Source: Bifidobacteriaceae bacterium
GTDB taxonomy: Bacteria; Actinomycetota; Actinomycetes; Actinomycetales; WQXJ01
Reading direction: 5' to 3'
Assembly: GCA_031281585.1 (NCBI GenBank)
Contig: JAITFE010000030.1
Location: 1 to 64,000 of the forward strand
DNA: 64,000 nt
In this document: positions 1 through 64,000 of the stretch, piece by piece
Layout of the letters: the number at the start of each line of letters is the position of its first letter
How positions within the stretch are numbered: position 1 is the stretch's first letter
Translations under genes and position numbers: made by a program
The notes under the pieces: generated by a model
Databases searched by the model: none
What the model was told of the DNA's origin: nothing
What the model saw: only the letters and a program-made list of their open reading frames with translations

Positions 1-113
1 GGTGGCCACAGCGGAGGGGAAACGCCCGGAACCATCCCGAACCCGGAAGCTAAGCCCTCCAACGCCGATGGTACTGCCAGCGCAGGCTGACGGGAGAGCA
101 GGAAACCGCCGAC
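1..113 (+). rRNA. rrf: 5S ribosomal RNA, nearly complete, 5' end cut by the window edge
   Basis: The sequence contains the conserved 5S landmarks in order: GGGAAACGCCC at 17-27, the loop CCGAACCCGGAAGCTAAG at 37-54, GCCGATGGTACTGC at 64-77 and GGGAGAGCAGG near 92-102. The 3' end GCCGCC-like strand pairs with the opening GGTGGC, so only a few 5' bases are missing. It marks the end of an rRNA operon lying to the left. The exact 3' end (112-115) is inferred from helix I. Confidence 0.93.
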
Positions 114-129
114 ACAACCCCATAAGGCG

Positions 130-174
130 GTCCCCCTTTTCCTTGCGGACAATGAACGCGGGGGAAAGGGGGAC
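130..174 (+). terminator. Hairpin downstream of 5S rRNA
   Basis: GTCCCCCTTT (130-139) pairs with AAAGGGGGAC (165-174) around a loop of about 25 bases. It follows the 5S gene by fewer than 20 bases and probably ends or processes the rRNA transcript. There is no T-run after the stem, which is common for actinobacterial terminators. Confidence 0.6.
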
Positions 175-187
175 TCGCCATTTAACG

Positions 188-216
188 GGCCGGGCGCCGG
201 GAAGCGGCGCCCGGCC
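188..216 (+). terminator. Second GC-rich hairpin after the rRNA operon
   Basis: GGCCGGGCGCC (188-198) and GGCGCCCGGCC (206-216) form a perfect 11-bp stem with a 7-base loop. It lies directly after the first hairpin and may be a back-up terminator for strong rRNA transcription. No T-tract follows. Confidence 0.55.
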
Positions 217-334
217 AGCCGCAAGCCACAGCCGGGCCGCAAGCCGTGTCCGGGGCGTGGGCGGCGAACGGCAGGGCCGTGCAGCGTGCCGGACCCGGCG
301 CCGCTCGCCGGAACTCGCGTAGGATCGAGGGGTT

Positions 335-1024
335 ATGCCATTGCACCGAGACGACTTCGGCGAGCGCAATCGGGAACGCGAAGCCCGCCGTATGCAAGCG
401 CACAATCGGTTGGAAGAGCCAGACTTGCCGACCATTCCCGACCACGTCTCCTCAGCCGATCTGCCGAGTTGGATCAGGGCGCAGCTGAGAGGCTTGGGGG
501 AGCAGAACGGGGAGTTGGTGGGACGGCATCTGGCCATGGTGCTGGAGTACCTGGAGGAAGTCCCCGAGCTGGCCTACAAGCACGCCCGCGCGGCGGCGGA
601 TCGGGCCGGACGGGTGGGCGTGGTCCGGGAGTACGCGGGGTTGGCGAGTTACTACACCGGCAGGTACGCCGAAGCGGTCCGGGAGCTCAGAACCTACCAG
701 CGCTTGTCGGGCGAGAAGCACCACACGGCCATCCTGGCGGACGCGCTGCGCGGAGTCGGCAAGTCGGGGGACGCCGTCGAGCTCGCGGCCGGCACGCCAA
801 GGGCGTCGCTGGACCCGGACGAGGCGGTCGAGCTGGCCATTGTGGGCGCGGGGGCGCGCGCCGACATGGGGGAGTTCGGCGCGGCGCGAGCCGCGTTGGA
901 CCGGCTTTTGCGCGCCAACTTGGATGTTGACCAGCGGGAGCGGGCGGTGGAGGCGTTGGACCGGATAGAGGCTTTGGCGGCGGGGGCCGATCCGGCCACC
1001 CAAGAGTTCGTGGAGGGTGAATGA
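335..1024 (+). CDS. TPR-like protein upstream of a HAD phosphatase
   Basis: This is a 229-residue soluble protein. After a charged N-terminus (residues 1-45) it is helical and alanine/arginine-rich, with repeated helix-turn-helix pairs resembling tetratricopeptide repeats (about residues 60-215), for example around YTGRYAEAVREL. It has no signal peptide or membrane segment. It overlaps the next gene by four bases (ATGA), so the two are translationally coupled. The pair resembles the mycobacterial Rv1691-Rv1692 arrangement, where a TPR protein precedes a HAD phosphatase. Its role is unknown; TPR scaffolds usually bind other proteins. A TAGGAT -10-like hexamer lies at 320-325. Confidence 0.85.
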   Translation: MPLHRDDFGERNREREARRMQAHNRLEEPDLPTIPDHVSSADLPSWIRAQLRGLGEQNGELVGRHLAMVLEYLEEVPELAYKHARAAADRAGRVGVVREYAGLASYYTGRYAEAVRELRTYQRLSGEKHHTAILADALRGVGKSGDAVELAAGTPRASLDPDEAVELAIVGAGARADMGEFGAARAALDRLLRANLDVDQRERAVEALDRIEALAAGADPATQEFVEGE

Positions 1025-2046
1025 GCGAGGGCCGCCTCCTGCACGTGTCGGATCAGTTGCGCCGACACTTTGACGTGGCCCTGACGGACTTGGACGGGGT
1101 CTTGTTCCGGGGCAACGCGCCGGTGGCGAAGGCTGCCGATGCCGTGGCGGAGGCCAGGAAGGCCGGGCTCCGGTTTGTTTTCATCACGAACAACGCGTCG
1201 CGGCCGCCCAAGGTGGCGGCCGCCAAACTCGGGTCGGTCCGCATTCCGGCGGAACGCGAGGACGTGGTCACCGCGGCCGAGGCAGGGGTTCAACTGATGG
1301 CGGGAGAGATCGAGCCCGGCTCCCGTGTGATGGTGGTAGGCGGCAACGGGCTCACCGAGGCGGTCACCAAGGCCGGATTCAAATTGGCGACGGCCGCCGT
1401 GGAACGCCCGGCCGCAGTCATCCAGGGGTGGAGCCCCACACTGACCTGGCGGGATCTTGAGGAGGGCTGCTACGCCATTGAGGCGGGTTCGGCCTACTAC
1501 GCCACCAACCTGGACAAGAGCATTCCGACCGAATTCGGCTTCGCCCCCGGCAACGGCGCCATGGTGCAGGCCATGGTGATCACGACGGGGGTGCGGCCGA
1601 AGGCCTCCGGCAAACCCGACCCGCTGATCTTTTGGCTGGCGGCCGAGCGCCGCCAGGCCGTCAACCCGCTGGTGATCGGCGACCGCCTGGACACGGACAT
1701 GGCGGGCGCCAACAACGCGGGCTATCCCGGCCTGCTGGTGTTGACGGGGGTCGCGACAGCCGCTGACGCTTTTGTGGCCCGCCTGGCGGAACGCCCCAGC
1801 CTGATCGCGCGTGACCTGACCGCCCTGGCGGAACCCCATCCGGCCCCGACCCGCGAGGGCGACCGCTGGCTTTGCGGGCAAGCCCGCGCGTGGGTGGACG
1901 GCAACCGGCTGGTGGCCGAGGACCCGTCCCCGGCTGAGGACGGCCCTTCGAACGAGGCGATTCGCGCCGCCGCAGCGGCCGCCTGGGCGGCCGCCGACCA
2001 GGGCGTGATCCTGGAGCGCGAGTCCATACCGCCCGAATTCTCCTGA
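1021..2046 (+). CDS. HAD-IIA phosphatase, probable glycerol-3-phosphate phosphatase (Rv1692-like)
   Basis: This is a 341-residue cytosolic hydrolase of the NagD/HAD-IIA subfamily. Motif I is DLDG at residues 23-26 (nucleophile D23, acid/base D25), motif II is FITNN near 56-60, motif III is the lysine in GKPDP near 198, and motif IV is IGDRLDTD near 219-226. The C2-type cap lies between motifs II and III. The actinobacterial relative Rv1692 dephosphorylates glycerol 3-phosphate during phospholipid recycling. Substrate here is inferred from family and from the conserved TPR neighbour. The C-terminal tail (about 270-341) is alanine-rich and poorly conserved. Confidence 0.85.
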   Translation: MSEGRLLHVSDQLRRHFDVALTDLDGVLFRGNAPVAKAADAVAEARKAGLRFVFITNNASRPPKVAAAKLGSVRIPAEREDVVTAAEAGVQLMAGEIEPGSRVMVVGGNGLTEAVTKAGFKLATAAVERPAAVIQGWSPTLTWRDLEEGCYAIEAGSAYYATNLDKSIPTEFGFAPGNGAMVQAMVITTGVRPKASGKPDPLIFWLAAERRQAVNPLVIGDRLDTDMAGANNAGYPGLLVLTGVATAADAFVARLAERPSLIARDLTALAEPHPAPTREGDRWLCGQARAWVDGNRLVAEDPSPAEDGPSNEAIRAAAAAAWAAADQGVILERESIPPEFS

Positions 2047-2142
2047 GCAGCCGGGGGACACCCGCGCGCTCGGCGATCAGGCGCGGGGCAGCCTGGCCGG
2101 TGCGCGTCCGGACCCGCCGACGGGACGTGAAAGACTGCCGGG

Positions 2143-3444
2143 GTGACTTTTCTGACTGAGGCGGTGGACGGCATCGTGCCCGCGAGGATTGTGCGGCTGG
2201 AACGGAGCCGGTCCGAGGACTTCGTGGAGGTGGACGAGCTCGTCTGGTCGACGCGGCGCGTCGAGGAGCGGGCGCGGCTGGGCGTGGAGGCGCTGGACTT
2301 CTCCTGGGCTGTCGGCGTGGACGTGCCAACGGAGGGCGGCGCGCGGCTGGGCGCGGTGGCCTCGGCGTTGAGCTTCGACCTGCCGGTGCCGGGCGGCCGG
2401 GTCAACGCCGCGGGGCTGACCTGCGTGGGCGTTCGCCCCGAGTACCGGGGGCGAGGATTCCTGCGGGCCATGATCGCCCGCCACTTCGCCGACTGCCGGG
2501 ACCGGGAAGTGCCGGTTTCCCTGCTGTTCGCCTCGGAGATGTCGATCTACGGCCGGTTCGGCTACGGTCTGGGCAGCACAGGTGTAACTCTGAGGCTGCC
2601 CCGGGGCGCGGCGCTGCGCCCGCTGCCCCAAGGCGGCGCCAAGGTGGAGGCGCGGTTTGAGACGGGCAGTTTCGAGGCGCACGGGGCCGTGATCGAGGCG
2701 ATCGACCGCCAACTGGGCCACGGCCCGTCCGCCCGTCCGGGCTGGACCGGCCTGACCAGCCCCGCCCGCCAGCGATTGCTGTTCCAAGACGAGGGGCACA
2801 AAGACCTGGCGCTGGAGCCGTGGCGCGTGCTGATCGTCAGCCGGGACGGGGAACCCACGGGCTACGCGCTGGTGCGGCGCGAGTCGAAATGGGACGGCGA
2901 CCTCCCCGCCGGCACGGCCACCGTCCGCGTGGCGCAGGCTTTGGACCCGGCCAGCGGGCATGAGCTTTGGCGCCAGCTTCTGAGCTTGCCGCTGGTCGCC
3001 GTCATTGAGACGCCGCCTCTGCCGCTGGACCACCCGCTGCTTCACTGGTTGGAGGACTGGCGCGCCGGGCGGCCGGCCTGGGGCGACTTCGAGCACGTCC
3101 GCCTGGTCGACGTGCCCGCCGCCTTGCGGGCCCGCCGCTACGCCGCGCCGCTCGACCTGCGGCTGGCCGTCCGCGACCGGCTGCTGGGCCACAACGAGGG
3201 GGTTTGGCGCCTGCGGGGCGGCTTGGACGGCGCCGAGGTCGCCAAGGTCGCGGAGTTGACCGACGATGCCGACGCCGACCTCGCGCTCGACGTCCGCGAG
3301 TTGGGCTCGCTCTATTTGGGCGGCGTCACCGCCACGTCCTTGGCCGGCGCCGGGCTGGTCGCCGAGGCCACCGCGGGAGCGGTGGGGCTGGCCGCCCGCG
3401 CCTTCGCGGCGGAGCGCGCGCCTGGGACGCCGCACCCGTTCTAG
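2143..3444 (+). CDS. Eis-like GNAT N-acetyltransferase
   Basis: This 433-residue protein has the Eis architecture: an N-terminal GNAT domain with the acetyl-CoA loop VRPEYRGRGF near residues 97-106, a second GNAT-like domain, and a C-terminal sterol-carrier-like domain. The IYGRFGYG segment near residue 135 matches the region carrying the general-acid tyrosine in mycobacterial Eis. The protein ends in phenylalanine, as Eis does, where the terminal carboxylate helps catalysis. Known relatives acetylate lysines and amino groups of aminoglycosides. The start is GTG at 2143. The gene stands alone, 96 bases after the HAD gene. Confidence 0.85.
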   Translation: MTFLTEAVDGIVPARIVRLERSRSEDFVEVDELVWSTRRVEERARLGVEALDFSWAVGVDVPTEGGARLGAVASALSFDLPVPGGRVNAAGLTCVGVRPEYRGRGFLRAMIARHFADCRDREVPVSLLFASEMSIYGRFGYGLGSTGVTLRLPRGAALRPLPQGGAKVEARFETGSFEAHGAVIEAIDRQLGHGPSARPGWTGLTSPARQRLLFQDEGHKDLALEPWRVLIVSRDGEPTGYALVRRESKWDGDLPAGTATVRVAQALDPASGHELWRQLLSLPLVAVIETPPLPLDHPLLHWLEDWRAGRPAWGDFEHVRLVDVPAALRARRYAAPLDLRLAVRDRLLGHNEGVWRLRGGLDGAEVAKVAELTDDADADLALDVRELGSLYLGGVTATSLAGAGLVAEATAGAVGLAARAFAAERAPGTPHPF

Positions 3445-3603
3445 AACACCGGAGGGCAACCGCCCGGCAGCGTTGGCGGGCGCGCCGTCAGCGGGCGTAG
3501 GCAACGCGCCGCGCGGGGGTCGGCGGGTACTGACGACGGACCGTCGATCGGAGGCTGCCGCGGGGGCTACCGTTCAATGGAACCGACCCGGAGGGGAACC
3601 GAG

Positions 3604-5595
3604 ATGACCGAATACCACGTCGCCAAGAGGGGCTCTTACTACGCGTCGGGGCTGGCGGGCGATCCGTTCTCGACTATTGGCGAGGCCGCGCGGGTGGCGG
3701 TGGCGGGCGATCAGGTGGTGGTCCATGAAGGCGTTTACCGCGAATGGGTGGACCCCCGCCACGCGGGCTTGAGCGACAAGCGACGGATCGTGTTCCAGGC
3801 CGCCCCGGGGGAGCACGTGGTCATCAAGGGCTCCGAGTCGGTGGTGGCCTGGGTCCGCGAAGCGGGGGAGGTTTGGCGGGTGTCGCTGCCGAACGACCTG
3901 TTCGGCGACTTCAACCCCTACGCGCTCGCGGTGGAGGGGGACTGGGTGGTGGAACGGTTCCCCGGCGAGCCGGTCAGGCACCTGGGGGACGTGTACCTGA
4001 ACGGACGGAGCCTGTATGAGGCGGCGTCCAGGGAGGAACTGGACAATCCGCCGCGGCGGACGGCGGTCAAAGACGACTGGACCGGAATTGTCGATCCGAT
4101 CGCCGACCCGGATCAGACGCGCCGGGTCTGGTATGCCGAGGTGGACGAGGAAGACACCACCATTTGGGCCAACTTCGGCCAGGCGAACCCGAACGCGGAA
4201 CTGGTCGAAGTCAACGTTCGGCCCTGCGTCTTCTATCCGAGCCGGACGGGCCGCGACTACATCACCGTGCGGGGGTTTGAGTTGGCCCAGGCCGCCTGCC
4301 CGTGGGCTCCGCCGACAGCCGATCAGCCGGGGCTGATCGGCCCGAACTGGGCCAAAGGGTGGGTGATTGAGGACAACGTGATCCACGATGCGAAGTGCTC
4401 CGCCGTCTCGATCGGCAAGGAGGCCTCCACGGGGGAGAACAACTTAACGCGCCGGCGCGACAAGCCCGGCTATCAATACCAGGTCGAGGCTGTTTTCGCG
4501 GCACGGGGGATCGGCTGGGCGAAAGAACGGGTCGGGTCGCATGTGATCAGGCGCAACACGATCTACGACTGCGGCCAGAACGCGATTGTGGGGCACCTGG
4601 GCGGCGTCTTTTCCCGCATTTGCGACAACCACATTTTCAACATCGCGTTGAAGCGGGAGTTCTTCGGCCATGAGATCGCCGGAATCAAGCTTCACGCCGC
4701 CATTGACGTGGAGATCAGCCACAACCTGATCCACGATTGCTCGTTGGGCGTCTGGCTGGACTGGCAGGCGCAGGGGACCCGTGTCGCCCGCAACATCTTG
4801 TTCGGCAACGACCGGGATCTGTTTGTCGAGGTCAGCCACGGCCCGTACGCGGTGGACCACAACATCTTCGCCTCCCGCGCGGCGGTCGAACTGGCCAGCC
4901 AGGGCGGCGCGTTTGTCGGCAACCTGGTGGGCGGGACGCTGCGGTTGGAGGCGGTGATGAACCGGGCCACGCCTTATCACGTCCCGCATTCGACCGAGGT
5001 CGCGGGCTACGCGGTGGTCCACGGCGGCGACGACCGCTGGGTCGGCAACGTTTTCCTTGGCCCCGGAGGCGATCCGGCGGACGTGGGCGCCGCGTACGCC
5101 CCGCCGCCGGCCGCGGCCTTCTACGGCACCGCCCGCTACGACGGGCATCCCGCGTCGTTTGAGGCTTACCTGGCCAGCGTCGAAGCCGCCCTGCCCGGCG
5201 ACTTGGACGCGGTGATCGGGCTCAAGCAACCGGTCTACCTGGCTCGCAACCTGTACTTGAACGGCGCGGCCCCGTACGCCCAGGAGGACGGGGCGGTGGT
5301 GGCGGCCGCGCCGGGCCGGGTTCGCTTGGAACAAGCCGACGATGCCGTCTGGCTGGCGGCCGAACTGCCGCCCGAGTTCGGCTCGCTGACGGTTCCGATC
5401 CAAGGCGCCGCGACCTTGGAGCGGGTCCGCTTGGCGGACGCCGATTTCGAGGCCCCTGACGGATCGCCCCTGGTCATGGACATGGACCTGACCGGCGCCA
5501 AGCTGGGGCCTAAGTCCGTGCCCGGCCCCATCGCGGCGCTGAGGCCGGGCGCCAACCGCGTCCGTCTTTGGCCGCTGACGCCGCCAGAGCTCTGA
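3604..5595 (+). CDS. GH120-family beta-xylosidase (parallel beta-helix)
   Basis: This 663-residue protein lacks a signal peptide and is predicted to be cytosolic. Its sequence closely follows the Thermoanaerobacterium GH120 beta-xylosidase XylC as I recall it, from YHVAKRGS at the N-terminus to FEAPDGSPLV near the C-terminus. The nucleophile is expected at D386 in WLDWQAQGT and the acid/base at E409 in FVEVSHGP; the 23-residue spacing equals that of XylC (D382/E405). It would release xylose from short xylo-oligosaccharides already taken up by the cell. The start ATG at 3604 follows a GGAGGGG ribosome-binding site; an upstream in-frame ATG at 3577 lacks one. No transporter or xylose gene adjoins it. 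Confidence 0.88.
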   Translation: MTEYHVAKRGSYYASGLAGDPFSTIGEAARVAVAGDQVVVHEGVYREWVDPRHAGLSDKRRIVFQAAPGEHVVIKGSESVVAWVREAGEVWRVSLPNDLFGDFNPYALAVEGDWVVERFPGEPVRHLGDVYLNGRSLYEAASREELDNPPRRTAVKDDWTGIVDPIADPDQTRRVWYAEVDEEDTTIWANFGQANPNAELVEVNVRPCVFYPSRTGRDYITVRGFELAQAACPWAPPTADQPGLIGPNWAKGWVIEDNVIHDAKCSAVSIGKEASTGENNLTRRRDKPGYQYQVEAVFAARGIGWAKERVGSHVIRRNTIYDCGQNAIVGHLGGVFSRICDNHIFNIALKREFFGHEIAGIKLHAAIDVEISHNLIHDCSLGVWLDWQAQGTRVARNILFGNDRDLFVEVSHGPYAVDHNIFASRAAVELASQGGAFVGNLVGGTLRLEAVMNRATPYHVPHSTEVAGYAVVHGGDDRWVGNVFLGPGGDPADVGAAYAPPPAAAFYGTARYDGHPASFEAYLASVEAALPGDLDAVIGLKQPVYLARNLYLNGAAPYAQEDGAVVAAAPGRVRLEQADDAVWLAAELPPEFGSLTVPIQGAATLERVRLADADFEAPDGSPLVMDMDLTGAKLGPKSVPGPIAALRPGANRVRLWPLTPPEL

Positions 5596-5791
5596 CCGTT
5601 CGGACCTAGCCTGCGAATCGGCCCCGCCCCGGCGAGGGCCCCGTTTCGACCGGGCGTCGGGCGGTCACCTGACGGCGGCGGGTTTGGTAGGGTGGGGGCG
5701 TCCTGTTGCCCCTTGAAAGGCCGCGCTTCAACATGTGGATTTGAGTCTGTTACCAGTTCCCCGACAGACCTCACCCTTGCTTGGAGCGCGC

Positions 5792-7405
5792 ATGCCTCGG
5801 CCGACACCTTCTATTTCAGTTTCCAATTTGGGCTTCGCATTGCCGGATTCCGCCGCCCCGTTTTTCAGCCTCAGCTTCGCTTTGGGTCCCGGCCGCCACG
5901 GGTTGACCGGCCCCAACGGGGGCGGCAAGTCGACCTTGCTGCGGTTGGTCGCAGGCGAATTGAAGCCGACCGCCGGGGCGGTGGCCGTCAACGGCGAGAT
6001 CGCCTATCTGCCCCAGCGCCTCCAGTTCGATCCGGCGGCGCCGGTCAGCCGGCTGCTCGGGATAGCGCACAAGCTGACGGCCATCGCCGCGATCGAGGCG
6101 GGCAGCGTGGACCAGGCGCACTTCGACGCGATCGGCGAAGACTGGGACGCCGCCGAACGCGCCCGGGCCGAACTCGCCAGGCTTGGCCTGGGCGGGTTGG
6201 GGTTGGACCGGCCGTGCGGCACTTTGTCCGGCGGGGAGGCGCTAATGGTTTGCTGGGCGGGGCTCGCGCGGCGCCGGGGCGGCATTTTGCTGGCGGACGA
6301 GCCGACCAACAACCTGGACCGGCGGTTCCGGGAGAGCCTGATCGACGGCATCGGACGCTATGACGGCGTGGTGCTGGCGGTCAGCCACGACCAAGCCTTG
6401 CTGGACCGGATGGACCGGATCGGCGAACTCCGCGACGGGGAGCTGACCTGGTATGACGCGCCGTTTAGCGCGTTCATGGCGGCGAAAGAGGCCGAGGCGG
6501 CGGCCCGCCAAAAGGCCCTGGCGGAGGCGAAGGCGGACCTCCGGCGGGAACGGCGGGACCTGGCGGAGGCGCAGACGCGCCAGGCGAGGCGGGACGCCGC
6601 CGGGCGCAAGGCGGCGGACTCGCTGCCCAAGATCATCGCGCACGCGCGCAAGGGCAAAGCCGAGGCCACCGCGGGCAAGACGAAGCATTTGCACGAGGAC
6701 CGGATCGAAGCCGCGCGCGAACGCCTGGACCAGGCCAAGGACGCGTTCGGGAGCGTCGAGCGTTTGAAGCTGGACCTGCCGGGGGCGCTGGTGCCCGCCG
6801 GCCGGGACGTGCTGGAGTTGGCGGGCGTCCGGCCCGCCCACACCGAACTCGACGTCAGGCTGCGCTTGCGCGGCCCGGAAAGAGTGGCGCTGACCGGCCC
6901 AAACGGGATTGGGAAGACCAGCCTGCTGCGCTGCGTTCTGGGGCTGGACCGCCCGGCGGCGGGCGCGGTCCGCCTCCACGTGCCGGCCCGTCTGCTGCCG
7001 CAGAGCCTGGACATGCTCAGCGAGGACCGCTCGGCCCTCGACAACATCCTCCGGCCGGCGCCGGGGACCATGGGCTGGAATCCGTTCGGCGCGGAGGAGA
7101 TCCAGCGGGTCAGGGCGGGCCTGGCCAGGTTGGGGCTGCGGGGGGCGAAAGTCGAGCGGCCGGTGGGCGCCCTGTCCGGGGGCGAACGCTGGCGGGCCAC
7201 CTTGGCGGCGCTGCTGCTGACCAGGCCGACTCCCCAGCTGCTGTTGCTGGACGAGCCGACCAATTCCCTAGACTTGGACGCCAAGTCGCTGCTGATGGAG
7301 GCCCTGGCGGACTACCCCGGCGCGTTCGTGGTGGTGAGCCACGACGACCGTTTCATGGTGGGAATCGAGCCGACCCGCCAATTGGACCTGGGTGGCGAGC
7401 GGTAG
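5792..7405 (+). CDS. ABC-F family ATPase (duplicated ATP-binding protein)
   Basis: This 537-residue protein has two ABC domains and no membrane segments. The first Walker A is GPNGGGKST near residue 41, with signature LSGGEA near 145 and LLADEPTNNLD near 164. A charged coiled-coil linker (about 225-325) resembles the ABC-F interaction motif. The second Walker A is GPNGIGKTS near 369, with LSGGER near 459 and LLLDEPTNSLD near 483. ABC-F proteins act on ribosomes as translation factors or antibiotic-protection proteins; sequence alone does not separate these. ATG at 5792 is chosen over an in-frame GTG at 5735 because GGAG precedes it and homology begins there. Confidence 0.88.
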   Translation: MPRPTPSISVSNLGFALPDSAAPFFSLSFALGPGRHGLTGPNGGGKSTLLRLVAGELKPTAGAVAVNGEIAYLPQRLQFDPAAPVSRLLGIAHKLTAIAAIEAGSVDQAHFDAIGEDWDAAERARAELARLGLGGLGLDRPCGTLSGGEALMVCWAGLARRRGGILLADEPTNNLDRRFRESLIDGIGRYDGVVLAVSHDQALLDRMDRIGELRDGELTWYDAPFSAFMAAKEAEAAARQKALAEAKADLRRERRDLAEAQTRQARRDAAGRKAADSLPKIIAHARKGKAEATAGKTKHLHEDRIEAARERLDQAKDAFGSVERLKLDLPGALVPAGRDVLELAGVRPAHTELDVRLRLRGPERVALTGPNGIGKTSLLRCVLGLDRPAAGAVRLHVPARLLPQSLDMLSEDRSALDNILRPAPGTMGWNPFGAEEIQRVRAGLARLGLRGAKVERPVGALSGGERWRATLAALLLTRPTPQLLLLDEPTNSLDLDAKSLLMEALADYPGAFVVVSHDDRFMVGIEPTRQLDLGGER

Positions 7406-7447
7406 GCTCGGAGCGGCAAATTGAGTAGTTGGAAAGAGGGAACAGCA

Positions 7448-9418
7448 GTGTCCAGTGACGAGGCGCCCAAGACGGGCGCTGAACTGTTCGCCGACCGCGA
7501 TGACGTGGTGGTGGTCCGGGTTGACGGCGAGTTGAGGGATCTCGACCAGCCGATCCCCGAAGGGGCGGTGGTTGAGCCGGTCACCCTGGCGGAGCCGGAC
7601 GGGTTGAACGTGCTGCGGCACTCCGTGGCGCACCTGTTGGCGCAGGCGGTCCAGGAGGTCAACCCGGACGCCAAGTTGGGGATAGGGCCGCCCATCGAAG
7701 ACGGCTTCTACTACGACTTCGACGTGGCGGAGCCTTTCACCCCCGAGCAGTTGCGCCAACTGGAAAAGGTCATGACCCGGCTGGCCGCCCAGGGGCAGAC
7801 GTTCAACCGGCGCACGGTGACAGACGACCAGGCCCGCGCCGAGCTCGCCCACGAGCCCTACAAACTCGAACTGATCGGCCTGAAGAGCCAGCCGGCGGAC
7901 GCCGGCGAGGACGCTGGCGTGGAAGTCGGCGCGGGCGAGCTCACCATTTACGACAACATCAGGCGTGACGGGGCCGCAGCCTGGAAGGACCTGTGCCGGG
8001 GCCCGCATCTGCCCAGCACCAAGCACATCAAGAAAGGCGCTTTCAAGCTGATGCGGTCGGCCGCGGCCTACTGGCGCGGCGACGAACACAACCAGCAGCT
8101 GCAGCGGATCTACGGGACCGCCTGGCCCACGGCCGATGACCTCAAGGAATACACGGAACGGCTCGCGGAGGCGGAGCGCCGCGACCACCGGAAGCTGGGC
8201 GCGGAACTGGACCTGTTCTCATTCCCGGAGGAAATCGGCTCCGGCCTGGCGGTTTTCCACCCCAAAGGGGCGGTCATCCGCCAGGAGATGGAGGAATACT
8301 CGCGCCGCCGACACATAGAGGCGGACTACGACTTTGTCTACACCCCCCACATCACCAAAGCGCGGTTGTACGAGGTGTCGGGGCACATCGACTGGTACGC
8401 GGACGCGATGTACCCGCCCATGCGCCTGGACGAGGAACGGGGCGCCGACGGCCACATCAAGCGCCAAGGCCAGGACTACTACCTCAAACCCATGAACTGC
8501 CCCATGCACAACCTGGTGTTCGCGGCCCGCGGCCGCTCCTACCGGGAACTGCCGCTGCGCTTGTTCGAGTTCGGCACGGTCTACCGCTACGAGAAGTCCG
8601 GCGTGGTCCACGGCCTGACCAGGGCGCGCGGCTTCACGCAGGACGACGCGCACATCTACTGCACCAAGGACCAGATGCGGGACGAGCTCGCGTCATTGCT
8701 GGGCTTCGTGATCGACCTGCTGGGCGACTACGGGCTGAACGACTTCTACCTGGAACTGTCCACCAAGGATCCGGACAAGTACGTGGGCTCGGACGAGGTC
8801 TGGCGCGAGGCGACCCGCACGCTTGAGGAGGTCGGCCTGGCCTCCGGCCTGGAGATCAGACCGGATCCGGGCGGGGCCGCGTTCTACGGGCCCAAGATCT
8901 CCGTTCAGGCGCGGGACGCGATTGGGCGCACTTGGCAGATGTCCACCATCCAACTGGACTTCAACATGCCGCAGCGTTTCGGCTTGGAGTACACGGCGCC
9001 GGACGGCTCGCGCCAGACGCCCGTTATGATCCACCGCGCGCTGTTCGGGTCGATCGAACGCTTCTTCGCCATCCTGACCGAGCACTACGCGGGAGCCTTC
9101 CCCACCTGGCTGGCCCCGGTCCAGGCGCGCGCCATACCCGTCTCGGCGGACTTCGACGGCTATTTGGAACAGGTTGTGCGACAGCTGAAAAGCCTGGGCG
9201 TGCGGGCGGAGATCGACCGCAGCGACGACCGCTTCGGCAAGAAGATCCGCAACGCCGCCAAGGACAAGATCCCGTTTGTGCTGATCGCCGGCGCCGAGGA
9301 CGCGGCCCAGGGGGCCGTGTCGTTCCGCTTGCGGGACGGGTCGCAGGACAACGGGATCCCCGTTGAGGAGGCGGTCGCCCGCATTCTGGGAACAATCGAA
9401 CGGCGCTCAAATGACTGA
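7448..9418 (+). CDS. thrS: Threonyl-tRNA synthetase
   Basis: This 656-residue class II aminoacyl-tRNA synthetase charges tRNA-Thr. The order is a TGS-type N-terminal region, the editing/SAD domain (about 60-240), the catalytic core and the anticodon-binding domain (about 555-650). The zinc cysteine lies in MNCPMH (C351). Motif 2 includes [11 protein letters not shown] and motif 3 includes [13 protein letters not shown]. The GTG at 7448 follows AAAGAGGG with proper spacing; an upstream TTG at 7421 would place that site inside the gene. Its stop overlaps the start of the HIT gene by eight bases, which puts it at the head of the PI/PIM lipid operon, a conserved actinobacterial linkage. Confidence 0.96.
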
Positions 9419-9995
9419 AAACGCTCCCCCCGGCGAACGTGCGGGGCCGGCGCCGGGCGAGGAAGCGGCATCGGGCGCGGCGGGTGTGCCGGACGGCTTC
9501 GAGCGTCTCTGGGTGCCGCACCGGATGGCGTACGTGGACGGCGAGGCGCGGCCGGCGGACGGCAACCCGGACGACTGTCCGTTCTGTCTGGCGCCCGAAC
9601 GGGAGGACGAGGAGGCGCTGATCGTGGCGCGCGGGCGGACGGTCTACGCGCTGCTCAACCTGTTCCCCTACAACCCCGGGCATTTGCTGGTCTGCCCCTA
9701 TCGACACGTGCCGGAGTTGACGGACCTGACGGACGAAGAGGCCGTCGAGTTGATGGACTTCTCGCGGCGGGCCGTCCGGGCGATCCGCCGGGCCAAGGCG
9801 CCGCACGGCTTCAACCTGGGAATGAACCTGGGCGCCGTGGCGGGGGCGGGAATCGCCGCGCATCTGCACCAACACGTGGTGCCGCGCTGGACGGGAGACT
9901 CGAACTTCTTCCCGATCGTGGCGCGCTCGCGGGCTCTGCCGGAGTTGCTGGGCGCCACGCGGGCGGCCGTCGCCGCGGCTTGGGACGCGCCCTGA
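9411..9995 (+). CDS. HIT-family nucleotide phosphorylase/hydrolase (Ap4A-type)
   Basis: This 194-residue histidine-triad protein has the HxHxH motif HLHQHVVPR (H151, H153, H155) and a CPFC zinc-like pair near residue 60. Actinobacterial relatives between thrS and pgsA, such as Rv2613c, are Ap4A phosphorylases that split diadenosine tetraphosphate. The acidic, alanine-rich first 25 residues are poorly conserved. ATG at 9411 overlaps thrS, and the stop overlaps the next ATG by one base, so expression is coupled to both. Confidence 0.9.
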
Positions 9996-10624
9996 TGCTT
10001 GGCGCCAACTCCAAGCCATTGGAGCAGCGGCTGTTCGGCCGGCCGGCGGCCTGGCTGGTCAAGCACCATGTGCGCGCGAACACGGTGACGGTGGCAGGAG
10101 TGGCCGTGCAGTGCGCGGTCGCGTTGACGCTGTTCCCGCTCGGCTACCTCTGGCAGGGGGCGGTGGTTCTGGCGGCGGTGGTGACCACCGATGCGCTGGA
10201 CGGCACCATGGCCCGGCTGGCCGGGACGGCGTCGAAATGGGGGGCGTTCCTCGACTCGACGCTGGACCGGTTGGCGGACGCGGCGATTTTCGCCGGGTTG
10301 ACCGTGTACCTGGCCCGCGAGGGGCACACCGCGGGCGTGATCGCCGGCGTGGCGGCGTTGGCGGCGGGAACCGTTGTGCCCTACACCCGCGCGCGGGCGG
10401 AGGCGCTGGGCTACCAGGCCACCGTGGGGATCGCGGAGCGCGCCGACCGGTTGATCGTGGCCCTGGTGGCGGCGTTCTTGACGGGCCTTGGGCTCAGCCC
10501 GCTGGTGTTGGTGGTCGCCTTGGGAGTGCTCGCGGCGGCCAGCCTGGTGACGGTGGGGCAGCGGTCATGGGCGGTCTACACGCAGGCGCGGGCGGAAGCG
10601 CAATCGCAGGCGGACGAACAGTGA
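9995..10624 (+). CDS. pgsA: CDP-alcohol phosphatidyltransferase, probable phosphatidylinositol-phosphate synthase
   Basis: This 209-residue integral membrane enzyme has about six hydrophobic segments. It carries the complete CDP-alcohol phosphotransferase signature D66-x2-D69-G70-x2-A73-R74-x8-G83-x3-D87-x3-D91. In this gene position mycobacterial and related enzymes join CDP-diacylglycerol to inositol 3-phosphate to give PI phosphate, the first step toward phosphatidylinositol mannosides. It overlaps both neighbours by one to four bases. Specificity for inositol phosphate rather than glycerol phosphate is inferred from synteny with patA and pimA. Confidence 0.9.
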   Translation: MLGANSKPLEQRLFGRPAAWLVKHHVRANTVTVAGVAVQCAVALTLFPLGYLWQGAVVLAAVVTTDALDGTMARLAGTASKWGAFLDSTLDRLADAAIFAGLTVYLAREGHTAGVIAGVAALAAGTVVPYTRARAEALGYQATVGIAERADRLIVALVAAFLTGLGLSPLVLVVALGVLAAASLVTVGQRSWAVYTQARAEAQSQADEQ

Positions 10625-11535
10625 ACCTGACGGCGCTGGCCTGGAAATGGGTGCCGCGCCTGCCGGACGGCCTGGCGCGCGCCTTGTTCACTCTGGGCGC
10701 GGACTTGGCCTGTGTCCGCCCGGGCAAGGGCGTGCGCCAACTGGAGGCGAATCTGCGCCGGGTGCGCCCCGAACTGGCCCCCCGGGCGCTGCGCCGGCTG
10801 ACCAGGGAGGCCATGCGGCGCTACCTCCGCTACTACTGCGAGGCGTTCCAGGTGGCGAACTGGCCGAAGGAGCGGGTCACGGCGATGGTCCGCATGGGGG
10901 ACGAGCAGCGGGTCCGCTCCGAGATCGGGGAGGCCCCGCGACTGGTGCTGGCTTTGGGGCACATGGGCAACTGGGACTTGGCGGGCGCGTGGGCCACCGA
11001 CCACTTGGCTCCCATCACCACGGTGGCCGAGCACTTGCGGCCTGAGGAGGTGTTTCAGGACTTCTTGGCCATGCGCCGCCGGATCGGCCTGAACATCATT
11101 CCGCTGGAGCGCGGCCAATCGGTTTTCCGGCAACTGCTGCGCGTGACCCAGGAGGCCACCAAAGCCGGCGAGCCGTGGGCGGTGCCCCTGCTGGCGGACC
11201 GCGAACTGGGCCGGGGCGGGGTCGAGGTGGACTTCTTCGGGGAGAAGGCGCTGATGGCGCCGGGGCCGGCCGCTTTGGCGCTGGCCTCAGACCGGCCGCT
11301 GTACGCCGTGGCGATGTACCGGGACGGGCCCGGCTACGCGCTGGAGTTCTCCGCCCCCATCGCGCCGCCGCCCGGCCTGCCCAAAGCCGAACAGGTCGCC
11401 GCCATGACGCAGGCCTGGGCCGGATTCCTCGAAGGCGCCATCCGCCGCCACCCCGCAGATTGGCACATGCTGGCCAAGGTGTTCGTCGCGGACCTCGACC
11501 CGGAGCGGCTGGCCCAAGTGCGGGGCGGGGCCTGA
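10621..11535 (+). CDS. Phosphatidylinositol mannoside acyltransferase (PatA/HtrB-like)
   Basis: This 304-residue LpxL/HtrB-fold acyltransferase carries the HxxxxD motif HMGNWD (H114-D119). Relatives in this position acylate the mannose of PIM1/PIM2 on the inner leaflet of the membrane. An amphipathic N-terminal stretch fits membrane association. The GTG start at 10621 overlaps the pgsA stop (GTGA), and the stop overlaps the pimA start by one base. Gene order PI-phosphate synthase, PatA, PimA is conserved across PIM-making actinobacteria and supports the call. Confidence 0.9.
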   Translation: MNLTALAWKWVPRLPDGLARALFTLGADLACVRPGKGVRQLEANLRRVRPELAPRALRRLTREAMRRYLRYYCEAFQVANWPKERVTAMVRMGDEQRVRSEIGEAPRLVLALGHMGNWDLAGAWATDHLAPITTVAEHLRPEEVFQDFLAMRRRIGLNIIPLERGQSVFRQLLRVTQEATKAGEPWAVPLLADRELGRGGVEVDFFGEKALMAPGPAALALASDRPLYAVAMYRDGPGYALEFSAPIAPPPGLPKAEQVAAMTQAWAGFLEGAIRRHPADWHMLAKVFVADLDPERLAQVRGGA

Positions 11536-12641
11536 TGCGCATCGGCCTGGTCTGCCCCTACTCGTTCGACGTGCCGGGCGGCGTCCAGTTCCACATCCGG
11601 GACCTGGCCGGGGAGTTGATCGAACGCGGCCACGAGGTCTCCGTGTTAGCCCCCGCCGAAGAGGACACGCCGTTGCCCGCCTACGTGGTGGCGGCCGGCC
11701 GGTCGCTCCCGATCCACTACAACGGGTCGGTGGCGCGCCTCAGCTTTGGGCCGCTGGCGGCCCGCCGCACGCGGCGTTGGCTGGGCGACGGCGAGTTCGA
11801 CCTGCTGCACATCCACGAGCCGATCGCCCCGTCGCTCGGAATGCTCGCGATGCTCAACGCCCACGGGCCGCTGGTGGCCACGTTCCATTCGTCGCAGACC
11901 GCCTCGCGCGCTTTGCGCGCCGCGTATCCGCTGGTCAGGGCGTCTATGGAAAAGATCGTGGGGGCCATCGCGGTCAGCGAGGACGCCCGCCGGACCGTCA
12001 TGGACCATTTGGGGGTGGACTCGGTCATCATCCCTAACGGGGTGCACGCCGGCTATTTCGCCAACGCCGAGCCGGATCCGCGTTGGCAGGCCACCCCGGA
12101 CCGGCCGGTGGTGGCGTTCCTGGGGCGCCTTGACGAGCCGCGCAAGGGCCTGAAAGTCGCGCTCGCCGCGGTGCCGCTGGTCCAAGCCGCGTTTCCGGGC
12201 GTCCGGTTCGTGGTCGCCGGGGCCGGCGATGCCGCCGAGGCGCTTGGGCATTTGGGTCCCGAACGGGCCGCCGTCGAGTTGGCGGGCTCCATCACCGACT
12301 CGGAAAAGGCCGGCCTGTTCAAGGGCTGCTCCGTGTACATCGCGCCGCAACTGGGCGGCGAGTCCTTCGGGATTGTGCTGGTCGAGGCGATGGCGGCGGG
12401 CGCGCCTGTGGTGGCCTCCAACCTGCCGGCCTTCGCCCGCGTGCTGGACGGCGGCGAACTGGGGCACCTGTTCACGTTGGGGGACGCTGGGGCGCTCGCA
12501 GACGGGATCGTCGGAGCGTTGAACGGAAGCGACCAGACCAAGCGCCAGGTGGAGGCGGCCAGCCGGGCGGTGCTGCGCTACGACTGGTCGCAGGTGACGG
12601 AAAGCATCCTGGCGGTTTACGACACGGTGACGGGGCGTTAG
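11535..12641 (+). CDS. pimA: Phosphatidylinositol alpha-mannosyltransferase
   Basis: This 368-residue GT-B, GT4-family enzyme transfers mannose from GDP-mannose to the inositol of phosphatidylinositol at the cytosolic face. The N-terminal fold begins RIGLVCPYSFDVPGGV, with the acceptor-side loop HIHEP near residue 93. The nucleotide-sugar EX7E motif is at E276 (GGESFGIVLVE), matching E274 of mycobacterial PimA. It is the last enzyme of the coupled thrS-HIT-pgsA-patA-pimA string; a LemA-like gene follows after seven bases. Confidence 0.93.
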   Translation: MRIGLVCPYSFDVPGGVQFHIRDLAGELIERGHEVSVLAPAEEDTPLPAYVVAAGRSLPIHYNGSVARLSFGPLAARRTRRWLGDGEFDLLHIHEPIAPSLGMLAMLNAHGPLVATFHSSQTASRALRAAYPLVRASMEKIVGAIAVSEDARRTVMDHLGVDSVIIPNGVHAGYFANAEPDPRWQATPDRPVVAFLGRLDEPRKGLKVALAAVPLVQAAFPGVRFVVAGAGDAAEALGHLGPERAAVELAGSITDSEKAGLFKGCSVYIAPQLGGESFGIVLVEAMAAGAPVVASNLPAFARVLDGGELGHLFTLGDAGALADGIVGALNGSDQTKRQVEAASRAVLRYDWSQVTESILAVYDTVTGR

Positions 12642-12648
12642 GGGCGGC

Positions 12649-13185
12649 ATGGACTGGACCGGCTCCACGCTCGTCACCTTGGCGGCCGCGGCCCTGGTGG
12701 TCGGGGCGGTCTGGTATGCGGCGAGCCGGGTCGACCGGATGCACCGGCGGGTGGAGAACGCCTGGGGCTCGCTGCAGCTGCAGCTGACCCGGCGGGCCTC
12801 GGTGGCGCTGGACTTGGCGCACGAGGACCTGTGGGACCCGGTCGCGTCGATGGTGGTGGCGGAGGCGGCGCGCGGCGCGCTGGAGGCGCCGCCTTGGGGG
12901 GCGGAGCATTCGGAGCTCTCGGCGGTGTTGCGGGCCGCCGCGGGCGACCGCGCCCAGGTCGAGGCGGACTTTGGGCGCCCGGACCGGGAGCCGCTCCTGC
13001 GGGAGTTGAGCGCGGCCTGGTACCGGGCCATCCTGGCCCGCCGTTTCCTCAACGAGGCCGTGTCGATGACGGCGCGGTTGCGTTCGCGCCGCCTGGTCCG
13101 CTGGCTGCATCTGGCCGGCCGCACGCCCATGCCGCAGTCCTGCGACATTGACGACGCGCCCCCGGACGGGCTGATCAGCCAGTAG
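12649..13185 (+). CDS. LemA-like single-pass membrane protein
   Basis: This 178-residue protein has one N-terminal membrane segment (about residues 7-25) followed by a helical cytosolic or extracytosolic domain. The segment RVENAWGSLQLQLTRRASV resembles the LemA helical repeat. It follows pimA by seven bases and is probably co-transcribed. In other actinobacteria a membrane protein also follows pimA, but its function is not established. Its C-terminal 25 residues are not conserved in any family I recognise. Confidence 0.75.
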   Translation: MDWTGSTLVTLAAAALVVGAVWYAASRVDRMHRRVENAWGSLQLQLTRRASVALDLAHEDLWDPVASMVVAEAARGALEAPPWGAEHSELSAVLRAAAGDRAQVEADFGRPDREPLLRELSAAWYRAILARRFLNEAVSMTARLRSRRLVRWLHLAGRTPMPQSCDIDDAPPDGLISQ

Positions 13186-13361
13186 CCGCGGCGGTGATCA
13201 GCGGAAACACTTCACACGGGTTGGAAACACGGCGGTCGTTCTGACGCAATTGAGGAGAAACTGCTGGGAAACCGCCTCCTTCTAGCGTCTTTGGAGAGGC
13301 GCCGGCGGTCCTCAACGCGTTGTCCCACGCACCCGCCGATCGCCCGGAAGGAGATATTTCG

Positions 13362-16133
13362 ATGACCAATCCGCGGCGGAAAGTCAGCGGGGGTTTTGTC
13401 AAGCGCTGCGTTGCGACGGTGGCGGCGGCGTCCGTGCTGGGCGTTGTCGGCGCCGGCGCAGCCTGGGGTTATACCAGCGTGACCATAGTGGGGGGCGACC
13501 AGTGGAACGTGAATGACGCGGTCAGCCCGCGTGTCGACACAGGCAGCGTCATGTCCACGAGTTCCAACGCCTTGATGGGCTACGGCGGCCTGCGGGTGCA
13601 GGTGCGCGGCGGCGCTAGCCCGCTGGGCGGTCTGCTGCTGCGGGGGTTCGAGTCGACCTATGACGGCCTGGACACGTTCGAGGCCCGCCAAGGCGTGGAC
13701 GTGGACGGGGTTGTTGTCCAGCGCGAGCTCACCATTGACCGCGTGACTAGCGTTGGCCGCTTCTACGACGCCTTCACCAACACGACCGCCGCGTCCGTGA
13801 CCGTGGACGTGGCCTTCGGCGGGCAACTCGGCTACGACACAGGGGCGAACCAGAGCGCGATCGCCGCGACCGGCGACGGCGACGTTGCGATCACGGCCGC
13901 CGACGGCTGGGCCAGTTGGTACACCCCGAGCAACGGCCCCGGCTCGGCCAGCAACAACGGCCCGTCCGCCACGGTCTTCGGAACCCCCGGATTCGCGGGA
14001 TCGCTTGGCCGGGTGGGCAACTTCCTGCGCGACCCGTTCACCAACGACCTGCCCGCCACGGGCGACGAGTCGAACCATCCCGCGTTTGTCAACACGCTGA
14101 CGATCGCACCGGGCCAGACCGCCGCGGTGGTTCACTTCGTCGCCACGGGACTCTCCGAGGTCCGCCCCGTCGCCCAAGGGGCGGCCGTGCCGCCCGCCGG
14201 CGCCGAGGTGGCAGAGGTGCAGGCGGCCGCTGCCGCCCTCGCGGCGGCCCCGGATTGGGACGGTTTGAACTCCGCCGAGGTCTGCGCGATCGCGAACTTC
14301 GACCTGGCGGGAACTGACTGCGCGACCCCCGAAGGGCCGGTCCTGGGCGGGATAGGCGCGACGGCGGCCCCGATCAAGGGAACCACTAGCGTGGCCTACG
14401 ACGTGCGCGGGAAGACCATCACCGACCTCCTGGCGGACCTTGAGGCCGGCGTGGTCACCAACGTCGAATTGGTGCAGGCCTACCTGGACCGGATCGAAGC
14501 CTATGACAAGGGGCCGTTCGGCCTGCATGCGGTCCTGACGATCTCCCCGACCGCGCTTGAGCAGGCCGCCGCCGCTGACGCCGCCCGCCAGGCGGGGGAC
14601 GACCGCCCGCTGCTCGGCATCCCGATCCTCGTCAAAGACATAGTCGACACCTACGACATGCCGACCACCGGCGGCTCGCTGGTGTTCGACGGATACCAGC
14701 CGACGGCGGACTCCTTCCAGGTGGCCAAACTCCGCGAGGCGGGCGCCATCATCTTGGGCAAAGCCAATCTGGCCGAGTTCGCCAACGACGGGCATTTCAG
14801 CCCCAGCGCCTACGGGCAGGTGTGGAACGCCTTCGACCCGTCCCGCTCTTCGATCGGCTCCAGCGGCGGATCCGCCGTGGCGGTCGCCTCCGGGTTCGCC
14901 GCCGCCGCGATCGGCACGCAGACCGGCGACTCGCTGTGGGGTCCGTCCGGCGCGGCCAGCCTCTTCTCGCTGCGCGGCACGGACGGCATCCAATCAAGCG
15001 CGGGGACCATGCCGCTGACTTTGATTCAGGACTACGTCGGCTTCATCGCCCAGTCGAATGAGGACCTGGCGTTGCTGCTCTCCGTGGCGGCCGTCGACAA
15101 CCCGGACGACGTGCTGGATGACGTGGCCAACGGGAGCCGTCCCGCCGACTGGACCGAGTTCTTGAAGGCGGACGCCCTGCAGGGCAAGCGCATCGGCATT
15201 CCGGACGGCGCGTTCGACGACCCGTTCGGGACCACCGCGGTCACGGACGCGCTGGCCGCGCAGTTGGCCAACTTCGAGGCGGCGGGCGCCACCCTGGTGC
15301 ACATCCCGGCCGCCCCGGCCGCGTTGGGCGGGCGCCCAACGGGCGACCTCGGCTATGAGGGCTGGTCGCAATGGATCGACGCCCATCCGGACAACCCGTA
15401 CACGGCGGCGGAGCAGATCATCCGGAGCCCGCTGCGCGTCCCCAACCGCGTCAGCACGAACCCGTACACGGGGACGGGCAGGATGACGGACGCGGAACAG
15501 CGGGCGTTCGAGCAGTGGCGGGCCGACAGCCGCGCCGCCCTGGCCGACTGGATGGACCAGAACGGGGTTGACGCGGTCCTCTACGGCGCCGAACTGAGCG
15601 ACATCCACTTGAACGATTCGATCCAGCCGAGCTTTGGGCGGATCGACCCGCAGTCTTCCGCCACCGGCGTGCCCACCGCGATCTTCCCGGCCGGGTTGAA
15701 CGCCCACGGCAACCCCGTCGGCTTCCAGTTGCAGGGCAAGGCGTTCCAGGACGCCGAGTTGTTGGGCTTCGCCTACGCCTTTGACCAGGTGGCCCACGGC
15801 CGGGTGCTCCCGTCGGTCACCCCGCCGCTGCCGCTGGCGGCCGGCGAGTCCCCGGACGATCAGGACGGCGAGGAGGATCCGGACGGCGAGGAAGACCCTG
15901 ACGGGGAGGAAGACCCTGACGGTGAGGAGGGTCCCGGAGGCCAAAACGGTTCGCCCAGCCCGAGTGGTTCGGCGAAGCCGAGCGCCGATGCCGTGAACTC
16001 GCCCCCCAGCGCCAAGGCCCTCCCGATCACCGGCGTTGGCGGCCAGATGTGGTGGACGCTGGGCACCAGCGCCCTCGCGATAGCCTTGGGCGCGGCCCTG
16101 CGGATGCGAGCCCGGAAGCCGGCCTCAACGTGA
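13362..16133 (+). CDS. Sortase-anchored (LPITG) surface amidase fusion
   Basis: This 923-residue exported protein has a signal peptide (about 1-37), a beta-rich N-terminal domain (about 38-330) with no family I can name, and an amidase-signature domain (about 345-815). The amidase lysine is in LVKDIVDT (K425), the GSSGGS block spans 499-504, and the nucleophile is expected at S524. That last block reads GTQTGDS, whereas the family usually has GTDTGGS, so activity is uncertain. Four acidic DGEEDP-type repeats and a Ser/Pro stalk precede LPITG (887-891), a membrane helix and the tail RMRARK. It should be covalently attached to peptidoglycan by a sortase. ATG at 13362 follows AAGGAGAT. Confidence 0.85.
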   Translation: MTNPRRKVSGGFVKRCVATVAAASVLGVVGAGAAWGYTSVTIVGGDQWNVNDAVSPRVDTGSVMSTSSNALMGYGGLRVQVRGGASPLGGLLLRGFESTYDGLDTFEARQGVDVDGVVVQRELTIDRVTSVGRFYDAFTNTTAASVTVDVAFGGQLGYDTGANQSAIAATGDGDVAITAADGWASWYTPSNGPGSASNNGPSATVFGTPGFAGSLGRVGNFLRDPFTNDLPATGDESNHPAFVNTLTIAPGQTAAVVHFVATGLSEVRPVAQGAAVPPAGAEVAEVQAAAAALAAAPDWDGLNSAEVCAIANFDLAGTDCATPEGPVLGGIGATAAPIKGTTSVAYDVRGKTITDLLADLEAGVVTNVELVQAYLDRIEAYDKGPFGLHAVLTISPTALEQAAAADAARQAGDDRPLLGIPILVKDIVDTYDMPTTGGSLVFDGYQPTADSFQVAKLREAGAIILGKANLAEFANDGHFSPSAYGQVWNAFDPSRSSIGSSGGSAVAVASGFAAAAIGTQTGDSLWGPSGAASLFSLRGTDGIQSSAGTMPLTLIQDYVGFIAQSNEDLALLLSVAAVDNPDDVLDDVANGSRPADWTEFLKADALQGKRIGIPDGAFDDPFGTTAVTDALAAQLANFEAAGATLVHIPAAPAALGGRPTGDLGYEGWSQWIDAHPDNPYTAAEQIIRSPLRVPNRVSTNPYTGTGRMTDAEQRAFEQWRADSRAALADWMDQNGVDAVLYGAELSDIHLNDSIQPSFGRIDPQSSATGVPTAIFPAGLNAHGNPVGFQLQGKAFQDAELLGFAYAFDQVAHGRVLPSVTPPLPLAAGESPDDQDGEEDPDGEEDPDGEEDPDGEEGPGGQNGSPSPSGSAKPSADAVNSPPSAKALPITGVGGQMWWTLGTSALAIALGAALRMRARKPAST
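15864..15935 (+). repeat. Four 18-bp tandem repeats coding acidic DGEEDP units
   Basis: Four consecutive 18-bp units (15864, 15882, 15900, 15918) encode DGEEDP three times and then DGEEGP. They form the acidic stalk before the LPITG anchor of the amidase. Units differ by a few mostly silent bases, so the array is not freshly expanded. Stalk length could vary between strains. Confidence 0.85.
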
Positions 16134-16169
16134 CCGGCACCGCGTCCTAACCGGCGCGCGATCACGCCC

Positions 16170-16225
16170 GGCGCCGTCCGCGACGCGCGAGGGTCGTTAT
16201 GACCCGCCGCGCCGCGGACGGCGCC
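16170..16225. terminator. Bidirectional hairpin between convergent genes
   Basis: GGCGCCGTCCGCG (16170-16182) and CGCGGACGGCGCC (16213-16225) form a perfect 13-bp stem. An inner GGGTC/GACCC pair can form a nested hairpin. It sits between the 3' ends of the amidase gene and of the minus-strand dehydrogenase, whose stop codon it touches, so it can terminate both transcripts. Confidence 0.7.
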
Positions 16226-17556
16226 TACAGTGTTGGGCGGCCGGGGGAGTGGATTGTCCAGCCTGCGGCTTGCCAAGCCGGCACGTCTAGGCATAGGCGG
16301 GCGTCCACGACTTGGCGGGTGTCAGTCCAAGTGGCGACTTCGGCGGGGTCCAGCGCGCGGTACTCCGGCCACTCCGTGAGGACCAGGATCACTTCCGCGC
16401 CTTGGACCGCCTCGGGGACCGTCTCGGCGTAGGCCAGGCCTGGATAGGCGGCGCGCGCGGTGCGCACCGCTTGCGGGTCGGTCGCCACGACTTCGGCTCC
16501 CGCCGTCGCCAACGCCTGGGCGACCAAGATTGACTGGCTGTTGCGGACGTCATCGGACAACGGCTTGAAGGCCAATCCGAGGACCGCGATCCGGGCGCCG
16601 GCGACGGGGCCGCCCAAGGCGCGCTGGGCCAACTCCACCACGCGGGCGCGGCGGGAGACGTTCAGGTGATCTGCGGCAGAGAGCAGTTCGGCGGTCAGCG
16701 GCGCCCCCAGCTCTTCCGCCCGCGCCGCCAGCGCGTGCAGATCCTTCGGCAGACAGCCGCCGCCAAAACCCAGGCCGGGGTTGAGGAAGAGTTTTCCGAT
16801 GCGCTCGTCGAGGCGGAGCGCGGCGGCCACGTCCAGGATGTCGGCTCCGGCGGAATCGGCCAAATCGGAGATCGCGTTGATGAAGCTGACGCGCAACGCG
16901 AGGTAGGAATTGGCGGATGTCTTTACCAATTCGGCGGACTCGTAGGACATTTTCAGGCGGGGCGTGCCGACAGCTAGGAGGTCCGCGTAAACCTGGTCCA
17001 GAACGTCGGCAGCCGACTTGCCGCCGAAGCCGCCCCGTTTGGCCGAAACCTGGGCCAGGCCGTAGACAATGCGGTCCGGCGCCAGCGTGTCCGCCACGGC
17101 GTGGCCCTCACGCAAGAACTCCGGATTCCAGACCAGGTGTGCGCCCGCGTCCGCGAGGCGGGCGGCCAGCGGCCGGGCCGTTCCCACCGGCACCGTCGAC
17201 TTGCCGACCACCACCGCGTCCGGTCGCAGGTGGGGGAGCAGGTCCACTGCGGCGCGGTCAAGGGCGGACAGGTCCGCCGCTTGAGAGCCGGGCAACTGCG
17301 GCGTGCCGACGCAAATGAAATGGACCTGGCAATTCGCCGTGTCGGCGCTATTGTCGCTGAAGCTCAGTCGGCCTGATTCGAGGCCCTGCCGCAACAGGTC
17401 GGCGAAACCGGGCTCGTAGAAAGGAGCCTCCCCGGCTCGAAGACTGGCGACTTTTGCCTGGTCTGAGTCCACGCCGATGACTTCATGCCCCAAACTGGCC
17501 ATGGCCGCGGCGTGGACGGCTCCCAGGTAGCCGCAGCCGATCACAGACAAACGCAC
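16225..17556 (-). CDS. ugd: UDP-glucose 6-dehydrogenase family protein
   Basis: This 443-residue cytosolic enzyme has an N-terminal NAD-binding motif GCGYLGAVH, a central dimerisation domain and a C-terminal UDP-binding domain. The catalytic cysteine is C268 in GFGGGCLPKD, and the lysine in KTSANSYLALR is present. It oxidises a UDP-sugar twice at C6, giving UDP-glucuronate or a related uronate for surface polysaccharide. It stands alone on the minus strand, divergent from the ATPase gene at 17699, and lies next to the polysaccharide locus, which may use its product. Confidence 0.93.
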   Translation of the reverse strand: MRLSVIGCGYLGAVHAAAMASLGHEVIGVDSDQAKVASLRAGEAPFYEPGFADLLRQGLESGRLSFSDNSADTANCQVHFICVGTPQLPGSQAADLSALDRAAVDLLPHLRPDAVVVGKSTVPVGTARPLAARLADAGAHLVWNPEFLREGHAVADTLAPDRIVYGLAQVSAKRGGFGGKSAADVLDQVYADLLAVGTPRLKMSYESAELVKTSANSYLALRVSFINAISDLADSAGADILDVAAALRLDERIGKLFLNPGLGFGGGCLPKDLHALAARAEELGAPLTAELLSAADHLNVSRRARVVELAQRALGGPVAGARIAVLGLAFKPLSDDVRNSQSILVAQALATAGAEVVATDPQAVRTARAAYPGLAYAETVPEAVQGAEVILVLTEWPEYRALDPAEVATWTDTRQVVDARLCLDVPAWQAAGWTIHSPGRPTL

Positions 17557-17698
17557 CCGCTTACCTTACCGGCACCGACGTGTTTAGCGACGGGGTTATG
17601 AGGTGACCACGGTTACCAGCCTGGCCAGGTCAGGTATGGTGAAGCTGAATTGAACGCTGGGGAAGCGAATTGGCCCAGATAACGTTAGGTGTCCCCGA

Positions 17699-18688
17699 GT
17701 GGTAACAAGTGATCATGTATTGGCCTTGGTCAAGAGCCATTTCCAAGGCGATGACGACGCCTTTGGCGCCGTCGCGCAGCGGGTAGTCCAAGAGGCTGCG
17801 CGGGCGGGGAGGACCAAGTTCGCCCGAGAGCTTGGGGACTTCATCGACTCGGTCCGCGTCCAGCCGCCGTCGTTTTCCGGAGCGAAGCCCGCGCTTCCCT
17901 TTGCACGGCGGAGTGGTGAAACCGCATCGCCGGTGTCGGTTTCGTATCCCGACCCCGAGCTTGACCGATTGGTGTTGTCCCCCAAAGTCGAACAGGCCGT
18001 GATGAGCCTCCTGGCGGAGCAGCGCGACCTCGGCGTTTTGGCCGAGCATCGTTTGCCGCCCGCCCGGAAGATGCTGCTGGCCGGACCTCCGGGAACCGGC
18101 AAGACCTCGGCCGCGCGCGCAGTGGCGGGGGAACTTGCTTTGCCGCTGTTCTCGGTTCGGATCGACTCATTGGCCGACAAGTCCGCGCCGCAGGCTGCGG
18201 CGGACCTCCGGCTTGTCTTCGACCGCCTGAGCGACACCCGCGCCGTCTGCCTGTTCAACGGGGTCGACGAATTGGCGGGGGACCGTGATCCGGGCGGCGA
18301 CTCCCCTACGGGGCGGCGGCCCTTGGATTCGTTTCTGGAGCTTCTGGACGCGGATGTGTCGGATTGCTTGGTTTTTGCCGCCACGAACAGCGTCCATCGG
18401 ATCGACAGCGCCGCGAAGCGGCTGTTCGATGCCGTGGTCACCTTTTCGTTGCCGGACGAGGTTGCCGCGAAGACGGTCGCGGAGAATCGCCTGGCTTCAT
18501 TCGATTTGGACGGCGTGGACTGGTCCGAGGTCACGGCCGCCGCCGCGGGACTCAGCCACGGGGACATTTGCGTTGCGGCGGAGAACGCCGCCAAGTTGGC
18601 GGTCCTGTCCGGCCACAAGAAAGTGGACACGTTGGCGTTGGTGGCCGCGCTGGAAAACCGGCCGCACCGGGTGGCCCGTGACATTTGA
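17699..18688 (+). CDS. Orphan AAA ATPase resembling IetA
   Basis: This 329-residue AAA ATPase has Walker A GPPGTGKTS (129-137), a Walker B-like block ending in VDEL near 195, and sensor-1 VFAATNS near 227. The N-terminal helical domain (about 1-60) and overall layout resemble IetA, the ATPase half of the two-gene IetAS anti-phage system, as I recall that family. In those systems a subtilisin-like S8 protease gene follows directly; here the next gene is the Wzz/BY-kinase and no protease is visible. It may be a solitary relative with another role or a system that has lost its partner. GTG at 17699 is the start; no strong ribosome-binding site is seen. Confidence 0.75.
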   Translation: MVTSDHVLALVKSHFQGDDDAFGAVAQRVVQEAARAGRTKFARELGDFIDSVRVQPPSFSGAKPALPFARRSGETASPVSVSYPDPELDRLVLSPKVEQAVMSLLAEQRDLGVLAEHRLPPARKMLLAGPPGTGKTSAARAVAGELALPLFSVRIDSLADKSAPQAAADLRLVFDRLSDTRAVCLFNGVDELAGDRDPGGDSPTGRRPLDSFLELLDADVSDCLVFAATNSVHRIDSAAKRLFDAVVTFSLPDEVAAKTVAENRLASFDLDGVDWSEVTAAAAGLSHGDICVAAENAAKLAVLSGHKKVDTLALVAALENRPHRVARDI

Positions 18689-18830
18689 AGTGGTCAGAAA
18701 GGCCGACCGTTGGGCGCTGAACGGCCTCAACGTCCCGGCAGGCCGGGTTACCTGAGGTACCATCCCGGTGAGAGTTTTTTCCGAGCGGGGCGGGATGAGT
18801 AGCTGCCGTCCTTAGAAAGGTGCCGAGTTC

Positions 18831-20243
18831 ATGGACCTGCCCGAGTTCATCGGCGTGATGAAGCGAAGCTGGGTGCTTGTGTGCCTGATCGCGTTGGCGG
18901 GTGTCCTGGTCGGCGTGGTCGCCGGTGTGGTTCGGACGCCTCTTTACACCGCCCAAGCGCAGCTTTACGTGTCGGTCCGGGCCAGCGGCACCCTGGGAGA
19001 TTTGGTCCAGGGATCCACTTATGCGCGCCAGGCCGTGGTCAGCTACACGCAGGTCGTCACCAGCCCCTCGGTGCTCGGCGTTGTGGCCGAATCGCCGGAG
19101 GTCCCGTACACGGCAGCCGAGTTGAACGGCAAGGTGACGGCGGATTCGCCGTCAAGCACTTCGTTGATCAACATTAGGGTGTTAGATCCGGATCCCGAGG
19201 TGGCGGCGCTGATCGCGAATCAGACCGCCGCCGCGTTCATTGACGTGGTGGCTAACGAGTTGGAGCCAGCGGGGCCGGACGGCGTCAGCCCGGTGGCGAT
19301 TCACGTGATCGGGCCGGCGACCCCGCCCGGCGCGCCGAGCGGCTTGGGTCCGCTCCGGACTGGGGCGATTGGGCTGATGATGGGGCTGGTGTTCGGGGTG
19401 GCGATCGCGGTCCTGCGGTCCAAGGTCGACACACGGGTGCGGAGCGAGGAGGACGTGCGTACGGCATCGGGCAAGCCTTTGCTGGGAACTATCGCGTTCG
19501 ATCGCAACGCGGTGGCTTCCCCGCTGATCGCTGAGGCGGACCCGGATTCCATGCTGTTGGAGCACTACCGGGCGCTGCGCACGTCGCTGTCCTACGTCAA
19601 TCCGGGCGGGCCGCTGAAATCCTTTGTGATCACCAGCTCCGGACCCGGCGTGGGAAAGACCCTGACCGCGTGCAACCTGGCCTGGGTGACGGCCCGCGCG
19701 AGCGCTCGCGTTCTGCTGCTGGACTCCGACCTGCGCCATCCGCGCGTCTCGAAGACCATGCACATACCCAGGACCCCCGGCCTGTCGGACGTGCTGGCGG
19801 GACGGATCGAGCCCAGGGACGCCATCCAAAACTGGGGAGGCAGCGGACTTAGCATTATGCCGGCCGGCCACACCCCGCCGAACCCCAGCGAGTTGCTCGG
19901 CTCGAGGACCATGCGGGACCTGATGGCCTACCTTGAGGCGAATTACGACTTGGTGATGGTCGACTCGCCGCCCGTGGACCTGTTCACGGACGCCACCCTG
20001 TTGGCGAAGCTGACCGAGGGCGCGGTGGTGTTGGCGGCCTACAAGAACACCAAGGCGCACGGGTTGGCGAAGGCCGTCGAGTTGATTGAGGCGGTCGACG
20101 GCAACGTGTTCGGCGTGGTGCTGACGTGCGCCCCGGACGCTGGCTCGGAGTATTACGGCAGTTATTACGGGGGCAGGCCGGTCAGAACGGCGACCGACTC
20201 GTCGGGGCGGCGCGCGCACCGCTCCTCGGCGGCAAAGCGATGA
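18831..20243 (+). CDS. Wzz/BY-kinase fusion controlling polysaccharide chain length
   Basis: This 470-residue protein combines a Wzz-type chain-length domain with two membrane helices (about 13-33 and 175-200) and a cytosolic bacterial tyrosine-kinase domain. The kinase has Walker A GPGVGKT near 272, Walker A' LLLDSDLRHP near 300 and Walker B VMVDSPPV near 380. A C-terminal tyrosine cluster YYGSYYGG (about 440-447) is the expected autophosphorylation site. It opens the polysaccharide locus and is followed by its likely phosphatase. The combined Wzz plus kinase in one chain is the form usual in actinobacteria. Confidence 0.92.
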   Translation: MDLPEFIGVMKRSWVLVCLIALAGVLVGVVAGVVRTPLYTAQAQLYVSVRASGTLGDLVQGSTYARQAVVSYTQVVTSPSVLGVVAESPEVPYTAAELNGKVTADSPSSTSLINIRVLDPDPEVAALIANQTAAAFIDVVANELEPAGPDGVSPVAIHVIGPATPPGAPSGLGPLRTGAIGLMMGLVFGVAIAVLRSKVDTRVRSEEDVRTASGKPLLGTIAFDRNAVASPLIAEADPDSMLLEHYRALRTSLSYVNPGGPLKSFVITSSGPGVGKTLTACNLAWVTARASARVLLLDSDLRHPRVSKTMHIPRTPGLSDVLAGRIEPRDAIQNWGGSGLSIMPAGHTPPNPSELLGSRTMRDLMAYLEANYDLVMVDSPPVDLFTDATLLAKLTEGAVVLAAYKNTKAHGLAKAVELIEAVDGNVFGVVLTCAPDAGSEYYGSYYGGRPVRTATDSSGRRAHRSSAAKR

Positions 20244-20250
20244 GCCCGCG

Positions 20251-20919
20251 TTGAGCCGACCGTTCAGCGTGTTGGCGGTGTGCACCGGCAACGTTTGCCG
20301 CTCGCCCATGGCCGCCGCGCTGATAGCGCGGCACCTCGTGCGGGCGGGGGTCGGCTCTGGCCTGGTCCAGGTGGAGTCTGCGGGCACCCACGCCTTGGCG
20401 GGCGCACCCACCGACCCGCCCGTCCTGGCCATGCTGGAAGGCCTCGGCGCCCGGCCCGACACGCCGCACCGGGCGCGTTTCGTCACCGAAAACCTGGTGG
20501 ACCAGGCCGATCTGATTCTGGCCATGGCGCGGGGCCACCGCGACTGGATGGTGCGCGAATGGCCGGCTGCGGGCCGCCGGGTCTTCACCCTGAGAGAGCT
20601 GGCCGGGATCGCGGTGCAGTTCCCCTCCGAGGGACCGGTGCCCGTGGGCGGCGCCAAGGGGCGCTTGATTGGCTGCGGGTCTGCGGGGGATCCGGTCGGC
20701 GGAATACGCCCGGCCTTGACCCGCGTGGTGGAAACCGCTTCGGCGTTGAGGGGCCGGGCCACGCGGGGGTTCGCGCCGCGTGACTTCGATGTGGTGGACC
20801 CCTACCGCCGCCCCCCGGAGATCTACCGCCAAATGGCGGCGCAACTGGCCCCCGCAGCCCAGCAGGTGGCGGACTGGATAGCCACCCATGTTGAAAGGGC
20901 GGGCGCGACGTCCGCATAA
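20251..20919 (+). CDS. Low-molecular-weight protein tyrosine phosphatase
   Basis: This 222-residue phosphatase has the P-loop CTGNVCRS (C11 nucleophile, R17) and the general-acid motif DPY in VVDPYRRP near residue 187. It probably dephosphorylates the preceding BY-kinase; kinase-phosphatase pairs cycle to regulate polysaccharide export. The family is usually about 150-190 residues; this one is longer because of a glycine-rich insert near 125-160. The start is TTG at 20251, seven bases after the kinase stop; no ATG or GTG lies close to the P-loop. Confidence 0.88.
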   Translation: MSRPFSVLAVCTGNVCRSPMAAALIARHLVRAGVGSGLVQVESAGTHALAGAPTDPPVLAMLEGLGARPDTPHRARFVTENLVDQADLILAMARGHRDWMVREWPAAGRRVFTLRELAGIAVQFPSEGPVPVGGAKGRLIGCGSAGDPVGGIRPALTRVVETASALRGRATRGFAPRDFDVVDPYRRPPEIYRQMAAQLAPAAQQVADWIATHVERAGATSA

Positions 20920-21065
20920 CGTCCGGTTTGCCGCCGTGCTTCGGGCCGCGTCGGTTGGATTCGGGTCGGCGCGAACGTCGGGCGGCCCCGCCATACGGTG
21001 GCGAACAGCGTGGCCACCTTCGTGTCGCCTCCGGTCTCCGGAGGGGCTACGTGGGTCTGGCTCAT
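20920..21065 (-). pseudogene. Possible hipA 5' remnant
   Basis: An ATG at 21065 overlaps the stop of the HTH gene (ATGA), the coupling expected for hipB-hipA. The first 30 or so codons read through a stretch with VATLFATVWRG, which loosely resembles a HipA start. The frame then runs antisense into the phosphatase gene with no kinase motifs. This suggests a toxin gene cut off near its start. The call rests mainly on position and is weak. Confidence 0.25.
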
Positions 21066-21340
21066 CGCCGCACTCGCTTCGGCAGCGCGTCATCGGCCCG
21101 GGCGCGGCCGAATTCCGTCTCGTAGGGGTCGGTCGCCAGCACGATGCCGTTCAGTATTCCCAGCCCCGACGCGACCGACAGCACCGCACCGAGGCTGACC
21201 CCAAGGTCGCCATGCTCCAGCCGCCCAAGCGTGCCGCGCGCTATCCCGGCTCTGTCGGCCACCTGCTCGGCCGTCAAGCCCAGGAGCTTCCGCCAGGCGG
21301 CGAGTTGCTGGCCGATGTCGCCGGCTGCGGCCTTGACCAT
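21062..21340 (-). CDS. XRE-family HTH protein, HipB-antitoxin-like
   Basis: This 92-residue protein has an XRE helix-turn-helix (about residues 11-65: RKLLGLTAEQVADRAGIARG, then a recognition-helix LGRLEHG). The tail DPYETEFGRARADDALPKRVRR is typical of actinobacterial HipB-like antitoxins. These repress their own operon and bind the HipA kinase encoded immediately downstream. No intact HipA is present, so this copy is an orphan. It converges on the phosphatase gene. Confidence 0.75.
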   Translation of the reverse strand: MVKAAAGDIGQQLAAWRKLLGLTAEQVADRAGIARGTLGRLEHGDLGVSLGAVLSVASGLGILNGIVLATDPYETEFGRARADDALPKRVRR

Positions 21341-21595
21341 GCGTGTGGGGGGACGCGATCACATGTGGTGGCTCCCAGTAGTGTGCTCTTGGGCGACCAC
21401 AATAGCGCTTTAGGGTCGGCAAAGCGATCGCTATCCTTACTCGGTTGAAAAGGCGACCACCCGGTCGCCCTGCAGGATGCGGTCTTCTCATAACCCAGGC
21501 AGAGCGGGTTGGCGAACCGCCCGAATGACGGCGAGAAGTGCCACGCGCCTCAGGTCGGCGGGCGGGGGCCAAGTAAGCTTGTCGGCAAGTAAGCT
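21341..21595. other. Intergenic segment between HTH gene and toxin relic
   Basis: No gene is supported here. The segment should hold the promoter of the minus-strand HTH gene. Near its right end the 11-mer AAGTAAGCTTG occurs twice (21571-21581 and 21587-21597), a short direct repeat that could be an operator or a duplication scar. Confidence 0.4.
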
Positions 21596-21599
21596 TGCC

Positions 21600-21848
21600 T
21601 TGTGGGCGGCGAACCGATCATACTGGCGAGCGCGTTCAGGCATGGTCAAGCGCTGACGGCCAAAATCCCCTTCACGCGTTGCGATTCGAGGTTGTCCACT
21701 TTGTGCAAGGAGACGGCATGGTGATGGTGGTCGGTCCCAGCAGAATCGGAATCCTGATTGAGGTAGGAGTTGTCGAATGGTACGGCGACGTGGCGATAGC
21801 GCATTCGCGCACGACGACCAGGGGAAATACCTGAGGTGGTTGAAATGA
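21600..21848 (+). pseudogene. Frameshifted small toxin-like gene
   Basis: The clearest block reads HALRFEVVHFVQGDGMVMVV then GPSRIGILIEVGVVEW, a pattern seen in small actinobacterial toxin-like proteins (GPxxxGxLLEV). N-terminal-like pieces lie in other frames. The third frame after the block ends in GKYLRWLK with a stop overlapping the next ATG (ATGA at 21845). At least two frameshifts therefore seem to separate an ancestral toxin that was coupled to the gene downstream. Family assignment is by pattern memory only. Confidence 0.4.
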
Positions 21849-22111
21849 AGCGATCTTTGAAAGATCTGGAGGCGAGGGCGGACGCGTTGGCCGACGCGTT
21901 CGAGGACTACGAACCTACCGAGGCGGATCTGGGAGCTCCTCTTCCCCCGCTGACGGCGGTGCGCTTGGCGGCCTGGCGACGGGATGCCGCCGAGCGCGAC
22001 TTGGCGCAGGCAGTCCGCGCGGCACGGGAAGAGAACGTGTCGTGGCGCAAAGTGGGAGATGCGATCGGCACCTCGGGCGAGGCCGCTCGGCAGCGCTACG
22101 CCCCTTTGTAG
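21845..22111 (+). CDS. Small HTH protein, possible antitoxin
   Basis: This 88-residue protein has an acidic N-terminal helical half and a C-terminal helix-turn-helix-like segment, SWRKVGDAIGTSGEAARQRY (about 67-86), common in small actinobacterial DNA-binding antitoxins. ATG at 21845 follows GAGG; a GTG at 21836 is also in frame. Upstream lies the decayed toxin-like gene whose ancestral stop overlaps this start. It may be a surviving antitoxin or simply a small regulator. Confidence 0.6.
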   Translation: MKRSLKDLEARADALADAFEDYEPTEADLGAPLPPLTAVRLAAWRRDAAERDLAQAVRAAREENVSWRKVGDAIGTSGEAARQRYAPL

Positions 22112-22116
22112 TGCGT

Positions 22117-22290
22117 CACCCGCGCTGACTCGCCGCGCTGGCGCCGAGTCAGCGCGGGCTTGGCCGAGTCCCGATTCGTAGGAACCGGTCGCGAATACGG
22201 TGCTGTCCAGAAGCCCCAACCCTGAAGCCACCGACAGCACCGCGCCCAGGTTCCCCCCAGGCCACCGTGCTTCAAGCGTCCCCGCCGCCA
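22117..22290 (-). pseudogene. Truncated second copy of the HipB-like HTH gene
   Basis: The minus strand reads NLGAVLSVASGLGLLDSTVF and SYESGLGQARADSAPARRV, matching residues 47-91 of the HTH protein at 21340-21062. The upstream RLKHGGLG piece lies in another frame, and the N-terminal helix-turn-helix is missing. It is therefore a broken paralogue that overlaps the region just before the GT39-like start. Confidence 0.7.
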
Positions 22291-22316
22291 CAAGGGCCTC
22301 CAGTAGGATTGCCGCC

Positions 22317-23917
22317 GTGAGTGCCTCGCCGTCCTTGCGCCAATCGTTGCGTGACGCTACCCCCTACCTGGCCCTGGCTTTGCTGGCGCTGATTGTCTTG
22401 ACAACGAGCCCGCTATCCCCCTGGAGCACTGCGGTGCAGACGGCGGACTCGTCGGACTTCTTCTACGAGGGTGCACGCGTTCTGGCCGGAGCTGCGCCTT
22501 ACGTTGACTTCTTCGACCACAAGGGACCTGCGATCTTCCTGATCAACGCAGCGGGCCAGGTTGTTCTCGGCGAGTTGGGGGTGTGGTTGGTCGAGTTGAT
22601 TTCACTCTCGTTGGCGGCGTCGATCTGCTACCGAACCATGCGGGTCTTGTTCGGGACCCGAGCTTCCTTCTTGGGCACGGCCACCGTGCTGGTGTTTGTC
22701 GTCTCGTGCTTGGAGCACGGCAACTTTACCGAGGAATACGCTCTGCCTCTGGAGATGGCGGCGCTGGCGGTGCTGGTTCGTTTCGCTGCGGTAGATCGCC
22801 TAGGCCGTGTGGGTGCGGTGACAATGGGAGTGACTTGCGCGGCCGCGTTCTTGCTGAAGCTCACGACGGTCCCGCTGTGGGCGGCTTACTGCCTTGGGGT
22901 CGCCGTGTTCCTGATGGCTCGCCGCCGGACTCGCGAGGCTGCGGCCGCAGCCGTATGGTTTTTGACTGGAGCGTTGGCTGTACTGGTGCCAGTGTTCGGC
23001 TGGTTGGCCGCGAGGGGCGCGCTGGGAGCCTGTTTTGACCAGATGATCGCCTTCAACCGGGAGTACGCGGGGATCATGGGTCCAGGCGAGTCAGTCGGAA
23101 TGCTCGTCAAGTACTTTGCGCGGCCCGACACGCTCGCGGCCGTCTCCGTTCTTGTCTCCGGCGGCATGGCGCTCTGGGCCTGGCGGCGCCAGACGCGTGG
23201 GATCAGGGGGGGGGGGGGGGCTCCGCAAGAACGCGAGCAGTCGTTTTGCCATCTGGCAGATTCCTTGGCGCTGACCGTGTCTTGTTGTTGTCGCTGAGCA
23301 ACCTGGCCGCGCTGATTCTGCTGCTCGTGGCTGCGGCGATGCCTGGCCGCGCTTACGGGCACTACTTGTTGGTGCTGGCCCCCTGCCACGCACTTGTTTG
23401 CGGCTTCTTGTGGCGGGCGACGGTGGTGTTCATCGCTCGACGGAGGCCTGCAGCGCGAACTGTGCTGGCGATTGGCCTAGCGGTGTGCGTTCTGGCGGCA
23501 GGCTCGCTCTACGTGGCCTTCAGGCTCGCGCACAAGTCGCAATTCGGATTCTCATCCAGCGGCCCGGAGGCCGGGTTCCAGGCCGAAATGGCAGACGCCA
23601 TCCGGAGCAACACCCCCAACGAAGAGCCGATTCAGGTCTACGGAAACGCGAGCTGGATCTACCTTGCGTCGGATCGTCTAGCAGCCACAAAGTACCATTA
23701 CATCCCGCTAAAGGGCGAGCCGCCAGCACTCCGTGGCGAGGTGCTCGGCCTGATCGAGGACGCCCGTCCGCGCGTGATCATCGACGTAGACGACAGACTC
23801 AAGGCGACTGGCTTTGATCTCCTCCAATACAGCCTGGTCTACCAGCAGGTCGACAACGGTCTGCCAATGACCTACAGGGTCTACGCACTGCCTCAGGAGA
23901 TCCCGTCCCAGGGGTAG
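22317..23917 (+). CDS. GT39-like membrane glycosyltransferase, frame broken at a poly-G tract
   Basis: Two adjoining frames (22317-23297 and the frame that runs to 23917) together form one multi-pass glycosyltransferase of about 533 residues. The first half has an N-terminal membrane helix and the loop DSSDFFYEGARVLAG with YVDFFDHKGPA, typical of GT39-type enzymes that use lipid-linked sugars. The halves meet at 15 consecutive G bases (23206-23220). With 15 G the product stops 26 codons after the tract; 13 or 16 G would restore one frame through a glycine loop between membrane segments. GTG at 22317 is the likely start. As printed the gene is OFF or carries a tract-length error. Confidence 0.8.
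23206..23220 (+). repeat. Homopolymer of 15 G inside a glycosyltransferase
   Basis: Fifteen consecutive G bases follow GGGATCA. Runs this long are prone to slippage, and this one lies exactly where the reading frame breaks. It encodes glycines in a cytosolic loop, where length changes by one codon would be tolerated. Confidence 0.9.
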
Positions 23918-24258
23918 ATCTCATGACTCGTCTCATAGGCAGTGATTGGATTATGTGGGGTGGTGGGGTGGCGTTCCTGGTGGTGGCGGTGGCTGACCGC
24001 TTGTAGCTCGTGCACAGTTTCCGATGCACGAATCTCGCCGTTGAAGACCGCCAGATCGCTGCCGGTCAGGAAGGCGCGTGTCCTTGGCTGGGGATGGTTG
24101 CACCGCACTACCCCCAAGGTGGTTTGGCCGGATCATGGGCCCCGGGGACCTGCGCCAGTCCGACTGCTCGGCGCGTGCCGTTTCGAAACGAGGGGCCTCA
24201 TGTACACTCGACTGGCGACGAAATGATGCAAAGACCTAATCAGAAGCAGGTGACTCGC
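23918..24258. other. Intergenic region, no gene recognised
   Basis: These 341 bases between the GT39-like gene and the epimerase show no convincing coding frame. The left part is rich in TGGGG/GGTGG runs. A TACACT -10-like hexamer lies near 24203-24208 upstream of the epimerase. The GC content begins to fall here. Confidence 0.4.
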
Positions 24259-25230
24259 ATGAGGGTGTTGGTGACAGGAGCTGCCGGATTCATCGGTAGT
24301 TCCTTGGTTGACTATCTCTTGTCCGCGACGGACTACCACGTTGTGGGGATCGACAGCTTCTCCGACTACTATTCTGTGGGGACCAAAGAGAACAATATTC
24401 GGGATGCTGGGCTGTCTGAGAGATTTGCTCTGCTCCGTTGCGATCTTCTCTCTGCGGACCTTGAGGCCATCGTCCGGGAAGTCGATGTCATCTTCCACTT
24501 GGCTGGCGAGCCGGGGGTGAGGGGATCGTGGGGGCATGGATTCCGAAACTATGCGGACGCCAACATACTTGCGACACAGCGGTTGCTAGATGCAGCCCTA
24601 AGCTGCACACGGTTGCGGCGGTTCGTGTACGCCTCGTCCTCCTCAGTGTACGGGGACGCTGACCGGTACCCAGTCACCGAAATGACATTGCCGAATCCGC
24701 TGAGTCCCTATGGTGTCACAAAGTTAGCGGGCGAACATTTGTGCGGGCTATATGGCAAGGTGTTCAACCTCCCCACCACAATGCTGAGGTACTTTACCGT
24801 CTACGGTCCGCGCCAGAGACCGGACATGGCGTTCACCCGCATGCTTCGCTGCGCCGCGACGGGCACCGAATTCGATCTCTACGGCGACGGCTCGCAGATC
24901 CGCGACTTCACCTATGTGGCCGACATAGCAGCAGCGAACATTGCGGCGGCGGAAGGAGACCAGGCACCGGGCACAGTGATAAACCTTGCCGGGGGCTCGG
25001 AGGTGTCTATGCGGGAAGCGATTTCGGAGATCGAGAAGGTTACTGGGAAAAGCCTCCTTTTACGCACTCAAGGGCGTGCGTCCGGAGATGTGATGAGGAC
25101 TGGTGCCGAGACTGAGCGCGCCCATCGATTGTTGGGGTGGCGGCCCCGAGTGGGCCTGTCAGAAGGCCTGGCGAGGCAGTATCAATGGATTGTTGAGGAA
25201 CTTGAACGCACAACGGTCGGTTCAGAATGA
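24259..25230 (+). CDS. NAD-dependent nucleotide-sugar epimerase/dehydratase
   Basis: This 323-residue extended short-chain dehydrogenase has the Rossmann motif GAAGFIG (7-13) and the catalytic YxxxK at Y151-K155 in SPYGVTK, with serines SSSSVYG near 127. It resembles UDP-glucose/UDP-glucuronate 4-epimerases. It would convert a UDP-hexose or hexuronate at C4 for the polysaccharide repeat; UDP-glucuronate from the nearby ugd is a plausible substrate. It is coupled by ATGA overlap to the following GT4 gene. An in-frame ATG at 24222 is an alternative start. Confidence 0.88.
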   Translation: MRVLVTGAAGFIGSSLVDYLLSATDYHVVGIDSFSDYYSVGTKENNIRDAGLSERFALLRCDLLSADLEAIVREVDVIFHLAGEPGVRGSWGHGFRNYADANILATQRLLDAALSCTRLRRFVYASSSSVYGDADRYPVTEMTLPNPLSPYGVTKLAGEHLCGLYGKVFNLPTTMLRYFTVYGPRQRPDMAFTRMLRCAATGTEFDLYGDGSQIRDFTYVADIAAANIAAAEGDQAPGTVINLAGGSEVSMREAISEIEKVTGKSLLLRTQGRASGDVMRTGAETERAHRLLGWRPRVGLSEGLARQYQWIVEELERTTVGSE

Positions 25231-26360
25231 AGCGAATCGTATTCGCAGTTTCAAACTGCAAGAGAATCGGCCCAGTGAAGCAAACCCTGAATATAATCAG
25301 GGGGCTGGACAGGGCAGCATTTGAGCCCATTTTGGTGACGCTTTTTCCTGAAATGGACCAATCCACTTTGATAGCCGCTTATGTGGATGAAGTGCGAGAG
25401 AGGCACTGTCTCGGTCTGAGCCGTGCGCAAGCCGCAGTTCAAGGGAAGCGCCACCTGAACGAATTACTGGAGAAGATCGAGCCCGACATTATCCATGCTG
25501 TCGGTATGCCCATCTACTCTTACAGCCTCGGATACAGAAGCGCAGGACACGTAACGACGCTGCGTGCATACCTGCCCGTTGATTATCGCGATCGGTTTGG
25601 GAAGCTGGCTGGAGGGCTGCTAGCTAAGAGAGATGTTGAGTTGATCAGGCGGCAGCAGGCTGCGGAAGAAGGCGTGGTGACTTGTTCAATGGCACTCGCC
25701 GAGCTTTATGAGCGAGAGCACGGTCTGTGCCTGAAGGTGATCCGAAACGGTGTTGACACGAATTCCTATGCACCGCGAGCCGAAGGCGAGCGGCAGTCAG
25801 CACGGAGGTCATTGGGCCTGCCGAGGGAGGGCCTAATCGTGACTTATGCCGGACCAATGATAGATCGAAAAGACCAGCAATCGGCAATCGAAGGATTCCT
25901 GGCCTCGCGAATATCTGGTTCGCACCTGCTACTCCTCGGCGGAGGCGAGAACTACGACAAGTTGAGGAAACGATACTCGCGCCACTCGGCAATTATCATG
26001 CCTGGAGACGTGGAACAGGTCCGAGAGTATCTCGCTGCTTCAGATCTCTATGTGTCCACAAGCAAGTCTGAGGGGTTGCCGAATGCCGTTTTGGAGGCAA
26101 TGTCGGTGGGTCTCCCCGTTGTGCTATCCGACATTCCGCAGCATCTGGAAGTTCTGCGGTTGGCGGCTTCGGTGGGGACTTCGTACGCTCTAGGCAGGAC
26201 TTCCGATCTTGCCGAGAAACTGCTGGGTATGGCGAATCGGGATTTGGCCGGTATGGGACGGTCGGCTTCCTGTGCGGTTCGGAAGTCACTGTCTTCCGTT
26301 GAGAACAGCAGACAATACCAAAGACTATATGATCGGCTCAATATGCAAAGAGGGGCGTGA
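25227..26360 (+). CDS. GT4-family glycosyltransferase
   Basis: This 377-residue GT-B enzyme has the C-terminal donor-binding pattern SKSEGLPNAVLEAMSVGLP (about 277-295), an EX7E-type motif. It should add one sugar of the lipid-linked repeat unit on the cytosolic side. It overlaps the epimerase start-to-stop by four bases and is followed two bases later by the TupA-like gene. Codon use is more AT-rich than in flanking genes, as throughout this block. Confidence 0.88.
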   Translation: MKRIVFAVSNCKRIGPVKQTLNIIRGLDRAAFEPILVTLFPEMDQSTLIAAYVDEVRERHCLGLSRAQAAVQGKRHLNELLEKIEPDIIHAVGMPIYSYSLGYRSAGHVTTLRAYLPVDYRDRFGKLAGGLLAKRDVELIRRQQAAEEGVVTCSMALAELYEREHGLCLKVIRNGVDTNSYAPRAEGERQSARRSLGLPREGLIVTYAGPMIDRKDQQSAIEGFLASRISGSHLLLLGGGENYDKLRKRYSRHSAIIMPGDVEQVREYLAASDLYVSTSKSEGLPNAVLEAMSVGLPVVLSDIPQHLEVLRLAASVGTSYALGRTSDLAEKLLGMANRDLAGMGRSASCAVRKSLSSVENSRQYQRLYDRLNMQRGA

Positions 26361-26361
26361 T

Positions 26362-27309
26362 GTGATCGAACTATTGCGGCGTGCAGCCGCCAACCCGCCC
26401 ATGTATGGATTGTTTGCAGCGAGGCGGTGTTGGCCGCGTGGCGAAGCGTGGGACAGAAGATACTTGACCCTGCTGTATCGCGTGATGACCGGATGGAGGC
26501 TCGATCTGGACAAGCCGGTGACGTGGACGGAGAAACTGCAGTGGCTGAAACTATACGATAACAACCGCCTCTACCCGACGCTTGTCGACAAAGTTGCGGT
26601 GAAGGACTACGTCGACAGTTTGGGCGAGAGCATTTGTGTCCCGCGCACATTTGGTGTTTGGGAGCGGTTCTCAGATATAGACTTTGAGCGCCTACCTGAG
26701 CAGTTCGTGTTGAAGACGACACACGACTCTGGCGGGACTGCAATATGCCGGAATAGGGCGGAATTCGATGCGGCAGCAGCAAAAAAGGTCATTCGGCACT
26801 CCATGGGTCACCGCCTGCACAAGCAAAACCTAGAATGGCCCTACTCCGGCGCGGTCCCACGAATTCTAGCTGAGGAATTGTTGCCGGGAGATCCGCCGGA
26901 TAGGTCGCCTATTGACTACAAGTTCTTCTGCTTCAACGGAAGAGCCGAGTGCGTGTTAGTGTGTACCGACCGGGACATCGGGTATCCGAAACTCTTCTTC
27001 TTCGATCGGAGTTGGAGATTTCTGCGCTATAATCGGCAGTCGATCGCGCTGGCGCCTGGGTTTTCGCTGCCGAAGCCGCCCGCTATTGATGAGATGTTCG
27101 ACTTGGCGGGGCGATTGAGTCGGGGAATGCCGTTCGTGCGAGTGGATTTGTACTGGTCTAAGGATCGGATCTATTTCGGGGAGTTTACCTTCTACCCGAC
27201 GAGCGGGTTCTATCGGGAGATTCTTCCGGAAGCCAACTTGTATCTGGGTTCTCGGATCGACCTTAGGCTCTCCGCCGGGCATAGCGAGAAGGGCGCGCGT
27301 CACCGTTGA
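26362..27309 (+). CDS. TupA-like ATP-grasp protein
   Basis: This 315-residue soluble protein matches the TupA-like ATP-grasp family. Typical segments are WTEKLQWLKLYD near 58-69, VDKVAVKDYV near 79-88, FVLKTTHDSGG near 117 and YKFFCFNGRAECV near 193. The family was named for an enzyme of teichuronopeptide synthesis and commonly occurs in polysaccharide loci, where it may attach an amino acid or similar group to a sugar by amide ligation. The GTG at 26362 follows AGAGGGG. Substrate is unknown. Confidence 0.82.
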   Translation: MIELLRRAAANPPMYGLFAARRCWPRGEAWDRRYLTLLYRVMTGWRLDLDKPVTWTEKLQWLKLYDNNRLYPTLVDKVAVKDYVDSLGESICVPRTFGVWERFSDIDFERLPEQFVLKTTHDSGGTAICRNRAEFDAAAAKKVIRHSMGHRLHKQNLEWPYSGAVPRILAEELLPGDPPDRSPIDYKFFCFNGRAECVLVCTDRDIGYPKLFFFDRSWRFLRYNRQSIALAPGFSLPKPPAIDEMFDLAGRLSRGMPFVRVDLYWSKDRIYFGEFTFYPTSGFYREILPEANLYLGSRIDLRLSAGHSEKGARHR

Positions 27310-27677
27310 CGGTTGGCCTTTCCGGGTCAGGCTAGACATGGGAGATGGATAGAGGGGGTAGGCGGAGTGCTGAAGCCTGGAGCGACTGCCAGTCGCGTAC
27401 GTGGCTGCGGAATCGTGAAGGTGCAACCCGGAGAAGGGAACGAGAGAATGCCGCGTGCGGGGGTTGGGTCGATCAACCGATGTTCGGAAGAGCTATGGGA
27501 TCTGATTGATCCGGGGTACGTGCCGCGTTTCGAAGGGGATCCGGATCAGGCGGGTAGGCGAGGATCTTCGGCACCTGGGGCCTCGGGAGTGGGACCACGC
27601 GCCCAATGCATTTGTGGGTGCGGGTCCCCGCAGATGAAGTACGGGGTCGAGATGGGCGAATTGAACTAGGGGTAGTG
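27310..27677. other. Intergenic region, no convincing gene
   Basis: A 118-codon open frame exists at 27313-27669, but its composition is glycine/arginine-rich, it has no recognisable motif and no good start signal. It is treated as non-coding. The end of the region carries the ribosome-binding site AGGGG for the flippase gene. Confidence 0.35.
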
Positions 27678-29150
27678 GTGTCGTCAACTATGGATGGTTT
27701 GTCGGAGGCAGGGCACCAGAAAGACAGCGGTTCGCCGCCGGCGCTTCGGGCCGGTGTGTGGTACACGGCAACCATCGTCTTTACTCGTGCATCGGGCCTA
27801 ATAACGGTTCCACTGTTCGCCCGACTACTGACGAAGGAAGAGTTTGGAACCTATTCCAATTTCGTAGTCGTTGTTCTGATTGTGGGAATACTCACTGGTT
27901 TTCGGGGTTCCTTGGCGATCCCTCGAATGAAGTTGGATCTGGGAGGCCAAATTGACCGCTTCTGCTTCTCAACCCTTGCCTTGACGTCGATCATTACGCT
28001 AGTATGCTATGGGCTTTCGCTGTTGTTCAAACAGGCGATTATGGGGTTGCTGGGCTTGAGCGAGATCTACCTGCACATTATGTTTGTCTATCTGCTGGCA
28101 TTTCATGCATTCGAGATTATGGCCTCTCGCGCTCGGGCATTCTACCGATATAGGCTGTTCGCGATCTTGAGCGCCGGCTCGACGCTCGGCGGCGCAGCGC
28201 TGTCGTTAGTGTTTGTCGTGTTCTTTCGAGACCATCTACTCGGGCGTACGATTGGGCAGTACCTTCCCGGAACTCTAATTGGTTTTGGTCTCTATGTCTT
28301 CCTGGCAATTAAGTCGAAGGGAATTACTTTCAAATACTGGGGCACGGTTGCGGCGCTATGCCTGCCGTTGGTGCCAAATGTCTTGTCGCTCTATGTGTTG
28401 AGCTCTTCTGACAGAATTATGATCACGGCATATTGGGGTGCGGCGAATACGGCGCTGTACGCACTGGCCGCTAGCCTGGCGAGTATTGTAGGGGTGCTGT
28501 TCCACGCTATGAATGACGCCTGGTCACCTTGGCTATTTGAAAGGCTCAGCCTTGGCGCCGCGGGTATCGTACGAAGGGCGTCAAGCGAATATTTCCTTGT
28601 ATGTATGACCTTGTGTGTCACCGTGATTCTGCTGAGCCCGGAGGCAATTGGGCTGCTGGGGGGCAAGTCTTTTCAGGATTCCCTTGGGTTGGCACCCCCG
28701 CTGATCGTAGGCAGTCTATTTCAGGCTTCCTATGGCCTGTACGCCAATTTGCAGTTTTATTGCAAGAAGACTGTAGGAATCGCGGTCGGATCGGTGGTGG
28801 CCGCGTCTGTGAACTTGGTGCTCAACCTGATACTGGTGCCGCAGTTTGGTATGTACGCGGCCGCGTATGATGCTTTGGTTGGCTACGGAGTGCTGCTGGC
28901 AGCGCACTATTTGCTGGTGCGACGCTTGGATTACCATAGGGTGTATAGCGTGAAGGTGATTGTGGGAGGCACCGTAGGGTGCATCGGATTGATTCCGGTC
29001 GCCTTGTGGTCGTACGACCACGTCGTGTTTCGATTCTGTCTCTTGGGCACCCTGGTTGGGGGGAGTGCGGCGTGGCTCGTCACACGGCGCCGGGCGCAGA
29101 GAATGGAAGATGAGGGACAGGGCGGAGGAAGGATGCGAGAGGAGATTTGA
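27678..29150 (+). CDS. Wzx/MATE-type polysaccharide flippase
   Basis: This protein of about 490 residues has 12-14 hydrophobic helices spread through its length and belongs to the MOP flippase group. It should flip the undecaprenyl-linked repeat unit across the membrane. Features include the N-terminal GLITVPLFARLLTKEEFGTY and an asparagine-rich helix LVLNLILVPQFGMYAAAYD in the C-terminal half, both usual for Wzx proteins. GTG at 27678 fits the AGGGG site; ATG at 27690 is possible. Its GC content is low for this genome. Confidence 0.88.
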   Translation: MSSTMDGLSEAGHQKDSGSPPALRAGVWYTATIVFTRASGLITVPLFARLLTKEEFGTYSNFVVVVLIVGILTGFRGSLAIPRMKLDLGGQIDRFCFSTLALTSIITLVCYGLSLLFKQAIMGLLGLSEIYLHIMFVYLLAFHAFEIMASRARAFYRYRLFAILSAGSTLGGAALSLVFVVFFRDHLLGRTIGQYLPGTLIGFGLYVFLAIKSKGITFKYWGTVAALCLPLVPNVLSLYVLSSSDRIMITAYWGAANTALYALAASLASIVGVLFHAMNDAWSPWLFERLSLGAAGIVRRASSEYFLVCMTLCVTVILLSPEAIGLLGGKSFQDSLGLAPPLIVGSLFQASYGLYANLQFYCKKTVGIAVGSVVAASVNLVLNLILVPQFGMYAAAYDALVGYGVLLAAHYLLVRRLDYHRVYSVKVIVGGTVGCIGLIPVALWSYDHVVFRFCLLGTLVGGSAAWLVTRRRAQRMEDEGQGGGRMREEI

Positions 29151-29279
29151 CGCCGTTTGGGGGTATTTCTGACATGCGTGGCGGTTGAAGGGCGACTGCC
29201 TGTTTAATTGAGATGGGCGCAGACGGTGAAGCGTTGGAATGGGGTAGGTTGAGGTTGATTGCGGTCAGCGGGGAGGAAT

Positions 29280-30530
29280 TGGTTCATGAACTAGACTGGC
29301 GGCGTGCAGGGCGCAGATGTGGCCGCTAGGGCTTGGACCGAGAGCCGAGGAATGGTTGATGGCCAACGGTATTTGGATGGTTTTCGCGTGACACGACCCG
29401 ATCTCAACCACTCGGGCGGGGCGGTTCAGGGCTTCGTCGCGGGGGTGTCTTTGCTGGCAGATGGGAGGCTCGTGATCCGTTGGTTGCCGATGATCTTTGC
29501 CTGTCTTGGCGTAGGCGGAGGGAAGGAGCTTGGTCCTTTGGGTGGCGGAGATTGCGGCCACGGCTGGAGAGGCCTCGGGGACGTGAGCTCTGGAGTGGCC
29601 ACTGCCGTAGACCAAGTGGTGTGCGCAGAGGTGTGTAGCGACGTCCAAGGCTCCGCCCCTCGAGGCGTTCGCTGGTGCCGAAGCGGTCGTGCGGGGGGAG
29701 CAGATGGTGATTCCTATCTCGATTGTGCCCTCGGCTTTGGTGGTGGTCATCCGGCGACCTTGGAGAATCTGGCAGCACCACGGGATGTCGGCCAGGTCTG
29801 GTGTGGCACCGGCTTACGCTATGCCGGTGGCGTTCGCAGAGTGGCTCGGCACCGTGGGACGGCGCGCACTGGTCTCCCACGACGGCGAACTCGCAAGCCC
29901 GTCCAACGGCAAAGGCAGGCCGCGGTTGACTCTCAGACCGTAGTGGGGACCGTAGTGCCCGATCGGCCGGACTGCACCGACCAATGTGCGTATTGTTTCC
30001 AATGGCGAGATGGCTCCATGCAAGTTGAACAAGGAGAGCAGTTCGCATGCAGTGGTCACTTCTTTGGTCTCCGTGCCAATCACTACTGGTTTGACGGCCA
30101 ATGCGGAGCCGCAGGTCAAACCACCGGCCAGGCACTGTGCGTCCTCAGTGTGGTTCTTCGCACCCCTGAGCGTCTTCCCTTTGAGACCCACGACCGCACG
30201 ACCGTCTGCCGATGTTCGCCCTACGGACGCCCATCCCCCGAACGGCGCAGACAGGACGCAGACGTTCGGGGTGCCGAACAACTCCAGGACTGCCAGCTTG
30301 AACAGGGCGCGACAGCCCGACCCCAAGCGCTCCCGGACTTGGGCTCCCGTGCAAGTCGCTCACTCCGTCATTGCCCCCAGGAGCTTGGCGCGCGCCGAAA
30401 CGTCGTCGATTATCAGGACCAACGCGGTGGACAATCCGGGGTTCACCGAGTGCTGAGGGGACAGGTACGCGATCGCGTCAAGAGCACGGACAAGATTCCG
30501 GGCGTGCAAGGATTTAGGATCGGCTTGGGG
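29280..30530 (-). mobile_element. ISAs1-family transposase relic
   Basis: The minus strand carries a decayed ISAs1 transposase. The block VGLKGKTLRGAKNHTED near 30155-30205 matches the family's AIDGKTLRGA core, followed by ETKEVTTACELLSLFNLHGA and, after frameshifts, a stretch like the family's ITSL..VRGHW C-terminal region down to about 29550. An in-frame TGA stands where the family has the W of AIGEW. Several frames are needed to follow it, so it is dead. It lies between the flippase and polymerase-like genes. Exact ends and inverted repeats were not identified. Confidence 0.6.
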
Positions 30531-30835
30531 CCCGCCCAGCCGCGAGAATGGCTCTGCTCGCGGGATTCAGCGAGGGTCCCGGCGAGAACATCACTCTTGA
30601 TCGCTGCGGCTAGGGCAATGTCTTCCCGCCGTCCCGAAAGGCGTGTCGCCATCAAACAAGCAAGTCAGCATGTCCCATCACCGGATTGGGAGACGTCCAG
30701 GGATACGGTCTCTTTTGTCGCAGAATGCCGAAAGCAAGGTCATGCGCCCGTCGCAAAGGCTGATGGAAGCTCCCGTGCGGCACTCCAATGGGTCCACTAC
30801 GGCAAAGCGAACGCGAGCGAGAAGACGGTGGCGCT

Positions 30836-32134
30836 GTGAATGCCTTCTTCCCTGGCACGCTCGGCCTCGGGCTATTCCTAGCATGTGCGGTCGGCCTGGG
30901 GCTGCTGATTCTGTGGTGGTCTCGGGGGTCCGTCAACTCTGCTCCGATAATCGGTCCGCTTCTCTCAGGGATTGGGCTCGGACTCACGGTTGCCTGCGTC
31001 CGACTGGTCCTCGCGCCAACTTTGCAGGCGGATGAAATAGAGTGGAACCGTCTCGCTATCGTCGCCGCGAACGAGCTCATGGGCACAGGTGAAGAATACT
31101 CGGCCGGCTCTCAGCAGGGCAAAGATGGCTACGCCTGGATTCTTGGCGGGGTGTACGCTGTGTTCGGACCAAACGCCGAGTACGCTGTGATCATAAATCT
31201 GCTGGCAGGCATGTCGTCGGGAGTAATGATCGCGCGAGTCGCCGAACTGATAGGTGTCGAAGCGGGTCTCTCTGCGAATTCGGTGGCCGGAGCGACGAGG
31301 ATTTCGGCCCTTATGATCGCAGTTTCTCCGGTGATGGCCTATTGGCAAGCTTGGGTACTGCGCGAGACGTTGACTGTCTTTGCGATTTCGCTGGTGGCAC
31401 TCTGCCTGGTCAAATCGTTGGTCGGGGTTGGTCGGGGGAACCTCGTCGGCATGATCTTCGGCTGTTGCCTAATCTATTGGCTGCGAAGTCAACTTGCTCT
31501 TGCGGCAGCGGCGGCCTTAGTCGGCTCGTGGGTGGTCGCAGCAGCCCAACGGAGCAAGCACAGAGCACTGTATACAACCGGGGCGCTTGTGCCATTGGCG
31601 GCCATAACAGTCGTGGCACAACGGTTCGCTGCGTCGGCTTTTGAAAGGGACTCAGATAGATTGGTAACAGTCATCACCGCTCTGTCGGAAAATGCGAGTT
31701 CGGGATTCTTTGATGAGCCGACGGGGAAGATTGGTCTTGCCGAGATGGTGGTGCATACGGGTCCGCGCGTCCTGGCGGGGCCATTTCCATGGGAATGGCG
31801 GATTTCCCCGAGTATGGTCCTTGGCGCTGTTGAAGGCTTCATCTGGCTTTTGACTCTAATACTGGCCGTACTCGGCACAACGGCGGCACCCCGATTCGGC
31901 GCGTATCGGGGACGGACGGCGGGAGCGGTTGCGGGTTTATGGACCTTGGCGGGGGGACTCTTGTGCGCGTTTACAGTCACTTTGGGTAACTATGGCATAG
32001 TTGCACGAATGAGGCCGCTCGCTTGGTGCTGCCTGGTGCCAATTGCGGCCTACTCCATCGCCATGCGACGTGCGAAACGGTCCTCTTCAGCGCTACCTGC
32101 CGCGCGGAGCGGACGGCGGTGGCCAGTTTCCTGA
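30836..32134 (+). CDS. Multi-pass membrane protein, possible Wzy polymerase
   Basis: This 432-residue protein has about ten hydrophobic helices. A longer non-helical region (about residues 255-320) between later helices resembles the large outer loop of oligosaccharide polymerases. There is no motif that proves function. Its place after the flippase in a locus otherwise lacking a polymerase makes Wzy the best guess. GTG at 30836 begins just before the first hydrophobic stretch; an upstream in-frame ATG at 30788 would add a polar leader. It converges on the GT4 gene at 32154. Confidence 0.65.
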   Translation: MNAFFPGTLGLGLFLACAVGLGLLILWWSRGSVNSAPIIGPLLSGIGLGLTVACVRLVLAPTLQADEIEWNRLAIVAANELMGTGEEYSAGSQQGKDGYAWILGGVYAVFGPNAEYAVIINLLAGMSSGVMIARVAELIGVEAGLSANSVAGATRISALMIAVSPVMAYWQAWVLRETLTVFAISLVALCLVKSLVGVGRGNLVGMIFGCCLIYWLRSQLALAAAAALVGSWVVAAAQRSKHRALYTTGALVPLAAITVVAQRFAASAFERDSDRLVTVITALSENASSGFFDEPTGKIGLAEMVVHTGPRVLAGPFPWEWRISPSMVLGAVEGFIWLLTLILAVLGTTAAPRFGAYRGRTAGAVAGLWTLAGGLLCAFTVTLGNYGIVARMRPLAWCCLVPIAAYSIAMRRAKRSSSALPAARSGRRWPVS

Positions 32135-32153
32135 CCCGTCCCGCCTAGAGTGG

Positions 32154-33323
32154 TCAGGCGTTGCCGATTGCCTCGGCATACGTGGCGCGCATGATGCTGT
32201 CCACCACGGACTTGTCGAATCTTAGGGCAAGCGAGCGGTTGTGAACCTCGATTTCGGCTCGGTCATGCGCAGCACTATTGAGAATCGCTTTGATCCCCTT
32301 GGCTACCTGCTCGGGTTCAAGTGGATTCGGTACGAGATAGCCGCTCCTTCCGGCATCCATGTAGTCCTGAATGCCTCGCACGGCGGAGCCTACAAGCGGT
32401 AGTCCGGATGCCATGGCCTCCAGGCCGAAGACTCCGAGCCCCTCTCGAAGTGAGACGCTAATGGCAATGTCGGCAGCAGCAAGGTATGGGACAATATCCG
32501 ATTGAAAGCCTTGTAGATGTATCTGTCGAGCAATCCCGAGTTGACCTGCTAGCCCGAGAAGATGGCCGCGTTCAGAACCGGTGCCGCATATGGCATAGTG
32601 AAGGTTCTTCATACGAAGGAGGCTGACGGCTCGAATGACAGTGGCATGGTTTTTGTTGCCGTTGAGTTCACCTACGGACAGCAACAAGTGGTCATCTGAC
32701 CCAAGACCGAGGTCGCTCCGTACGGCCTCTGCGAACGTTGTCGGGGAGGGCGTTGAGAACCGAGAACAATCGACGCCCACACCAGGAATGCGCACCACCT
32801 TCGTCGCATGCATTTGGCGCCGAGCCAAGCTCTCGTCCTCTTCGTTTACGGTTAGAAGAACGTCCGTGAATCGGGAGAGGGATCTTTCTAAAGGGTAGTA
32901 GATAAGCCAGTTGCGTCTCGGGCCTCCCTTCATGAAATGGAAACCGTGCGCTGTATACAGGATTCGACGGACTCGCCCGCGCAGAGCGAAACGGGACAGG
33001 GCTGAAGCGGCGGGTTGGTGCGTGTGCAGAATGTCGAAACGCCTGGCGCGCTGGAGTTCCCGTAAGGATCGCACCACGTCGCGCGCGCCCTGCAGACTTC
33101 CTGCGCCGCGTTCAAAAGCGATGTGGTGGCAGGGCACGTTGATCGCGGCGAGTGCGGCTCGGAACTCGTCATAGGCCTCGCGGCTCATCTCGCCAGTCGA
33201 TTCGGTGTTAGTGGCGACCTCAACGTCGCAGCCGAGATCCTGGAGGATGGCTAGATTTCGCATGTTGAAGGACCTGATCATGGATGGTGTGGCCGCAACC
33301 ATGAGGATTCTGGGGCGAGTCAT
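32154..33323 (-). CDS. GT4-family glycosyltransferase (PglA/CapM-like)
   Basis: This 389-residue GT-B enzyme has the N-terminal start RPRILMVAATPSM, the acceptor loop YTAHGFHFMKGG near 125-137, and the donor motif SLREGLGVFGLEAMASGLP near 290-308 (EX7E). Relatives in bacillosamine loci add the second sugar to lipid-linked di-N-acetylbacillosamine or similar. ATG at 33323 overlaps the stop of the HAD gene (ATGA). The gene ends the minus-strand arm of the locus. Confidence 0.87.
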   Translation of the reverse strand: MTRPRILMVAATPSMIRSFNMRNLAILQDLGCDVEVATNTESTGEMSREAYDEFRAALAAINVPCHHIAFERGAGSLQGARDVVRSLRELQRARRFDILHTHQPAASALSRFALRGRVRRILYTAHGFHFMKGGPRRNWLIYYPLERSLSRFTDVLLTVNEEDESLARRQMHATKVVRIPGVGVDCSRFSTPSPTTFAEAVRSDLGLGSDDHLLLSVGELNGNKNHATVIRAVSLLRMKNLHYAICGTGSERGHLLGLAGQLGIARQIHLQGFQSDIVPYLAAADIAISVSLREGLGVFGLEAMASGLPLVGSAVRGIQDYMDAGRSGYLVPNPLEPEQVAKGIKAILNSAAHDRAEIEVHNRSLALRFDKSVVDSIMRATYAEAIGNA

Positions 33324-34093
33324 GCCGCGCTCGCCGTGCCGTTTGCGCCGGAACCCCAAGATGCAGAGGTTGATGTGCGCTGTCCGCCTAGCAACAACCG
33401 GGCGAGTTGGTGTACCGATGCCGCTTCTTTCAACCGCAACTGGGGAGGAGACTCGATTCGCTCATGGAGTTGGCCAGGGAAACGAACGCGGATGCAGTCC
33501 CAGCCACGGGCGATCGGAGCGTTGAAGTCCTTCGCTGGATTGTCGCCCACGTATACCAATCTTGCTGGATCAAGCTCGACGCTCTGCTCAACGAGTGCGA
33601 AGGCTCTAGGATGCGGCTTCCAATAGTCCGCTCCCCAAAGGTCAGTCAGAACCACTAGATCAGCATAGTGGCCTAGCTCCAAGGCTTTGGCTTTCGCGTG
33701 TTGGGAGGTCAGGGGCCCGTCGCTGATGATCGCTGTCTTGAGCCCTCGTCGCCGGAGGTTATGGATCATCTCGGCCATGCCCTCAATCATTTGCAGCCTG
33801 GGTGGGTGGCCACGGTATTGGGCAACCAGTTCCTCGACAGTCCAAGATCTGCCGATTTGTGGAAACCTCTTCAAGAGCGCGTCGAAATGGTCGAGTCGGA
33901 CGCCGCGCTGGAATCTACCCCACATGAATCGGTAGATCTCGTGGGAGGTGACACTGCTGGTCCTATCCAAGGGATTCAGCGAATCATTGCTGACCATGTC
34001 GGCGATGAACCGAAAACCGCTTGCGACGTAGTCGCGCTCCAAATAGAGGGTGTCGTCGAGGTCGAAGACCACGCCTAGCGGACTTAGGTCCAC
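33320..34093 (-). CDS. HAD-family hydrolase
   Basis: This 257-residue phosphatase has motif I DLDDTL (residues 11-16), motif II IISDG near 124, motif III KPHPRAF near 159 and motif IV VYVGDNPAKD near 179. It partners with ATP-grasp and glycosyltransferase genes in many polysaccharide loci, where its substrate is unknown. Here it overlaps the 3' end of the decayed ATP-grasp gene by ten bases and the GT4 start by four, so it was part of that operon. Confidence 0.85.
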   Translation of the reverse strand: MDLSPLGVVFDLDDTLYLERDYVASGFRFIADMVSNDSLNPLDRTSSVTSHEIYRFMWGRFQRGVRLDHFDALLKRFPQIGRSWTVEELVAQYRGHPPRLQMIEGMAEMIHNLRRRGLKTAIISDGPLTSQHAKAKALELGHYADLVVLTDLWGADYWKPHPRAFALVEQSVELDPARLVYVGDNPAKDFNAPIARGWDCIRVRFPGQLHERIESPPQLRLKEAASVHQLARLLLGGQRTSTSASWGSGANGTASAA

Positions 34094-35138
34094 AGCGGCC
34101 CCGCTGCAAAGTGCTCCACGTGGAAGCGGCTCATGTGCAGGCCGCGAACATAGGAGCCCAGTTCCACTTGGATCGGGCGACCTTCGAGATCGGCGACTAT
34201 CCAGTCCGTGTACCGGCCGCCGGCGGCATGGGAAAGGGGGTAGCCGCCGCCGAAGCGCGGATTCACCTCAGTAAGCACTGGACCAGTATCGGTTATGAAA
34301 GCCTGAAGAGTCACCGGACCGCGCCCGCCGCCCGCTGAGACGGCGTTTAAGTGCAAATTCCGGGTGTTTAAGACGTCGATGAGCCATGAGCGCAAGTCGT
34401 GGTCGTCAATGGTCACTCCTTGGATGGACTCTCCCGCCAGGGTTCGGATTCGGCGGCGGGGCACATAGTGCACCACTTTGCCGCCGGAAGAAATGAGGGC
34501 GTCCACAGTGATCTCCGGGCCTTTCAAACACTCTTGGATGACGGGCTGGGGCACAAGTGGGAGCAGACCCTTCACACCTTCCCGGTTCGTGTAGAACACG
34601 TGTCTGCTTGCACTCCCGTGGCGCGGCTTGATCACAATGTCGACGGTCGCGTTATTGAGCCGGGGTACGTCACGCTATTGAGCCGAACGCGCGTCACCGA
34701 TTTGAGCCACCTGCGATGCCGTTGACCTCCTCCTAAGCCTCCTGACTGCCGTGAACGGTGGTGGCTCAATAACGTGACACCGACCGGCTCAATTCACTGA
34801 GTGTCGACACACAAAATCCCCCCGGCGGCCCCCGCCAGGCTTGGCGAAAGCCCGGCCAGAATGAATAGCTCAGTGTCGATCGTGGGTGCCAGGACGTCGA
34901 TCCGGTAGCGTTCCACGCCAGCTAGCAACGCGTCCGCGTAGTCTGATGACGTCACCGGAGGCAACCTGAGGTGTCGGTCCGCGAATTGAAGTGATGGGGC
35001 TAGGCCGTCAACATCGGCGGCCACTACCTGGCCGCCTGAAGGCTGAACTGCCTCGGAGAAGGCCCTCACAAGGCCCACCCTCCGCCCGGCGCTAGTCAAG
35101 AGCACGTTAGTCAAGATGCGGACCGCGCCGGAACACAC
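34084..35138 (-). pseudogene. CarB-type ATP-grasp protein, disrupted
   Basis: The N-terminal part (35138-34794) reads TNVLLTSAGRRVGLVRAF to PTIDTELFILAGLSPSLAG. The C-terminal part (34635-34084) reads KPRHGSAS to EVNPRFGGGYPLSHAAGG, carrying the ATP-grasp metal-binding E and N residues. About 55-65 residues expected between them are missing. A 172-bp mobile element sits at the join, and even after removing it and one target repeat the two halves are in different frames. The gene therefore carries both a deletion and an insertion. The original enzyme probably ligated a group to a sugar or peptide. Confidence 0.8.
34638..34809. mobile_element. 172-bp non-autonomous IS21-like element (MITE) with 5-bp target duplication
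   Basis: Both ends begin TGTCGAC. Each then has 9 bases, ATTGAGCCGG, 5 bases, GTCACG, one base and TATTGAGCC, so the inverted ends match in sequence and spacing over about 47 bases. The repeated GTCACG-N-TATTGAGCC boxes are the arrangement seen at IS21-family ends in actinobacteria. CACAA occurs directly outside both ends (34633-34637 and 34810-34814), a 5-bp target duplication. There is no transposase gene inside. It interrupts the ATP-grasp gene. Confidence 0.85.
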
Positions 35139-35346
35139 TGAGGGCGACGACGGCTGGTTCTCGGAAATGCGCGTCTAGCAGATCGTTGGCTCGCTCGAAC
35201 ACCCGTGGAAGTATCCGGACGAGGGGCACCAGGTTGGTTTGAGGGTGCGGGGCGGCATCTGGACTGACGCGCGCGCGTGGCGACGGTCGAAGAAAACTCG
35301 ACGGCGGAAGCCTCTTGCAGTTCGATACACCAAGTATTGCATGGGA

Positions 35347-36021
35347 TCAGAAGCAGTCGATACTGCCGTGGGGGAGGGGGGCTTCCTTTGCCGGTACTCC
35401 CTTGACCATTGCTCCGGCGGGCACGTTTCTGGTCACACATGAGGCGGCGCCGACAGTCGCGTTGGCACCGACGGTCAGACCCTGGAGGATGACTGCGCCA
35501 GCGCCTAGTAGAGTGCCGTTCGCGACATGAACCTCCCCCGAGACTATTGACCCGGGGTTGGCGGACACGAAGTCTTCCAATACGGAATCGTGTCCTATCA
35601 CCACGCCAGGATTGACGTGGACAAAACGGCCCAGCCTGACGTTGGTCGACAGGTTCGCCCCCGCGCAGATGACGGTGCCAATTCCGATCTGGCTGCGGCT
35701 GCCAATCAAGGCGGAGGGATGGATCAGCGCTGGGGAGAACACCCTGCGGCCGACCTTTTGGGCGATTGCCGCCCGCGCACCTGGAGAGCCGACACCAATG
35801 ACCGCCTGGGTTTCGCTGTCCTCGCTCAGCCAGCGGTCAATTGGGCCGAGCCACGCTATGGCCCGGTCTGCTAGCCGTTCGAGCGCTTCTTCAGATGGCG
35901 CGTCATCGACCACCCCGACCACGGTGTGAACCGGTTTGGGTGTGGCGCGGTTGATCGCTTCGATCACGTCCAGAGTTTCGCGGCCAAAGCCGCCGGCGCC
36001 AATGATGACAAGTTCAGCCAT
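35347..36021 (-). CDS. PglD/NeuD-type sugar O/N-acetyltransferase
   Basis: This 224-residue enzyme has an N-terminal Rossmann-like UDP-sugar-binding domain (GAGGFGRETLDV, 8-19) and a left-handed beta-helix with hexapeptide repeats (about 100-205). The histidine in VVIGHDSVLEDF near 143 corresponds to the catalytic base of PglD. It would acetylate the C4 amino group of a UDP-4-amino-sugar made by the adjacent aminotransferase. It overlaps the sugar-transferase gene by eight bases. Confidence 0.88.
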   Translation of the reverse strand: MAELVIIGAGGFGRETLDVIEAINRATPKPVHTVVGVVDDAPSEEALERLADRAIAWLGPIDRWLSEDSETQAVIGVGSPGARAAIAQKVGRRVFSPALIHPSALIGSRSQIGIGTVICAGANLSTNVRLGRFVHVNPGVVIGHDSVLEDFVSANPGSIVSGEVHVANGTLLGAGAVILQGLTVGANATVGAASCVTRNVPAGAMVKGVPAKEAPLPHGSIDCF

Positions 36022-36640
36022 CGGTCGCCTCCGGCATGAACTCGGGCATGGTGGCGTGGCCGCGGGCGGCGATCCCGGCTCTGCGGAGAACCATCGCCAA
36101 TGTGCGGGCCAAGATCACAATGTCCATTTTCCATGAGCGGCCGTCTACGTAGCGGACGTCGAGGCGAAGGCGCTCGTCCCAAGATATGTCGTTGCGGCCG
36201 TTGACTTGGGCCAGCCCAGTCACGCCCGGACGCACCTCGTGGCGGCGGGCTTGGGTTGCCGTGTAGCGGTCTAGATATTCGACCAAGAGCGGTCGGGGGC
36301 CCACCATGCTCATGTCGCCGCGCAGCACGTTCCATAGGGTGGGCAGTTCGTCAAGGCTGGCGGCGCGGAGTGCCTGGCCGAGCGGAGTCAGACGGTCCTC
36401 GTCGTTGACCAGGCCGTTCGCCGGGTCTATCGGTTTCATTGTGCGGAACTTGCGCAGCCTGAAGACCTTGCCATTGCGACCTGGGCGCAATTGAGCGAAG
36501 ATCACCGGTTTGCCCAAGCGCGCGCGTACCACTGCAGCCACTGTGGCGATCACGGGGGAGAGGACCAGGAGGCCTGCTCCCGACGCCGCGATGTCGAAAG
36601 CCCGCTTGGAGATCTCATAGGTTCGCAGCTGGCGTTTCAC
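36014..36640 (-). CDS. Undecaprenyl-phosphate sugar-phosphate transferase (PglC-like)
   Basis: This 208-residue monotopic phosphoglycosyl transferase has one N-terminal hydrophobic helix (about 16-38) and the conserved core RPGRNGKVFRLRKFRTM, then SLDELPTLWNVLRGDMSMVGPRP near 98-120. It transfers a sugar phosphate from a UDP-sugar to undecaprenyl phosphate and so starts the repeat unit. Its short length is that of PglC rather than the larger WbaP type. GTG at 36640 overlaps the aminotransferase stop (GTGA). Confidence 0.9.
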   Translation of the reverse strand: MKRQLRTYEISKRAFDIAASGAGLLVLSPVIATVAAVVRARLGKPVIFAQLRPGRNGKVFRLRKFRTMKPIDPANGLVNDEDRLTPLGQALRAASLDELPTLWNVLRGDMSMVGPRPLLVEYLDRYTATQARRHEVRPGVTGLAQVNGRNDISWDERLRLDVRYVDGRSWKMDIVILARTLAMVLRRAGIAARGHATMPEFMPEATDG

Positions 36641-37782
36641 GCGGAGCGCTCCTGCCGGAAACGCTGGACCGCCGTCAGAACGCGGTCCCTCTGGGATTCG
36701 GTCAGGCAGGAGCCGCTCGGCAGGGCCAGGCCCGTCCGGAAAAGTCGCTCCGAAGCGCCGTTGATCCAGCTTCTGGCGTTGGCAAAGACCGGTTGCAGGT
36801 GCATGGGCTTCCACAGCGGGCGTGATTCGATTCCGGCCGCCGCCAGGACGTGGTTAAGGTCGTCCGAGGACCAGCCCGCAGTGGTTGGGTCGATCAGGAC
36901 GGCGCTCAACCAGGCGTTGTCCTCCGACTCGCCGGGTGGGCCGAACATGGTCACGCCTGGCAGACCGGCGAACGCCTGCCGGTAGCGTTCCCGCAGGTAG
37001 CGGCGTTTGGCCACCATCGAGTCGAGCCGCTTTAGCTGGGCGCGGCCCACGGCCGCCAACAGGTTGGACAGGCGGTAGTTGTAACCCACCTCATTGTGTT
37101 CGTACCACGGCACTGGCTCGCGGGCCTGGGTCGCTAGGTGGCGGACCCGGCGGGCAAGGGCCGCGTCGTCGGTCAGCAGGGCGCCGCCGCCCGACGTGGT
37201 CATGGCCTTGTTGCCGTTGAAGGACACCGCAGCGGCGCGTCCGTAGCCGGCGGCCGGACGGCCCGCCAGTTTGGAGCCCATGGCCTCCGCCGCGTCGGAG
37301 AACACCGGAACTCCGTAGCGGTCCGCTATGGCGTCGATCCGCTCGTGGTCCGCCACCTGCCCCAGCAAGTCCACGGGGATGACGGCCCAAACTTTGCGCC
37401 CCTCTGCGGTCAGTTGAGCCAGCGCCTGTTCGAGCAAGTCTGGGTTCATGTTGCCAGTGCCGTCTGAGTCCACGAACACCGGCTCCGCGCCCGTGTACAC
37501 CACTGCGTTGGCAGTCGCCGCGAAAGTCATCGAAGACGTCAACACGACCCCTCCGGGACCCGCGCCAAGAGCCAACAGGCCAAGGTGGAGGGCCGCCGTG
37601 CCGGACGACAGCGCCACGCACTCGCTCCGGCCGCAGTAGGCCGCCAACTCGGATTCGAAGGCGTCCACCTGGGGACCCAACGGCGCGATCCAACCGGACC
37701 GGACGGCGGCCAGCAGGTATTCCTCCTCCAAGGGGCCCACGTCGGGGAGCGAGAGGCCAATGGTTGGCGGGAGAGTGGACAC
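36637..37782 (-). CDS. DegT/DnrJ-family PLP aminotransferase (PglE-like)
   Basis: This 381-residue aminotransferase has the PLP lysine K192 in SFNGNKAMTTSGGG and the conserved ALSSGTAALHL near 57-67 and DAAEAMGS near 168. It should convert a UDP-4-keto-6-deoxy-hexosamine to the 4-amino sugar with glutamate as donor. The SFNGNK motif is characteristic of the PglE/LegC branch. The GTG start at 37782 is five bases from the dehydratase stop. Neighbours supply its substrate and acetylate its product. Confidence 0.9.
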   Translation of the reverse strand: MSTLPPTIGLSLPDVGPLEEEYLLAAVRSGWIAPLGPQVDAFESELAAYCGRSECVALSSGTAALHLGLLALGAGPGGVVLTSSMTFAATANAVVYTGAEPVFVDSDGTGNMNPDLLEQALAQLTAEGRKVWAVIPVDLLGQVADHERIDAIADRYGVPVFSDAAEAMGSKLAGRPAAGYGRAAAVSFNGNKAMTTSGGGALLTDDAALARRVRHLATQAREPVPWYEHNEVGYNYRLSNLLAAVGRAQLKRLDSMVAKRRYLRERYRQAFAGLPGVTMFGPPGESEDNAWLSAVLIDPTTAGWSSDDLNHVLAAAGIESRPLWKPMHLQPVFANARSWINGASERLFRTGLALPSGSCLTESQRDRVLTAVQRFRQERSA

Positions 37783-37787
37783 GGCTT

Positions 37788-39683
37788 CTATTCTGCTGCC
37801 CGCTTGGCGGTAACGGGTTGATCGGCATCCGGCTCGGTCTCGCCTTGGGCTGACGGGCCGAATTCGGCGGTTGCGCGGCCGGAGTGGGGAGCGGCGGGTG
37901 ACCGGACGGCATCGGGCAATGGGGGAGCCACCGCCGCCATGTCCGGAACGAAGGGGTGCTCCGTGGCCTCCTCGGGGCTGAGCGGCTCCACGCGAACCCG
38001 GCGGATCAGGGGATGCGGCCCCGGCTCGCCCTCTTCGCCCGCGGAGAACAGCACCTCGTGGAGCTTCTCGCCCGGCCTGAGGCCGGTGAACTTGACGGCG
38101 ATGTCGCGGCCCGACTCGGCGATCAGGTAATTCGCCACGTCCAGAATGCGGACCGGGTCGCCCATGTCGAGGACCAGCGTGTCGCCCGACTCGCCGCCGG
38201 CGCCGGCCTGGAGCACCAGTTCGCAGGCCTCCGGGATGGTCATGAAGAAGCGCGTCACGTTCGGATGGGTGACCGTCACCGGGCCGCCATGGTTGATCTG
38301 GAAGCGGAAAGTGTCCAGCACGGAGCCCCTCGAACCGAGCACGTTGCCGAACCGCACCGACACGTACGGGAGGCCCAGGCGCTTGGCGTGCCAGGCCGTC
38401 AGCCGCTCGGCCGTGCGCTTGGTCACGCCCAGGACGCTGGTTGGATCGGCGGCCTTGTCGGTCGAGATGTTGACGAACCTGTGCACGCCGCTCTCCGCAG
38501 CGCATTTGAGCACATTGGCGGTGCCGATCACGTTGGTCTTCCAGCCCTCCTCGGGGAAGCGCTCCAAGATGGGGAGGTGTTTGAGCGCGGCCGCGTGGAA
38601 GACCACCTCGGGGCGCTCGCGCTGGAACACCGCCGTGAGCGCGTCGACCTCGCGGATGTCGCACAGCACCGTGTCGCTTGTCTGCAGGAGGCCCGAACCG
38701 GAAACCGACAGGTGGACCGCGTGGAGGGCGGATTCGTCGCGGTCCAAGAGCACAACGCGGGCCGGGGCCAGGCGGTGGACTTGACGCGCCAACTCGGAGC
38801 CGATCGACCCGCCCGCGCCGGTTATCAGCACCACTCGGCCGTTGATGTAGCCGGCTATGGCCTCCAGATTGGTCGTGATTGGGCGGCGGCCCAAGAGATC
38901 CCGCACGTCCAAGTCGCGCAGCTGGTCCAGGCGGACTTTCCCGCCGATCAACTCGTGCAGCGGCGGCACCACCGAGAAGCCCAGGCCGACAGCTTTGCAT
39001 TCCGCGGAAACCCTCTTGAGCAGCGTCGGGGACGCGTCCGAGATGGCCACTACCACCATCTCCGCGCCCATCCGACGGGCCAGGTCCATCAGGTCTGCCC
39101 CGGTTCCCAGCACGCGGCGGGACTCGATTTGCCGGTGCCGTTTGCGCGGGTCGTCGTCAACGAAGCCGACAATCCCGTACGGCGAGTCGGCGGTCAACGC
39201 AATTTGGCGGGCGATCTGCTGGCCTATTTCGCCGGCGCCGTAAATGAGGGTCGGCTTGGCCTGCGTTGGTCTTGGCTGGCGCTTGACCGAGTCCGTGTAG
39301 CTCCGCCAGGCGTAACGGCCCGCGAACATCAGGATGAGCGCCAGTGCGGGCAGGGCCAGAGGAATGCCGTTCGGCGGGGGCAGCGGAGTCAATTCGGCCA
39401 CTCCGAAGGCCACTATCCCGATTGCGACCACCGTGGCACCCAGCAGGGACACGTCCAGGAAGCTACCGATCCGGGTCCTGCCCAGGTAGATCCTCGTGAT
39501 CAGACCGCCCGTGATCTGGAGGACTGCGGCCAGGGCCAGGTAAAGGGCGGTCCCCTTCCAGAGGCTTGGAACCATGGAGAAGTCGTAGCGAATCAGGACG
39601 AACCACAGCAGCGCCACGAGCCAGCAGAACACATCCCATGCCGCCAGGCCGACAAGTCGGTGGCGTTGCAACAATCGCCGCAT
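37788..39683 (-). CDS. Membrane UDP-HexNAc 4,6-dehydratase (PglF/WbpM-like)
   Basis: This 631-residue protein has four N-terminal membrane helices (about 10-115), a first Rossmann domain (IYGAGEIGQQ near 147) and a second, catalytic SDR domain with TGAGGSIGSEL near 288 and NISTDKAADPTSVLG near 403. WbpM/PglF enzymes use this altered active site to remove water from UDP-GlcNAc, giving the 4-keto-6-deoxy sugar. The C-terminal 60 residues are variable. ATG at 39683 is preceded by AGGAGG; upstream in-frame codons lack a site. It is first in the minus-strand dehydratase-aminotransferase-transferase-acetyltransferase operon. Confidence 0.92.
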   Translation of the reverse strand: MRRLLQRHRLVGLAAWDVFCWLVALLWFVLIRYDFSMVPSLWKGTALYLALAAVLQITGGLITRIYLGRTRIGSFLDVSLLGATVVAIGIVAFGVAELTPLPPPNGIPLALPALALILMFAGRYAWRSYTDSVKRQPRPTQAKPTLIYGAGEIGQQIARQIALTADSPYGIVGFVDDDPRKRHRQIESRRVLGTGADLMDLARRMGAEMVVVAISDASPTLLKRVSAECKAVGLGFSVVPPLHELIGGKVRLDQLRDLDVRDLLGRRPITTNLEAIAGYINGRVVLITGAGGSIGSELARQVHRLAPARVVLLDRDESALHAVHLSVSGSGLLQTSDTVLCDIREVDALTAVFQRERPEVVFHAAALKHLPILERFPEEGWKTNVIGTANVLKCAAESGVHRFVNISTDKAADPTSVLGVTKRTAERLTAWHAKRLGLPYVSVRFGNVLGSRGSVLDTFRFQINHGGPVTVTHPNVTRFFMTIPEACELVLQAGAGGESGDTLVLDMGDPVRILDVANYLIAESGRDIAVKFTGLRPGEKLHEVLFSAGEEGEPGPHPLIRRVRVEPLSPEEATEHPFVPDMAAVAPPLPDAVRSPAAPHSGRATAEFGPSAQGETEPDADQPVTAKRAAE

Positions 39684-39841
39684 TGAGACCTCCTGGGGTT
39701 CTGAAGTCGGGGACCACCAAATCTCGCCGTCGGCCGCGACAAGGGGTATGCCGCGTTTGGTGTCTTCTTGCGTTCCGTGGTCCACTATATGCCCCAACCC
39801 GGGTGTAAAGGCCTTCCCCCTCCGGAACCGCAAGAAGGCGG

Positions 39842-42052
39842 TCAGCGAGCCAGCGCGCCCTGAACCGCCGCTGACAGTTGCGGGGCAAGGGTTTCGACGA
39901 AAGTGGCCGACAGATGATCGTCATCAAAATACGCTACGACAGAGCCCACGATGCCTCGGCAGACTTCGCGGCCGCAGATCGCATCGGTGAAGTCGAGGAC
40001 CTCGACCAAGTCCGGCCCAAAGGCCGCTGCCGCATCGACCCAAGGATCCGGGGAAAGCCAATCCTCTCTTGGCCCGCTGCAGCGGTCAATGCGGTCGGCG
40101 TTCAGGGCGAGGCAGTCCGGAATGCTTCGTTCCGCAGGTTCGCGAGGATTGTCCCTAATCACGATCACCTTCATCTCTGCCTCCGTTAGCTGCTGAAGGA
40201 CCCAGCTTGCGGATTCGACGGCCAAATCGTACTTGTCAGGGGGTGCCTCGACTCTATTCGACAAGACCACAAGGTCCGGTTCATGGGCGCGGATAGCGTC
40301 GAGTTCCTCCTCGGTGACATCAACGCACTCATCGCGGAAAGTCAATGCGTCGAACTTGCCTCCTGGCGCTCTTGGAAAGCACGCCGAAGACAACCAAGTC
40401 GTGATTCCCAAGTCCAGGTCACGTGCGGAACGTTGCAGGCCAGGCAGCCACTGCACTGCATGTGAATTGCCCCAGAGGACGACTTCCCATTTCGCCGATT
40501 CCTCTGGCAGGGCGTACCGACATCGGTGCGGCGACGGGTCGTCCCAGTGTCGGGTGCAACCATCACCAAAGGCTGTCGGTTGGTCAAGCGACCCGAATCT
40601 GGGGTCGGGATAGGGCCCCGCCTCGTCAGCTGTACCGGTCACGGCGCAGGTCGGGTCCAGGATGCGTTGGGCACCCAAACACTGGCTTTGGCGGACGTGT
40701 TCCCTCGCGGACGCGACCTCGGACATGCCCGTGCTCTCTACGCCGACGTAAACACCGCTACCAACCAGGCCGAGCACGGCCATGCTGGCGACGGCAGGCA
40801 CAAAGGTGCGCTTTGGGCGGCTCCTTATCCAGCGCCAACGCTGAAATGGCTGCTCCACAAACGCGTAGGAGACCGCCGAGAGCCCAAGGGTGGCCAGGAT
40901 GACTAGGGCGCTGGTGCCAAGGGAGAGTTCGCTCCCCAGGACGTAGGGCGCGAGCAGCATCAGGGGCCAGTGCCACAGATAGACTGAGTAGGACATGTCG
41001 CCCAGGTATTGGATTGGTCGGAGTGACCAGAAGTGCTTCAAGAAGCGGTCGATGCCATTTGGATCGATGTCAGGCTTTACCTGGAGGCTTGATACATGCT
41101 CTCCCAACTTGTCATTGCCCAACTCGGGGGCCTTCGCGCGCGGGCGGAGGTCTGTCGGGGCGCGTCCGCCAACTATGAACAGGGCTGCACCCGCAGTCGG
41201 CAGCAACGCGACCCAGCCGGGAAAGGGCGTGGCGTCGGAGAACCACACGGCGGCGGCAATCATGGCGACGAGCCCCACGGCGACGGCACCTGCGCGCATC
41301 GTCGGGTGCGGGGCTAGTCGGTCCTCAAGGCGTGGCCAGAAGCAGGCCAACAAGCCGCCCAGCGCAAGTTCCCAAACGCGGGTCTGCGTGACCAAATAGG
41401 CCTCGGCCGGGTTCCGAATGGTCATCCACACCGACAGCGCAAAGGAAACGCCCGCCGCCGCGCCGACCACCAAGGTGATAGGCAGCCGCACAGAGGCCGT
41501 GTCGCCCCCGTGGTCCTTGCGGTGCCACAAGACAACCACGGCCAGCATCAGAACTGGCCAGAACACGTAGAACTGTTCTTCCACGCTGAGCGACCAGAAG
41601 TGCTGGAAAATCGACGGCACCCCGCCGCGGGCCAGGTAGTCCGTCGACTTGTGCCACAGATTCCAGTTCTCCACGTACACGGCGGCGGCCACGGCGTCGC
41701 GGGCGGTCTGCACCCAGGCCGACGGCGGCCCGACCAACCACGCCGCCACGCCTGTGGCGACTATGACCAGGAAAGACGCCGGCAACAGCCGTCTGATTCG
41801 CCGGCCCCAGAAGTCGGCCACGTCATGCCAAGTCTTGGGCGGCCGCGTCACCAATCCGCCCGTGATCAAGAAGCCGGAGATCACAAAGAAGATGTCCACG
41901 CCGACGTACCCGCCGGTCAGGACACCAGGCCAGAGGTGGTACACCACGACCAAGGACACGGCCAACGCCCTGAGCCACTGAATATCCGCCCGGCGCCCCG
42001 AAGCTTTCGCTCCCGAGGCTTTGGCGGTGTGTTGGGTGGCCAGGGCGTGCAC
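39842..42052 (-). CDS. Acyltransferase-3 / SGNH fusion, copy 1
   Basis: This 736-residue OafA/YrhL-type protein has about ten membrane helices with the acyltransferase-3 motif VVYHLWPGVLTGGYVGVDIF near 36-55, followed after one more helix by an extracytosolic SGNH domain (about 500-736). SGNH blocks are LWGNSHAVQWL near 525 and YFDDDHLS near 712. Such proteins O-acetylate surface glycans using an acyl group passed across the membrane. It is a tandem paralogue of the gene upstream at 44553. The GTG start at 42052 aligns with the ATG of that copy. Confidence 0.88.
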   Translation of the reverse strand: MHALATQHTAKASGAKASGRRADIQWLRALAVSLVVVYHLWPGVLTGGYVGVDIFFVISGFLITGGLVTRPPKTWHDVADFWGRRIRRLLPASFLVIVATGVAAWLVGPPSAWVQTARDAVAAAVYVENWNLWHKSTDYLARGGVPSIFQHFWSLSVEEQFYVFWPVLMLAVVVLWHRKDHGGDTASVRLPITLVVGAAAGVSFALSVWMTIRNPAEAYLVTQTRVWELALGGLLACFWPRLEDRLAPHPTMRAGAVAVGLVAMIAAAVWFSDATPFPGWVALLPTAGAALFIVGGRAPTDLRPRAKAPELGNDKLGEHVSSLQVKPDIDPNGIDRFLKHFWSLRPIQYLGDMSYSVYLWHWPLMLLAPYVLGSELSLGTSALVILATLGLSAVSYAFVEQPFQRWRWIRSRPKRTFVPAVASMAVLGLVGSGVYVGVESTGMSEVASAREHVRQSQCLGAQRILDPTCAVTGTADEAGPYPDPRFGSLDQPTAFGDGCTRHWDDPSPHRCRYALPEESAKWEVVLWGNSHAVQWLPGLQRSARDLDLGITTWLSSACFPRAPGGKFDALTFRDECVDVTEEELDAIRAHEPDLVVLSNRVEAPPDKYDLAVESASWVLQQLTEAEMKVIVIRDNPREPAERSIPDCLALNADRIDRCSGPREDWLSPDPWVDAAAAFGPDLVEVLDFTDAICGREVCRGIVGSVVAYFDDDHLSATFVETLAPQLSAAVQGALAR

Positions 42053-42291
42053 CAGTCAATTGTGCATCACAAGAAAGGGCCGCCTGACACACGCCGCCGG
42101 CCGGTTGCGCGGGCTCCGGGACATCGGAGGTGGGTTCCACTCCGTCTCACACCGCCTCCAATCCCGCGGCCGCCGGTGCCCCGGCCGGGGCGGCCGGGGA
42201 CCGCTGCGCCGACCCACGCGGACTGGGCTGCGAGGGCCCGTGGATCTAGCTGAGCGAGAAGACCCTCCGCTTGGGAGCCCAAGAAAGACGG
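42053..42291. other. Spacer between the two acyltransferase copies, part of the duplication
   Basis: The first 100 or so bases upstream of copy 1 closely match the bases upstream of copy 2 (44554-44660), including CATTGTGCATCACAAG-like and CGCGGGCTCCGGGACA segments. The duplication therefore included the 5' flanking region, and both copies may share similar promoter signals. No gene lies here. Confidence 0.6.
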
Positions 42292-44553
42292 TCAGCGAGC
42301 CAGCGCGCCCTCAATTGCCGCAGAAAGCTGCGGGGCAAGGGTCTCAACGAAAGTGATCGAAAGATGGTCGTCGTCGAAGTAGGCGACCACCGAACCGACC
42401 AGTCCGGTGCAGACTTCGCCGTCGCAGATGGCGTTGTTGAAGTCGACCACTTCGATCAAATCGGATCCCATCTCCGCCGCCGCGTCGGCCCAGGGATCCG
42501 GGAAAATCCAGCTCTCCTGCGGGCCGGCGCAACGGTCGGGTTGGCCGCCGTTCGCCGCCAGGCAGTCGGGGATGCTGCGATTCGACGGCTCGCGGGGAAT
42601 GTCTCTGATCAACAGCACCTTGATCTGCGCGTCCGTCAACTGTTCAAGAACCCAGCGGGCGGATTCGACCGCCAGCTCGTGCAGTTGCGGGGGCGAGCTC
42701 GCCCTGTTGGTCACTACCACCAGGTCGGGACGGCTAGCGCGGATCGCGTCAAGCTCCTGCGACGTCACGTCCACGCACGGGCTGCTTTCGGTTAGCGGAT
42801 CGAATCTGCTTCCCGGTGCCCTTGGAAAACACGAAGATGACAGCCGGGTGGTGATGCCCAACTGGAGTTCGTCCGCTATCCGCTCCAATCCCGGCAGCCA
42901 TTGGACGGCGTGCGAATTCCCCCAAAGCACAACCTCGTTACCCCCCGATCCCTCCAGCAACCCGTACCGGCACTTGGCGGGCGTTGGGTTGGTCCAATGC
43001 CGGGTGCACCCATTGTCGTAGGCGGGCGAGTGGTCGAACCAGGCGAACCGCGGGTTGGGGTAGGGACCGGTTTCCTCATCGGGCTGGCCGCTGGCGCAGC
43101 CGGGGTCCAGGATTCGCTGAGCGCCCATGCATGGGCTCTCGCGGACGTGCTCCCGGTCTGCGGCGATGGACCGCTTTATCGCCGCGGGCACTGTGATGTA
43201 CAGGACGGCCCCGGCCACGGAGATGGCCGCCATTCCGGCGACCGCCGGAACAAAAGTGCGTCTAAGGCGGGCCCGCATCCACCGCGAGCGTTGGAACGGT
43301 TTCTCGACCAATTCGTAGGACGCGGCCGAAATTCCCAGGGTGCCCAGGACCACCAGCAGGCTTGTGCCGACGGTCAAATTGCGCCCGAGGACGTTCGGCG
43401 CGAGCAGTATCAAAGGCCAGTGCCACAGGTAGACGGAGTAGGACATGTCGCCCAGGTATTGGATTGGCCGGAACGACCAGAAGCGGTTGAGCAGGCCGTC
43501 GATGCCGTCGACACCGTCGCCCGTGACCGTCCGCCCGGCAAGGTTCGGGTTCGGCGCAGCCCCGCCCCGCGTGTCGGGCGTCGCCCCAGCCTCGGCCCGC
43601 CCCGTCGCGGCGACGTCACCGGCGACGGGTGCCCGGCCTTGGGCTGGGCTGGTCGTGCGGTTGCGCCCGCCGGCTATGAACAGCGCGGCGCCCACGGTCG
43701 GCAGGAGCCCCACCCAACCTGGGAAGGCTGTGGCGTCGGTGAACCCGACCGCGGCGGCGACCATGGCCGCCAGCCCCACGGCCACCATCCCGGCGCGGAC
43801 GCCCGGACGCCGCCCGAGTCGGGACTCCAGCCAGGGCCAGAAGCAGGCCAGCAGGCCGCCGAGCGCCAGCTCCCACATCCTTGTTTGGGTCACTAGATAG
43901 GCCTCGGCCTGGTCGCGCGCGGTCATCCAGACCGACAGCCCGAAGGACACGGTCGCGACCGCCCCGACCGCCCACGCGACCGGCCGCCTCACGCTGATCC
44001 CGGAGCTTCGCTTCTGTGCCCGCCGCCACACCGCCGCGACGGCCAGGATCATCACCGGCCAGAACACGTAGAACTGTTCTTCAACGCTGAGCGACCAGAA
44101 GTGCTGGAAAATGGACGGGGTCCCGCCGCGGCCCAGGTAGTCCGCAGACTGCTGCCATAGGTTCCAGTTCTCCGCGTACACGGCGGCGGCCACGGCATCG
44201 CGGGCGGTCTGCACCCAAGCCGACGGCGGCCCGACCAACCACGCCGCCACGCCTGTCGCGATGATCACCAGGAAAGACGCCGGCAGCAGCCGTCTGATTC
44301 GCCGGCCCCAGAAGTCGGCCACGTCGCGCCAGGTCCCGGGCGGCCGCGCCACCAGTCCGCCGGTGATCAAGAACCCGGAGATCACAAAGAAAATGTCGAC
44401 TCCGACGTACCCGCCGGTCAGGACGCCGGGCCAGAGGTGGTACACCACGACCAAGGAGACGGCCAACGCCCTGAGCCACTGAATATCCGCCCGACGCCCC
44501 GAAGCTTTGTGGCCCGAGGCCTTAGCGGCGTGTTGAGAGCCCGGGGCATGCAT
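42292..44553 (-). CDS. Acyltransferase-3 / SGNH fusion, copy 2
   Basis: This 753-residue paralogue of the 42052-39842 protein has the same order of ten-helix acyltransferase-3 domain, linker and SGNH domain (LWGNSHAVQWL, YFDDDHLS). Most differences fall in the linker near 310-370, where this copy carries an extra alanine/glycine-rich stretch, and in surface parts of the SGNH domain. ATG at 44553 aligns with the start of copy 1; further upstream ATGs are less likely. It probably acylates a different position or acts redundantly on the surface glycan. Confidence 0.88.
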   Translation of the reverse strand: MHAPGSQHAAKASGHKASGRRADIQWLRALAVSLVVVYHLWPGVLTGGYVGVDIFFVISGFLITGGLVARPPGTWRDVADFWGRRIRRLLPASFLVIIATGVAAWLVGPPSAWVQTARDAVAAAVYAENWNLWQQSADYLGRGGTPSIFQHFWSLSVEEQFYVFWPVMILAVAAVWRRAQKRSSGISVRRPVAWAVGAVATVSFGLSVWMTARDQAEAYLVTQTRMWELALGGLLACFWPWLESRLGRRPGVRAGMVAVGLAAMVAAAVGFTDATAFPGWVGLLPTVGAALFIAGGRNRTTSPAQGRAPVAGDVAATGRAEAGATPDTRGGAAPNPNLAGRTVTGDGVDGIDGLLNRFWSFRPIQYLGDMSYSVYLWHWPLILLAPNVLGRNLTVGTSLLVVLGTLGISAASYELVEKPFQRSRWMRARLRRTFVPAVAGMAAISVAGAVLYITVPAAIKRSIAADREHVRESPCMGAQRILDPGCASGQPDEETGPYPNPRFAWFDHSPAYDNGCTRHWTNPTPAKCRYGLLEGSGGNEVVLWGNSHAVQWLPGLERIADELQLGITTRLSSSCFPRAPGSRFDPLTESSPCVDVTSQELDAIRASRPDLVVVTNRASSPPQLHELAVESARWVLEQLTDAQIKVLLIRDIPREPSNRSIPDCLAANGGQPDRCAGPQESWIFPDPWADAAAEMGSDLIEVVDFNNAICDGEVCTGLVGSVVAYFDDDHLSITFVETLAPQLSAAIEGALAR

Positions 44554-44934
44554 CAGTCCATTGTGCATCACAAGGGCGGGCCGCCTGACACGCGCCGCCG
44601 CCCGGTCGCGCGGGCTCCGGGACACCGGCGACGGGTCCCGCTCCAGCCCACGCCGTCCCCCGAGCCCGTGGCCCCCGGCTCCGCCGCCGGGCCTTCCGGT
44701 CCGCGTGGCCGGTCGGTCCGTGCCGCCCGGAGCGCGACGGCAACACCGCCGTTTTGGCTGGTGGGAACGTTGTCAGAGGCGCGTTCTAGGTTGTTCTCAT
44801 GACCGCCGATGCCGTCTGGTTCCACCCCGTTTCCCCACTCCGTCGCGCTCGCCTCGCCGGGGTGGCCGCAGTAGTCGGGGCGGCCGACGCGGCGGGGATG
44901 GCCGCGGTGATCGAGGACCGCTGCTCTGACCCGG

Positions 44935-45030
44935 CCGGAGGGCGGGGCGTCGGAGCAGCCGGAAGGCGAGGCTTCGGGGCAGCCGGAGGGCGGGGCATCG
45001 GAGCAGTCGGAAGGCGAGGCATCGGAGCAG
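44935..45030. repeat. Four tandem 24-bp repeats
   Basis: Units start at 44935, 44959, 44983 and 45007 with consensus CCGGARGGCGRGGCWTCGGRGCAG. Units 1 and 3 resemble each other more than units 2 and 4, which points to a 48-bp doubling step. The array is a multiple of three bases, so it could code a repeat, but no gene around it is convincing. Confidence 0.85.
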
Positions 45031-45092
45031 CCGGGCCGTTCGGGCACCAGGACGGCGCGCAGGTTTTCGGTCGACTTTCTTCGCTCAGCCCA

Positions 45093-45121
45093 TTGACTTC
45101 AGACCCGACAGGGACTAGCAT
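45093..45121 (+). promoter_or_regulatory. Candidate sigma-70-type promoter for the HNH gene
   Basis: TTGACT (45093-45098) and TAGCAT (45116-45121) are separated by 17 bases. They lie about 100 bases before the ATG of the HNH gene at 45220. The local sequence is AT-rich compared with its surroundings. This is a consensus match only. Confidence 0.45.
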
Positions 45122-45219
45122 ATGTGTATGATGGTTAGCCATTCGAACAGCTCTCAAGGGTCGCTTGCGGGCTGCACCGGCTGGGCGTTTTCACGCAAAC
45201 GCGCGGCCGGAAACTGATC

Positions 45220-47367
45220 ATGGCTACTGCGACTATTGCATCCGCTCGCCCGTGGCCGCTGGGCTCGGAAACGGTGGCTTCCCCTCGAGGCGCGGCCGGG
45301 CCGGTCGCGAACGACCTGCCCGCGCAGGCGGCTGTCGGCACCCGCCACGGGTTCGGCCCGGTTTGCCAAGACGATTCTGGCTTGGGCGGCGGCGACGGTC
45401 GGCTCGGAGGACACCCCGGGCGTGACGCGGGCACCGCGCCTGGGTTCGCCGCAAGGGGCCAGAACAAGTTTGACCTGGGCGGCGACGGTTGGTCCGGTGG
45501 CCGCGGCCAATCTGGTTCCGGCGTCGGCACCCCCTCCGGCGCTGACGCGGGCGATCCGCCTGGATTCGGCTCAAGCGGTGGCCAGGATGGACTTGGCTGT
45601 GGCCCTCGAAGTGAAGCTGGGGGCGGCGGCCCATCGCCCGCGAAGGCGCTGGGCAACGGCGGCACGCCCACAGATTGGCGGAGCCTGGCAGATTCCAGGT
45701 TGGCGATGTGCGCCACCGCGCTGGACGAGTTCGCCTCGACAGACCGGTCGGGATTGGATGCCGCGCGGTTGTTGGCGAATCTCGATGGGTTGGTGGAGTT
45801 GTCGAAGCGGTCGGGATCGCTGGCGGCGGCGCTGTCTGAGGAAGTGAGGCGCCGGGGCGCGGCCGCGAAGACGGAGGGCGTGGACGTGGAGTCGCATCTC
45901 CGGATGAAGCACAGGCTCTCGCCGGCGGAAATCCGCAAACTCGTGAAACAAGGCGAGGTGCTGCGGCCGTTCGAAGTGATGAGCCTGGCGACTCAGCGGG
46001 GTGAGATTTCCCCGGCGCAGGCGGAGGCCTGCGCGCGTGAACTCGCGGACTTCCCCGTTGACATATTGGGCGATGCGGCGTTGCGGGAAGCGGAAACCCT
46101 GCTGGTCGCAGAGGCCCGCCGGCTCGGCGCAAGACAGCTGGGGCTGAAAGCCCGGCGACTGGTCGACCAGGCCCGCCAGGAGGCAGGCGTGGGCGGGGAC
46201 CGGGCCGACCGGCTGGACCGCGACCATGAGAAGGCGTTCAAAGAGCGGTTCCTCTCGTTCAAACGCGACGGCCAGACAATGATCATCCGGGGGCGCTGCA
46301 CAATCGAGGCGGGCCTGCGGATCAAAGCCCGTCTGGAAAGCGCCGCACTGGCCGTCCGCCGGGCGCGCACCGACTCCACCAACGGTGCCCCCAACGGCGA
46401 AGCCCAGGGCAGGCATGACCCGGCCGACGAGGGCGCGGGCAGCGGATCGTTCGGTCCCTTGGCTGGTGGCTCCGCGAGCAACAACTCGCAGGATGCGGTG
46501 AGCAGCGGCAGGCGGGAGGATCCAGCGACCGGCGGCGAGGACGGCAACGTGTGGGATCCGGCGACCGGTGGCGGCGCGGGTGGCGCGTCTTGGGATCCGC
46601 TGGCCGGTGGCGGCCTCGAGGCGGAGCCGTTTGCGGCTTCGGTGATGGATGCGCTGGAGGCGATCATGGATTACGACCCTGGCGTGGAGGCCCCGCTGCA
46701 GGTCGGAAAGCCCGCCCGGTTCGTGGTCACCATGACCGAGGAGGGTTTGCGTTCAGGCGCCCTTGAGGGAACGCTTCAGGAAAGCGGCGAACCGCTGGCC
46801 CCGTCGGCTCTCGACCAGGCCGCCTGCGACAGCGAATGGATCGCGGTCTTGCGCGGCTCGTTCGGCCAACCCCTCGATGTGGGACGGGCCACCCGCCGGG
46901 TGCCAAAGGCGCTCCGGATCGCGTTGGAAGAGCGGGACAACGGCTGCGTGTTTCCCGGCTGCGGAGTCTCGGCGAGCGGCTGCCAGGCCCATCACCTGCA
47001 TAAATGGGTGTTGGGAGGCTCGACCAGCCTGGACAATCTGGCCCTCTGCTGCGCCGTGCATCACAAGATCGTGGAACCTGCCCGGAAGCTGCCGGACGGA
47101 ACGCCGTGGCGCCCCGGAGCTGACGACCCGGGACGGTGGCGGATCGAAATCGACCCGGTGCACCACCATCCGGTCGTGATACCCCCAGCACGGGTCGACC
47201 CGGAACGCAAGCCGCTCCTGAACGGGCGCATCAGGCTGAAACTCGAAATGCTCGGCGCCCTTCCCCAATCCGCCCAAGGGTCTTCCGGCCCGGCCGCCGC
47301 CCCTGAGGGCGAGATCCATCGCGCGCAGGGCAACGGGTTCCGTGAACGTCAGCAGGCCGTCCAATGA
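45220..47367 (+). CDS. DUF222 / HNH endonuclease family protein (13E12-like)
   Basis: This 715-residue protein has a long glycine-rich low-complexity N-terminus (about 1-155), a helical DUF222 domain (about 165-395), a Gly/Ala-rich linker and a C-terminal HNH nuclease domain. The HNH core includes CVFPGC near 577, CQAHHLHKW near 588 and [14 protein letters not shown] near 605. The family is abundant and multicopy in actinobacteria; its biological role is not settled. Both low-complexity segments are unusually long compared with the family, which is often about 400-500 residues. Confidence 0.85.
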
Positions 47368-47656
47368 CGGCGCGAACGGGCGGTCGGGCCCCCAACGGAA
47401 CCGGGGAGCGGCACGGCGCCAAGGGGAACTCCTCGGGCGGGGCCGCGCGCGCTGGGCAGGTTCGGCGGCGGCCGGGCACCGCTTGGCGGCAGGCGGGGCC
47501 AACGGGCGGTCGCGCCCCGACGGAACCGGGGAGCGGCCCTGGCCTGGGCCGGAGGGTGGTCACCGTTGGCGGGCGTGTGTCGGCCATGCGGCGTCAAACA
47601 GCCCCGGTAGACTGACCCAAGGTTTTAGCTGGATAAAAGAGGGGAAGAAGCGTTCT
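47368..47656. other. Spacer before yebC with imperfect direct repeats
   Basis: The block GGGCGGTCGGGCCCCCAACG followed by GAACCGGGGAGCGG (about 47385-47418) recurs as GGGCGGTCGCGCCCCGACG with GAACCGGGGAGCGG (about 47503-47536). No gene is supported. The right end holds the GAGGGGAAGAAG ribosome-binding region of yebC. Confidence 0.45.
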
Positions 47657-48415
47657 ATGTCGGGTCACTCGAAGTGGGCCACCACCAAGCATAAGAAGGC
47701 CGCGATCGACGCCAAGCGAGGCAAACTGTTCGCCAAACTGATCAAGAACATTGAAGTCGCCGCCCGCACCGGCGGGGGCGATCCAGCGGCGAACCCAACC
47801 CTTTACGACGCGATCCAGAAGGCCAAGAAGTCCTCCGTCCCGAACGACAACATAGACCGCGCCGTCAAACGGGGATCTGGGGCCGAAGGCGGCGGTGCCG
47901 ACTACCAGTCGATCATTTACGAAGGCTACGGACCCGGCGGAGTCGCCGTCCTGGTCGAGGCCCTGACGGACAACCGCAACCGCGCCTCATCCGACATCCG
48001 CCTGGCACTCTCCCGCAACGGGGGCTCCCTGGCAGACCCGGGCTCCGTCGCCTACATGTTCTCCCGCAAGGGGGTCATCGAGGTCCCGGCCGCCCCCGGC
48101 CTTGACGAGGACGCGGTCCTCGACGCGGTGCTGGAAGCCGACCCGGAAGAGGTCACCCCCCAAGACGGCGGCTTCGAGATCATCACCGCCCCGGAGAACC
48201 TCCTCGCGACCCGCCAGGCCCTCCAAGCGGCTGGGATCGACTACGACTCGGCGGAGGTGCAGTTCGTACCCTCGATGGAGGTGTCCCTGGACGCCGAAGG
48301 CGTCAAGAAGATCCTGCGCGTGGTGGACGCCCTCGAAGACTCGGACGACGTGCAGAACGTCTACACCAACTTCGACGCCAGCGACGAGGTCATCGCCGAA
48401 GCGATGGGGGAGTAA
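47657..48415 (+). CDS. yebC: YebC/PmpR-family protein
   Basis: This 252-residue cytosolic protein begins [20 protein letters not shown], the family hallmark, and contains [20 protein letters not shown] near 96-115. YebC proteins are associated with translation of proline-rich stretches and with transcriptional regulation. It lies six bases before ruvC, a very common arrangement in which yebC heads the ruvCAB operon. ATG at 47657 is the conserved start. Confidence 0.95.
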
Positions 48416-48421
48416 CCGCCC

Positions 48422-48994
48422 ATGCGCGTGCTGGGGGTCGATCCGGGCCTGACCCGCTGCGGCCTGGGCGTGATCGATTCGCAGCCGGGCCGGCGCGTCA
48501 GCCTGGTCGAATTCGGGACCGCCACCAGCCCGCCGGATGACACCGTGGACCGCCGCCTCCTCGCGATCGCCGACGCGGTGGGGGAATGGATCGACCGCCT
48601 AAGGCCGGACGCGGTCGCGATCGAGCGGGTCTTCGCCCAACACAACGCCTACACGGTTTCCGGCACCATGCAGGCCAGCGGCGTCGCCATGGTCGAAGCC
48701 GCCCGTCGCGGGGTCGAGGTCGCCCTCCACACCCCCACCGAGGTCAAAGCCGCCGTGACCGGCAACGGCGACGCCCCGAAAGAGCAAATCGCACACATGG
48801 TCACCCGCCTCCTCTCCCTGGACAAGCCGCCCACCCCCGCCGACGCGGCCGACGCCCTAGCCCTCGCCATCTGCCACGCCTGGCGTCCCTCCACCCTCAG
48901 CCCCACCGGCCAGGCCGCTACCCCCGCCCAAAAGGCCTGGGTCGAGGCCGCCCGCGCCGCCCGCCGCGGCCGCAAGACCTGGGTGGCCGCATGA
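48422..48994 (+). CDS. ruvC: Holliday junction resolvase RuvC
   Basis: This 190-residue endonuclease cuts four-way DNA junctions within the RuvABC complex. The RNase H-like acidic residues are visible: D7 in VLGVDPG, E68 in AIERVF and the aspartates in [14 protein letters not shown] near 139-142. The C-terminal 35 residues are a basic tail. It lies between yebC and ruvA. Confidence 0.95.
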
Positions 48995-49128
48995 TCGCCT
49001 CGCTCTTCCCCGCCCGCCGTCTAGCGCAAGACTGGGGTGGCCGCGCGGTCGCCTCGCCTCGTGTGCCGGCTCCGCGCGTGGATGCCGCCGCCAGCCGGAA
49101 GCCTGAGGTGGTCGCGTGATCGCCTCGC
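48971..49128 (+). repeat. Degenerate repeats of the ruvC end / ruvA start
   Basis: The 35 bases at 48971-49005 (end of ruvC plus ATGATCGCCTCGCT) recur with about 80% identity at 49025-49059. A shorter part (TGGTCGCGTGATCGCCTCGC) recurs at about 49108-49127 as the true ruvA start. The unusual 121-base gap between ruvC and ruvA thus seems to have grown by partial duplication, leaving a dead ruvA start at 48991. Confidence 0.6.
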
Positions 49129-49721
49129 TTCGCGGCCCCGTTCTTTCCTTGACCGCCAACTCCGCCATTGTGGATTGCGGCGGCGTGGGCCTGGCCGTCA
49201 CCCTCACCCCGGCCGCCCGCGACCAACTGCGTCAAGGCGAGGAGGCCACCGTCTTGACCCACCTGGTGGTCCGCGAGGACTCCTTGACGCTCTACGGGTT
49301 CGCCGATGCCGCCGAGCGCGACGTCTTCGTTGTTGTCCAGTCCACCAGCGGAGTGGGCCCCAAGCTGGCGATCGCTCTGGTCTCGGCCTTGGGTGCGGAC
49401 GGCCTGACCAGGGCCGTCGCGGCCGAGGACGTGACCGCCCTGACGAAGGTGCCCGGCATTGGCCGCAAAGGCGCCCAGAAGCTCGTCATCTCGCTGGCCG
49501 GGAAACTGGCCCCCGCCGCCCCCGGCGGGGGAGTGCCCGGATCGGCCGGCCCCGCGGCCAGCCCCCTGGCCGAACAGGTACAAGCCGCCCTGGTGCAACT
49601 CGGATTCAACCCGCAGGCGGCCGCCGGGGCCGTCGCCGCCGCCCAAGCCGACCCAGGCGCGCCCACCGAGGTGGCCGGGCTCCTCCGCGCCGCCCTTCAA
49701 CGATTGCGGGCCACCCGATGA
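49116..49721 (+). CDS. ruvA: Holliday junction DNA helicase subunit RuvA
   Basis: This 201-residue protein has the RuvA order: N-terminal OB-fold domain (1-62), helix-hairpin-helix motifs ([14 protein letters not shown] near 70-83 and [14 protein letters not shown] near 112-125) and a C-terminal RuvB-binding domain (about 150-201). It forms a tetramer on the junction and loads RuvB. GTG at 49116 matches the usual MIASLRG start. Confidence 0.95.
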
Positions 49722-49781
49722 CGGAAATGGGGACGGTTCCTGTTTCCGGCACGCCGGAAACAGGAACCGTCCCCATTTCCG
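49722..49781. repeat. Near-perfect palindrome with 29-bp arms in the ruvA-ruvB spacer
   Basis: CGGAAATGGGGACGGTTCCT...CCGGC (49722-49750) is exactly inverted at 49753-49781 around the two bases AC. It fills most of the 85-base gap between ruvA and ruvB and would form a very stable hairpin in RNA or a cruciform in DNA. No T-run follows, and ruvB continues downstream. A REP-like mobile palindrome or a regulatory attenuator are both possible. Confidence 0.85.
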
Positions 49782-49806
49782 ATCCGGCCCCGAAGGGGGT
49801 TGCGCC

Positions 49807-50910
49807 ATGACTGAGGAGCCACTTTCGCGCGAAGCCCTCTCGCCCGGTGCGTCCGGGACCGAGCGGGCCATCGAAGCCGCCCTGCGGCCCAAGAACCTGG
49901 GCGAATTCGTCGGCCAGAAGGTGGTCCGCGACCAGCTCTCACTGGTCTTGGAGGCGGCCAAAGCTAGGCGCATGCCGCCAGACCACGTGCTCCTGTCCGG
50001 GCCGCCCGGACTCGGCAAGACCACCCTGTCCATGATTATCGCCGCCGAACTGGGAGTCTCGATGCGGGTCACTTCGGGCCCCGCGATCCAGCACGCCGGC
50101 GACCTGGCCGCCGTCCTGACCTCGCTCGAAGAGGGAGAAGTCCTCTTTGTTGACGAGATCCACCGCCTCGCCCGCCCCGTCGAGGAGATGCTCTACGTGG
50201 CCATGGAGGACTTCCGGGTGGACGTCGTGGTCGGCAAAGGCCCCGGCGCCAACGCCATCCCCCTGACCCTGCCCCCCTTCACGGTGGTCGGCGCCACCAC
50301 CCGGGCGGGACTGCTGCCGGCCCCCTTGCGGGACCGGTTCGGTTTCACCGGCCAACTCGACTACTACTCGGCCGAGGAACTGGAACGGGTGATTGTGCGC
50401 TCGGCGGCCCTCCTCGACCTACAAGTCACACCCGAGGCCGCCGCCGAGGTCGCCTCGCGCTCCCGCGGCACCCCCCGGATCGCCAACCGCCTCCTCAGGA
50501 GAGTGCGGGACTGGGCCGAAGTGCGCGGCAGCGGTGTTGCCGACCTGGACGCCGCCCTGGCCGCCCTCGCCGTCTACCAAGTCGACCAGCGCGGACTGGA
50601 CCGTTTGGACCGCGCGATCCTCGAAGTCCTGGTCTGCCGCTTCGCCGGGCAACCGGTCGGATTGACCACCATGGCCGCCGCAGTGGGCGAGGAGCCGGAC
50701 ACGATCGAGACCGTGGTGGAGCCGTTCCTTCTGCGCGAGGGTCTGATCGCCCGCACCCCGCGCGGCCGGCTCGCCACCCCCGACGCCTACGCCCACCTGG
50801 GGGAGCGCCCCGCCGGACAGGCGGCCCCGCACCAACAGATCTCTTTGCTGCGCCCCGACCTCTCGGTCGAATCCAGCCCAGGCGAACCCCCGCCCCAGGA
50901 GTCCAGGTGA
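49807..50910 (+). CDS. ruvB: Holliday junction branch-migration ATPase RuvB
   Basis: This 367-residue AAA+ motor has Walker [10 protein letters not shown] near 66-74, Walker [11 protein letters not shown] near 116, sensor-1 GATTRAG near 165 and a C-terminal winged-helix domain. It drives junction migration with RuvA. ATG at 49807 begins about 17 residues before the conserved [12 protein letters not shown]. It is separated from ruvA by the palindrome, which is unusual because these genes normally abut or overlap. Confidence 0.96.
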
Positions 50911-51042
50911 CACAGAAATGAGCCGCCAGCGAAATGGGATGGCCGCTTTCGGCCCGACAGTGTGCGCGCCGTGCCGAAGTCCCCTAGACTCACCCCGGAC
51001 GTATGTCTTTTTTCGCATCCCATTGACTGAGGAGTGTTTTCG

Positions 51043-51504
51043 TTGACTATTTCCGATGCCGTCCTGCTGGCCGCCGACGAGCCGGCTGCGCCAGCCGGGG
51101 GAGGCGGCAGCAGCTACGTAATGCTGATCTTCATCGCCGGAATGATCCTGGTGATGTGGTTCATGTCGCGGCGCAACAAGAAGCAGCAGCAGCAGCAGGG
51201 CGACTTCCGCCGCTCGCTGGACGTGGGCCAACGGGTTATGACCGTGGGCGGCATGATCGGGGTCATCACGGGGCTCAGCGGCGACGTGGTGACGCTGATG
51301 TCGCCCAGCGGCGACGAGTCCGCGTATCTCCGCCGGGCGATCAAGTCGGTCGTCTCGGATGAGGAATGGGCCAATTTGACCGAGCCCTACCCCGTCGATG
51401 AGGACGAGGAGATTGAGGCAGACGAAACGCCGGAAATCGAAGACGCGCCCGCTCCCGCCGAACCCGAAGAGGACGAACCCGAACCGGAAGACAAGGGCAA
51501 GTAA
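51043..51504 (+). CDS. yajC: Preprotein translocase accessory subunit YajC
   Basis: This 153-residue protein has one membrane helix (about 26-44, SYVMLIFIAGMILVMWFM), the conserved segment RNKKQQQQQGDFRRSL and GQRVMTVGGMIGVI, then a long acidic tail (about 110-153). YajC associates with SecDF in the membrane. TTG at 51043 is chosen because GAGGAG at 51029-51034 is correctly spaced; the GTG at 51034 overlaps that site. Confidence 0.92.
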   Translation: MTISDAVLLAADEPAAPAGGGGSSYVMLIFIAGMILVMWFMSRRNKKQQQQQGDFRRSLDVGQRVMTVGGMIGVITGLSGDVVTLMSPSGDESAYLRRAIKSVVSDEEWANLTEPYPVDEDEEIEADETPEIEDAPAPAEPEEDEPEPEDKGK

Positions 51505-51550
51505 ACCCTTCGGTTCGCCCCCGCAATTCATCCAAGGAAGAAGCACACTG

Positions 51551-53770
51551 GTGGCTACACACTCACGAAAGGCCCGGCCCGGCCGCACCCTGTTGGTGCT
51601 GGTCGTGTTGGTGGTCGCCCTGTTCGGAGCGATCGGGATCGGCACGGCGGCGGGCAAAACCGACTTTGTGCCGAAGTTCGCCCTCGACCTTGAAGGCGGC
51701 ACCGAGCTGGTCCTCACCCCGCAGGCCTCCGAATCCAACGCCCAGGTCACCAGCGAACAGCTCGACCAGGCGCAAGAGATCATCAGGTCGCGCGTTGACG
51801 CGTCGGGTGTGGCCGAGACGGAGGTCGCCCGGCAGGGCAACTCCAACATTGTGGTCTCGATCCCCGGCAACCCCAGCCAAGACCAACTGGACCTGGTCAC
51901 GAAGTCCGCGAAGATGACCTTCCGCACCGTGTTGTATGTGGCGAACGCGACCCCGACCCAACAAGACGCTTGGTCTAGCCGCTACTACCCGAACCCCTCC
52001 TACACGCCGGCGCCGGAGCCCAGCGCCGAAGGGGAAGACGGCGAAACCCCGACCGACGGCGAAACCCCGACCGACGGCGAGACTCCGGCTGAAGGCGAAA
52101 CCCCTGCCGAAGGTGAGGCGACCGCCGAGGCGACCCCGAGCCTGGAGCCCAGCCCGACGGCATCGGCGGCCAGCCCCTCCCCGGCGCCCACCCCGACCTC
52201 GAAGGTCGACGCCTCGACCGGCAACATGCCGGTCCCGCCAGACCCCGCGTACACCGCGCGGCTGGAGAACGGCCTGGATGAGGCGGTCGTGTACGCGGCG
52301 GTGGCCGAGGAATACGCCACGCTGCTTGATGGCGCCGAGTCGACCGTCGCCTCCAAGACCGCCAGCGGCGTCAGCGAGGAGGCCGCCAAAGCCCAAACGG
52401 TCGCCGAGATCATCAACTGCGACATGGTCGGCTCATCCCGCGGCAACGTGCCGTCCGATCCCGACAAGCCGCTGGTGACCTGCGATGACGCGGGCTCGGC
52501 GGCGTACATCCTGGGTCCGGTGATGGTTCAGGGCTCGGAGTTGACCAAGGCCAACAACGGCATGGCGACCACCCAACAGGGCAACACCACCGGCCAATGG
52601 GTGGTCGACATTGAGTTCAACTCGGCTGGCGGCAAGCAGTTCGGCGAGGTCACCACCAAGCTCGACGCGGCCTGCAAAGCAAACGCCGAAGACCCGAAGC
52701 GGCAATTCGCCATCGTCCTGGACGACGTGGTCATCTCCGCCCCGGAGGTCTGCAATGACCCGATCCTGACCGGCACGGCCCAGATTTCGGGCTCCTTCAC
52801 CCAGCAAAGCTCCAAGACCCTGGCCGACCAGTTGTCCTTCGGCTCGTTGCCGATCAACTTCATAGTCCAGTCGCAGGACCAGATTTCGGCGACCGCCGGG
52901 TCGGAGCAACTGGAGATTGGCCTCTGGGCCGGCTTGGTTGGCTTGATCCTGGTCGCCATCTACTCGTTCTTCCAATACCGCGCCCTGTCCATGGTGACCG
53001 TGTTGTCGCTGATCCTGGCGATCGGCATCTCCTACGGCACCATTGTTCTGCTCGGCTGGGTGCAGGGTTACCGCCTGTCGCTCGCGGGCGTGGCGGGCAT
53101 GATCGTGGCGATCGGCATAACCGCCGACTCGTTCATCGTCTACTTCGAACGCATCCGCGACGAGTTGCGCGTCGGCCGCTCGATCAGCCTGGCGGTGGAG
53201 ATGGCCTGGCTGCGGGCCCGGCGGACCATTCTGGCCTCGGACGGCGTCAACTTCATCGCCGCGATTGTGCTCTACATGGTCGCCGTGGGCGGCGTGCGCG
53301 GCTTCGCCTTCACCCTGGGTTTGACCACGGTCATGGACCTGGTGGTCGTGATGCTGTTCACCCATCCCATTGTGTCGCTACTGGTCAAGACCCGCTTCTG
53401 GGGCGACGGCCACCCGTGGTCCGGGCTCGACCCGTTCCGCCTGGGCGCTCCGGGTGCGGTCCGCTACAAGGGCCGGGGACGTTTCTCAGCTCCGTCCGAT
53501 GCCGTCTTGGCGGCTGGCGGCAAGGGCGGCCGTTCCGCCGTGGCAGTTTTGGAAGACGAGGACGAGGCGGGCGCCTCGACCGGGCTGGACCAGGCGGAGG
53601 TTGAGGGCGTGGCGCCCGAGACGGCATCGGACGCCAAGGCGGCCGGAGGCAAAGCGCCGAAGAAGGTGCCGGGCGAGGCCGGCCTGTCAATTGCCGAACG
53701 CAAGCGGCGCGCGGCGGAGCGGGCCCGACAAGCCGGCGACGAGCCGGAAGGGGGCGATAGCGATGGCTAA
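51551..53770 (+). CDS. secD: Protein translocase subunit SecD
   Basis: This 739-residue protein has an N-terminal helix (about 12-32), the D1 motif KFALDLEGGTELVL near 40-53, a large periplasm-type domain, and five C-terminal helices with LSLAGVAGMIVAIGITADSF near 512-531. SecDF uses the proton gradient to pull exported proteins outward. A Glu/Thr/Pro repeat insert (about 160-230) and a long cytosolic tail (about 640-739) exceed typical SecD length. GTG at 51551 follows AAGGAAG. Confidence 0.94.
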   Translation: MATHSRKARPGRTLLVLVVLVVALFGAIGIGTAAGKTDFVPKFALDLEGGTELVLTPQASESNAQVTSEQLDQAQEIIRSRVDASGVAETEVARQGNSNIVVSIPGNPSQDQLDLVTKSAKMTFRTVLYVANATPTQQDAWSSRYYPNPSYTPAPEPSAEGEDGETPTDGETPTDGETPAEGETPAEGEATAEATPSLEPSPTASAASPSPAPTPTSKVDASTGNMPVPPDPAYTARLENGLDEAVVYAAVAEEYATLLDGAESTVASKTASGVSEEAAKAQTVAEIINCDMVGSSRGNVPSDPDKPLVTCDDAGSAAYILGPVMVQGSELTKANNGMATTQQGNTTGQWVVDIEFNSAGGKQFGEVTTKLDAACKANAEDPKRQFAIVLDDVVISAPEVCNDPILTGTAQISGSFTQQSSKTLADQLSFGSLPINFIVQSQDQISATAGSEQLEIGLWAGLVGLILVAIYSFFQYRALSMVTVLSLILAIGISYGTIVLLGWVQGYRLSLAGVAGMIVAIGITADSFIVYFERIRDELRVGRSISLAVEMAWLRARRTILASDGVNFIAAIVLYMVAVGGVRGFAFTLGLTTVMDLVVVMLFTHPIVSLLVKTRFWGDGHPWSGLDPFRLGAPGAVRYKGRGRFSAPSDAVLAAGGKGGRSAVAVLEDEDEAGASTGLDQAEVEGVAPETASDAKAAGGKAPKKVPGEAGLSIAERKRRAAERARQAGDEPEGGDSDG
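52037..52126 (+). repeat. Five 18-bp tandem repeats in secD
   Basis: Five 18-bp units encode DGETPT, DGETPT, DGETPA, EGETPA and EGEATA in the extracytosolic insert of SecD. They form a flexible acidic, threonine/proline-rich linker. Being in whole codons, unit gain or loss would keep the frame. Confidence 0.8.
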
Positions 53771-54866
53771 GGGATTCTCGCAATGGGGCAACGACCTCTA
53801 CACCGGCCGGCGGTCCTATTCGGTGGTGCCGAAAATCAGGATCTGGCTGGGCATAGCCGCAGCCGTGCTGGTTGTCTGCGTGTTTCTGCTGTTCAAACCG
53901 GGATTGACGCTCGGAATGGAGTTCGTGGGCGGCACCGAGTTCAGGGTGGTCGGCACCTCCTCGACCGATCAGAGCCCGGCTCTGGACGCCGTGCGGGAGG
54001 CGTTGGGCGGGGAGGCCTCGCCCAAGGTGACCTCGCTCGGCGACGGGGGCGTGCGGGTGCAGGTCGGCAAGCTGTCGGCTGACGAGACCCAGAGCGTGAA
54101 GTCGGCGCTGGCCGACGCGTACGACGTGCCGATCGAGGACGTGTCGAACCAGATGGTTTCGGCCTCCTGGGGTTCGGACGTCTCCGGCAAAGCCCTCCGC
54201 GGCTCGATCATCTTCCTGGTGCTGGTGGCCGTCGCGATGATCCTCTACTTCCGCAACTGGGCGATGGCCGTCTCCGCGATCACGGCCTTGATCCACGACT
54301 TGCTGGTGACGGTCGGGGTTTACGCCGCGGTCGGCTTCGAGGTCACCCCCGCCACCCTGATCGGCTTCCTGACCGTCTTGGGCTACTCGATGTATGACAC
54401 GGTGGTGGTCTTCGACAAGGTCCGCGAGAACACCGACGGCGTCCTGGACCAGTCGCAGTACACGTACGGCGAGGCGGCGAACCTGGCCGTCAACCAGACC
54501 ATGGTGCGGTCGATCAACACCTCGGTGGTGGCGCTGCTGCCGGTCGGGGCCATCCTGTTCATCGGCTGGGCTCTGCTGGGGCCGTCCTCTTTGCAGGACA
54601 TCTCGCTGGCCTTGTTCGTCGGCATGGCCGCCGGCACCTATTCGTCCATCTTCCTGGCGACCCCGCTGGAGGTGCTGCTCCGCAACCGGGAGAGCCGGAT
54701 CCGGGATCACGCCGAGAGGGTGCTGGCGAAGCGCGCGGCCGCGATCGCGGCCGGGGCGGACACGGGGATCGGCACGGCGGCGATCTCCGGGATCGGAGCC
54801 ATGCGGGCCGGGGAGCACCGGGGCCATGAGGCCCAACCGCGCCGCAAGACCCGTTCGGAGCGGTGA
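53763..54866 (+). CDS. secF: Protein translocase subunit SecF
   Basis: This 367-residue protein has six membrane helices, the motif GLTLGMEFVGGTEFRV near 43-58, and TVLGYSMYDTVVVFDKVREN near 206-225. It forms the SecDF motor with the product of the preceding gene, which it overlaps by eight bases. The C-terminal 50 residues are a basic, alanine-rich cytosolic tail. Confidence 0.95.
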   Translation: MAKGFSQWGNDLYTGRRSYSVVPKIRIWLGIAAAVLVVCVFLLFKPGLTLGMEFVGGTEFRVVGTSSTDQSPALDAVREALGGEASPKVTSLGDGGVRVQVGKLSADETQSVKSALADAYDVPIEDVSNQMVSASWGSDVSGKALRGSIIFLVLVAVAMILYFRNWAMAVSAITALIHDLLVTVGVYAAVGFEVTPATLIGFLTVLGYSMYDTVVVFDKVRENTDGVLDQSQYTYGEAANLAVNQTMVRSINTSVVALLPVGAILFIGWALLGPSSLQDISLALFVGMAAGTYSSIFLATPLEVLLRNRESRIRDHAERVLAKRAAAIAAGADTGIGTAAISGIGAMRAGEHRGHEAQPRRKTRSER

Positions 54867-55414
54867 GGGACGTGAACCTGATCTCGCGGGAGCAGGTCCG
54901 CGACCTGGTCGAGGCGAACTGCCGCGACATCCCCGACTTCCCCACCCCGGGGGTTGTGTTCAAGGACATCACGCCCTTGCTGGCGGATTCGTACGCCTTT
55001 GGCCAGGTGATCGAGTACCTCGCGGACTTCCTGGAGCGGGTCGGCTGCGAACTGGTGGTCGGAATTGAGGCGCGCGGCTTCATTGTGGCCGCGCCTGCGG
55101 CCTTCCACGCTGGCCTGGGCTTTGTGCCGTTGCGCAAGCCCGGCAAGCTCCCAGGAGTGACCCTGCGGGAGTCATACGCCCTGGAATACGGCGAGGCGTC
55201 TCTGGAGATGCACGAGGACGCCATTCCGCCGGGCGCCCGGGTCGTCATCATGGACGACGTGCTGGCCACCGGCGGAACCGCCGCCGCGGCTGCGGACCTT
55301 TTGGAGCGGGCCGGCGCGAAGGTGATCGGGATGAGCTTCCTGATCGAGTTGTCCTTCCTGGGCGGCCGGGCCAAACTGCCGGGCCGCGACCTGGAATGCA
55401 TCTGGACCACGTGA
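54863..55414 (+). CDS. apt: Adenine phosphoribosyltransferase
   Basis: This 183-residue enzyme salvages adenine to AMP. The PRPP-binding motif VVIMDDVLATGGTA lies near 128-141, and the N-terminal IPDFPTPGVVFKDITPLL (about 22-39) is typical of Apt. GTG at 54863 overlaps secF (GTGA); GTG at 54872 is an alternative start. The secD-secF-apt-rel order is widely conserved in actinobacteria. Confidence 0.94.
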   Translation: MRDVNLISREQVRDLVEANCRDIPDFPTPGVVFKDITPLLADSYAFGQVIEYLADFLERVGCELVVGIEARGFIVAAPAAFHAGLGFVPLRKPGKLPGVTLRESYALEYGEASLEMHEDAIPPGARVVIMDDVLATGGTAAAAADLLERAGAKVIGMSFLIELSFLGGRAKLPGRDLECIWTT

Positions 55415-55500
55415 CGTTCCCCAAGAGGACCGGCGGGCGCTGACACTCCGTCTGGCGTGCGCCGATGGCGCAAAGCGGCGGGTCCCGTCGCGAGCGGCTC

Positions 55501-55506
55501 TACAAT
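55501..55506 (+). promoter_or_regulatory. -10 hexamer placing the rel transcript start at its ATG
   Basis: TACAAT lies six bases before the rel ATG at 55513. A start point at the usual distance would make the mRNA begin at or next to the initiation codon, that is, leaderless. No ribosome-binding site is visible before the ATG. No clear -35 element was found. Confidence 0.5.
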
Positions 55507-55512
55507 TGGCGC

Positions 55513-57804
55513 ATGACAGACGCCGGCACCACCGCCAAACCGCAGGTGGAGTCTGGCGTCCACACCAGGCCGCTGTCATGGTTGCCGGGTTTTCGGGCGC
55601 ACCAGTCCGCGCCCGCCGCGCTCGAGCCGGTGCTGGCCGCCCTCCGGGCCTCCCACCCCAAGACCTCCACCGAACTGGTCGAACGGGCCTACGCGGTCGC
55701 GGAACGCGTGCATGAGGGCCAGACGCGGAAGAACGGCGAGCCGTACATCACCCACCCGGTCGCGGTGGCGACCATCCTGGCCGAACTCGGGATGACCCCG
55801 TCCACGCTGGCGGCGGCGCTCCTCCACGACACGGTCGAGGACACCAGTTACTCGCTGACGGAGCTCAGACGCGAATTCGGCGACGAGATCGCCCAACTGG
55901 TTGACGGCGTCACCAAACTCGACAAGGTGGAGTACGGCGAGGCCGCCCAGTCGGAGACCGTTCGTAAGATGGTGATCGCCACCGCCAAGGACATCCGGGT
56001 CTTGCTGATCAAGTTGGCGGACCGCCTCCACAACGCGCGGACCTGGAAGTACGTCTCGGCCGAGTCGGCGGAGCGGAAAGCCCGCGAGACCCTGGAGATC
56101 TACGCCCCGCTGGCCCACCGCCTCGGCATGAACACGATCAAATGGGAGCTGGAGGACCTGTCTTTCGCCACCCTGCACCCCAGGGTCTACGAGGAAGTGG
56201 TGCGGGTCGTGGCGGAGCGCGCACCCGCCCGCGACGAATACCTGCGGGTGGTGGCGGAGCAGGTCAAAGCCGACCTGCGGGCCAACAAGATCAAAGGCGT
56301 GGTGACCGGGCGGCCCAAGCATTACTACTCGATCTACCAGAAGATGATTGTGCGGGGACGCGACCTGACCGACATCTACGACCTGGTGGGGGTGCGCATC
56401 CTGGTGGACTCCGTGCGGGACTGCTACGCGGCCCTGGGGGCCATGCACGCCCGCTGGAACCCCGTGCCGGGGCGGTTCAAGGACTACATCGCCCGGCCGA
56501 AGTTCAACATGTACCAGTCGCTCCACACCACGGTGATCGGACCGTCCGGCAAGCCGGTCGAAATCCAGATCCGCACCCACGAGATGCACCGGCGCAGCGA
56601 ATACGGCGTGGCCGCCCACTGGAAGTACAAGGAGGGCGCCCATTCGACCGCCAACGGCGGCACGGAGATGGATTGGCTGCGCCAACTGGTGGAATGGCAG
56701 CGCGAGACGCAGGACCCGGGGGAGTTCCTCGACTCGTTGCGCTATGAGATCGGGCGGGCCGAGGTCTACGTGTTCACGCCCAAGGGGGACGTGCTGGCCC
56801 TGCCGTCCGGCTCCACCCCGGTTGACTTCGCCTACGCCGTCCACACGGAGGTGGGCCACCGGACGGTCGGCGCGCGGGTCAACTCCCGCCTGGTGGCCCT
56901 GGACACCGAACTGCAAACCGGCGACGTGGTGGAGATCTTCACCTCGAAGACGCCCGACCAGGGCCCCTCGCGGGACTGGCTGGTGTTCGTCAAGTCGCCC
57001 AGGGCCCGCAACAAGATCAGGCAATGGTTCACCAAGGAGCGGCGCGAGGAGTCCGTCGAGCGGGGCAAGGACCAGATCGCCAAGGAGATGCGCAAGCAGA
57101 ACCTGCCGATCCAGCGGCTCATGTCCCATGAGACGCTGCTGGCCTTGGCCAACGAGCTGCGTTTCCCCGACGTTTCGGCCCTGTACGCGGCGGTCGGGGA
57201 GGGCCGCTACTCCGCCCATTCAATGGTGGAGAAACTGGTGGCCTCCCTGGGTGGCGAGGCCGGCAACGAGGAGGACCTGGTAGAGGTCTCCCGGCCGGGC
57301 CTGTCGCACCGCCTCAGCCCGGCCGGCGCCAGCGGCGACCCGGGCGTGGTGGTCCACGGGGTGGACGACGTGTGGGTGAAGTTGGCCCGCTGCTGCACCC
57401 CCGTGCCGGGCGACAAGATCATTGGTTTCATCACGCGCGGCTCTGGGGTCTCGGTCCACTGGGTCGACTGCTCCAACATCCTGGAGGCGGAAAAGCAGTC
57501 CCCCGAGCGGATCGTGGACGTCGAGTGGCGCGACCACGCCCAGGGCTCCTACCTGGTCCAAATCCAGGTCGAGGCCCTAGACCGCCATCACCTGCTGTCA
57601 GACGTCACCAAGGCCCTCTCAGAGGCCCACGTCAACATCCTGTCCGCCGAGGTGTCCACCACCAAGGACCGGGTCGCCATCAACCGCTTCGTCTTCGAAC
57701 TGGCGGACACGTCACACCTGGACGCGGTCCTGTCCGCCATCCGGCGGGTCGACGGCGTCTTCGACGCCTACCGCATCACGGGCTCCGGCCGCCACCACCT
57801 CTGA
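55513..57804 (+). CDS. rel: Bifunctional (p)ppGpp synthetase/hydrolase
   Basis: This 763-residue Rel protein makes and degrades the stringent-response nucleotides. The HD hydrolase domain (about 60-210) contains LLHDTVEDT. The synthetase domain (about 250-400) contains [11 protein letters not shown] and YQSLHTTV; the RFKD form is that of bifunctional enzymes. TGS (about 410-470), a helical/zinc-finger region with [10 protein letters not shown] near 631 and a C-terminal ACT domain (about 680-763) follow. It is transcribed with or just after apt. Its last 93 bases overlap a convergent gene. Confidence 0.95.
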
Positions 57805-59679
57805 GGCCGCCTTCGGCCGCGGCCGCGCGTACCAGGCCGCCAGCGCCACCACCGGCGCGGCCAGCGCCAAGCCCAGGACGTAGCGGAACTCGGCGAACGC
57901 AGGCGAGAGCAGGGTGCTGCCCCAGATGCCGAGCAGCGGCGTCATCGCCAGAAGCAGGCGCTGGCGGCGCTTGAGCGCCAGCACCGCCGCCGCCAACACC
58001 AGGACGCCGGAGTAGAAGCCGATCGAAAACGCCATGGACAACACCGGCACGGGCCGGGGGCTGCCCAGGGAAGCCCAGAACATGGCCTTGCGCAGGCCAG
58101 GCGCTAGCGAGTCCTCCTCGGAGATGCCCCAAGGGTTGTCGGCTATGTACATCTGGCTGGCCGCCTCAATCGCCTCCGGATACCAATAGCCGAAAGTCTG
58201 GGCCAGGGTGGCGTTGACGTACGACTTGGGATACTTGCGGCCAAGGTCGGCCCAGAGCCACACGGCATCGTCCAAGTGGGTCTTGAAGTACTCCGTGTCG
58301 ATCTGCAACCTGACGGCGTCGCTGAGGCGGGGGTAGTAGGTGTCCTTGAACTCCCGCCCGACGGAGACACGGGTCTCGACGGAGAAGAACGCCTCGACCA
58401 ACTCGCGTTCGCGCGGGGTCAGATCGTTCGCGTGCTCGTGAACCGCCCGGCCGATTTGCTGCGCGGGCAGGGACAGGGTCTCCCGCGTGGAGTCGCCGTG
58501 GACCGCCCCCAACGCGTCGTAAACGGGCCCGGTGACCACGCAGTAAACCACGGCGCTGACGGCCGCCACGGCCAGGAACTGACGCCGCAGGCCCTTCGCC
58601 AAGGCCACCAGGAAAAGGAACGACAGCGCGAGCACGTGGACCCCGTTCGAGCGCCACAACACCACCATCAGCGCGAAGGCGGTCAACGCCAGCCACGGCC
58701 CCCACCCTGGCGGCGCCGGGCGCCTCCGCAGCACCTCGATCAGGGCCGTGACCAGGCACATGATGGCGATCGCGAAAGGCACGTCCTTGAGCGCGTTGAC
58801 GGAGTACATGGCGAAGAGCGGGCAGAGCGCAAAGAACGCGCCGGCGCCCAGCACGGCCGTCGGGCGCACCCCCCAGCGCTTCAGCGCCACCACCGCGTAG
58901 GTGAACGCCGCGCTTGAGGCCATGATCAAGAACGCCGAATACAGGCCCAGGCCCAACGTGGCCGAACCGAGCGCCACGCCGATCTTGCCGAACAGGCCCA
59001 GCAGCAGCGTGTGCGCCAAGGGGTGAAGGTCGAGCAGGGGCCGGCCTCCAATGGTCATTGACAACTGGACCTGGGCGTCCACCGGGAGGACCGCCGGGTA
59101 CCAGGCCAGGAAATAGGGCACGCGGCTTGCGCACAACACCAACCAGACGCCCAGGATGAAGCGCTTGGGATGGCTCTGCCATTGGCCGCGCAGCCACCGC
59201 CAGGCGCCCGAGGCGGCCTTTGTCCACTTGGTGTTGGACCTGAGGGCGGCGTCGAGAATGAGCGCGAAGACGGTGTAGAAGATGACCCAATAGCCCGTCA
59301 AATGGATAACGGCCTTGCCGAGTTGAAGCGGCGACGCGACGAGCAGATGGACCGAGTTGTCCCAGTTGACGGCCGCGCCCACCGTCTCCGAGGCGGCCGC
59401 GGCCAAGGCCAGTCCGGCCGCTGTCAGCCGGGTGGCCCGGCCCGTCACCTTTAGCGCGCGGGCGGCGACCAGGGTCAACCCTGCCCAAACGGCCAACAGG
59501 AAGACGTTGTTCCCCGTGAACTGGCCGTCAAGGGCCACCGGGGCCCAGGTGGTTTGAGTGCGGTATTGGAATCCGCCCCACGTCTGCCGCACCAGCGTGG
59601 TGTTCAGGGCCACCGTCCCCCACAAGCCCGCCATCAGGGCGACCGCCCGCCTGCCGGGGTCGCCAAGTCTCGCCTTCAT
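57712..59679 (-). CDS. DUF6020-like multi-pass membrane protein
   Basis: This 655-residue protein has about 14 hydrophobic helices and an extracytosolic region (about 385-520) with [20 protein letters not shown] and [20 protein letters not shown]. The layout resembles DUF6020-type membrane proteins, which look like lipid-linked-sugar glycosyltransferases and occur near surface-glycan genes. Function is unproven. Its final 31 codons are antisense to rel, so its true C-terminus may be unconserved. The start ATG at 59679 reads [11 protein letters not shown]. Confidence 0.75.
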
Positions 59680-59795
59680 GGCGCCAAGTCTATCCAGCGG
59701 CCAGGCCGATTCCGCAGTTAGGGAAGGTGTGGAGCCCCGGTCGCGGCCCCGCTGCGGCCGCCGCGGCGGGCGCGGTCAGGCTCCGCCTACGCGGG

Positions 59796-60554
59796 TCAGC
59801 GTTCGGCCAGGAGGTGCGCTTTCAGCGCCTCCTCGTAGGCGGGGCCCCAGTGGTACGGCGCGCTGCCCCACTTGTGGTTCTCCGCCGCGTACAACGCCGC
59901 CTCCGGGTAGCGGTAGAACTGCTCCGGCCGGAGGTCGCGGGCCATGTGCCGGTACATCTGGTCCAAGGAGTCGTTGACTCGGCGGTACCCGTTCGGGTCG
60001 GCCGCGGCCGGGGGGTACGGGACGGTCTTGGACACCATGGTTGACCAATAGACCCGCCCCACGCGCAGTTTGCCCAGCGCCCCCGCGCGTCGGAGCAGGC
60101 GCACCCAGCGGCGCCAAGCCCGTTGCCAGAGCTGAAAGCGCTCATCCGAATAGGCGCCGATGTCGCGTTCGGCGCCGCGCTGAAAGCCCGACTCGCGAAA
60201 CTCGTCGGTCACGGTGGCGAAGCATTCCCGGCCGCGCTGGAACAGCGGGTAGCGCTCGTCGATCAGGTCCATCAGCAGGATGTCGAAATCCCCATCCCTC
60301 ACCAGTTGTCTGAGCTTGGTGGAACCGAGGTCCCACTCCACCCGGCTGCGGCGAAACGCGGACTCGATGGCGGCGGTGTCAACCCCCGTGAACGGGCGCT
60401 TCGACATGGCGCTGACCAGGGAAGACCGGGCCACGTATTCAGCCAACTCGATCCCGTCTTCGGGTCCCAGGTGCTCGAACACGTCCCGCGACACGCACGA
60501 ACCGAAGATCAACACGCGCAGCGGCGCCGCCGCGTCTCTGGGCACCGTTCCCAC
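59796..60554 (-). CDS. DUF6270-like protein (GSCVSRD)
   Basis: This 252-residue soluble protein opens with LRVLIFGSCVSRDVFEHL and contains YVARSSLVSAMS near 40-51 and LLMDLIDERY near 90. These features match the DUF6270 family as I recall it, found in surface-polysaccharide contexts; the GSC motif suggests an SGNH-like fold. The GTG at 60554 is chosen because TATACT lies seven bases upstream, a leaderless arrangement; an in-frame start at 60578 would lie above it. Function is unknown. Confidence 0.7.
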   Translation of the reverse strand: MGTVPRDAAAPLRVLIFGSCVSRDVFEHLGPEDGIELAEYVARSSLVSAMSKRPFTGVDTAAIESAFRRSRVEWDLGSTKLRQLVRDGDFDILLMDLIDERYPLFQRGRECFATVTDEFRESGFQRGAERDIGAYSDERFQLWQRAWRRWVRLLRRAGALGKLRVGRVYWSTMVSKTVPYPPAAADPNGYRRVNDSLDQMYRHMARDLRPEQFYRYPEAALYAAENHKWGSAPYHWGPAYEEALKAHLLAER

Positions 60555-60561
60555 GGATGCG

Positions 60562-60567
60562 AGTATA
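60562..60567 (-). promoter_or_regulatory. -10 hexamer seven bases before the GTG at 60554
   Basis: On the minus strand TATACT ends seven bases before GTG. Transcription would begin at the start codon, giving a leaderless mRNA. This match decides the start of the DUF6270-like gene. Confidence 0.45.
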
Positions 60568-60665
60568 GGGGGCCGCACCGCGTCGCCGGAGCCATAAGCT
60601 CAGGTGGACGCTGTAATCTTTGGGTCAAAGCTCCAGGCAACCATTTCGTCACGAGGAGGCCGCAA

Positions 60666-61562
60666 ATGGGTGACTATCAGCCCCAACAGCCCTACCCGCC
60701 GTACGAGCCCCACCAGCAGCAGCCGGGTTGGGGGCCGCCGCCGCCCGCCGACCGGGGCGGTTTTGGATGGGCCGTTCTCGGCTTCTTCGTCCCAATTGTG
60801 GGGCTGGTCTTGTTCGTGGTGTGGCGCGAGTCAAAGCCCCGGAGCGCGAAGAGCGCGGGCGTGGGCGCCCTCCTGGGTTTCGTCCTCGTGATGATTGCGC
60901 CGGCCGCCGTGGTTCTCGCTCTCCGGGCCCCATGGAACCCGGTCGTTAGTTCGGAGCCGTATTCGGAGGTTTACGAGGCTCCCGACCCGACCGTTGAAGC
61001 CACCCCCGACGCGGAGCGGACCAAGGCGGCCAGCCAGCAGCCCGTCTATTCGGGCGTGCCGGATCCGGCCCTGGCCGAAGGCCGCGAGTGGACCGGATCC
61101 ATGGAAACCTCGATTGGTGCCATCAAGTTCACCCTTAACGGCGCCGCCGCCCCGCAGGCGACCGCCAACTTCATCCAGCTGGCCCGCGACGGCTACTACG
61201 ACGGCTCCTCCTGCCACCGGCTCACCACCGCGGGCATCTTCGTCCTCCAGTGCGGTTCGCTGACCGGGGATGGCACCGACGGCCCCGGCTACCAGTTCGG
61301 CCCGCTTGAAAACGTCCCGGAGGACGGCGTCTACCCTCCCGGAGTCATCGCCATGGCACGCGCTTCCGCGGAAGACTCGCAGGGCGCCCAGTTCTTCATC
61401 ACCTACGAGGAGAGCGTCATCCCTGGCGGCTACACCGTGTTCGGGCGGGTCACGTCCGGACTTGACGCGATCGAAGACGTGGCGGCCGCAGGCACCGCCG
61501 ACGGCGGCTCAGACGGACGGCCGGCGGTCGACGTGACGTTTGAAGCCATCGAGTTCGACTGA
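60666..61562 (+). CDS. Membrane-anchored cyclophilin-type peptidyl-prolyl isomerase
   Basis: This 298-residue protein has a Pro/Gln-rich cytosolic N-terminus (1-35), two hydrophobic segments (about 37-55 and 66-86) and an extracytosolic cyclophilin domain (about 140-298). The catalytic arginine is in CHRL near 182, and AQFFITYEES near 242 matches the family's SQFFI. It should speed proline isomerisation in exported proteins. ATG at 60666 follows GAGGAGG. Confidence 0.88.
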   Translation: MGDYQPQQPYPPYEPHQQQPGWGPPPPADRGGFGWAVLGFFVPIVGLVLFVVWRESKPRSAKSAGVGALLGFVLVMIAPAAVVLALRAPWNPVVSSEPYSEVYEAPDPTVEATPDAERTKAASQQPVYSGVPDPALAEGREWTGSMETSIGAIKFTLNGAAAPQATANFIQLARDGYYDGSSCHRLTTAGIFVLQCGSLTGDGTDGPGYQFGPLENVPEDGVYPPGVIAMARASAEDSQGAQFFITYEESVIPGGYTVFGRVTSGLDAIEDVAAAGTADGGSDGRPAVDVTFEAIEFD

Positions 61563-61611
61563 CGGCGGCCCAAGCCGGCCCGGCCTGGGTCAGGGTGTCA
61601 GACCACAACGG

Positions 61612-61617
61612 TAACCT
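61612..61617 (+). promoter_or_regulatory. -10 hexamer six bases before the methyltransferase ATG
   Basis: TAACCT lies six bases upstream of ATG 61624, the same spacing as at rel. No ribosome-binding site is present. A leaderless transcript is therefore likely. No -35 element was recognised. Confidence 0.4.
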
Positions 61618-61623
61618 TGCGCC

Positions 61624-62598
61624 ATGACTCCAAGTTCCTCCGTCGAAGGGGCCTCCCGGCCGGTGCCGCTGCGCGCTCCCCAGTTCGTCACGGTGGATCA
61701 TGTGGTTGGCGCCAACTATCGCCGCGCACTCGACCATTCGGCTTTGGTGTGCGGCGACGCGTTGGCCGTGATGTCAAGTCTCCCGCCGGAGTCGGTCCAG
61801 GCGGTGGTCACGTCGCCGCCGTATTGGAGCCTGCGCGACTATGGGATCAGCGGGCAGATCGGGCTTGAGGAGAGCGTCTATTCGTTTGTTTCGAATCTAG
61901 CCGATGTGTTCGACCAAGTCTTCCGCGTCCTCAGGCGAGACGGCACGCTTTGGCTGAATATCGGCGACTCGTACACGTCCGGCAACCGAGGCTGGAGGGC
62001 TCCCGACAAGAAGAACCCGGCGCGTGCCATGAGCTTGCGTCCCCCCACACCTGAAGGCCTGAAGGACAAGGACCTCATTGGCGTTCCGTGGCGCCTTGCT
62101 TTGGCGATGCAGGAGCACGGATGGTATCTCCGGTCGGAGGTGATCTGGCGAAAGCCGAACGCGCAGCCGGAGAGCGTTCGGGACCGGCCGACACGGGATC
62201 ACGAGCAGCTTTTCTTGTTCTCCCGTTCCGAGCGTTACAAGTACCACGTCGATGCCGTCAAGGGTCCGGGCGGGCGCCGGTTGCGCACCGTCTGGGACAT
62301 TTCCACCAAACCCAGTCGCGCCGCCGCAGGCCATTTCGCGACCTTCCCCGCGGAACTGGTCGAACGTTGTCTTCGAATCGGCACAGACGTCGGCGACTTG
62401 GTGCTGGACCCGTTCTTGGGCTCCGGCACGACCGCGCTGGTGGCGGGCGCGCTGGGCCGTCGTTTCCTGGGAATCGAACTCCATCCGGACTATCTGGCGA
62501 TGAGCCGGAGCCGCTTGCTTGACGAGGGCTTCATCGACGCCACGCCCAAGGCCGCCGCGGGCCATGACCGGCAGGCAGGGCACCGTGCAGTCGTTTAG
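61624..62598 (+). CDS. DNA (cytosine-N4)-type methyltransferase of an XcyI-like system
   Basis: This 324-residue class beta methyltransferase has the catalytic motif IV VTSPPYWSLRDYG near 62-74; TSPPYW is typical of N4-cytosine enzymes. The AdoMet motif FLGSGTTALVAG lies near 263-274, after the catalytic motif. Relatives M.XcyI/M.Cfr9I modify CCCGGG and sit beside XcyI-type nucleases, as here, so CCCGGG is the predicted site. All motifs look intact. The next gene begins 27 bases later. Confidence 0.88.
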   Translation: MTPSSSVEGASRPVPLRAPQFVTVDHVVGANYRRALDHSALVCGDALAVMSSLPPESVQAVVTSPPYWSLRDYGISGQIGLEESVYSFVSNLADVFDQVFRVLRRDGTLWLNIGDSYTSGNRGWRAPDKKNPARAMSLRPPTPEGLKDKDLIGVPWRLALAMQEHGWYLRSEVIWRKPNAQPESVRDRPTRDHEQLFLFSRSERYKYHVDAVKGPGGRRLRTVWDISTKPSRAAAGHFATFPAELVERCLRIGTDVGDLVLDPFLGSGTTALVAGALGRRFLGIELHPDYLAMSRSRLLDEGFIDATPKAAAGHDRQAGHRAVV

Positions 62599-62625
62599 CT
62601 TCCCCCGCCGGGGCGACAGGTCTTT

Positions 62626-63276
62626 GTGCAGGAGTTCCTCAGGCAGTACCGAGCCAAGGCCCTTGGCTCCGGACTGGAATCCGCCGTGGCGGGCGTGCAC
62701 CCATCCGTGCTGGAACGCGAGGTGGAACACCATGTGCCGGTCGGGGCGCTGGCGCCGCTCGAGGCCGCGGGGCTTCGGCCCGAGGAGGTCTTCGCCCTGC
62801 CGTCTGTGCTCCGTGCGGCTCCGGGCATGCTGGCCCGGTACCGTCTGTTGCTGGGAGTGTCGCAAAAGCTTTTCTACTCTTCGCGATCAGGCCTTTCGTC
62901 CTTCAAATCGATGGAGGAACGACAGGTGATCAGCGCCAAGGCTAACGGCATGATCGATCAGTTATGTGACGAGTTAAACCTCGCACTGGCTGACTTGGTG
63001 GCAGCTCTGCCCCCCGAATCTCTGCGGCTGGACGTCGCCTCTTTGCCGTTCCTGACTCTTGGCGTTCAGGCGGACGGGGCTTGGCGGGGACAGATCGGGC
63101 GGAGCGCCACAGCCGCCGTGTTCGAGGCCATGGTCGCGGTCGTGGCAGAACGGGTGGGCGATGCGATGATCAGGGATGGCAGTGCCGTGACTGTGGTCAA
63201 TTCCGCCGGCCGGAGGGTAACCATGGCCTTTGCGCCGGACCCGGATGTTGTCATTCGCGAGACTGTCGGGATTTGA
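62626..63276 (+). CDS. XcyI-like restriction endonuclease, apparently truncated
   Basis: This 216-residue protein resembles the N-terminal two-thirds of XcyI-family nucleases (LLLGVSQKLFYSSRSGLSSF near 75-94, FKSMEERQVIS). It ends shortly after FAPDPDVVIRE, which would supply the first acidic residue of the PD-(D/E)XK active site. The E-X-K strand (EVKGG-like) and the rest of the family's roughly 320-330 residues are absent. The gene then stops 11 bases before the convergent DUF349 gene. If the family recall is right the nuclease is inactive. GTG at 62626 is the start. Confidence 0.65.
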   Translation: MQEFLRQYRAKALGSGLESAVAGVHPSVLEREVEHHVPVGALAPLEAAGLRPEEVFALPSVLRAAPGMLARYRLLLGVSQKLFYSSRSGLSSFKSMEERQVISAKANGMIDQLCDELNLALADLVAALPPESLRLDVASLPFLTLGVQADGAWRGQIGRSATAAVFEAMVAVVAERVGDAMIRDGSAVTVVNSAGRRVTMAFAPDPDVVIRETVGI

Positions 63277-63287
63277 GCCGGCGGAGG

Positions 63288-64000
63288 CTACTCCCAGCCG
63301 CGTTCCGCTGACTGACGCAGGTTGTCGAGCATCTGGCGGCGCCCCTTGATGTCCTCTTTGAGGGCCGCGATCGAGGTTTGGTCGCCGGTGGCCTCAACCT
63401 TGACCAGTTTCCGCTCGAGCCCGGCTATGACCGCCTCGAGCTGGCTGGTCATCGATTCCATTCGGGCCATTGTCTCCGGGTTCGACTTCCGCCAACTGCG
63501 CTCTTCTTCGGAGCGGATCGTGTCCTCGACGGCCTTCATGCGCGCCTCGACCCTGTCCTGGTCCCGTCGGGGCACATGCCCCACCTTGTCCCACCGGTCT
63601 TCCAGATCCCGGAGCTTGGCCTTGGCCGCTTTGAGGTCGCGGATGGGGAGGAGCGTCTCCGCCTCTTGCACAATCGCCAGTTTGGCCTCAAGGTTGGCTT
63701 CCCGCTCCGCGTCGTTCGCCGCGTGCTGCGCGTCGCGCGCGTTGAAGAACCGGTCTTGAGCGGCTCGGAAACGCTGCCACAGGGCATCGTCCTCGCGTCG
63801 GGACAGCCGACCCGCCGACTTCCAACGTTCCATCAGGTTGCGGAACTCGCGCCCCGTCTCGCCCCAATCCTGCGAGGCGGAGAGCTTCTCAGCCTCCGCC
63901 ACTATTTGCTCCTTGACCATTTTCGCGGCGCCCTGGCGTTTGTCCAGTTCGGTGAAGAAAGTCCGCCGTTTGCGGTCGAAGCTGGTGCGAGCGTGTGAGA
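63288..64000 (-). CDS. DUF349 domain protein, 5' end beyond the window
   Basis: The frame is open from the right edge to the stop at 63288, giving 237 C-terminal residues. It shows DUF349 repeats: WGETGREFRNLMERWKSAGR near the start of the visible part, then a DALWQRFRAAQDRFF segment and AKLRDLEDRWDKVGHVPRRD. The tail is charged coiled coil. DUF349 proteins are helical and of unknown biochemical function. The ATG at 63920 is internal because coding similarity continues upstream of it. Confidence 0.85.
   Translation of the reverse strand, partial: SHARTSFDRKRRTFFTELDKRQGAAKMVKEQIVAEAEKLSASQDWGETGREFRNLMERWKSAGRLSRREDDALWQRFRAAQDRFFNARDAQHAANDAEREANLEAKLAIVQEAETLLPIRDLKAAKAKLRDLEDRWDKVGHVPRRDQDRVEARMKAVEDTIRSEEERSWRKSNPETMARMESMTSQLEAVIAGLERKLVKVEATGDQTSIAALKEDIKGRRQMLDNLRQSAERGWE

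Follow-up and report, generated by a model that had tools for sequence, protein, structure and literature searches.

The 64-kb stretch of DNA analysed here, hereafter the window, carries a likely homopolymer contingency locus, in which slippage within a tract of 15 G (G15) would toggle a GT-C sugar transferase belonging to a surface-polysaccharide cluster. Both the tract and the gene appear to be real and, judging from the sequence, the gene is probably phase-variable.

A transferase gene split at a 15-G tract

G15 is the sole homopolymer of at least 7 bases in the window, where the next longest G/C run has 6 bases. Under a first-order Markov model, runs of at least 15 bases are expected by chance 0.003 times per window and 0.18 times per genome, and G/C runs of at least 6 bases are rarer in the window than the same type of model predicts (26 observed vs 88 expected). 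A homopolymer far beyond chance length therefore lies within a reading frame, a feature of slipped-strand phase-variable genes. The upstream frame, taken to start at a GTG at 22317 although the true start may lie elsewhere in the same frame, is open over 296 codons to the tract and ends at a stop at 23295-23297. The downstream half is open in a different frame with a strong coding signal (23222-23914, the stop running through 23917). Tract lengths of 1 mod 3 (10, 13, 16) join both halves into a single protein of 531-533 residues, and the remaining lengths lead to a stop around 15-30 codons past the tract. Neither half contains any further stop or frame break; the length of the tract sets whether the product is full-length or truncated, the two halves being otherwise intact, which is the second characteristic of such genes. 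These results confirm the first-pass annotation, which had located the 15-G run precisely at the frame break, with exact positions, and had correctly calculated that 13 or 16 G rejoin one protein. Strand structure near the tract showed nothing unusual (z +1.5), and a promoter scan retrieved no sigma-70-like site.

In the proposed mechanism, replication slippage would add G's to the tract or remove them. Lengths of 1 mod 3 would yield the complete enzyme (about 530 residues), the tract being read as a few glycines within a loop that tolerates them, and other lengths would yield a product of about 320 residues deprived of the last helices and of the C-terminal domain, very probably inactive. The population would then be a mix of cells adding and cells not adding one sugar to the exported glycan. 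We infer here three things, namely that the tract actually varies in length, that the short form loses its activity and that the glycan changes. The on/off transferase switch suggested by the initial annotation is accordingly retained for the split gene, the position of the tract at the break and the identity of the transferase, phase variation itself being strongly suggested.

Enzyme identity, homologues and gene neighbourhood

The only Pfam family matched by the N-terminal half is PMT_2 (PF13231, 31.6 bits), and searches of NCBIfam and of PDB sequences gave no match. The fold was taken from a homologue (L037) and not from the window protein: its AlphaFold model (mean pLDDT 71.8) displays a GT-C fold with multiple membrane helices and matches ArnT, OST, DPY19, ALG9 and AftA, the best match being ArnT (5f15, E 7e-6, probability 1.00). 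The PMT_2 match together with the GT-C fold of the homologue therefore suggests that the product is most likely a membrane glycosyltransferase using a lipid-linked sugar donor. The transferase part of the earlier “GT39-like” description is thereby supported, but the GT39 label itself is loose, since the PMT_2 model is broad and yeast Pmt1-Pmt2 rank far behind ArnT among the fold matches. The likeness to ArnT (PDB 5f15, 5ezm), a GT-C aminoarabinose transferase, concerns the fold of the close homologue, whereas sequence identity to ArnT is 13-16% and a lipid A target is not expected in an actinobacterium.

The whole protein is encoded in one uninterrupted frame in two genomes of the same genus (G002 and G008); the G002 protein is the same as that found in JAIRYJ010000008.1, “Bifidobacteriaceae bacterium isolate Gsp477_bin37”. 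Both halves from the window align over consecutive stretches of these homologues, flanking a variable loop. In the homologue model, the site of the tract corresponds to a loop joining two helices, variable in length and modelled with low confidence, where extra glycines should be tolerated. This loop is rich in Arg and Lys and is thus probably located on the cytoplasmic side, according to the positive-inside rule. The tract is not conserved, as no G/C run of at least 6 bases occurs in the gene of either homologue (44% identical), and neither a same-species genome nor a tract-bearing orthologue was found among 18 genomes of the family. A more distant paralogue (31% identity) is present in the same genome, on contig C12.

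The gene is surrounded by functions of polysaccharide synthesis and export (Table 1). Further neighbours comprise GT4 enzymes, a TupA-like ATP-grasp protein, a Polysacc_synt_2 dehydratase and two AT3-SGNH acyltransferases, and the neighbourhood is, from its predicted gene content, a surface-polysaccharide cluster. This context suggests that the polysaccharide itself may vary.

Table 1. Coordinates of the split transferase gene, its tract and neighbouring genes in the window
Feature	Position	Strand	Evidence
Wzz/tyrosine-kinase-like chain-length protein	18831..20243	+	Pfam
Low-molecular-weight tyrosine phosphatase	20251..20919	+	Pfam
N-terminal half, GT-C membrane glycosyltransferase	22317..23204	+	Pfam PMT_2; 44% identity to both intact same-genus homologues
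15-G tract at the frame break	23206..23220	+	Only homopolymer of at least 7 bases; 1 mod 3 lengths join the halves
Out-of-frame tail past the tract in the assembled form, stop-terminated	23221..23297	+	Frame reading
C-terminal half of the same protein, other frame, with stop	23222..23917	+	38% and 34% identical to the C-terminal portions of the two homologues; coding score 37.7 over 231 codons
NAD-dependent epimerase/dehydratase	24259..25230	+	Pfam; start inferred within ORF 24010-25230
GT4-type glycosyltransferase	25227..26360	+	Pfam
Wzx-type polysaccharide flippase	27606..29150	+	Pfam Polysacc_synt

Two other genes of the window are worth noting. Positions 13320-16133 encode a putative cell-wall-anchored amidase-like protein, recognised from the look of its sequence, that carries an LPITG sorting signal as well as an acidic DPDGEE repeat. 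Positions 10111-11535 encode a protein of the Lipid A acyltransferase family (PF03279) in this actinobacterium, perhaps a phosphatidylinositol-mannoside acyltransferase homologue, to judge by its family.

Repair genes, assembly quality and competing readings

Gsp477 is a sample of the termite Glyptotermes, Gsp477_bin129 being listed from this host (PMC11707648); the genus therefore occurs in termite guts, and the bacterium of the window probably comes from such a gut. MutS_V was not found in the source genome and five relatives, and NucS is present in all six. NucS-type repair leaves indels uncorrected (PMC8228993), and Bifidobacteriaceae are reported to lack mutS and mutL in general (PMC11707648). 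In these organisms, mismatch repair would consequently miss slippage in a long tract.

The source assembly (3.98 Mb, 169 contigs) is a draft of short-read type and contains an artefact of direct relevance: the start of contig C59 (L022, 1-64) consists of C16 followed by an Illumina adapter (CCCTACACGACGCTCTTCCGATCT), that is, adapter read-through and poly-G assembled into the genome. Poly-G low-complexity sequence is also abundant at contig ends in related bins, and an artefactual origin was accepted for C59 and for many contig-end tracts in the relatives. Given these contig ends, G15 could itself be suspected of being a product of sequencing and absent from the genome. It lies, however, more than 23 kb from a contig end, is single and clean, and gives way to the expected second half of the gene, whereas artefactual poly-G never returns to true sequence. 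A pure poly-G artefact was rejected for this interior tract flanked by homologous sequence; we grant it next to no probability and regard a genuine tract as much the most probable reading.

The assembled length calls for more caution. A study of bifidobacterial G-tracts warned that database entries may not reflect the true distribution of tract lengths (PMC9187656) and, because of the adapter and poly-G artefact in this draft assembly, the exact length of 15 is insecure and the gene may be on. There is a small but appreciable chance that the tract is real with a wrong assembled length, nearly all cells being in frame, the gene on and switching not meaningful. Such an error would alter the state assigned to the gene and leave its mutability, since a 15-G tract unprotected by MutS-type repair should vary regardless of which length is commonest. 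A recent pseudogene, with a tract that lengthened by slippage and has since become fixed out of frame in the species, would agree with the out-of-frame assembled form and with the two homologues devoid of tract. It is nevertheless an unlikely explanation, as the halves are free of any other stop or frame break, the second keeps its full coding signal and a long pure tract stays reversible; the C12 paralogue is no proof of dispensability. Transcriptional slippage is known at homopolymers and would readily occur at a run of 15 G, so that slippage of the RNA polymerase, or ribosomal frameshifting, could supply some full-length protein from unchanged DNA. We consider this very unlikely as the explanation of the locus, and it is compatible with slippage of the DNA, with which it probably would act jointly.

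Known switches and other tracts in the lineage

The closest known case is that of the sortase-pilus switches of Bifidobacterium breve UCC2003 (bbr_0113 and bbr_1889), for which variation of the G-tract length has been proven (Penno et al. 2022, PMC9187656). There too, an intragenic G-tract splits the gene into two frames, slippage restores it and a surface structure is concerned, and the names given by NCBI to relatives of the source genome place it in the same family as B. breve. The target differs, being in B. breve a pilin with the tract between the signal peptide and the LPXTG part, and here a transferase of a polysaccharide cluster with the tract in mid-protein; length variation, proven in the former, is proposed from the sequence in the latter. 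Phase-variable poly-G genes of glycan synthesis in Neisseria and Campylobacter (transferases for pilin glycosylation, capsule and LOS) similarly hold a G-tract in the middle of a sugar transferase gene acting on surface glycans, but these bacteria are unrelated to the present one. Their phase-variable transferases are mostly cytoplasmic nucleotide-sugar enzymes, whereas a GT-C membrane enzyme is concerned here. Poly-G switches are best known in such pathogens and in a few bifidobacterial pili. If the proposed switch is true, on/off surface variation would be used by symbionts as well, with a polysaccharide gene in a probable insect-gut relative and signs of more in the lineage, and phages, protists, the host or its diet are candidate drivers of switching in the gut. 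Our literature search found no paper on slipped-strand variation in termite symbionts.

Tracts of at least 10 bases were listed in ten related genomes and a subset of the interior ones was fetched. Interior G/C tracts occur at the 5' end of genes with a signal-peptide-like start in 14 of 50 cases, those of the source genome included, compared with 95 of 1475 random positions drawn from the same loci (Fisher p = 4e-6). The data that suggested this pattern also served to test it, using a crude rule for signal peptides and this subset of tracts. The enrichment counts in favour of a contingency locus at G15 and is in itself a lead, and some of the tracts may be regulatory rather than intragenic. 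Tract-adjacent genes encode a rhamnogalacturonan lyase, GH127, GH26 and GH101 enzymes, a CshA-type adhesin, a DUF11 surface protein, an AT3-SGNH acyltransferase and an MFS transporter. We tentatively envisage, with somewhat less than even confidence, that the gut Bifidobacteriaceae of this lineage possess a wide repertoire of poly-G/C switches, located at the start of genes for secreted enzymes and surface proteins as well as in the present transferase. Together these would make the secretome of an insect-gut symbiont phase-variable, a state maintained by the absence of indel-correcting mismatch repair. The G15 transferase switch would join an already known class, and the possible lineage-wide set is the more novel part.

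Several of these sites deserve individual mention. A G10 tract immediately precedes the downstream part of a rhamnogalacturonan lyase (PL11; L128, 2491-2500), whose Pfam match begins at model position 20, and another precedes that of a GH127 enzyme (L107, 1530-1539), matched from model position 51, as if the first residues of both were encoded in another frame. Taken alone, the short left halves at these two tracts gave no relevant Pfam match, and both genes are therefore cited as tract-adjacent only. In the source genome, a C9 run falls where the frame of a long TPR-repeat gene is broken, on contig C78 (L026, 2728-2736), possibly a second switch or a broken gene, and a C11 run directly follows an ATG on contig C83 (L024, 3340-3350), out of frame with the DUF4352 membrane protein that comes after it. 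In three related genomes (L093 at 1808, L105 near 1435 and L118 at 2540), C/G tracts adjoin a palindrome-like site, GGGAC(T/C)TAAGTCCC, two of the three lying at a similar distance upstream of homologous signal-peptide genes. This site resembles the mycobacterial DosR box, and is perhaps the site of a regulator rather than a slippage tract.

Follow-up and report, generated by a model that had tools for sequence, protein, structure and literature searches.

A multi-copy 172-bp unit in a Bifidobacteriaceae genome, probably a miniature element of the IS21 family

The window, a stretch of 64,000 nucleotides on contig C30 of a Bifidobacteriaceae genome (G000; 169 contigs, 95% complete), carries a 172-bp unit which, judging by its sequence, is very probably a miniature, non-autonomous element (MITE) of the IS21 family. 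Its mobilisation by IstA and IstB, and its descent from a type of IS21 element that carries a DUF6431 gene, I infer. The evidence comes from the architecture of the unit and its copies, from the insertion site of one of these copies, and from the IS21 elements of related genomes.

Architecture and copies of the unit

Direct reading of the window bears out a preliminary description of this DNA, in that a unit of exactly 172 bp opens with TGTCGAC (from 34638 on), closes with GTCGACA (up to 34809) and is flanked by CACAA on each side (Table 1). Its 47-nt inverted arms are 72% complementary. GAGCC boxes have their last nucleotide at 24, 47 and 71 from the left tip and at 24 and 47 from the right tip, the box ends reading TTGAGCC on both sides; the internal boxes are thus equally spaced from both ends, as had been proposed, at 24 and 47 nt. 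Likewise, the interior of 54 nt offers no space for a transposase gene, which had also been pointed out. Neither istA nor istB is present in the 172 bp, as expected of a MITE, and the unit is therefore not itself an IS21 element. Short, devoid of a transposase gene and with inverted ends, it has the properties of a MITE, and to these it adds those of an IS21 derivative, namely TG...CA tips with two or more direct repeats at each end, although the right tip ends with CA in the window copy and with CG in the C87 and C19 copies.

Five matches were obtained when the genome was searched with the unit plus its flanking sequence, so that the further copies, for which the preliminary description had advised a search, do exist: two complete, one decayed and one reduced to a solo end. 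The three complete copies (window, C87 and C19) each measure exactly 172 bp, with full-length pairwise identities of 159, 156 and 151 of 172. Because the two further copies match almost from end to end (E = 4e-67 and 1e-64), the unit is not a chance sequence, and the copies lie at unrelated sites, as those of a bacterial MITE do. Among the three copies, variable columns numbered 14/118 in the boxes and 11/54 in the interior, a difference that is not significant (p = 0.16). A solo end with two boxes also occurs at C67:97896; its tip, TGTGGACGGTCATGTTGTTGAGCC, is identical to the window tip at 20/24 positions, and no partner end was seen for it.

Table 1. Features of the window site and copies of the unit elsewhere in the genome
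Feature	Position	Strand	Basis or identity
Downstream part of broken ATP-grasp gene (ATPgrasp_Ter / ATP-grasp_3)	34084..34635	-	domain match
Left flanking CACAA, candidate 5-bp target duplication	34633..34637		direct reading
Complete 172-bp miniature element	34638..34809	+	three genome copies, each exactly 172 bp
Left tip box L1, 24 nt, TGTCGAC...TTGAGCC	34638..34661	+	22/24 nt identical to tip of G005 arrays
Left box L2, 23 nt	34662..34684	+	box mapping
Left box L3, 24 nt, more degenerate	34685..34708	+	box mapping
54-nt interior without transposase gene	34709..34762		direct reading
Right box R2, 23 nt	34763..34785	-	box mapping
Right tip box R1, 24 nt	34786..34809	-	direct reading and box mapping
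Upstream part of broken ATP-grasp gene (PylC-like N-terminal domain)	34794..35138	-	domain match; frame continues into element
Right flanking CACAA	34810..34814		direct reading
C87 copy	C87:46312-46479		about 92-93% identity to window unit
C19 copy	C19:1968-2138		91% identity to window unit
Decayed copy	C110:7030-7176		71% identity
Solo left end, 37 nt	C109:24973-25009		genome search

Insertion sites and target duplications

The C87 copy shows directly, through a pair of GGTGG repeats and a restored host frame, that it is the 172-bp unit that inserts and that 5 bp are duplicated in the process. The left tip of this copy appeared at first to be missing, the neighbouring sequence opening with GTGCG; beside it lie a group II intron domain (RF00029) and a reverse transcriptase ORF (PF00078). 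A tip split by an intron should resume past it with ACA followed by CCACC, the complement of the right flank. In the 4.7-kb stretch ACACCACC was located once, at C87:43895 (two shorter variants in the search string matched elsewhere), and the RF00029 match ends exactly at this place, on the 3' side of the intron. The group II intron splits the copy 3 nt inside its left tip, as an insert of 2417 bp (C87:43895-46311); without the insert the copy measures 172 bp, with an exact 5-bp GGTGG on either side. When the flanks are joined, an open tyrosine-recombinase frame is restored, reading ...GDLMLATGCRTGEVLAIRWEDVD, and inclusion of the junction lifts the Phage_integrase score from 26.3 to 35.6 bits. 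Both a target duplication and an empty site, as looked for in a MITE, are thus found at C87. The C19 copy is flanked by CCGCTTCG and CCCCTTCG, which can be read as 8 bp with one mismatch or, alternatively, as CTTCG plus three extra C; a clean 5-bp duplication is missing there.

In the window the unit sits in an ATP-grasp gene of a glycan operon, a location already given in the preliminary description and confirmed by domain matches and neighbouring genes. The upstream part of the gene matches PylC-like_N and the downstream part ATP-grasp domains, the element splitting the gene between them. The downstream part is 60% identical, over 182 aligned positions, to an intact orthologue of 326 aa in the related genome G012, where a similar HAD-like gene follows. 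Compared with this orthologue, the window gene is without ~46 codons exactly at the element; the number falls to ~35 if its upstream TTGTG is the counterpart of a native TTGTG in G012 (gene position 341, 0-based, ~110 bp ahead of the I/V-K-P site). Once joined, the two flanks do not share a reading frame. On account of the missing codons and of the out-of-frame join, the CACAA pair is only a candidate target duplication: it may be a true duplication with a deletion next to it, made either before or after the insertion, or else a pair of native positions that adjoin a deletion.

The second of these readings, in which the unit is a MITE all the same and the CACAA pair reflects native positions (or chance) next to an adjacent deletion, is distinctly possible, if the less probable of the two. 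It accommodates the ~35-46 lost codons and the broken frame, it finds a native TTGTG in G012, and it has a precedent in the one-sided deletions that ISPve1, an IS21 element, is reported to leave at its insertion site (PMC3281130). On the other hand, two random ends would be bordered by a perfect direct repeat of 5-9 bp with a probability of ~0.0012, and CACAA has the same length as the C87 duplication, so that a true duplication at the window is favoured, CACAA remaining a candidate; the window is also accounted for if a true duplication came first and a microhomology-mediated deletion afterwards, or if the unit entered a gene that already had the deletion. As for the exact 5-bp target duplication that had been claimed here, CACAA is indeed present on both sides, whereas its origin by duplication is not established, with ~35-46 host codons missing. 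The comparison with an empty site, which had been suggested as a check, is likewise divided, for the join at C87 restores a frame while that at the window, set against G012, does not.

The glycan operon (window 32154-42052) encodes a GT4 glycosyltransferase, a HAD protein, the broken ATP-grasp protein, a PglD-like acetyltransferase, a sugar transferase, a DegT aminotransferase, a Polysacc_synt_2 dehydratase and an acyltransferase with an SGNH domain, a gene set that I take to resemble the bacillosamine pathway. In another part of the window, the minus strand of 29404-30326 resembles, by eye, remnants of an ISAs1-type transposase; a Pfam scan of the ORF at 29817-30326 gave no match.

Relationship to IS21 elements and distribution

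The assignment to IS21 rests on the register of the ends, on a tip found in the related genome G005 and on a chain of DUF6431 proteins, rather than on an intact partner. The interpretation in the preliminary description was upheld in part. IS21-type ends are supported, the same box register recurring in istA/istB elements of relatives; the second search that had been advised, for an intact IS21 element with the same ends, found none in G000, in relatives or in the other collections searched.

With the IstA-like protein of C147 as query, matches were obtained in 6/18 genomes of the family, and none in G005. The elements of G009 and G016 possess both istA and istB, an array of boxes lying at each end and the two arrays being inverted relative to each other, and their IstA passes the NCBIfam IS21 model (NF033546; in G016 with 249.7 bits, above the cut-off), while IstB of G016 attains 187.5 bits with NF038214, below the cut-off of 200; the G016 IstA also matches the solved IS5376 transposase. 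The GAGCC boxes end at 24, 47, 70 and 91 in the istB-side array of G016, at 24, 47, 70 and 93 in the G012 array (counted from its TG), and at 24, 46 and 68 on the istA side of G009 (counted from TGGATAC), a register of 24 + ~23n that the unit has in common with IS21 elements from its genus and family. The tips of proven IS21 ends are identical to the window tip at 11-14/24 positions, much of this being the GAGCC end. The closest tip, with 22/24 identical nucleotides, is that of three arrays in G005, whose boxes end at 24, 47, 70, 93 and 117. In one of them, on G005:C446, a DUF6431-like ORF comes next to the boxes, downstream of the array; it is 53% identical over ~131 aa to the ORF between the box array and istA in G012, and a Pfam scan of it gave no hit at E 0.001. 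Arrays in G005, G006 and G012 comprise four to seven GAGCC boxes, against two and three in the unit. The array at G006:C78:1-172 has a TGTGGAC tip and seven repeats spaced by 23 bp, and runs into the contig end. DUF6431-like zinc-ribbon/HTH genes adjoin transposases of two types, in an IS21 element (G012:C178) and in a DDE/Mu-C + AAA ATPase cluster (G000:C95).

It is conceivable, albeit rather unlikely, that a lineage of IS21 elements in uncultured actinobacteria (Bifidobacteriaceae-labelled MAGs) carries a zinc-ribbon/HTH protein of the DUF6431 type immediately internal to a long tandem array of end boxes, and that the unit belongs to this lineage; DUF6431 would recognise the array and either aid or repress the transposase, and the unit would persist with a minimum of boxes.

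Elements of the Tn7/Tn5053-like group (TniA/TniB) likewise begin with TGT, bind their transposase at several boxes per end and duplicate 5 bp of target. A derivation of the unit from such an element is improbable, even though its 5-bp duplication and multi-box ends are compatible with that group and the genome itself holds a cluster of DUF6431, DDE/Mu-C and AAA ATPase genes at C95. Around this cluster there are no TTGAGCC boxes save for one isolated intragenic site, and the adjacent repeats read TTTGACGGTG by eye, which differ from those of the unit; boxes in the register of the unit are found instead in IS21 elements from its genus and family. That the unit is a structured repeat with a regulatory or RNA role, as its strong hairpin potential might suggest (folded as RNA, z = -5.4 against 200 shuffles, as expected from its inverted ends), is the least credible reading, in view of the precise 172-bp borders, the C87 site with its clean 5-bp duplication and repaired host frame, tips that match transposon arrays, and a promoter scan that found no promoter-like site.

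As partners of the putative IS21-derived unit, the istA/istB loci of C147 and C101 were rejected for their different boxes and the C95 cluster for its different repeats. The C101 locus is a second IS21-type istA/istB pair, with TGGCCAC-type repeats (by eye) upstream of istA.

A pattern for miniature elements with paired GAGCC boxes was matched in 3/18 genomes of the family, at five places: twice in the window, once in C87, and at two istB ends of full IS21 elements. DNA similar to the unit occurs in 3/18 genomes of the family and in 3/297 of the order, each time G000 itself plus two further genomes of its genus. In the phylum, 1/396 genomes, again G000, has the two-box pattern, and a search of public genome contigs returned three contigs, all from one MAG. 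Plasmid, phage and viral contig collections yielded no match to the unit. As the matches come from the same genus only, the element type looks confined to it within the collections searched.

Probable mechanism and comparison with known elements

The unit would be what remains of an IS21 element after the loss of istA and istB, with the transposase-binding ends retained as three left and two right boxes. The boxes, spaced by 23 bp, would be bound by an IstA that another element provides; this IstA would pair both tips, and together with IstB it would insert the unit, giving rise to the 5-bp duplication. Given the three and two repeats kept and the 5-bp duplication seen, trans-mobilisation by IstA and IstB appears to be the most likely mechanism. 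Along the same line, the work on IS5376 states that IstA requires two complete repeats per end, that IstB is required, and that 5-bp repeats occur at all sequenced insertions (PMC10122671); the right end of the unit keeps exactly this minimum of two. The duplication length varies within the family, an 8-bp duplication being reported for ISPve1 (PMC3281130); that the G016 element made a 6-bp and not a 5-bp duplication counts against the IS21 reading. The unit offers a natural 172-bp substrate, with two and three boxes, on which the minimal end requirement of the IS5376 IstA can be tested in an evolved element, and the arrays of its relatives show how variable the number of boxes is.

The IS21 elements of the related genomes (G009:C30, G016:C61, G012:C178) and of the own genome (G000:C147) share with the unit end arrays of GAGCC boxes in the same register. 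They differ in carrying istA, together with istB in G009 and G016, those of G012 and C147 being degenerate; in 6-bp flanking repeats, which by reading are exact in G016 (GTCCGC) and have one mismatch in G009; and in their less similar tips. The arrays of G005 (Bifidobacteriaceae bacterium Cd354_bin95, a JAIROU MAG) have the near-identical tip, but comprise five boxes and, in C446, the DUF6431-like ORF; all three arrays are located at contig ends or close to them, the rest of the element being cut off there or interrupted.

In the openly licensed literature searched, MITEs are assigned to several other IS families, and no IS21-derived MITE was found. Like the unit, MITEPsy1, MITEPsy2 and MITEPye1 are described as short, without a transposase and with the inverted ends of a parent IS, and direct repeats are reported for MITEPsy1 and MITEPye1; their parents are ISPsy2 (IS5 family), ISPsy30 (Tn3 family) and IS1182-family elements, none of them IS21 (PMC3189936, PMC11578231). 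With elements of the IS5376 type (IstA/IstB; PDB 8b4h, 8q4d; PMC10122671), the unit has in common the terminal CA (TG...CA), at least two direct repeats per end and a 5-bp duplication, a comparison of architecture and not of box sequence; it departs from them in its length of 172 bp, in the loss of istA and istB, and in its three left and two right boxes.
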